A stretch of 22,314 bases of DNA, taken from a virus. The position numbers were made by a program, and so were the translations under genes. The stretch is taken from the IMG/VR virus record IMGVR_UViG_3300011126_000004, positions 1-22,314 of that record. The stretch is one strand, 5' to 3'. The notes below the pieces were generated by a model, which searched no databases, was not told where the DNA came from, and saw only the letters and a program-made list of their open reading frames with translations. Shown here piece after piece: positions 1 through 22,314 of this stretch (positions within the stretch are counted from its first letter, which is position 1; every line of letters begins with the position of its first letter).

Positions 1-1
1 A

Positions 2-83
2 GGGGATGGCTGGGTTTCGACAGTGTCTACGGCCCTACATGGGAATGCACTGGACTAGGGTTCAACTCCCTACATCTCCACCA
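2..83 (+). ncRNA. Mini tmRNA-like RNA (tRNA-like domain without mRNA-like domain)
   Basis: Seen: the 5' arm GGGGATG (2-8) pairs with CATCTCC (73-79) as a 7-bp acceptor stem whose third pair is G-U, followed by ACCA (80-83). The arm TAGGG/CCCTA (56-60 with 68-72) closes a 7-base T loop, TTCAACT. Between acceptor and next helix is GGGTTTCGAC, very close to the tmRNA 5' signature. CAGTG (21-25) pairs with CACTG (48-52), as tmRNA helix P2 would, and a small CCC/GGG hairpin (33-35 with 41-43) fills the loop. Known: tmRNA has this D-stem-less tRNA-like domain and a G3-U70 pair read by alanyl-tRNA synthetase, but is about 350 nt long. Here only about 22 nt replace the tag-coding and pseudoknot part. 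A normal tRNA fails: no 5-bp, 7-base anticodon arm can be drawn. Inferred: a chargeable tmRNA mimic, a degenerate remnant, or an attachment-site relic. The upstream promoter lies outside the window. Confidence 0.72.
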
Positions 84-106
84 ATATTGATTAATAGGAA
101 AAGGCA

Positions 107-256
107 ATGGCTAAGAAACAAAAGAAAGCAGAAGATTTTGCATCAAAGGTGAGAGAGTTCTTTGGAATGCCCCAGCCCGGACAGAAGAAGCTCACCCCTA
201 AAGAAATGGAACGTCAGATTAAAGCAGGACGTATTAAAAGAAAGGCTGATGAATGA
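107..256 (+). CDS. Small basic hypothetical protein (49 aa)
   Basis: This ORF encodes a 49-residue lysine-rich protein beginning MAKKQKKAEDFASKV and ending in a second basic stretch (residues 39-46, KAGRIKRK). The start ATG is preceded by AGGA at 96-99, a sound ribosome binding site. It begins 24 bases after the CCA end of the tmRNA-like RNA and its stop overlaps the next start in an ATGA junction. No catalytic motif, membrane segment or known family is recognised. The charge could suit nucleic-acid or ribosome binding, but that is only a guess. The start signal and coupling support it being a real gene. Confidence 0.6.
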   Translation: MAKKQKKAEDFASKVREFFGMPQPGQKKLTPKEMERQIKAGRIKRKADE

Positions 257-318
257 AACACTATAATGCATCTAAGCATGGAATGGCTGGCACTGTCTAT
301 TACAAAGAGTGGGAGTAA
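253..318 (+). CDS. Tiny hypothetical protein (21 aa)
   Basis: A 21-codon ORF (MKHYNASKHG...YYKEWE). AAAGG at 241-245 lies seven bases before the ATG, and the ATG overlaps the preceding stop as ATGA. Its own stop (316-318) is four bases before the next gene, and the GGGAG that serves that gene lies in its last codons. It may therefore be a genuine small protein, or a short translated leader that carries ribosomes into the fibre operon. No family is recognised. Confidence 0.45.
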   Translation: MKHYNASKHGMAGTVYYKEWE

Positions 319-321
319 TGA

Positions 322-774
322 ATGGCTAAGCTAACGACAAATACAATTACAGGTGGGTATAGTTCAACAACAGAGTTGAATGACAACTTTGACTTGATTG
401 AAACAGCTGTAGAAAACACTTTGTCTAGGGATGGAACCACTCCCAATAGTATGGCAGCTGATATTGATATGGATAGCAACCGTATCACCAATCTCCCTCA
501 AGCTACATCTGGCACAGAACCTGTACGACTATTAGACATTCAAGCTAATGATGCCTCCATCCCAGACCAGACAGGGAATGCGAATAAAGTATTTAAGACA
601 GATGGCACGTCTGCTACATGGCAGACTCAGGATGCAGCTGATGTAACAAACACCCCTGCTGGAGAAATCGTAGCTACGACAGTACAGGCTGCTATTGATG
701 AACTAGATACAGAGAAACTAAATCAAGCGGAAGTTGATGCTACGGCAATTGCTTTTGCAATAGCACTATCTTAA
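322..774 (+). CDS. Tail-fibre-like virion protein (150 aa)
   Basis: The protein begins MAKLTTNTITGGYSSTTELN and carries near residues 20-60 the pattern NDNFDLIE...LSRDGTTPN...DIDMDSNRITNLP. This pattern recurs in tail-fibre and tail-spike subunits of many phages, often just before a trimeric shaft. It has no cysteine, membrane segment or catalytic motif, and ends in a helical stretch (EKLNQAEVDATAIAFAIALS), so it may be a short connector, not a full fibre. GGGAG at 311-315 sets the ATG at 322; an ATG at 318 hits a stop after three codons. It heads the cluster of small fibre-type genes. A role in fibre attachment is inferred from family resemblance and position. Confidence 0.68.
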   Translation: MAKLTTNTITGGYSSTTELNDNFDLIETAVENTLSRDGTTPNSMAADIDMDSNRITNLPQATSGTEPVRLLDIQANDASIPDQTGNANKVFKTDGTSATWQTQDAADVTNTPAGEIVATTVQAAIDELDTEKLNQAEVDATAIAFAIALS

Positions 775-784
775 CGGAGAACTT

Positions 785-1120
785 ATGGCACTCGACCTAC
801 CTAATGCAAAAATCAAACTAACCACTGGTGTATCGGAAGGTACAGCAGAAACTGTATATACAGCTACAGCAAATGACCAGAAGATTACATCAATTCGTGC
901 AGCTAACACCGATGGTGTTAATAGTGCAACTGTCTCTGTCTTTATTGCTAATGGTGGCTCCAACTACTTCATTAATAAACTCACTCCAGTTCCTGCTGGG
1001 GGTGCTTTAAATATGGTTGCTGGAGATGCTATTAATGTAGAGACAGGAGATGTTATTAAAGCATACGCAGATGCTACAGGAAAGGTTGATGTAATCATAA
1101 GCTTTGCGGAGATTAGCTAA
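785..1120 (+). CDS. Small beta-rich virion structural protein (111 aa)
   Basis: A 111-residue protein of alternating beta-strand pattern with little charge. Segments resemble a recurrent family of small phage structural proteins: an opening strand with VYTATANDQK, then NTDGVNSATVSVFI (about residues 39-52), a PAGGALNM segment (about 69-76), and an end of the form GDVIKAYADATGKVDV. Such proteins are usually found beside tail-fibre genes and are thought to decorate the tail or fibre. The start follows GGAGA at 776-780. The stop TAA overlaps the next ATG (TAATG at 1118-1122), which suggests coupled translation with the following fibre gene. The exact site in the virion is not shown by the sequence. 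Confidence 0.6.
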   Translation: MALDLPNAKIKLTTGVSEGTAETVYTATANDQKITSIRAANTDGVNSATVSVFIANGGSNYFINKLTPVPAGGALNMVAGDAINVETGDVIKAYADATGKVDVIISFAEIS

Positions 1121-1779
1121 TGGGTTACGTAGGTAACTCTCCAGTCTCAGGACCAGCCCGTATCCTAGAAGGAAGTGGTACAGGAGATGGTACTACAACA
1201 TCTTTCCCTATGGGGTTTAGTCCAGCAGCAGAGCAGGAAGTGTTTGTCTTTATTGATGGGCATAAGCAAGACACTGATGCTTATGCAATCTCTGGTAGTG
1301 ATTGTGTATTCACAGCAGCTCCTTTTAATGGAGAGAATATTGACTTTATTGGCTATGAGGTTGGTAAGGCTACAGTACCTCAGGATAACTCCGTAGATAC
1401 GTCTAAAGTAAATGATGGGAGTATTCAGCTCTCTCAATTAAGAATGTTTACTTCAGAAGAGCAGACAATAACATCAGCAGGAGCCTTAACGATTCCTCAC
1501 AATTTAAGTGGGTCTCCTTCTCTAGTGCAGTTTAGATTAATCTGTAAAACAACAGAAGCTAATTACTCTGTAGATGATGAGCTTATTATCAATCCTTTAG
1601 ATAATAACGCTGGAGGTGGTGCAGCAAGTAGGGGCATAGCTTGCACAGTTGACGCAACCAACATCAACATAAGATATGCAAATAATGCAAACACGTTCAC
1701 TGTGTTTGATAAGACCACTGGAGCAGCAGTATCTTTAATTAATACTAATTGGAGAATGGTAGTGAGGGCGTGGGCGTGA
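1120..1779 (+). CDS. Tail-fibre protein, first copy of duplicated unit (219 aa)
   Basis: The N-terminal 85 residues (MGYVGNSPVSG, then GDGTTTSFPM, VFVFIDGHKQ, YAISGSDCVFTAAP, NIDFIGYEVG) form a beta-sandwich module common at the N-terminus of podovirus fibre proteins. A linker near residues 88-108 (DNSVDTSKVNDGSIQLSQL) resembles fibre shaft starts, followed by a beta-rich C-terminal half. The gene at 2099-2857 shares the N-terminal module but has a different C-terminal half, as expected for receptor-binding genes that keep an attachment domain and exchange tips. GGAG at 1108-1111 supports the ATG. The TGA stop is overlapped by the GTG start of the next gene. Fibre or fibre-accessory function is inferred. 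Confidence 0.65.
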   Translation: MGYVGNSPVSGPARILEGSGTGDGTTTSFPMGFSPAAEQEVFVFIDGHKQDTDAYAISGSDCVFTAAPFNGENIDFIGYEVGKATVPQDNSVDTSKVNDGSIQLSQLRMFTSEEQTITSAGALTIPHNLSGSPSLVQFRLICKTTEANYSVDDELIINPLDNNAGGGAASRGIACTVDATNINIRYANNANTFTVFDKTTGAAVSLINTNWRMVVRAWA

Positions 1780-2102
1780 GTTTAACACGAGGACAAGAAG
1801 CTAGAGCATGGGTGAACTTCAATGGCACAGGTACAGTTGCTATTCAAGACTCATTTAATGTGTCTAGCATTACAGATAATGGCACTGGTAGCTATACAGT
1901 AAACTTTGACCAAGCTATGCCTAATGCTAACTATTCTTATATAGGTGTAACGAGAGCAACTGCCGGTGCTTATGGTTTCTTAAGCCCTCAAGCTGCTTGG
2001 TCTAAGACAGTGAGTGCTTTACAAGTTGGTGCTGTGACTCACGCAGGAGCTTTACAGGATACTGATGATATATCTGTAGTAATATTCGGAGACCCATCAT
2101 GA
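1776..2102 (+). CDS. Fibre-tip-like protein, first copy (108 aa)
   Basis: Residues 11-55 (AWVNFNGTGTVAI...SYTVNFDQAM...NYSY) are a module often seen at the C-terminus of phage tail-fibre proteins; here it is a separate gene. The GTG start at 1776 is chosen over the TTG at 1749 because GAGG (1764-1767) lies eight bases upstream and the GTG overlaps the preceding TGA as GTGA, the junction type used through this genome. The product ends in VVIFGDPS. A second free-standing copy lies at 2857-3192, with 37 of 45 core residues identical. It may assemble with the preceding gene product as a two-part fibre. No enzymatic motif is visible. Confidence 0.6.
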   Translation: MSLTRGQEARAWVNFNGTGTVAIQDSFNVSSITDNGTGSYTVNFDQAMPNANYSYIGVTRATAGAYGFLSPQAAWSKTVSALQVGAVTHAGALQDTDDISVVIFGDPS

Positions 2103-2857
2103 GCTACATAGGAAACGAACCGACTACAGCTCACTTCCCACATGACATCTTTAGTGGTGATGCTTCTACTGTAGATTTTACTTTAACTCAGTTTCCGGGT
2201 TCCGCCTCTGCTATTGATGTGTATGTGGGTAGAGTATGGCAAGTGCCTTCTTCTGGATATACAGTAAGTGGAAGTACATTAACCTTTACATCAGCACCGC
2301 CTACTGGGACTAATAATATTGATGTTGTCCATAAAGGTGTGCAAGTACAAGTACCTACTCCTGCGGATGCGAGCGTTACTGCTGCTAAGTTATCTACAGG
2401 ACAATTTGGTGGTGATTATATTAAGCTGAGTGATACTAAAACGTCAGGAACTGATGGAGGCTCATCTTCTGCAACTACGACACATGTAAGAGTGTTAAAC
2501 ACAGAAGAACATGATACAGGGAACAACTGCTCTTTAGTATCTAATCAATTTACACTTGCTGCTGGAACTTATCAGATACAGGCATCAGCACCCGCGTATA
2601 AATCTGAGCAAACAAAAATACGCCTTTATAATGTTACTGATGCCGTATATGAGATAGAAGGACAATCAACATACTTTGCTGCGTCCAATACCGTAGGAGG
2701 TCACGCAACATTACAAGGTGCTTTTACCATTGCTACATCTAAGACATTCGAGTTACGTCATTATATAACTACAGCTCAAGCCACATCAGGTCTTGGTGCT
2801 GGTGTAGCTCAAGGTGATGAAGTGTACGCAGTAGTTGAACTCTGGAAGGTGAAATAA
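2099..2857 (+). CDS. Tail-fibre protein, second copy of duplicated unit (252 aa)
   Basis: The N-terminal 85 residues (MSYIGNEPTTAHF, FSGDASTVDFTL, YVGRVWQVPSSGYTVSGSTL, NNIDVVHKGVQV) match the plan of the module in the 1120-1779 gene. The C-terminal part (about residues 120-252, containing RVLNTEEHDTGNN, FTLAAGTYQIQASAPA and VVELWKV) looks like a compact C1q/TNF-type jelly roll, a fold used at phage fibre tips for receptor contact. That fold is inferred from strand pattern and the AAGTYQI motif, not computed. The ATG overlaps the preceding stop (ATGA at 2099-2102), and the stop overlaps the next start (TAATG). It is a candidate receptor-binding protein. Confidence 0.65.
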   Translation: MSYIGNEPTTAHFPHDIFSGDASTVDFTLTQFPGSASAIDVYVGRVWQVPSSGYTVSGSTLTFTSAPPTGTNNIDVVHKGVQVQVPTPADASVTAAKLSTGQFGGDYIKLSDTKTSGTDGGSSSATTTHVRVLNTEEHDTGNNCSLVSNQFTLAAGTYQIQASAPAYKSEQTKIRLYNVTDAVYEIEGQSTYFAASNTVGGHATLQGAFTIATSKTFELRHYITTAQATSGLGAGVAQGDEVYAVVELWKVK

Positions 2858-3192
2858 TGGCTTTATCTAAAATACAAGATGAGATGTTAGCTCTCTCAGG
2901 TAATGCCTGTAAAGCTTGGGTTAATTTTAATGGTACTGGGACGGTAGCGATTAGAGATTCATACAATGTTAGCTCTATAACAGATAACGGAACGGGTGAC
3001 TACACTGTTAATTTTACTGATGCTATGAGTGATGCTAATTATTCTTGTTTAGCAACAACAACGAATGGGTTGTACGCTACTGACTATGGTGCTGCGAATC
3101 ACTTAGCCGCTAGCGTACGTGTCGTAACTAGGTCAGATGGCGGCATAGTAACAGATGCAGATACAGTTGATGTAGCAATATTCGGAAACTAA
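2857..3192 (+). CDS. Fibre-tip-like protein, second copy (111 aa)
   Basis: This is the paralogue of the 1776-2102 product. Residues 20-64 carry the same core (AWVNFNGTGTVAI, SSITDNGTGDYTVNF) and the protein ends VDVAIFGN against VVIFGDPS in the first copy. The N-terminus differs: MALSKIQDEMLALSGNACK replaces a ten-residue leader. The codons of the shared core differ at many third positions, so this is an old duplication or a separately acquired copy. TAATG overlap with the preceding gene and AAGG just upstream support the ATG. A two-part fibre with the 2099-2857 product is a reasonable inference. Confidence 0.62.
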   Translation: MALSKIQDEMLALSGNACKAWVNFNGTGTVAIRDSYNVSSITDNGTGDYTVNFTDAMSDANYSCLATTTNGLYATDYGAANHLAASVRVVTRSDGGIVTDADTVDVAIFGN

Positions 3193-3204
3193 GGAAACAA
3201 AACA

Positions 3205-3387
3205 ATGCAAGTAATTATATTTGATAATGGAAGCGGTGGTGTAGGAGTTATAACTCCAGCACCTAAGAGTGGTTTAACAATAGAACAGATAGCAGCTAAG
3301 GATGTACCTCAAGGCGCAGCTTATGAAATTGTAGATGACTCTACATTACCTTGGGACCAACCTCGTGAAACATGGGAGTGGGTGTAA
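3205..3387 (+). CDS. Small conserved-type phage protein of unknown function (60 aa)
   Basis: A 60-residue acidic protein beginning MQVIIFDNGSGGVGVITPAP, with the run SGLTIEQIAAKDVPQGAAYEIVD in the middle and a tryptophan-rich end (WDQPRETWEWV). Proteins with this layout are often found beside tail-fibre genes in phages and prophages, and their function is not established. The start follows AAGGAAA at 3191-3197. The stop overlaps the next ATG (TAATG at 3385-3389). It may assist fibre assembly, by position only. Confidence 0.55.
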   Translation: MQVIIFDNGSGGVGVITPAPKSGLTIEQIAAKDVPQGAAYEIVDDSTLPWDQPRETWEWV

Positions 3388-3728
3388 TGGGAATTCAAGT
3401 AAACCAAGTAGCTGTAGATGCTATTGACGAAGCTAAGCGTATTCAAGATATTAAAGACGAAGCTCAGGCTCGTATCATATCTCGTTTACCATCAGGCTCT
3501 CCTGATAACTTTGTTATTAAACAAATGAATATCATGATGCTTAATGCTGAACTAGATGATATTGTTATTAATGGTGGGACATTAACAGCAGAGCAAGGTG
3601 CTCAGAAAGCAGCTTTCGTTAAACTTAAAGATGAGATTAAACGTATTCGTTCTATGTCAGATGATGCAGAAGCTAATGGTGATGATGTGGCTACATTCCA
3701 AGCTGCTTTGGATGTTGCAATACTTTAA
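3387..3728 (+). CDS. Small helical phage protein of unknown function (113 aa)
   Basis: The ATG at 3387 is preferred to the one at 3372: GGGAG at 3374-3378 lies eight bases upstream and the ATG overlaps the preceding stop. The 113-residue product is mostly helical and charged (MGIQVNQVAVDAIDEAKRIQD..., LKDEIKRIRSMSDDAEANG...), with no membrane segment or catalytic motif. It lies between a fibre-linked small gene and the terminase small subunit, joined to both by TAATG overlaps. A chaperone or accessory role in fibre assembly or packaging is possible, but nothing in the sequence decides it. Confidence 0.5.
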   Translation: MGIQVNQVAVDAIDEAKRIQDIKDEAQARIISRLPSGSPDNFVIKQMNIMMLNAELDDIVINGGTLTAEQGAQKAAFVKLKDEIKRIRSMSDDAEANGDDVATFQAALDVAIL

Positions 3729-4255
3729 TGCTATTTGAACGTGAACAACTTATCGACCATGTAGGGGCAATGCGTACACAGTCCTTATTTGTAGAAACTA
3801 ATAAATCTAAGCTAACACCTATCATGACCCTTGCGGATTATGATAAGGAATATAAGGGGGTGATTCTACCATCTCTTCATAGGGTTTATCTCGAACTTGC
3901 CGACCCTACGGAGTATTCTGTGGCAATGGAAGTATTTGGAAGTTGGAAACATTGGGAGAGATTGTTAGGTAATAAAGCTATTATGTCATTCATTAAAGAA
4001 TGGAGAGTAGAACTTGAAATTAAACTCAGAAGCGCAGGTATTAAAGCCTTGGCTGCTACAGCAACTAACGAAGGTAGTAAGGGTACAACCGCTGCAAAGT
4101 TCCTTGCCGAAAGGGGATGGGAGAAGAGAAAGGCAGGAGCACCGTCAAAAGAAGAAGTTGTTAGAGAAAAGAAAGTAGCTGCTGGTATTGAAGATGACAT
4201 TGATGCAGATTTAAAACGACTAGGTATTAATACAGGTAAGAGTTTAACACATTGA
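3728..4255 (+). CDS. Terminase small subunit (probable)
   Basis: A 175-residue charged, helical protein directly before the large terminase gene. The middle (about residues 60-110) has VFGSWKHWERLLG and IKEWRVELEIKLRSAGIKAL, and the C-terminal third carries TTAAKFLAERGWEKRKAGAPSKEE and a final charged helix. The phrase AAKFLAERGWEKR is a pattern I associate with small terminase subunits, which bind the packaging start site and load the large subunit. It is longer than T7 gp18 (89 aa). The ATG overlaps the preceding stop (TAATG) and the TGA is overlapped by the TTG of the large subunit. The call rests on position and these motifs. Confidence 0.7.
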   Translation: MLFEREQLIDHVGAMRTQSLFVETNKSKLTPIMTLADYDKEYKGVILPSLHRVYLELADPTEYSVAMEVFGSWKHWERLLGNKAIMSFIKEWRVELEIKLRSAGIKALAATATNEGSKGTTAAKFLAERGWEKRKAGAPSKEEVVREKKVAAGIEDDIDADLKRLGINTGKSLTH

Positions 4256-5823
4256 AGCAATCAGACAAAACAGCATTAATCAAGGAAGCAGCTGAATCTG
4301 ATTTATTAACATTCATAAAACTAGTTGCTCCTCATCGTGTTCTTGGGGACATACATGAATCTGTATGTAGATGGTGGACTAGAGAAGAAGCAGGGGACCA
4401 TCAGCTTCTGTTGATGCCTCGTGACCATCAGAAGAGTGCTATGATTGCTTATCGTGTTGCTTGGGAAATTACTCGTAACCCTAGTACAACTATTTTGTAC
4501 ATATCTGCAACATCAACTCTTGCTGAGAAGCAATTATATTTTATTAAAAATATATTAGAGAGTAAGATATATAGACGCTTTTGGCCTGAGATGGTGGCAG
4601 AGCAAGAAGGTAAACGTGAGAAATGGACAACATCTGAAATCTCTGTGGACCATCCTCAAAGAAAGGAAGATGGAGTTCGTGACTCTACTATTTTTACGGC
4701 TGGCCTTACTACTAGTATTACTGGCTTACACTTTGAAATTGCTGTTCTTGATGATGTGGTCGTTAAAGAGAATGCCTATACAGAAGAAGGTAGAACTAAA
4801 GTAGCTAGTCAATACTCACTACTATCTTCTATCGAATCTACAGGCACAGATGAGAATGCAACAGGTGCACAAGAATGGGTGGTTGGTACACGCTACCATC
4901 CTAAAGATTTATATAATACTCTTATCACTATGGAACATAGTGTGTATGACAAACGTGGTGAAGAGATTGAAAGTAAGAATGTCTACGAAGTGTTACAACA
5001 CGAAGTAGAAGATAGAGGTGATGGAACTGGTGAGTTTTTGTGGCCTCGTCAAATGAATGAAAGAAATAAATGGTTTGGGTTTGATATAAACATCTTGGCT
5101 AAGAAACGAGCTAAGTATATTGATAAGACACAGTATCGTGCACAGTATTATAACAATCCAAATGACCCAGATAATGCACCAATAGACCACAGTAAGTTTC
5201 AATACTATGATAAGAAACACTTAGTAGATGAAGGTGGTGTATGGTTTTATAAAGACCAACGCTTAAATGTATATGCAGCAATTGACTTTGCGTTCTCTTT
5301 ACGTAAGAAAGCTGATTATACGGCTATTGCCGTTATTGGTGTTAATGGTGAAGGTGATACATACGTCCTTGACATTGACAGATTTAAAACAGATAAGATT
5401 TCTGTATACTTTGAACATCTCTTAGCTATGTATTATAAGTGGGGATTTAAGAAGATGAGAGCTGAGGTTACAGTAGCACAACAAGCTATTGTACGTGAGC
5501 TTAAAGAAAGTTATATTAAGAAACAAGGTTTGCCTCTAAAAGTGGACGAGTACCGTCCTTCGAGGCACGAGGGGACTAAGGAGGAGCGCATTGCTTCTAT
5601 CCTTGAACCGCGCTATGACAATCTTGCTATGTGGCATTATAAAGGTGGGAACTGTTCTCTCCTAGAAGAAGAGCTTACAATGGCTCATCCCCCACATGAC
5701 GATATTAAAGATGCTCTAGCAGCTGCCATAGATATAGCGGTTCCTCCTCGTTTTTCTAATAACAGAATTAAGAAACAAGACAATATTGTATATCATAGTC
5801 GATTTGGTGGTGTAAAATTCTAA
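4252..5823 (+). CDS. Terminase large subunit (DNA-packaging ATPase and nuclease)
   Basis: A 523-residue packaging motor. The N-terminal ATPase has a Walker-A-type loop PRDHQKS (residues 56-62), the strand TTILYISATSTLAEKQ (79-94) and the Walker B strand IAVLDD (163-168). The C-terminal RNase-H-like nuclease has AAIDFAFS (Asp345), VLDID (Asp374, Asp376) and a late acidic cluster HDDIKDAL (Asp483, Asp484, Asp487), the acidic triad plan of terminases. It cuts concatemers and pumps DNA through the portal encoded next. The start is TTG at 4252, overlapping the preceding TGA, with AAGAG at 4238-4242 upstream. The first in-frame ATG is residue 55, inside the ATPase, so TTG is much more likely. Its length is near that of T7 gp19 (586 aa). 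Confidence 0.93.
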   Translation: MKQSDKTALIKEAAESDLLTFIKLVAPHRVLGDIHESVCRWWTREEAGDHQLLLMPRDHQKSAMIAYRVAWEITRNPSTTILYISATSTLAEKQLYFIKNILESKIYRRFWPEMVAEQEGKREKWTTSEISVDHPQRKEDGVRDSTIFTAGLTTSITGLHFEIAVLDDVVVKENAYTEEGRTKVASQYSLLSSIESTGTDENATGAQEWVVGTRYHPKDLYNTLITMEHSVYDKRGEEIESKNVYEVLQHEVEDRGDGTGEFLWPRQMNERNKWFGFDINILAKKRAKYIDKTQYRAQYYNNPNDPDNAPIDHSKFQYYDKKHLVDEGGVWFYKDQRLNVYAAIDFAFSLRKKADYTAIAVIGVNGEGDTYVLDIDRFKTDKISVYFEHLLAMYYKWGFKKMRAEVTVAQQAIVRELKESYIKKQGLPLKVDEYRPSRHEGTKEERIASILEPRYDNLAMWHYKGGNCSLLEEELTMAHPPHDDIKDALAAAIDIAVPPRFSNNRIKKQDNIVYHSRFGGVKF

Positions 5824-5840
5824 TGGAGAATTTAATTTAA

Positions 5841-7616
5841 ATGGTTGCTACAGTAGAAGAGTTTAGTCAAACGCTAGACGCACACAATATGGCAACAGCC
5901 ATTACAGATAGATATGTAACATACTCTAATCAACGTCAAACTAAGATTGAAGAAACTAAAGAGTTACGTAATTATATTTTTGCTACAGATACTAGCACAA
6001 CAACTAATGCACAATTACCTTGGAAGAATAGCACCACCATTCCCAAGATATGTCAGATACGTGACAACTTACACGCTAACTATCTAAGTGCTCTATTTCC
6101 AAATGATAGATGGTTTAAGTGGGAAGCATACTCTGAAGATAGTGCTGAGAAAAAGAAAGTAGAAGCTATTGAAGCTTATATGAGTAATAAGCTTCGAGAA
6201 GGAAACTTTCAAGAAACTGTTTCTCGCATGCTATACGATTATATTGATTATGGTAATGTGTTTGCAGATTGTGATTTTCACAAAGAGAGTAAGAAAGATG
6301 AAACTGGAGAAGAAATTGTTGGCTTTGTTGGACCCAAAGCTGTACGTGTTTCACCTTACGATATTGTCTTCAATCCTGCTGCTAGTGATTTTGCTTCTAC
6401 TACTAAATACGTAAGGTATGTAAAGAGTATTGGTGAGCTTAAAGATGATGTGATGAATAAACCTGAGCTTGGATATTCTCAGGATATTATTGATGATATT
6501 ATTAATGTTCGCAAACGCCTAGCTACATACGATAAGGCAGATTGGGATAAGGCAGAAGGATACGTAGCTGATGGCTTTGGCTCCTTACAAGAATACTATG
6601 GCTCTGGACTAGTAGAAATAATTGAAGCTACTGGTGATTTTCATGACCAACACACTGGCGAGTTTTATAAAGACCATGTTATTACAATTGTTGACCGCAC
6701 TAAAGTGGTGCGTAATATCCCCAATCCTCGTTGGCTTGGTGGTAGCAGTATTGAGCATGCAGGTTGGCGTCTTCGCCCTGATAACTTATATGCAATGGGT
6801 CCTCTTGATAACTTGGTAGGTATGCAATATCGTATTGACCATTTAGAGAATCTTAAAGCTGATGTATTTGATTTGATTGCTCATCCTCCTTTGGTTATTA
6901 AAGGTGATGTAGATGATTTTACATGGGGACCCTTTGCTGAGATTAATGTAGGTGAAGATGGTTCAGTAGATATGCTTAAGTTAGATGCGACAGCTCTTAA
7001 TGCTGATATGCAAATAGCTAACTTGATGCAACAAATGGAAGAGATGGCTGGAGCACCCAAAGAATCTATGGGTATTAGAACAGCTGGTGAGAAGACAGCA
7101 TTTGAAGTTCAACAGCTTCAAAATGCTGCTGGACGTATCTTCCAACAAAAGATTACATACTTTGAGCAGAACATTATTGAGCCTCTGTTAAATAACATGC
7201 TAGAGCTTGCTCGTAGAAATATGGATGCTGGAGATATTATCCGTGTTATGGATGATGACTTAGGTGTTGTAGAGTTTTTAAATATAACTAAGAATGATAT
7301 TACAGCTAAAGGTAAGCTACGTCCTATAGGTGCTCGTCACTTCGCAGCACAAGCTCAGCTAATCCAAAACTTAAGTGGAGTGTTCTCTTCCCCTGTGGGA
7401 CAGATGATAGCCCCTCATACGTCTTCTAAGAAGCTCTCAACGATGGTTGAGGATGTCTTAGGATTGGAGAGATTTGACTTATTCTCAGATAACATTGCTA
7501 TTATGGAACAAGCTGAAAGCCAGAAACTAGCTAACTCAGCCCAAGAGCAAGTAGAGGTTGACTCAGTTACCCCAGCAGAAGAAGGAGCACCTAATGCCAT
7601 CCAGCCCGAATTATAA
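5841..7616 (+). CDS. Portal protein (head-tail connector)
   Basis: A 591-residue protein of the podovirus portal type (T7 gp8 is 536 aa). It should form the ring at one capsid vertex through which the terminase pumps DNA and to which the tail binds. Supporting segments: PWKNSTTIPKICQIRDNLHANYL (about 60-82), FPNDRWFKWE (about 86-95), NVFADCDFH (about 138-146), and, in the C-terminal half, the GPLDNLVGMQYRIDHLENLKADVFDLIAHPP region, MAGAPKESMGIRTAGEKTAFEVQQLQNAAGRIFQQKI and the basic C-terminal domain. The Q/A/E-rich tail is typical. GGAG at 5825-5828 lies twelve bases from the ATG, farther than usual; a five-codon ORF fills the gap. The 3' end is overlapped for 23 bases by the next gene. Confidence 0.88.
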   Translation: MVATVEEFSQTLDAHNMATAITDRYVTYSNQRQTKIEETKELRNYIFATDTSTTTNAQLPWKNSTTIPKICQIRDNLHANYLSALFPNDRWFKWEAYSEDSAEKKKVEAIEAYMSNKLREGNFQETVSRMLYDYIDYGNVFADCDFHKESKKDETGEEIVGFVGPKAVRVSPYDIVFNPAASDFASTTKYVRYVKSIGELKDDVMNKPELGYSQDIIDDIINVRKRLATYDKADWDKAEGYVADGFGSLQEYYGSGLVEIIEATGDFHDQHTGEFYKDHVITIVDRTKVVRNIPNPRWLGGSSIEHAGWRLRPDNLYAMGPLDNLVGMQYRIDHLENLKADVFDLIAHPPLVIKGDVDDFTWGPFAEINVGEDGSVDMLKLDATALNADMQIANLMQQMEEMAGAPKESMGIRTAGEKTAFEVQQLQNAAGRIFQQKITYFEQNIIEPLLNNMLELARRNMDAGDIIRVMDDDLGVVEFLNITKNDITAKGKLRPIGARHFAAQAQLIQNLSGVFSSPVGQMIAPHTSSKKLSTMVEDVLGLERFDLFSDNIAIMEQAESQKLANSAQEQVEVDSVTPAEEGAPNAIQPEL

Positions 7617-7863
7617 ACGGAATTATAAACAAGAAGCTAAGACAGAGACTAAAGCTCGTAAGAAGAAACGCTCCTCTCGTAACAAAGCCAGACAAACTTT
7701 AATTAAAGCTGGTAAGGCTAAAGTTGGAGATGGTAAAGATGTAGACCATAAAGACGGTAATGCTAATAATAACAAGAAGAGTAATCTTCGTGTAACTAGC
7801 AAGAAGAAGAATCGTTCATACGCTCGCACTAAAACAGCTGGGAAGAAGAATAAAAAGGACTAG
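7594..7863 (+). CDS. Small HNH-type protein (89 aa)
   Basis: A very basic protein. The region from Gly45 to Tyr76 contains VDHKDGNANNNKKSNLRVTS, the core of an HNH finger: His52 after Asp51, DGN at 54-56, and Asn64 before LRV. No zinc-binding CxxC pairs are present and the third catalytic residue is not obvious. It may be a minimal HNH nuclease or a DNA-binding relic. Small HNH proteins beside terminase and portal genes are known in several phage groups to assist terminase cutting; whether this one does is inferred. AGGAG at 7583-7587, six bases upstream, decides the start at 7594 inside the portal gene. Confidence 0.68.
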   Translation: MPSSPNYKRNYKQEAKTETKARKKKRSSRNKARQTLIKAGKAKVGDGKDVDHKDGNANNNKKSNLRVTSKKKNRSYARTKTAGKKNKKD

Positions 7864-7864
7864 A

Positions 7865-8125
7865 ATGAAAAAGATATGGACTAACCACTGTAAGGATGCA
7901 GAAGAGAAAAGAGAGTTTAAGGAAATTTTAGCACACTCTGATAGAGTGCTAAGTGTCCTTAAGGACATACTTAAGGATAAGTATGATGGTGCAGCTAGGG
8001 ATAGACGAAGCATTAAGAGTTTATTAACACAAAACTATAGTGAATGGCAAGCAGACCGAAACGCTACAGAACGCACTATATTAGAAATTTTAGATTTATT
8101 ACAATTGGAGAAAAACGATGACTGA
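7865..8125 (+). CDS. Small helical hypothetical protein (86 aa)
   Basis: An 86-residue, highly charged, helical protein (EEKREFKEILAHSDRVLSVLKDILKDKYDGAARDRRSIKSLL...ERTILEILDLLQLEKNDD) likely to form a coiled coil. No family is recognised. AAAGGA at 7854-7859 supports the ATG. It overlaps the scaffold gene by eight bases, and the scaffold ribosome binding site (GGAGAAAAA) lies inside its last codons. Position between portal and scaffold suggests a head-assembly role, unproven. Its coding sequence contains an imperfect hairpin (7928-7952) and a 14-bp palindrome (7954-7967) that recurs elsewhere in the window. Confidence 0.55.
   Translation: MKKIWTNHCKDAEEKREFKEILAHSDRVLSVLKDILKDKYDGAARDRRSIKSLLTQNYSEWQADRNATERTILEILDLLQLEKNDD
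7928..7952 (+). other. Imperfect hairpin inside the 7865-8125 gene
   Basis: TTAG plus CACTC (7928-7931, 7934-7938) pair with GAGTG plus CTAA (7944-7952) around a TGATA loop, with a two-base CA bulge. It lies directly beside a 14-bp palindrome. There is no following U-run, so it does not look like an intrinsic terminator. It may be an RNA structure or processing site, or chance. Confidence 0.35.
7954..7967. repeat. 14-bp perfect palindrome, copy 1
   Basis: TGTCCTTAAGGACA reads the same on both strands. The same 14 bases, each preceded by G, occur again at 20276-20289. In both places the reading frame is GTC CTT AAG GAC (Val-Leu-Lys-Asp), although the two proteins are otherwise unlike. Confidence 0.6.
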
Positions 8126-8852
8126 CCAAGCCACACCATTCACGGAAGATACACCAGCAGCACCTGCTCCGGCAGCAGCACCTGTTGCAGACCAAGCACA
8201 GGCAGAACCAACACCAGCATTTCAAGTACCAGACTCGGTAAAGGAATTGGTAGGTGAAGGTAAAAAGTACAACGATGTAAATGCAGCTCTTAATGCATTG
8301 CCACATGCACAATCACACATTGCTCAGATTGAAGCTGAGAATGCTAGATTGCGTGAGCAAGCTGAAGCAGCTCGTAATGCAGAAGATGTACTAGCGGAAA
8401 TTAAAGCAGCCGCACAACCACAAGACGCTCCAGCTGAACAACCTGCACCACAGGTTAGTACAGAGGTAGTAGCTCAATTGGTTGACCAACGCTTACAAGC
8501 TTCTAAAGCAGCAGAAATTGCAGATGCTAATACAAAGCAAGTTATTGACACGATGACTACTAAGTATGGTGATGCAAAGAAGGCAGAAGAAGTTTACCTT
8601 GCTAAAGCAACAGAACTAGAGATTAGTGTAGCAGAGATGAATAGCTTAATTGCTAAGTCTCCTAAAGCTGCTCTAACTATGTTTGGCTTAAGCTCACCTG
8701 AGACTCCTGTACCTGAGAAGATTAGTTCTTCCGTTAATACAGAAGCATTAAATTTAAATCCCCAAACACCTGCCACTGTTGGTAGTGTTATGGGAGGTTC
8801 TACTTCTAAAACAGCCACACAAGCGTGGCGTGAAGCAGCACCTAAAGAATAA
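8118..8852 (+). CDS. Scaffolding (capsid assembly) protein
   Basis: A 244-residue acidic protein directly before the capsid gene, as T7 gene 9 precedes gene 10. The N-terminus is alanine- and proline-rich (APAPAAAPVADQAQAEPTP), followed by FQVPDSVKELVGEGKKYNDVNAAL (about 35-58), a long coiled coil (AQIEAENARLREQAEAARNAEDVLAEIKAA), a second PA-rich linker and a C-terminal helical part (VVAQLVDQRLQASK..., TMTTKYGDAKKAEEVYLAKA). This low-complexity, coiled-coil layout is typical of scaffold proteins that guide procapsid assembly and then leave. T7 gp9 is 307 aa. The start follows GGAGAAAAA. Confidence rests on position plus composition. Confidence 0.85.
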   Translation: MTDQATPFTEDTPAAPAPAAAPVADQAQAEPTPAFQVPDSVKELVGEGKKYNDVNAALNALPHAQSHIAQIEAENARLREQAEAARNAEDVLAEIKAAAQPQDAPAEQPAPQVSTEVVAQLVDQRLQASKAAEIADANTKQVIDTMTTKYGDAKKAEEVYLAKATELEISVAEMNSLIAKSPKAALTMFGLSSPETPVPEKISSSVNTEALNLNPQTPATVGSVMGGSTSKTATQAWREAAPKE

Positions 8853-8865
8853 TTGGAGAAATTAA

Positions 8866-9834
8866 ATGGCTTTTAATCGCACAAATTCAACTCCGTTTAT
8901 TGAAGCAGAGCAGTATAGTAACTTCATCCTGTCTAACTTACATGATGGCTTACTACCGGAATCTTTTTTCCGTAATGTCTCTGACTTCCCTAACGGTTCA
9001 ACTTTAAACATCAAGGTAGTCGGTAGTGCAACAATCCGCGACCAAGAAGAAGACCAACCGATTCAGTATGACCCAATCGACACCAGTACAGTGACGCTAT
9101 CAATCACTGACTATATTGGTGATGGCTGGTACATCAATGATGTATTACGTCAAGATGGTAGTCAAATCGAAGCTCTTCATGCTCAACGTGGTATTGAATC
9201 TACTCGTGCAATTCAAGAAAACTTTGAATCACGTTTCTTAGAAGTTTGTAACTTAGCTCAAACTACTAATAACGCTAACTTGGTTAATGGTATTGCTCAC
9301 CGCTTTGTTGGTAATGGTACTAACCGTGAAGCAGAATTATCTGATTTTGCTCATATGAAACTTGCTTTTGATAAAGCTAATGTTTCAGCTGGTGGTCGTA
9401 TCGCTATTGTAGACCCTGTTGTTGAGGCAACTTTAAACACGCTCACTAACTTAGTTAATGTTTCAAATAATCCTATGTTTGAAGGTATCGTTAATGAAGG
9501 TTTTGCTCGTGAACATAAGTTTGTACGCAACATCTTTGGTTTCGACATCTATACATCTAATCGTTTAGACGATGTAGGCGTTGAAGGTGCACTAACTGAC
9601 CGCTTAGGCACTACTACTGCTTCAGTAGCTGGTGACAAAGCTAACGTATTTATGTCTGTTATGGATGATGCTTCAAAACCTATTATGGGTGCTTGGCGTC
9701 AGATGCCTTCTGTTGAAGGTGAGCGTAACAAAGACTTGGCTCGTGATGAATATGTAACTCGTGCTCGTTATGGTTTAGGTGCTCAACGTACTGAAACTCT
9801 AGGTGTACTAATTACTAACCCAACTGTATACTAA
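8866..9834 (+). CDS. Major capsid protein
   Basis: A 322-residue protein (T7 gp10A is 345 aa) in the canonical place after the scaffold. It begins MAFNRTNSTPFIEAEQYSNF, has GSTLNIKVVGSATIRDQEEDQPIQYDP near residues 44-70, DYIGDGWYINDVLRQDG near 83-99, and a C-terminal part with FEGIVNEGFAREHKFVRNIFGFDIY. This is the pattern of HK97-fold capsid proteins with an N-arm, a long helix and an A domain. Every arginine codon I could check is CGT or CGC, with no AGA, unlike the terminase; this fits very high expression. GGAG at 8854-8857 supports the ATG. A perfect intrinsic terminator follows one gene later. Confidence 0.88.
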   Translation: MAFNRTNSTPFIEAEQYSNFILSNLHDGLLPESFFRNVSDFPNGSTLNIKVVGSATIRDQEEDQPIQYDPIDTSTVTLSITDYIGDGWYINDVLRQDGSQIEALHAQRGIESTRAIQENFESRFLEVCNLAQTTNNANLVNGIAHRFVGNGTNREAELSDFAHMKLAFDKANVSAGGRIAIVDPVVEATLNTLTNLVNVSNNPMFEGIVNEGFAREHKFVRNIFGFDIYTSNRLDDVGVEGALTDRLGTTTASVAGDKANVFMSVMDDASKPIMGAWRQMPSVEGERNKDLARDEYVTRARYGLGAQRTETLGVLITNPTVY

Positions 9835-9845
9835 GGAGAATAATT

Positions 9846-10316
9846 ATGACTGTTGAAGTACATAATGGTGTACGTAACTGGTATGGTAGTCGTGATGCGG
9901 AAGATAAACTTCCAGCACTCATTAAAACCGAAGGTTACACGAAAGAAATGGTTGTAGATTTCAACTATGATGACTTACCTACTAGCTCTGAAGATGGTGC
10001 TATGGTATTAACAGTTCCAGCTGATTCTTTAATTTTAAGCTCACGCTTACATGTTAAAACAGCTGCTGCTGGTGGTACTTCATACACTATTGGTTTGGCA
10101 CAAGCTGATGGTACAGCAATTGACGCAGACGGTTTACATACTGCTGTTCAAGCTGTTACAGCTAACCTAACTGAAGATGCATGGTTAGTTGGTGGTGGTG
10201 CTCTTGTTGGAGCTACTGTCGGTGCGGCTGCTGGCCAAATCGTAGTTGCAGCAACTGGTACTTTCACTGCTGGTTCGTATCGTTTAATCGTTGAATACGT
10301 TCAACCATTAAGCTAA
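9846..10316 (+). CDS. Probable capsid decoration or accessory virion protein (156 aa)
   Basis: A 156-residue beta-rich protein with a short N-terminal leader (EVHNGVRNWYGSRDAEDKLPALIKTEGYTKEMVVDFNYDDLP) and a C-terminal jelly-roll-like domain (strands AMVLTVPADSLILSSRLHVKT, SYTIGLAQADG, GQIVVAATGTFTAGSYRLIVEY). The Gly/Ala-rich tract ALVGATVGAAAGQ looks like a loop and not a membrane segment, given the beta context. It follows the capsid gene by 11 bases, has a perfect AAGGAG (9833-9838), and shares the capsid gene's CGT/CGC arginine codons, so high copy number in the virion is likely. Outer decoration of the capsid is the best guess; a tail or minor head role cannot be excluded. Confidence 0.6.
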   Translation: MTVEVHNGVRNWYGSRDAEDKLPALIKTEGYTKEMVVDFNYDDLPTSSEDGAMVLTVPADSLILSSRLHVKTAAAGGTSYTIGLAQADGTAIDADGLHTAVQAVTANLTEDAWLVGGGALVGATVGAAAGQIVVAATGTFTAGSYRLIVEYVQPLS

Positions 10317-10324
10317 ATATATTA

Positions 10325-10350
10325 GGGGGAGGTTTTCTCCCCCTTTTATT
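10325..10350 (+). terminator. Rho-independent terminator after the capsid genes
   Basis: GGGGGAG (10325-10331) and CTCCCCC (10337-10343) form a perfect 7-bp stem around a GTTTT loop, followed by TTTTATT. It lies eight bases after the stop of the capsid accessory gene and 17 bases before the next start. T7 has its main late terminator, T-phi, in the same place just after the capsid gene. Partial read-through would give high capsid and lower tail-gene expression. Confidence 0.93.
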
Positions 10351-10366
10351 CATTTAAGGAAAGACA

Positions 10367-10945
10367 ATGCCTATCGAGCATAAGAATATAACAGACCCAG
10401 ATAACCACGAGCCTAAAGGAATTTCTACGGCAGTTACTGATACTATATATGTGGCTGATGGCATAGGTGGTGGAAGTTGGGAGCGTAGTGGTATGTCAGA
10501 CCATGCTGAAATGGCTATCACTAATAATGCGACAGCAACGGCTGTAACTGCTGCTGTAGATGCAACACTAAACACAGACACAGATTATACTAAAATTACT
10601 GCTGGTTGGGCTTCCACTCATCTTTCTGGTATTACATTTAATGTCGATGAATTAGTTGCTGCTGTGGATGGTGATTATAAAATTGACTTTTGGGCTACAG
10701 TAAAGATACCACTTAACAATAATTTTATTGGTATTAAATATGCTATAAACGACACTGCCCCATATTCGTTACAAAAGATTATATCACAATCCGTGACGGC
10801 AAATGATTATCGTAACTTGTTTGCTTCAGCAATAGTTACACTATCAGCAACTAATACTGTAAGTGTTTACATAGCTGGTACTAAGACAGATAACCTTGTC
10901 ATTGAAGAAGGTGGTATGCAAATGACTTTACTACATGCGAATTAA
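10367..10945 (+). CDS. Probable head-fibre or accessory structural protein (192 aa)
   Basis: The N-terminus, MPIEHKNITDPDNHEPKGIS followed by TAVTDTIYVADGIGGGSW, is a recurrent motif of phage virion proteins that anchor by a short N-terminal segment. The C-terminal ~130 residues (about 60-192) contain GITFNVDELVAAVDGDYKIDFWATVKIP, IGIKYAIND, ASAIVTLSATNTVSVYIAG and MQMTLLHAN, a C1q/TNF-like jelly-roll strand pattern. This combination suits a head fibre or an outer capsid adhesin. It starts at AAGGAAAG (10357-10364) just after the terminator, so its own transcription would depend on read-through. Tail-spike function is an alternative. Confidence 0.62.
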   Translation: MPIEHKNITDPDNHEPKGISTAVTDTIYVADGIGGGSWERSGMSDHAEMAITNNATATAVTAAVDATLNTDTDYTKITAGWASTHLSGITFNVDELVAAVDGDYKIDFWATVKIPLNNNFIGIKYAINDTAPYSLQKIISQSVTANDYRNLFASAIVTLSATNTVSVYIAGTKTDNLVIEEGGMQMTLLHAN

Positions 10946-10947
10946 TC

Positions 10948-11706
10948 ATGCCTAAATTAACAGTATTACAAATGACACAAGACATCTTATCTGATATGGA
11001 TAGTGATGAGGTTAATAGTATTAATGATACTACTGAGTCTCTTCAAGTAGCTCAGATACTCAAAACAACATTCTTTGAGATATTAGACCAACGAGATAAG
11101 TGGGACCACTTAGGTGGTATAGGAGTGCTTACAGCATCAGGTGATAGCTCTAAGCCAACACACATGACTCTTCCAAGTAATATTGATAAAGTAGATTGGA
11201 TTAAATATAATAAGCTAATATCTGCTACTGATACTGCTTCATTCTCTGAAGTGTATTACAAAGAACCTAAAGAGTTTATGAAATTACTTGATGACAGGAA
11301 TAGTCAATCTAGTGATATTCTTCCTGTAACTGATACTAGTGGTGTTGTACTATTAATTCGTACAGACCAAAACCCACAATACTATACATCCTTTGACGAC
11401 CAAACATTAATATTTGATAGTTTTTTACAAACACTTGACGCTACATTACAAGGTGTTAAGACACAATTCTATGGGTATACAGAACCTACCTTTAGTTTGT
11501 TAGACACTTTTACTCCAGAACTACCCTCAAAAGTATTTAGCTACTACTTAGCAGAAGCTAAATCTGTATGTTTCAATTCGTTGAAACAACAACCAAATGC
11601 TAAGGAAGAACAGAAATCACGTAGACAGCGTTATCAAATATCTCGTGAGAAACGTGTCAATCAAGGTGGTGGAATAAGCTACCCTAACTATGGCCGCAAA
11701 CAGTAG
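10948..11706 (+). CDS. Tail tubular protein A-like (T7 gp11 type)
   Basis: A 252-residue adaptor protein, longer than T7 gp11 (196 aa). It begins MPKLTVLQMTQDILSDMDSDEVNSINDT, followed by SLQVAQILKTTFFEILDQRDKWDHL, the usual N-terminal helical part of these gatekeepers, then ATLQGVKTQFYGYTEPTF and a C-terminal helix (KVFSYYLAEAKSVCFNSLKQQPN) with a basic end. It should form the dodecameric ring between portal and nozzle. I see no good Shine-Dalgarno motif before the ATG, only two bases after the previous stop; reinitiation after the preceding gene is the likely start mode. The assignment is strengthened by tail tube B nearby. Confidence 0.82.
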   Translation: MPKLTVLQMTQDILSDMDSDEVNSINDTTESLQVAQILKTTFFEILDQRDKWDHLGGIGVLTASGDSSKPTHMTLPSNIDKVDWIKYNKLISATDTASFSEVYYKEPKEFMKLLDDRNSQSSDILPVTDTSGVVLLIRTDQNPQYYTSFDDQTLIFDSFLQTLDATLQGVKTQFYGYTEPTFSLLDTFTPELPSKVFSYYLAEAKSVCFNSLKQQPNAKEEQKSRRQRYQISREKRVNQGGGISYPNYGRKQ

Positions 11707-11725
11707 TTTGCACAAGGAGAACAAC

Positions 11726-11947
11726 ATGGCTGGAACAAAAAAGAAGATTATAATTTTTCATGAATGGAATGATGCTTTATACCAAATGAAGTTTGAGGGT
11801 GGTGGTCAACTACCAGCAGCTTTAGAAGGTAAGTATACATCAGTTAGTGAAGCTGAAAAGATGCGTGACTTGTATTATGCAGGTAAACTACCAAAGCGTG
11901 AGACTATTCAATCTACTACAGAGCTATCAGAACAAAAAGGTAACTAA
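11726..11947 (+). CDS. Small hypothetical protein between tail-tube genes (73 aa)
   Basis: A 73-residue basic protein beginning MAGTKKKIIIFHEWNDALYQ, with SEAEKMRDLYYAGKLPKRE near the middle. The ATG at 11726 is chosen over the one at 11690 because AAGGAG (11714-11719) lies six bases before it, and the upstream start would put the gene inside the tail-tube-A reading frame. The stop overlaps the next ATG (TAATG). No family, membrane segment or catalytic motif is recognised. Its place between the two tail-tube genes hints at a tail assembly role. Confidence 0.55.
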   Translation: MAGTKKKIIIFHEWNDALYQMKFEGGGQLPAALEGKYTSVSEAEKMRDLYYAGKLPKRETIQSTTELSEQKGN

Positions 11948-14160
11948 TGGCCTCAGTCACTAAGGAATATAGAACTTTTGTTAGAGGTATTATAACAGAA
12001 GCTTCTCCTTTAACATTCCCTGAGAATGCATCTATTGACGAAGAGAACTTTATCCTTAACAGGGATGGCTCTCGTCAAAGACGTTTGGGTATGGATTATG
12101 AGGAGAACTTCACCCTATCATCTAACATCACTAATGCTACGTTTGAGGATTTAGCTGTACACACAGCTGAATGGCGTAACGTGGATAATAATCCCTTAAC
12201 CAACTTCTCTGTTGTTCAAATTGGGACTATTATATATTTCTATGACTTGAGTAGTGTTCCTTTAAGTGATGGGTTAAAATCATTCACTATTGATTTAAAT
12301 ACGTACAAAACATTATACGCTTCTAATATTGGTAGTAGGCAAATATCCACTACTGTTGGTAAGGGTATTCTATATATTGTATCGCAAGACACTGTTCCTC
12401 TATACGTAGAGTATGATAGTGCTGGTGACACAATATCTATCACGGAAATTGAAGTTAAGATTAGGGACTTCCTTGGTGTTGACGATGGCTTAGATGTTGA
12501 TGAACGTCCAGCTACCCTTTCTACAGAACATAATTACAACCTCCTTAACCAAGGTTGGACAGCTACTCATATATCCTCCTTTGTAGCTGCTACAGCTACA
12601 TATCCTAGTAACGCTGATATATGGACTTTAGGTAAGGATAGTAGCGATAACTTCTCTTCTTCTTTATTACAGAAACAATATTTTGGTAATACTCCTGCCC
12701 CTAAAGGGCATTTTGTTTTAGATGCGTTTACTCGTGATAGAGATGCTGTAAGTGGATTAACAGGGATAACCACAGAATTAGAACAAGGCAGACCAGATGC
12801 TACAGCTTTTTATGCTGGTAGACTTTTTTATGCAGGTGTAGCATCAACTACTAATGCTGGTCCTACAGCTAATGGTAACATCTATTTCTCTCAGAGTTTA
12901 ACATCTGAACTTAAGTCTGGGTATTGTTACCAAGATGCTGACCCAACTGCTGAAGAAATCTCTGACCTTATTGATACTGACGGTGGGGTTATTACAATCC
13001 CTGAAGTTGGAAGAATCCTGAAGCTTGTCTCATTACGAGATAGCTTAGTTGTATTTGCTGATAATGGTGTATGGCAAATCTTAGGTGATACAGGTGCTGG
13101 CTTCATTGCTACATCATACCAAGTACAAAAGATTTCTACTGTTGGCACAATAAATGCTGATAGTATTGTAGCTGTAGAAAGTATTATATTATACTGGGCT
13201 ACTTCTGGTATTTATATTGTACAACCTGACCCTAATTCTGGGTTGTTGAGTTCTAGTAATACTACTGAAGTAACTATACAAACATTATATTTAGATATTC
13301 CTAGTGTTAGTAAAGTGTATAGTAGAGGTGTCTATGATGTAGCTGCTAAGCGTATCACATGGTTGTATAATGATGACGATGATTATGATGGTGCTACATA
13401 TAGATTCAACTATAACAAAGAACTTGTATTCGACACTGTGCTTCAAGCTTTCTATAAGAATACTATTTCAGAGTTAGCTACATTATCTCCATATGTGGCT
13501 GGTGTTGTTACCACGCCTAACTTAGTTACTGCTGATATAGCATATAATGTTATTGATGGTGGTAGTCAAGTACAAGTAGGAGGTGTTGATGTTCAAGTTA
13601 GCCTTCCTAGCTCTACTAGAGGTAGTGTGTCAACTAAGTATTTAATAGTTGAACCTCAAGACGCAACAAACTCTAAAGTTACATGGGGACAATACAATAA
13701 TACTAATTTCCTAGAGTGGGAAATGGCTGACGGTGTGGGCATTGATTTCTCCTCATTCTTACGTACAGGGCATGAGATATTCCAAGACACAATGCGTAGA
13801 AAGTATGTGCCATATTTGGTTACGCACTTCTCTCGTACAGAGACAGGCTTTGTAGATAATGGTACTGGTGGACTCGATGCTGAGAATCCTTCTGGTTGTC
13901 AAATGCAAGCTAAGTGGGGATGGAGTGACAGTGCTAATTCTGGTAAATGGAGTAATAGTCAACAGTTATATAGACTGAATAGATTGTATATACCAACAAG
14001 CTCGTCTGATTTATTTGACTATGGATATGAAGTTGTAACAACTAAGAGTAAGCTCAGGGGTAATGGTAAAGCTGTAAGCCTTCATTTTACTTCTGAATCA
14101 GGTAAAGATATGCACCTATTAGGATGGGGTGTTTCAGGGATGGGGAGTAGCACAGTATGA
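11947..14160 (+). CDS. Tail tubular protein B-like (tail nozzle, T7 gp12 type)
   Basis: A 737-residue protein close in size to T7 gp12 (794 aa). The N-terminus TFVRGIITEASPLTFPENASIDEENFILNRDGSRQRRLGMD is the usual opening of nozzle proteins, where the gene product binds the adaptor and reports input features. The middle shows beta-propeller-like repeats with GRLFYAGVAS (about 291-300), LVVFADNGVWQILGD (about 368-382) and ILYWATSGIYIVQPD (about 411-425). The C-terminal part has the strands LYRLNRLYIP and KAVSLHFTSE. It should form the hexameric tube end carrying fibres and contacting the envelope. The stop is overlapped by the next ATG (ATGA). Confidence 0.87.
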   Translation: MASVTKEYRTFVRGIITEASPLTFPENASIDEENFILNRDGSRQRRLGMDYEENFTLSSNITNATFEDLAVHTAEWRNVDNNPLTNFSVVQIGTIIYFYDLSSVPLSDGLKSFTIDLNTYKTLYASNIGSRQISTTVGKGILYIVSQDTVPLYVEYDSAGDTISITEIEVKIRDFLGVDDGLDVDERPATLSTEHNYNLLNQGWTATHISSFVAATATYPSNADIWTLGKDSSDNFSSSLLQKQYFGNTPAPKGHFVLDAFTRDRDAVSGLTGITTELEQGRPDATAFYAGRLFYAGVASTTNAGPTANGNIYFSQSLTSELKSGYCYQDADPTAEEISDLIDTDGGVITIPEVGRILKLVSLRDSLVVFADNGVWQILGDTGAGFIATSYQVQKISTVGTINADSIVAVESIILYWATSGIYIVQPDPNSGLLSSSNTTEVTIQTLYLDIPSVSKVYSRGVYDVAAKRITWLYNDDDDYDGATYRFNYNKELVFDTVLQAFYKNTISELATLSPYVAGVVTTPNLVTADIAYNVIDGGSQVQVGGVDVQVSLPSSTRGSVSTKYLIVEPQDATNSKVTWGQYNNTNFLEWEMADGVGIDFSSFLRTGHEIFQDTMRRKYVPYLVTHFSRTETGFVDNGTGGLDAENPSGCQMQAKWGWSDSANSGKWSNSQQLYRLNRLYIPTSSSDLFDYGYEVVTTKSKLRGNGKAVSLHFTSESGKDMHLLGWGVSGMGSSTV

Positions 14161-14615
14161 TAGAGTTTCAGGAAGAAGCTTTGATTGACATTTTAGATGA
14201 ATTAAAACCACTATTAACAGAACATTGGGAAGAGATTGCTCTTTATAAAGATAAGATTAAACTATCTCCAGACTATGAGCGTTACTTAATGGCTGATGAT
14301 GTTGGAGTTTTACATATCCTTACTGCTAGAGATGATGAAAAGTTAATAGGGTATTTCATATCCTTTGTACAACCTCATGTTCATTATATGGATAACACCT
14401 TTGCTATTAATGATGTATTGTTTATTCATCCTTCCTATCGTAAAGGGAGTGTTGGATATAAGTTATTTAAGCATGCAGAGAAATCATTAAAGGCTATTGG
14501 TGTAGATGTCATTATGATTCATGCTAAAGTTAAGAGAGATTTTAAACCACTTATGGATAAGCTTGGTTATGACAGAACGGAATATGTTTATAATAAATAC
14601 ATAGGTGATGAATAA
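14157..14615 (+). CDS. GNAT-like acetyltransferase in the gp13 position (152 aa)
   Basis: A 152-residue protein with a GNAT layout: N-terminal helices, strands GVLHILTARDDEKLIGYFISFV (about 50-71), then INDVLFIHPSYRKGSVGYKLFKHAEK (84-109). The loop RKGSVG (residues 95-100) stands where GNAT enzymes bind acetyl-CoA; phage members often have RGGxxG here, and Lys96 and Ser98 are mild deviations. The C-terminal part (IMIHAKVKRDFKPLMDKLGYD) resembles the last GNAT strand and helix. T7 gene 13, between the nozzle and gene 14, also encodes a GNAT-related protein, so order supports a virion-assembly homologue. Whether it is an active enzyme and what it acetylates are unknown. Confidence 0.78.
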   Translation: MIEFQEEALIDILDELKPLLTEHWEEIALYKDKIKLSPDYERYLMADDVGVLHILTARDDEKLIGYFISFVQPHVHYMDNTFAINDVLFIHPSYRKGSVGYKLFKHAEKSLKAIGVDVIMIHAKVKRDFKPLMDKLGYDRTEYVYNKYIGDE

Positions 14616-15094
14616 TGGCTGGTACAGTAATATTAACTCTCTTCTCGGCGCGTCAAAGCCAACAAGCTAGTCGTAAGAGGCGGCAAGCTGAAGCTACACA
14701 ACAAGAAGCACAAGAGAAGCAGATGAAAGCTGAGAAGCGTATTGCTGATATTAAAGCTCAGCGAGAACGTACAGCTGCTGTTAGACAAGCTCGACAACGT
14801 AGAGCTGCTATAACAGCTCAACAAGAAGCTGGTGGGTTTAGTTCTACTGGTGCTGCTGGTGCAGCAGCAGGTATAACTAGTGCTACAGCTAGTGGTATTG
14901 GAGCATCCCAAACTATTGGCGATATTGGTGCAGACGTATCAGCTTCTAATATTGCAGCAAGCAGACAAGCTACAGCTTTATATAGTCAAGCTGCTTCGTT
15001 AGAAAGCTCAGCTAGTATCTTTAGTGCTGGAGCTGGATTAACAAAAGGTACAGGAATTGGTAATGAGACTTTTAAAAGCATCTTTGGTGACTAA
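14615..15094 (+). CDS. Internal virion protein B-like (T7 gp14 type)
   Basis: A 159-residue protein with the layout of T7 gp14 (196 aa): a short hydrophobic N-terminus (MAGTVILTLFSARQ), a basic coiled coil (about 14-75) rich in Gln, Lys and Arg, and a Gly/Ala/Ser-rich C-terminal half (GGFSSTGAAGAAAGITSATASGIG). The low-polarity second half may enter the outer membrane when ejection proteins form a channel. The ATG overlaps the GNAT stop (TAATG). Identification rests on composition and on its place before two large ejection proteins. Confidence 0.75.
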   Translation: MAGTVILTLFSARQSQQASRKRRQAEATQQEAQEKQMKAEKRIADIKAQRERTAAVRQARQRRAAITAQQEAGGFSSTGAAGAAAGITSATASGIGASQTIGDIGADVSASNIAASRQATALYSQAASLESSASIFSAGAGLTKGTGIGNETFKSIFGD

Positions 15095-15105
15095 AAGGAA
15101 TAGTA

Positions 15106-18100
15106 GTGACTGATTTATATAATCAAGAACAACAAGAGTTATACCCAGAGAATATCAAAGAAGTTAAATATTCTCCTACGGATGAAGCTGTCGTAGCTAA
15201 CACCTTGTCATTAGCACAATCTGATGGTGAGAGTTTAGCTGCTTATGAGCAATCATTAGCCGTTATGAAAGACACACTTCGCATGGGTCAAGAGACTAAT
15301 GTGCGTAAACAAATAGCTGCCGAAGAGAATTCTAAGAGTATTGAAAACTTAACATCCTTAGCAGGGCAGACAGCCTTTGAAGGTGATGCTCAACTAACCC
15401 AAGACTTAATGCAACTAGCTTATGAGAAGCAAGTGATTGAGCCTAGTGTTCATGAAGCTGAGAAGAAGGCAATTGAGACACTAAAGATTAAGTCTGCTGA
15501 AGACCCTATCATTGCATCTGTTATGGTAGAAAATCTTAAGAAGCCTACTGATGTAGTTCAAGTACAACAAGAAATGCTCACTAAACAACTCATTATTCAA
15601 AATGAAGTTGCTAAGATGAAAGCAGAAGCAGATGACCAATCATGGTATGGCTATGCTACTGATTGGGCTAGTGGTTATATACTTCCTTTCCATGAATCTC
15701 TGGCTGCTACAGAAGGTGTTCCTCTTGCTGTTGGTAGTGAGATGTTAGAACGTAAGATGGAATTAATGAGAGCTGCTCCTGAGGAGTTTGAAGACAAGCT
15801 TATTGAATATAAAGATTGGCTAAAAGAAGAAGCTGGTATTATATTTAGCAACCCTGTATTAGCATCAAACTTGTTTGAAGAAACAATGGCTATGACACAA
15901 TCTGATGCTACTTTACGTAATTGGCTTGGCGTTCCATTAGACATTGTAACTACAGTTCCTATTGCTTGGTTTATACGTAGTGTTAAGAGTGTTCCCTATA
16001 TGATGAAGTCTACTGGTAATGCAGATGCATTGTCTAAGGCTACAGTGGAGGAATTAACTAACGTAGAAGAAGTATTGGATGTTACTGGAGAGCTTGCTAA
16101 GGAAGCTCTTCCTATTACAGACACTATCACTATGGCTAGTACAGCATCTGAGAAAGTTAGACAATCTCTAAAAGCATCTCAAAGAACACTTGACAATATT
16201 AAGAATGATGTAATCTACCCTGACAGACTTACCTCTGAAGAACTCTCTGCATTAACAACTAAGTATGAAGCTAAAGCTGCTGACCAGTATGAAGGTGATG
16301 GCTTTGTTAATGTTCAAGTGACTTATAATGAAAAGACAACAGTTCCAGAAATGGTTGTGTCCTTGGGGACAAAGACAGGTAGTGCCTTTGCTTCTGAAAG
16401 AGCTGCTAAAGCTCAAGCTACTCGTAGAGGTATTAAGAACTACGAAATTATTCAAGGTGCTTCAGGTGAATATTACATTGGAATTCGTTCTCCTATCAAA
16501 GAAGCTGATGCTATTGCTAAGCAAGAGATGGCTGATATTCCTATTAAGACAGCGTTTAGACGCTTCTTAGAAAACCCTGCTGCCTTTGTACATGCTAAGA
16601 CATTATCAAGAGCACAGCTTTCTAAGCAGGCTGAATCTGCTATCAGTGAATCCTTCCACTCATTAAATAAATCAATCAATGCTCTTGGTGGAGAGAAGCT
16701 TAAGCGTCTTGAAGGTATGATTATGCATGGACAAAAAGCTGATAATCCTTTAACAGGTAAAGAAGGTGTTTGGTTTAACCACGTAGAATTTGAAGATGTC
16801 TATCGTAAGAACTTTGGTGATGCTCCTACTGACAAGGAAATCATTGCTTACTATGATTATAAAATGGCCTCTGACCTAGAGTATATGCTTCGTAATGATA
16901 GTATGTATCATGAAGTGGCTCGTCAAGGATTTAGTAGTGTACGTATTGGTGGTGGAGCAATGCCCATCAACTTTAATGGTAAGGTGTTTTCAGAAGGTAG
17001 TGCACTAAGTATTAATAAAAAAGACTTACGTGTATACGATGCTGGTAGTAAGAAGAGTATTCCGAAGGCCAACCTTACTCCTGAAGCTATTAAGAAGCTT
17101 TATGCTGATGGGAAAGTGTTGATTAAAGCCCATGACACTAGCATGATTAAAGGTCAACCAGCTAAATACATTATGGCTGACAAGCATTTAGTTGAAGAGC
17201 TGCCATTAAATAGAACACAACTTGGCTACACTGAAGGTGGTCATCGTATCTATTCTGGTAAATACTTTGTTAAGCAACGAGTTGTAGGACAGTTTGAGGA
17301 TGGTAATAAATATATGTCCAACCCTCTTACGCACATCAACTCAGCATCTCAAGCTGAAGCTACGGCTTGGGCTAAAGGTATGGAGCAAGCTCGTAAAGCA
17401 TACTTACAAGCTGTTGAAGGTAGAATAACTAAAGAAGCTGCTACGGATATTATACAACAGAATAGTGATATTGCTAGCTTTGATGATTTTGCTGCTGCTG
17501 TAGACAAGGGTAGAATTAATGCTGATGAAGAGTTTAAAGTGCTATTTGACAGAGATAAATTCCCTGTTGATGAAGACATGGAAGACCTATCATCTGTAAT
17601 GTCTGGTGAGATGGAACACTTCACCCAACATGGTAGAATGTATTATAGTGGTAGGGGTGAATGGTTACCTGATGCTAATGCAGAGAAAGCTGCTGTAGTA
17701 TCTCCATTTAAAGCTCTCGCTCAAGGACAAGCTAATGCTACTCGTTCTTCTGCGTATAATAATTTCAAGCTTGCTGAGGTTGATAAATGGGCTATTACAT
17801 TTAGTAAATACTTAGACAAGTCCACCCTCCCTACGAATGCTACAGCTTTGGATATGATGAGACTAGGAAAACCTGCTTCAGGTACTCCCTCTCACATTGT
17901 AGCTAAGATGGAAGGGCAACGTCAATTCATCCAGCAAGTGATTGGTCAAACAAGTAAAGTGGGTGAACAAGTACAGGGTGGGGTTAGACGCACAGCTGAG
18001 TGGCTTGACAGTAAAGGCTTTGGAAAGTCTAGTGATTTTATAATGGATAAGATGAGCAGTGACCCATTAGGTGCTGCTAGAGGGTGGGTGTATGATGCTC

Positions 18101-19596
18101 ACTTAGGCTTATTTAACATAGGTCAGTTATTCCTGCAATCAACATCTGCGTATACAGCTGCTACAATCTCTCCTAAATATGGCATGAAGGCTGTAGCTGA
18201 TAGCTGGTTCTTACGTACAGCCATTGTAAACGATAGTTTTAAGGAAGGGGCTGCTGATGCATGGGCTAGATTTCACAAGGCAGATGGCTTCTCAGAGGCT
18301 CGTGAAGAGTTCTTAGAGCGTGTCGAGCTATATCGTAAGCTCAATTTACACCATTTAGGTAAAGAACAGTCTCTTATTGATGCTGCTCCTAAGCATCCTG
18401 TAGGAAGTATGTGGCATGAGAAAGTTGATTTAGCTAGACAGTCTGGTAGATGGTTTGCTTATGAAGGTGATAGATGGGGAAGGATGACAGCCTTTAACAT
18501 TGCCTATCGTGAACTTAAAGCTGCTGGAGAGTTGAAGGGACTAACAGAAAGTCAATTAGCTGAGCGTATTATCTCTCGTGTGGATGGTCTCAACTTGAAC
18601 ATGACAGGTGCTGCTCAAACGTATTGGCAAAAAAATCCATTAACAGCTATTCCTATGCAATTTTGGGCATACCCATACAAGATGGCTAATGCTATGCTTC
18701 CTCAGAAGTGGGGTGGTAGTGCTGCTGTTCAAGGTAAGGAGAAGATTAATCTTGCTATTGGTCAGATGATTATGGGTGGTAGTTTTGGTATCCCTATGGG
18801 TAATTACATGATGGACCAATACCTTAAAGCTACTGGCACAGAGATGTCTGAAGAGCAATATAAAACTATGTCAACAGGTTTCTTTGACTTTGCTATTCGT
18901 CAAATGACTGATGGACAAGTTGACTTAGCTGCTGGTCAATACTTAGGTGCTGGTGGTTTCTTAGTAGACCAACTACGTAGGTTTAGTGAAAACCCTACAC
19001 TAGGAGTGTTGACAGGTACGCTTGGCCAAGATATTGGTAAGGGTGCTAAGGCAGTTAATAAGCTTTTACAATTCTATCAGAATGAGCAGATTGGTTTCAC
19101 TGAGCTAACAGAGCTTAGCATTAATGAAATTGGTAAGCTGGCAACCTCTTGGCGTAACGCTACTAAAGCTATGTACATCTATAAATATGGACTAGTGTTA
19201 GATAGCAAAGGTCAAGCTATCTCCAAGATGGAAAGACACAATGCTGTTAATGCATTGGCTAAAGCTCTCAACCTACCTAGCTGGGCTGAGTATGACTTCT
19301 ATCGTATGATTAAAGACAATAAGAAGTATAATGATTATATTAAAGATTTAGCTGGTAGTGCTGGAACGATTAGAAGTAACTTCTACTTAGCTGAGGATGA
19401 GGAACAACGTAATCTCTATTTGCGTCTAGCTGCTGGCTTGACACAGAATGAGTCTCCTAGAGTTAGGATGGATGTTTCAAGAAAGACAGGAACTCTTTCT
19501 ACAATATCTGCCCATAATAAAATGATTCAAAAGTATTTAAACCTATCTACACAAACTGAAGGGTTTGCTGTAAACATTAAACGTGGTGAGGACTAA
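15106..19596 (+). CDS. Large internal (ejection) virion protein, gp16-like without transglycosylase
   Basis: A 1496-residue, mainly helical protein, comparable to T7 gp16 (1318 aa). It should be ejected with the tail machine and help pull DNA across the cell envelope. The N-terminal 300 residues are helical and acidic. I see no lytic transglycosylase motif (no Glu followed by a GLMQ-type segment), which T7 gp16 has. Near residues 400-465 is a compact alpha/beta module (FVNVQVTYNEKTTVPEMVVSLG...KNYEIIQGASGEYYIGIRSPI). The C-terminal 500 residues (HLGLFNIGQLFLQSTSAYTAA, FWAYPYKMANAMLPQKWGG, IGQMIMGGSFGIPMG) carry weakly hydrophobic helices that could span a membrane. The start is GTG; AAAAGGA (15093-15099) is six bases upstream. 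Confidence 0.8.
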   Translation: MTDLYNQEQQELYPENIKEVKYSPTDEAVVANTLSLAQSDGESLAAYEQSLAVMKDTLRMGQETNVRKQIAAEENSKSIENLTSLAGQTAFEGDAQLTQDLMQLAYEKQVIEPSVHEAEKKAIETLKIKSAEDPIIASVMVENLKKPTDVVQVQQEMLTKQLIIQNEVAKMKAEADDQSWYGYATDWASGYILPFHESLAATEGVPLAVGSEMLERKMELMRAAPEEFEDKLIEYKDWLKEEAGIIFSNPVLASNLFEETMAMTQSDATLRNWLGVPLDIVTTVPIAWFIRSVKSVPYMMKSTGNADALSKATVEELTNVEEVLDVTGELAKEALPITDTITMASTASEKVRQSLKASQRTLDNIKNDVIYPDRLTSEELSALTTKYEAKAADQYEGDGFVNVQVTYNEKTTVPEMVVSLGTKTGSAFASERAAKAQATRRGIKNYEIIQGASGEYYIGIRSPIKEADAIAKQEMADIPIKTAFRRFLENPAAFVHAKTLSRAQLSKQAESAISESFHSLNKSINALGGEKLKRLEGMIMHGQKADNPLTGKEGVWFNHVEFEDVYRKNFGDAPTDKEIIAYYDYKMASDLEYMLRNDSMYHEVARQGFSSVRIGGGAMPINFNGKVFSEGSALSINKKDLRVYDAGSKKSIPKANLTPEAIKKLYADGKVLIKAHDTSMIKGQPAKYIMADKHLVEELPLNRTQLGYTEGGHRIYSGKYFVKQRVVGQFEDGNKYMSNPLTHINSASQAEATAWAKGMEQARKAYLQAVEGRITKEAATDIIQQNSDIASFDDFAAAVDKGRINADEEFKVLFDRDKFPVDEDMEDLSSVMSGEMEHFTQHGRMYYSGRGEWLPDANAEKAAVVSPFKALAQGQANATRSSAYNNFKLAEVDKWAITFSKYLDKSTLPTNATALDMMRLGKPASGTPSHIVAKMEGQRQFIQQVIGQTSKVGEQVQGGVRRTAEWLDSKGFGKSSDFIMDKMSSDPLGAARGWVYDAHLGLFNIGQLFLQSTSAYTAATISPKYGMKAVADSWFLRTAIVNDSFKEGAADAWARFHKADGFSEAREEFLERVELYRKLNLHHLGKEQSLIDAAPKHPVGSMWHEKVDLARQSGRWFAYEGDRWGRMTAFNIAYRELKAAGELKGLTESQLAERIISRVDGLNLNMTGAAQTYWQKNPLTAIPMQFWAYPYKMANAMLPQKWGGSAAVQGKEKINLAIGQMIMGGSFGIPMGNYMMDQYLKATGTEMSEEQYKTMSTGFFDFAIRQMTDGQVDLAAGQYLGAGGFLVDQLRRFSENPTLGVLTGTLGQDIGKGAKAVNKLLQFYQNEQIGFTELTELSINEIGKLATSWRNATKAMYIYKYGLVLDSKGQAISKMERHNAVNALAKALNLPSWAEYDFYRMIKDNKKYNDYIKDLAGSAGTIRSNFYLAEDEEQRNLYLRLAAGLTQNESPRVRMDVSRKTGTLSTISAHNKMIQKYLNLSTQTEGFAVNIKRGED

Positions 19597-21650
19597 TGGC
19601 AACATTTGACACAAAAGGTACAACGGATGTATCTTTATCAAAGACACAAACTCCGGTGATTACACCTTTCTCTGCAAGACAAGAGAAAGCAGATACTACT
19701 GCTGCTGACCTCCTAACCAACTTAGGACAGATGGGTAAAGAAGCTTGGCGTACATCTATTGAAACTAAGTTTGCTGAGGAAGCTGAGGAACTGGTTAAGT
19801 CTGGCATACATCGTAAATCCAATTTAGAGGATTTACGTGGGCTAACAACTGGTGCTGAGCATGAGCAGGATAGAATGCTCTTAGAGCAATCCGCTGAGTT
19901 TGACCATGACCCTGCTGTAGAAGGTTTTAAGAATGAAGTGAATCGGTTGTCTAAAGCTGTGTCACAAGGCAGTATGACTAAGACAGCTTTAGCTGCTAGG
20001 GTTGATGCTCTGACACGCTCATACAAGAACAACTACCCAGCTCTCTCTTCTGAGATTGGTAGGCTACGTAGTGAGGTTATGGGTGATTGGAGTAATGAAA
20101 TAACTGCTGCTTATCCTCCTACGAGTACAGCTAAACAACCATTTGAAGATTTATATGATGATTTACCAGCAGAGATTAAGTCTGTTGTTGGTGTTCCTGA
20201 TGCTACTGGTGGTGTTGATTATAAAACAGCTTGGGAGAGAGGTAGTCAAATGGCTAAATCTCAATATAACATTCGTGTCCTTAAGGACAATAGTGATGCT
20301 CAAACACAATTAACACAACAACAATCTGTTGAGTTGCATAACAACATGCAAGGGTTATTATCAGGACATCTTGGTGGTTTAACTACTAAGTTAATAAACC
20401 TTGCTCAAGCTGACCAAGAACAAGCTATGGCACTCCTTCCTCAAGTTGCTGGTTTAGTACAAGAAGGTAGGAACACTGTTGATAGAGTTATGTCTCAATT
20501 CAAAGGTACTGTTGAGCAAGAGAAGCAAATTAAAGAAAGTTTGAATAAACAATTAGACACTGTTGCCGCTCTGTTCACTGATAAGGAATTTAGTATAGTA
20601 GCTCAGAATGCTAAGGCGGTTCAATACCTAGAGAATACTATTAAGCTTAGTGCTTTAGAAGCTGCTCCTATTATAGCTAGGATGAGTGCTGTTGGTGGTG
20701 ATAGAGCTGTTGCTGCCCTTATTGAAGGTAACTTATACAACGTACAAAACCAAAAAGTAATTGAAAATTTTAACACTCAAGTTAGGCAAGTGTTGCGTGG
20801 TAAGGATAAGGGTACATATGACTTAGCTAACTTCGTTGATATTCTTGAGGGTAATAAGGATTATGACAGCTTACAAGACCCTGAAGATAGACGCGAGGCT
20901 TTCTTAAAGGTAGAGCCTATGGTGAGGGGCTATCAAGACAAAACTACTAAATTATCCCCTATAGAGCTTAAGGCTTGGGGTAATAGTACAGCCTACTTAT
21001 CTGCTGCTATTGATGGCGACCAAAACCCATCTAACATTCAAAACTTCTATAACAAGAATATTAATGCTAAGTGGAGGCAGACATTTGATAAGTATGCTGC
21101 TCAAGGTGATGCGTATTCTGTAGAGGTTACGGCTGATGCAACTAATCGTACTATTGCAACTACAATGCCTACAATGTTTGCTGATGCAAGAGTAGCAGCT
21201 AGCACTCAATATAAAAATTGGAATGTTGTTTACAATTCTACTACTGGTGAATTCTCTGTAGATGGTGGTACACCTACTGAGCTTGGTGGACAACTACGTC
21301 TATCAGCTCCTGAACTATCTACCCCTCCTCCAGCATTACTGAATAAACTTGCTTCTATGAATCAAGCGTTAGCTACTAGTGCACACCTTAAAGACTATGG
21401 GGAAGTGACAAAGGAGATGACTCCTAAGCAAGTTAAGCAATTTGTAGCTCAGAATGTGGCTGGTGCTCCTACTATTGGCACTGACCATTTAGCTGATTTT
21501 AAAGCTAAGGAAACACCTGCTGCTCGTGTAGTGGATAAAGAAGCTGCTATCCAAGCATTGCGTGAACAGATAGCAAAGACAGGTATTGAACTATCGCAAA
21601 CAGACCTTGCTAGTTTACTCCCTAAGAAAGATAAAGGTAAGAATAAGTGA
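19596..21650 (+). CDS. Internal virion protein C-like (T7 gp15 type)
   Basis: A 684-residue, helical, soluble-looking protein near the size of T7 gp15 (747 aa). The N-terminus ends a disordered leader with QTPVITPFSARQEKADTTAADLLTNLGQMGKEAW, followed by coiled-coil segments through about residue 400. The C-terminal part has FADARVAASTQYKNWNVVYNSTTGEFSVDGGTP, similar in style to the C-terminus of T7 gp15, and a lysine-rich end. It should form the periplasmic tube or inner-core ring with the preceding protein. In T7 the order is 14, 15, 16; here the gp16-like gene comes first. The ATG overlaps the preceding stop (TAATG). Confidence 0.72.
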   Translation: MATFDTKGTTDVSLSKTQTPVITPFSARQEKADTTAADLLTNLGQMGKEAWRTSIETKFAEEAEELVKSGIHRKSNLEDLRGLTTGAEHEQDRMLLEQSAEFDHDPAVEGFKNEVNRLSKAVSQGSMTKTALAARVDALTRSYKNNYPALSSEIGRLRSEVMGDWSNEITAAYPPTSTAKQPFEDLYDDLPAEIKSVVGVPDATGGVDYKTAWERGSQMAKSQYNIRVLKDNSDAQTQLTQQQSVELHNNMQGLLSGHLGGLTTKLINLAQADQEQAMALLPQVAGLVQEGRNTVDRVMSQFKGTVEQEKQIKESLNKQLDTVAALFTDKEFSIVAQNAKAVQYLENTIKLSALEAAPIIARMSAVGGDRAVAALIEGNLYNVQNQKVIENFNTQVRQVLRGKDKGTYDLANFVDILEGNKDYDSLQDPEDRREAFLKVEPMVRGYQDKTTKLSPIELKAWGNSTAYLSAAIDGDQNPSNIQNFYNKNINAKWRQTFDKYAAQGDAYSVEVTADATNRTIATTMPTMFADARVAASTQYKNWNVVYNSTTGEFSVDGGTPTELGGQLRLSAPELSTPPPALLNKLASMNQALATSAHLKDYGEVTKEMTPKQVKQFVAQNVAGAPTIGTDHLADFKAKETPAARVVDKEAAIQALREQIAKTGIELSQTDLASLLPKKDKGKNK
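20276..20289. repeat. 14-bp perfect palindrome, copy 2
   Basis: The same TGTCCTTAAGGACA as at 7954-7967, here inside the gp15-like gene. It is in the same reading frame relative to the codons. A binding site for a dimeric protein, an RNA hairpin, or coincidence are all possible. Confidence 0.6.
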
Positions 21651-22075
21651 CGCTACCACCACAAGAACAAGAAGAAGGTACTATGTATTCAGAGTCGGAA
21701 ATGAAGCATGTTGTTGCTAGGGAAGTTATGAAGCACAGAATGGATGATTACGAAAGGGGTTTGATGGCACTAACTAATCAAGTGAAAGACAGCAACGCTA
21801 AGATTGAACAATCATTAAAAGGGTTAGACCAGTCACTTGATAGACATTATGCTCATACATCTGAATGCAGGGAAGATTTACGTATTGAGATAGAAAGAGA
21901 CTTTGTTACTAAAGTGGAGTTTGTGACTGAGATGAATAAATTAGACACAAAAGTAGACCAGCTAGGTGCTACGTTAGGTAGCAAGATTGATAATAACTGG
22001 GTCAAGGTTAGTACTGCTTGTACAGTGGCTGGTGTTATCCTAGGTGCTATAGCTAAAATGTTAGGTATAATATAA
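21647..22075 (+). CDS. Putative holin-like protein (coiled coil plus C-terminal membrane segment)
   Basis: A protein of 142 residues from the GTG at 21647, or 130 from the ATG at 21683. Residues 20-115 are charged and coiled-coil-like (LTNQVKDSNAKIEQSLKGLDQSLDRHY), and the last 20 or so (VSTACTVAGVILGAIAKMLGII) form one membrane segment at the extreme C-terminus. This tail-anchored plan resembles XhlA-type lysis proteins, and the endolysin follows directly, so a holin or holin helper is likely. The GTG overlaps the preceding TGA as GTGA; the ATG has AAGG only four bases away. Both may be used, as in dual-start holins, but this is unproven. Confidence 0.62.
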   Translation: MTLPPQEQEEGTMYSESEMKHVVAREVMKHRMDDYERGLMALTNQVKDSNAKIEQSLKGLDQSLDRHYAHTSECREDLRIEIERDFVTKVEFVTEMNKLDTKVDQLGATLGSKIDNNWVKVSTACTVAGVILGAIAKMLGII

Positions 22076-22314
22076 TGCCAGAGTTTAGCAAGAAATCTAA
22101 AGAGAATCTAAACACATGTGAGGAAGACCTAAAGAGATTATTCTGCGAGGTTATCAAGTACCACGACTGTACAATCCTAGAAGGGCATAGGTCTATGGAA
22201 AGGCAGAAGGAGTTGTTTAGAGATGGTAAATCTAAGACTTTGGGAAGCAATCATCTATCTTTACCTAGTAAAGCTGTTGATGTAATGCCTTATCCTATAC
22301 AATGGGATGATATA
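22075..22314 (+). CDS. Endolysin, M15-family peptidase type (partial, runs off the window)
   Basis: The first 80 codons of a gene that continues past the right edge. The start overlaps the preceding stop (TAATG). Residues 33-74 (TILEGHRSMERQKELFRDG, then SNHLSLPSKAVDVMPYP) match the N-terminal half of M15 peptidases: Arg39 of the substrate pocket, and the S-x-H...A-x-D zinc motif with His60 and Asp69. The third zinc ligand should lie beyond the edge. Phage enzymes of this family, such as the T5 endolysin, cut L-alanyl-D-glutamate in peptidoglycan; the VanY-type enzymes are close relatives. The place after the holin candidate supports endolysin. Confidence 0.85.
   Translation, partial: MPEFSKKSKENLNTCEEDLKRLFCEVIKYHDCTILEGHRSMERQKELFRDGKSKTLGSNHLSLPSKAVDVMPYPIQWDDI

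Follow-up and report, generated by a model that had tools for sequence, protein, structure and literature searches.

Stand-alone tRNA-like domains of tmRNA type in unrelated tailed phages, candidate charged decoys against host trans-translation

A phage tmRNA gene consisting of the tRNA-like domain (TLD) only has been entered for mycobacteriophage DS6A (Hudson, Lau and Williams, PMC4131195). A DS6A-like molecule, whether chargeable or not, strongly inhibited tmRNA, perhaps through titration of SmpB (Mao et al. 2009, cited in PMC4131195), and this inhibition was found in E. coli (PMC4131195, PMC11915505). A 2025 tmRNA database, for which RefSeq viruses were searched, again gave DS6A as the phage case (PMC11915505). 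Message-less tmRNAs also occur in organelles: forms of about 65 nt are found in some plastids, and jakobid mitochondria keep message-less tmRNAs together with SmpB, which the authors regard as still helping with incomplete mRNAs (PMC11915505).

The window, that is the whole stretch of DNA analysed, is a linear virus contig of 22,314 bases that starts 1 base 5' of a tmRNA-like element, and the promoter region lies off the contig. The Rfam tmRNA model RF00023 spans bases 2 to 83 on the plus strand with a score of 63.5 bits (cmscan, E 6.6e-23; gathering score 47 bits). The alignment runs from model position 1 to 374, and 303 of the 374 positions, corresponding to the tag-coding and pseudoknot part, are deleted. 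The features of the element and of the genes downstream are as follows.

2 to 83, plus strand: whole element, a TLD-only tmRNA-like RNA with encoded CCA (RF00023 and R1 matches)
2 to 8, plus strand: 5' strand of the acceptor stem, GGGGATG; base 4 is G3 of G3-U70 (sequence)
12 to 21, plus strand: D-loop analogue GGGTTTCGAC (sequence; aligned with the RF00023 consensus GGaUUCGAC)
21 to 26, plus strand: 5' strand of the P2 helix, CAGTGT (pairs with 47 to 52)
27 to 46, plus strand: 20-nt linker replacing the pseudoknots and tag frame, with an inner hairpin CCC (33 to 35)/GGG (41 to 43) (sequence)
47 to 52, plus strand: 3' strand of the P2 helix, GCACTG (pairs with 21 to 26)
56 to 72, plus strand: T arm, TAGGG-TTCAACT-CCCTA (sequence)
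73 to 79, plus strand: 3' strand of the acceptor stem, CATCTCC; base 77 is U70 (sequence)
80 to 83, plus strand: discriminator A73 (A80) and encoded CCA (81 to 83) (sequence)
107 to 256, plus strand: first downstream open reading frame, 49 aa, MAKKQKKAEDF... (read from the sequence; no relative found)
322 to 774, plus strand: tail fibre-type protein, downstream (phrog_17587, E 6e-11)
4252 to 5823, plus strand: terminase large subunit (phrog_38; nearest records SIO1, MEP401 and CRP-4)

All seven acceptor pairs can form (2-8 with 73-79, G4-T77 being G3-U70), together with six pairs in P2 and all five in the T stem. The element thus has the parts of a tmRNA tRNA-like domain: a 7-bp acceptor with G3-U70 and A73, a stemless GG-UUCGAC segment, P2 in the place of the anticodon arm, and a T arm. 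The D-loop analogue is the region touched by SmpB in known tmRNA complexes. Unlike a full tmRNA, the element has no pseudoknots in the RF00023 alignment, and the message domain (resume codon, tag frame and stop) is absent, the linker being 20 nt long. The two halves follow each other in the order 5' then 3', which is not the order of a permuted two-piece tmRNA. The window therefore holds a gene of the DS6A kind, phage-borne and with hardly anything besides the tRNA-like domain.

The initial annotation had described a tmRNA mimic at bases 2 to 83 and had proposed a covariance search with the tmRNA models and a tRNA scan as checks. The RF00023 match (63.5 bits) and direct reading of the sequence agreed with its coordinates and parts, and ARAGORN called neither a tRNA nor a tmRNA at 2-83. 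An ordinary tRNA is ruled out, since none was called and P2 leaves no room for an anticodon arm. Single-sequence folding gave an ordinary energy for the element (z -0.82), so the evidence for it is comparative. A covariance model built from relatives with the window excluded (R1) recovered the element at 65 bits (E 3.3e-13, 754 kb searched); this match and the Rfam E-value exclude a chance match. The data support the reading of bases 2-83 as the tRNA-like domain of a tmRNA that lacks the message domain and has been maintained as a folded RNA.

Terminase and gene order place the window phage among marine podoviruses of the SIO1/Zobellviridae type. For the first proteins encoded downstream of the element, relatives were either not found or too distant for the same locus to be compared. 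Forty records related through the terminase were searched whole and gave no convincing match to the element, so the element is patchy within this phage group. Elsewhere in the window, a GNAT-type acetyltransferase gene (14157-14615, phrog_1249) lies amid structural genes, and a small lysine-rich open reading frame (7558-7863) has a DVDHKDGNANNN motif which by eye resembles an HNH-type DNA-binding or nuclease protein.

Relatives were gathered by two pattern scans of IMG/VR followed by a structural descriptor. At least 122 copies of the same build, comprising at least 90 distinct sequences, were found in IMG/VR; they measure 66-95 nt, most of them 78-84 nt. Because the patterns prescribed part of the D-loop analogue (TTCGAC) and of the T arm, conservation there is by construction. 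The acceptor stem, position 3-70, A73 and P2 lay outside the search patterns, and the descriptor permitted other 3-70 pairs. Among the matches listed, the charging determinants are invariant: G3-U70 is present in 90 of 90 distinct relatives and A73 in all 122 copies. Of the 106 raw matches to the descriptor, a set that includes about 16 of tRNA type, 25 encode CCA. P2 runs from the C of TTCGAC to the G of GGAC in 89 of the 90 relatives and usually has 6-10 pairs. It is capped by an A-rich asymmetric loop and a short hairpin, often CCG-CNNG-CGG, and in the shortest forms by a short terminal loop only. A narrower IMG/VR pattern, listed completely, gave 26 contigs, 14 of them already among the matches listed earlier; a rough extrapolation from this overlap suggests about 200 IMG/VR contigs for the strict pattern. 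A pattern specific to the window had no matches in IMG/VR. Chimeric assembly is ruled out as the origin of the short form, which recurs in many independent contigs.

R1 was built from 21 relatives of uniform spacing because a MAFFT alignment of 60 relatives, in which the spacer varies, misaligned the acceptor stem. It scored family members at 55-97 bits, as against 29 bits or less for two-piece phage tmRNAs and 18 bits for the full tmRNA of Streptomyces phage Gilson. In the 81 R1-aligned matches (80 distinct), standard pairs filled 96.3% of pair cells, compared with 68.8% after shuffling and 38-55% in slid controls, and the covariation score was 0.667 compared with 0.128 after shuffling; the alignment was fitted to R1 and is hence biased towards the structure, and the effect is far above the controls. 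Changes on both sides of a pair were found in the acceptor (pairs 4-7), in six pairs of P2, in the inner hairpin and in the two outer pairs of the T stem, and every variable P2 pair covaries. Selection on the folded RNA, which the initial annotation had thought plausible, is supported: the element recurs in many phages, and its acceptor, P2 and T stems show compensatory changes. Judged from this sequence comparison, chance or a decayed relic would be an unreasonable reading of the family.

The linker does not appear to hide a short tag. Frames running from an alanine codon to a stop were present in the linker of 24 of 68 representatives, matching the 23.8 +/- 3.9 found in shuffles, which rules out a hidden mini tag and upholds the earlier statement that a tag-coding domain is missing. 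The window has a single GCC...TAG frame, which runs through P2 into the T stem. No SmpB gene was found in 50 carrier records, so any SmpB used would be that of the host.

A pattern search of 84,980 bacterial and archaeal genomes gave 13 matches. Of the genomes concerned, 7 have a real R1 match, and in at least 3 of these the element has phage head or terminase genes next to it. Among 296 other genomes from the phylum of one carrier MAG there was no match, indicating that the model is not set off by ordinary tmRNA genes. Bacterial genomes are almost without TLD-only elements, which are phage-specific. Cultured carriers are the Streptomyces phages LuckySocke, GiJojo, pSt2308, BRock and Shaeky, in which the element lies in tRNA arrays (4 nt after tRNA-Phe in Shaeky) and is not annotated as tmRNA. 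Alone3 and Riptide have weaker, partly decayed copies, so the element is dispensable. Stanwilliamsviridae, for example Gilson, carry a full 268-nt tmRNA near tRNA genes. The 137-nt form of an uncultured 595-kb phage (LR756511.1; L316:1411-1547) combines this tRNA-like domain with a longer linker and is intermediate between the mini form and a full tmRNA. Unannotated permuted two-piece tmRNAs were also seen in Pseudomonas phage SM1 (L313:1942-2362) and Alcaligenes phage QDWS595 (L314:1941-2317), with the tags ANDTSFDVRLAA and ANDNVYAAAA. At L231:5905-6228, L285:10045-10574 and L307:3976-4601, ARAGORN paired a piece of the element, or of the sequence around it, with a false partner and called tmRNAs with implausible tags. 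There is thus an annotation gap, in that ARAGORN either misses TLD-only genes or gives their 3' half a wrong 5' end and, with it, a spurious tag.

Part of the family is placed as tRNA genes are. A tRNA gene on the same strand lies within 500 nt in 16 of 68 representatives, in some cases only 1-6 nt away (e.g. L127). Several copies lie between the genes for the head maturation protease and the major capsid protein (L140, L195, L253, L178 and L091), and others adjoin primase, helicase, endolysin or integrase genes. Among 79 dissimilar upstream regions, a -10-like box (TANNNT) was found 5-9 nt upstream in 17, compared with 4.4 expected (P 4e-6); the boxes of L140 and L195 have a terminator-like hairpin before them. 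With such upstream boxes and hairpins, some copies resemble small-RNA genes in their own right, and their transcription would begin at the mature 5' end or close to it. At position -1 G is rare (7 of 79), although no base is commoner overall; cleavage by RNase P to form the 5' end, or avoidance of a pair with C74, would produce such a bias. Pistol ribozymes above the Rfam gathering score (L231:6093-6154, minus strand; L286:706-767, plus strand) occur in two related phage contigs, on the strand of the TLD-only element and about 105 nt (L231) and 204 nt (L286) upstream of it; they perhaps free its 5' side.

We consider it rather probable that this phage gene encodes a stand-alone tRNA-like domain which acts as a charged decoy, competing with host tmRNA and damping trans-translation. 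The phage RNA would be a tmRNA pared down to the acceptor, D-loop analogue, P2 and T arm, with a short hairpin closing P2. It would be transcribed during infection and go through tRNA-type maturation, with RNase P and a CCA end. G3-U70 and A73 could allow the host alanyl-tRNA synthetase to charge it, and host SmpB and EF-Tu would bind the charged RNA. Host tmRNA may then face competition both for SmpB and for the vacant A site of a stalled ribosome, and, because an RNA without a message cannot tag the nascent chain, trans-translation would be damped during infection. Inhibition has been published only for the DS6A-like molecule in E. coli; for the family it is a proposal. As inhibition was reported irrespective of charging, titration of SmpB alone fails to explain why G3-U70 is invariant; this invariance suggests that charging matters and points to a role on the ribosome rather than to SmpB titration alone.

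The same argument makes a serious rival of tag-free rescue, in which the alanylated RNA would enter a stalled ribosome with SmpB and EF-Tu and take over the nascent chain, the complex then dissociating untagged. The RNA would be a helper and not an inhibitor, freeing ribosomes for the phage and sparing truncated phage proteins. Invariant G3-U70 and A73 imply that charging is important, and titration of SmpB alone could do without it. Jakobid mitochondria have kept both SmpB and message-less tmRNAs, and plastid forms of about 65 nt exist in addition (PMC11915505). However, the DS6A-like molecule inhibits tmRNA in E. coli, and there is no evident way to release the ribosome without a stop codon; we regard tag-free rescue as rather unlikely. 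The RNA might instead be the substrate of another alanyl-RNA-dependent enzyme, or act as a decoy for a tRNA- or tmRNA-sensing defence system: other pathways could draw on an RNA that can be alanylated but does not decode, and many carriers have large tRNA sets. No recurring partner gene was found beside the element in the loci examined, however, which makes this reading highly improbable.

Genomic placement bears on two further readings that the initial annotation had raised. The copies between the head maturation protease and major capsid genes would suit a cis-acting element, its tRNA-like fold serving as an RNase P or 3'-processing site at which a polycistronic phage transcript is cut, for example at the protease/capsid junction. 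For such a site G3-U70 and the tmRNA D-loop analogue would be superfluous, as to our knowledge RNase P needs neither. Other copies lie in tRNA arrays or beside replication, lysis and integrase genes, and some of the capsid-side copies are preceded by a terminator-like hairpin and a -10 box. With many copies in tRNA arrays or behind a -10 box of their own, processing of the late transcript is disfavoured, and we judge a cis-acting role very unlikely. A relic or attachment site, left from a host ssrA captured by an integrating ancestor, could be imagined because ssrA is a common integration site and the L256 copy lies near an integrase gene. Copies of ssrA at attP keep the 3' end only, whereas here both halves recur in the same short form in at least 90 distinct sequences with strong covariation. 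This counts against the recombination relic offered earlier, to which we give hardly any credence. DNA matches restricted to bases ~52-90 are probably in part attP-type 3'-end copies.

The element is probably not a broken gene but a means by which phages interfere with ribosome rescue in the host. For the wider proposal, that stand-alone tmRNA tRNA-like domains are a widespread and overlooked class of phage RNA serving unrelated tailed phages as alanylated decoys against host trans-translation, we see the balance as about even. If true, unrelated tailed phages would have an RNA-based takeover of the ribosome-rescue pathway. What was formerly an oddity of one mycobacteriophage becomes a testable class which includes cultured Streptomyces phages, and it raises the question of whether phages gain from blocking or from rewiring ribosome rescue. 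The family also supplies natural minimal tmRNA domains for biochemistry. Its first copy, in DS6A, was already known; its breadth as a widespread phage RNA family seems new, and a literature search largely confined to papers outside subscription returned no description of a wider TLD-only family.

Compared with known systems, the window element shares its G3-U70 acceptor, D-loop analogue, P2 and T arm with the canonical one-piece tmRNA (RF00023; full phage copies occur in Gilson and many mycobacteriophages), but it lacks pseudoknots and a tag frame and measures 82 nt as against ~270-400 nt. Permuted two-piece tmRNAs (RF04321; phages Melnitz, SM1 and QDWS595) likewise bring a tRNA-like domain of tmRNA type into phages; here the 5' half comes first and there is no message piece, and the permuted genes match RF04321, those of SM1 and QDWS595 reaching only 25-29 bits with R1. 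The tmRNAs of jakobid mitochondria and the ~65-nt forms of Mallomonadaceae plastids are also tRNA-like domains without a tag frame, but they are organellar and vertically inherited and have no host tmRNA to compete with. The TLD-only ssrA of DS6A (tmID 11587), compared by its description, resembles the family in being phage-encoded and in having little beyond the tRNA-like domain. DS6A is a single reported case, whereas the family described here comprises at least 90 distinct sequences from unrelated tailed phages, marine podoviruses among them.
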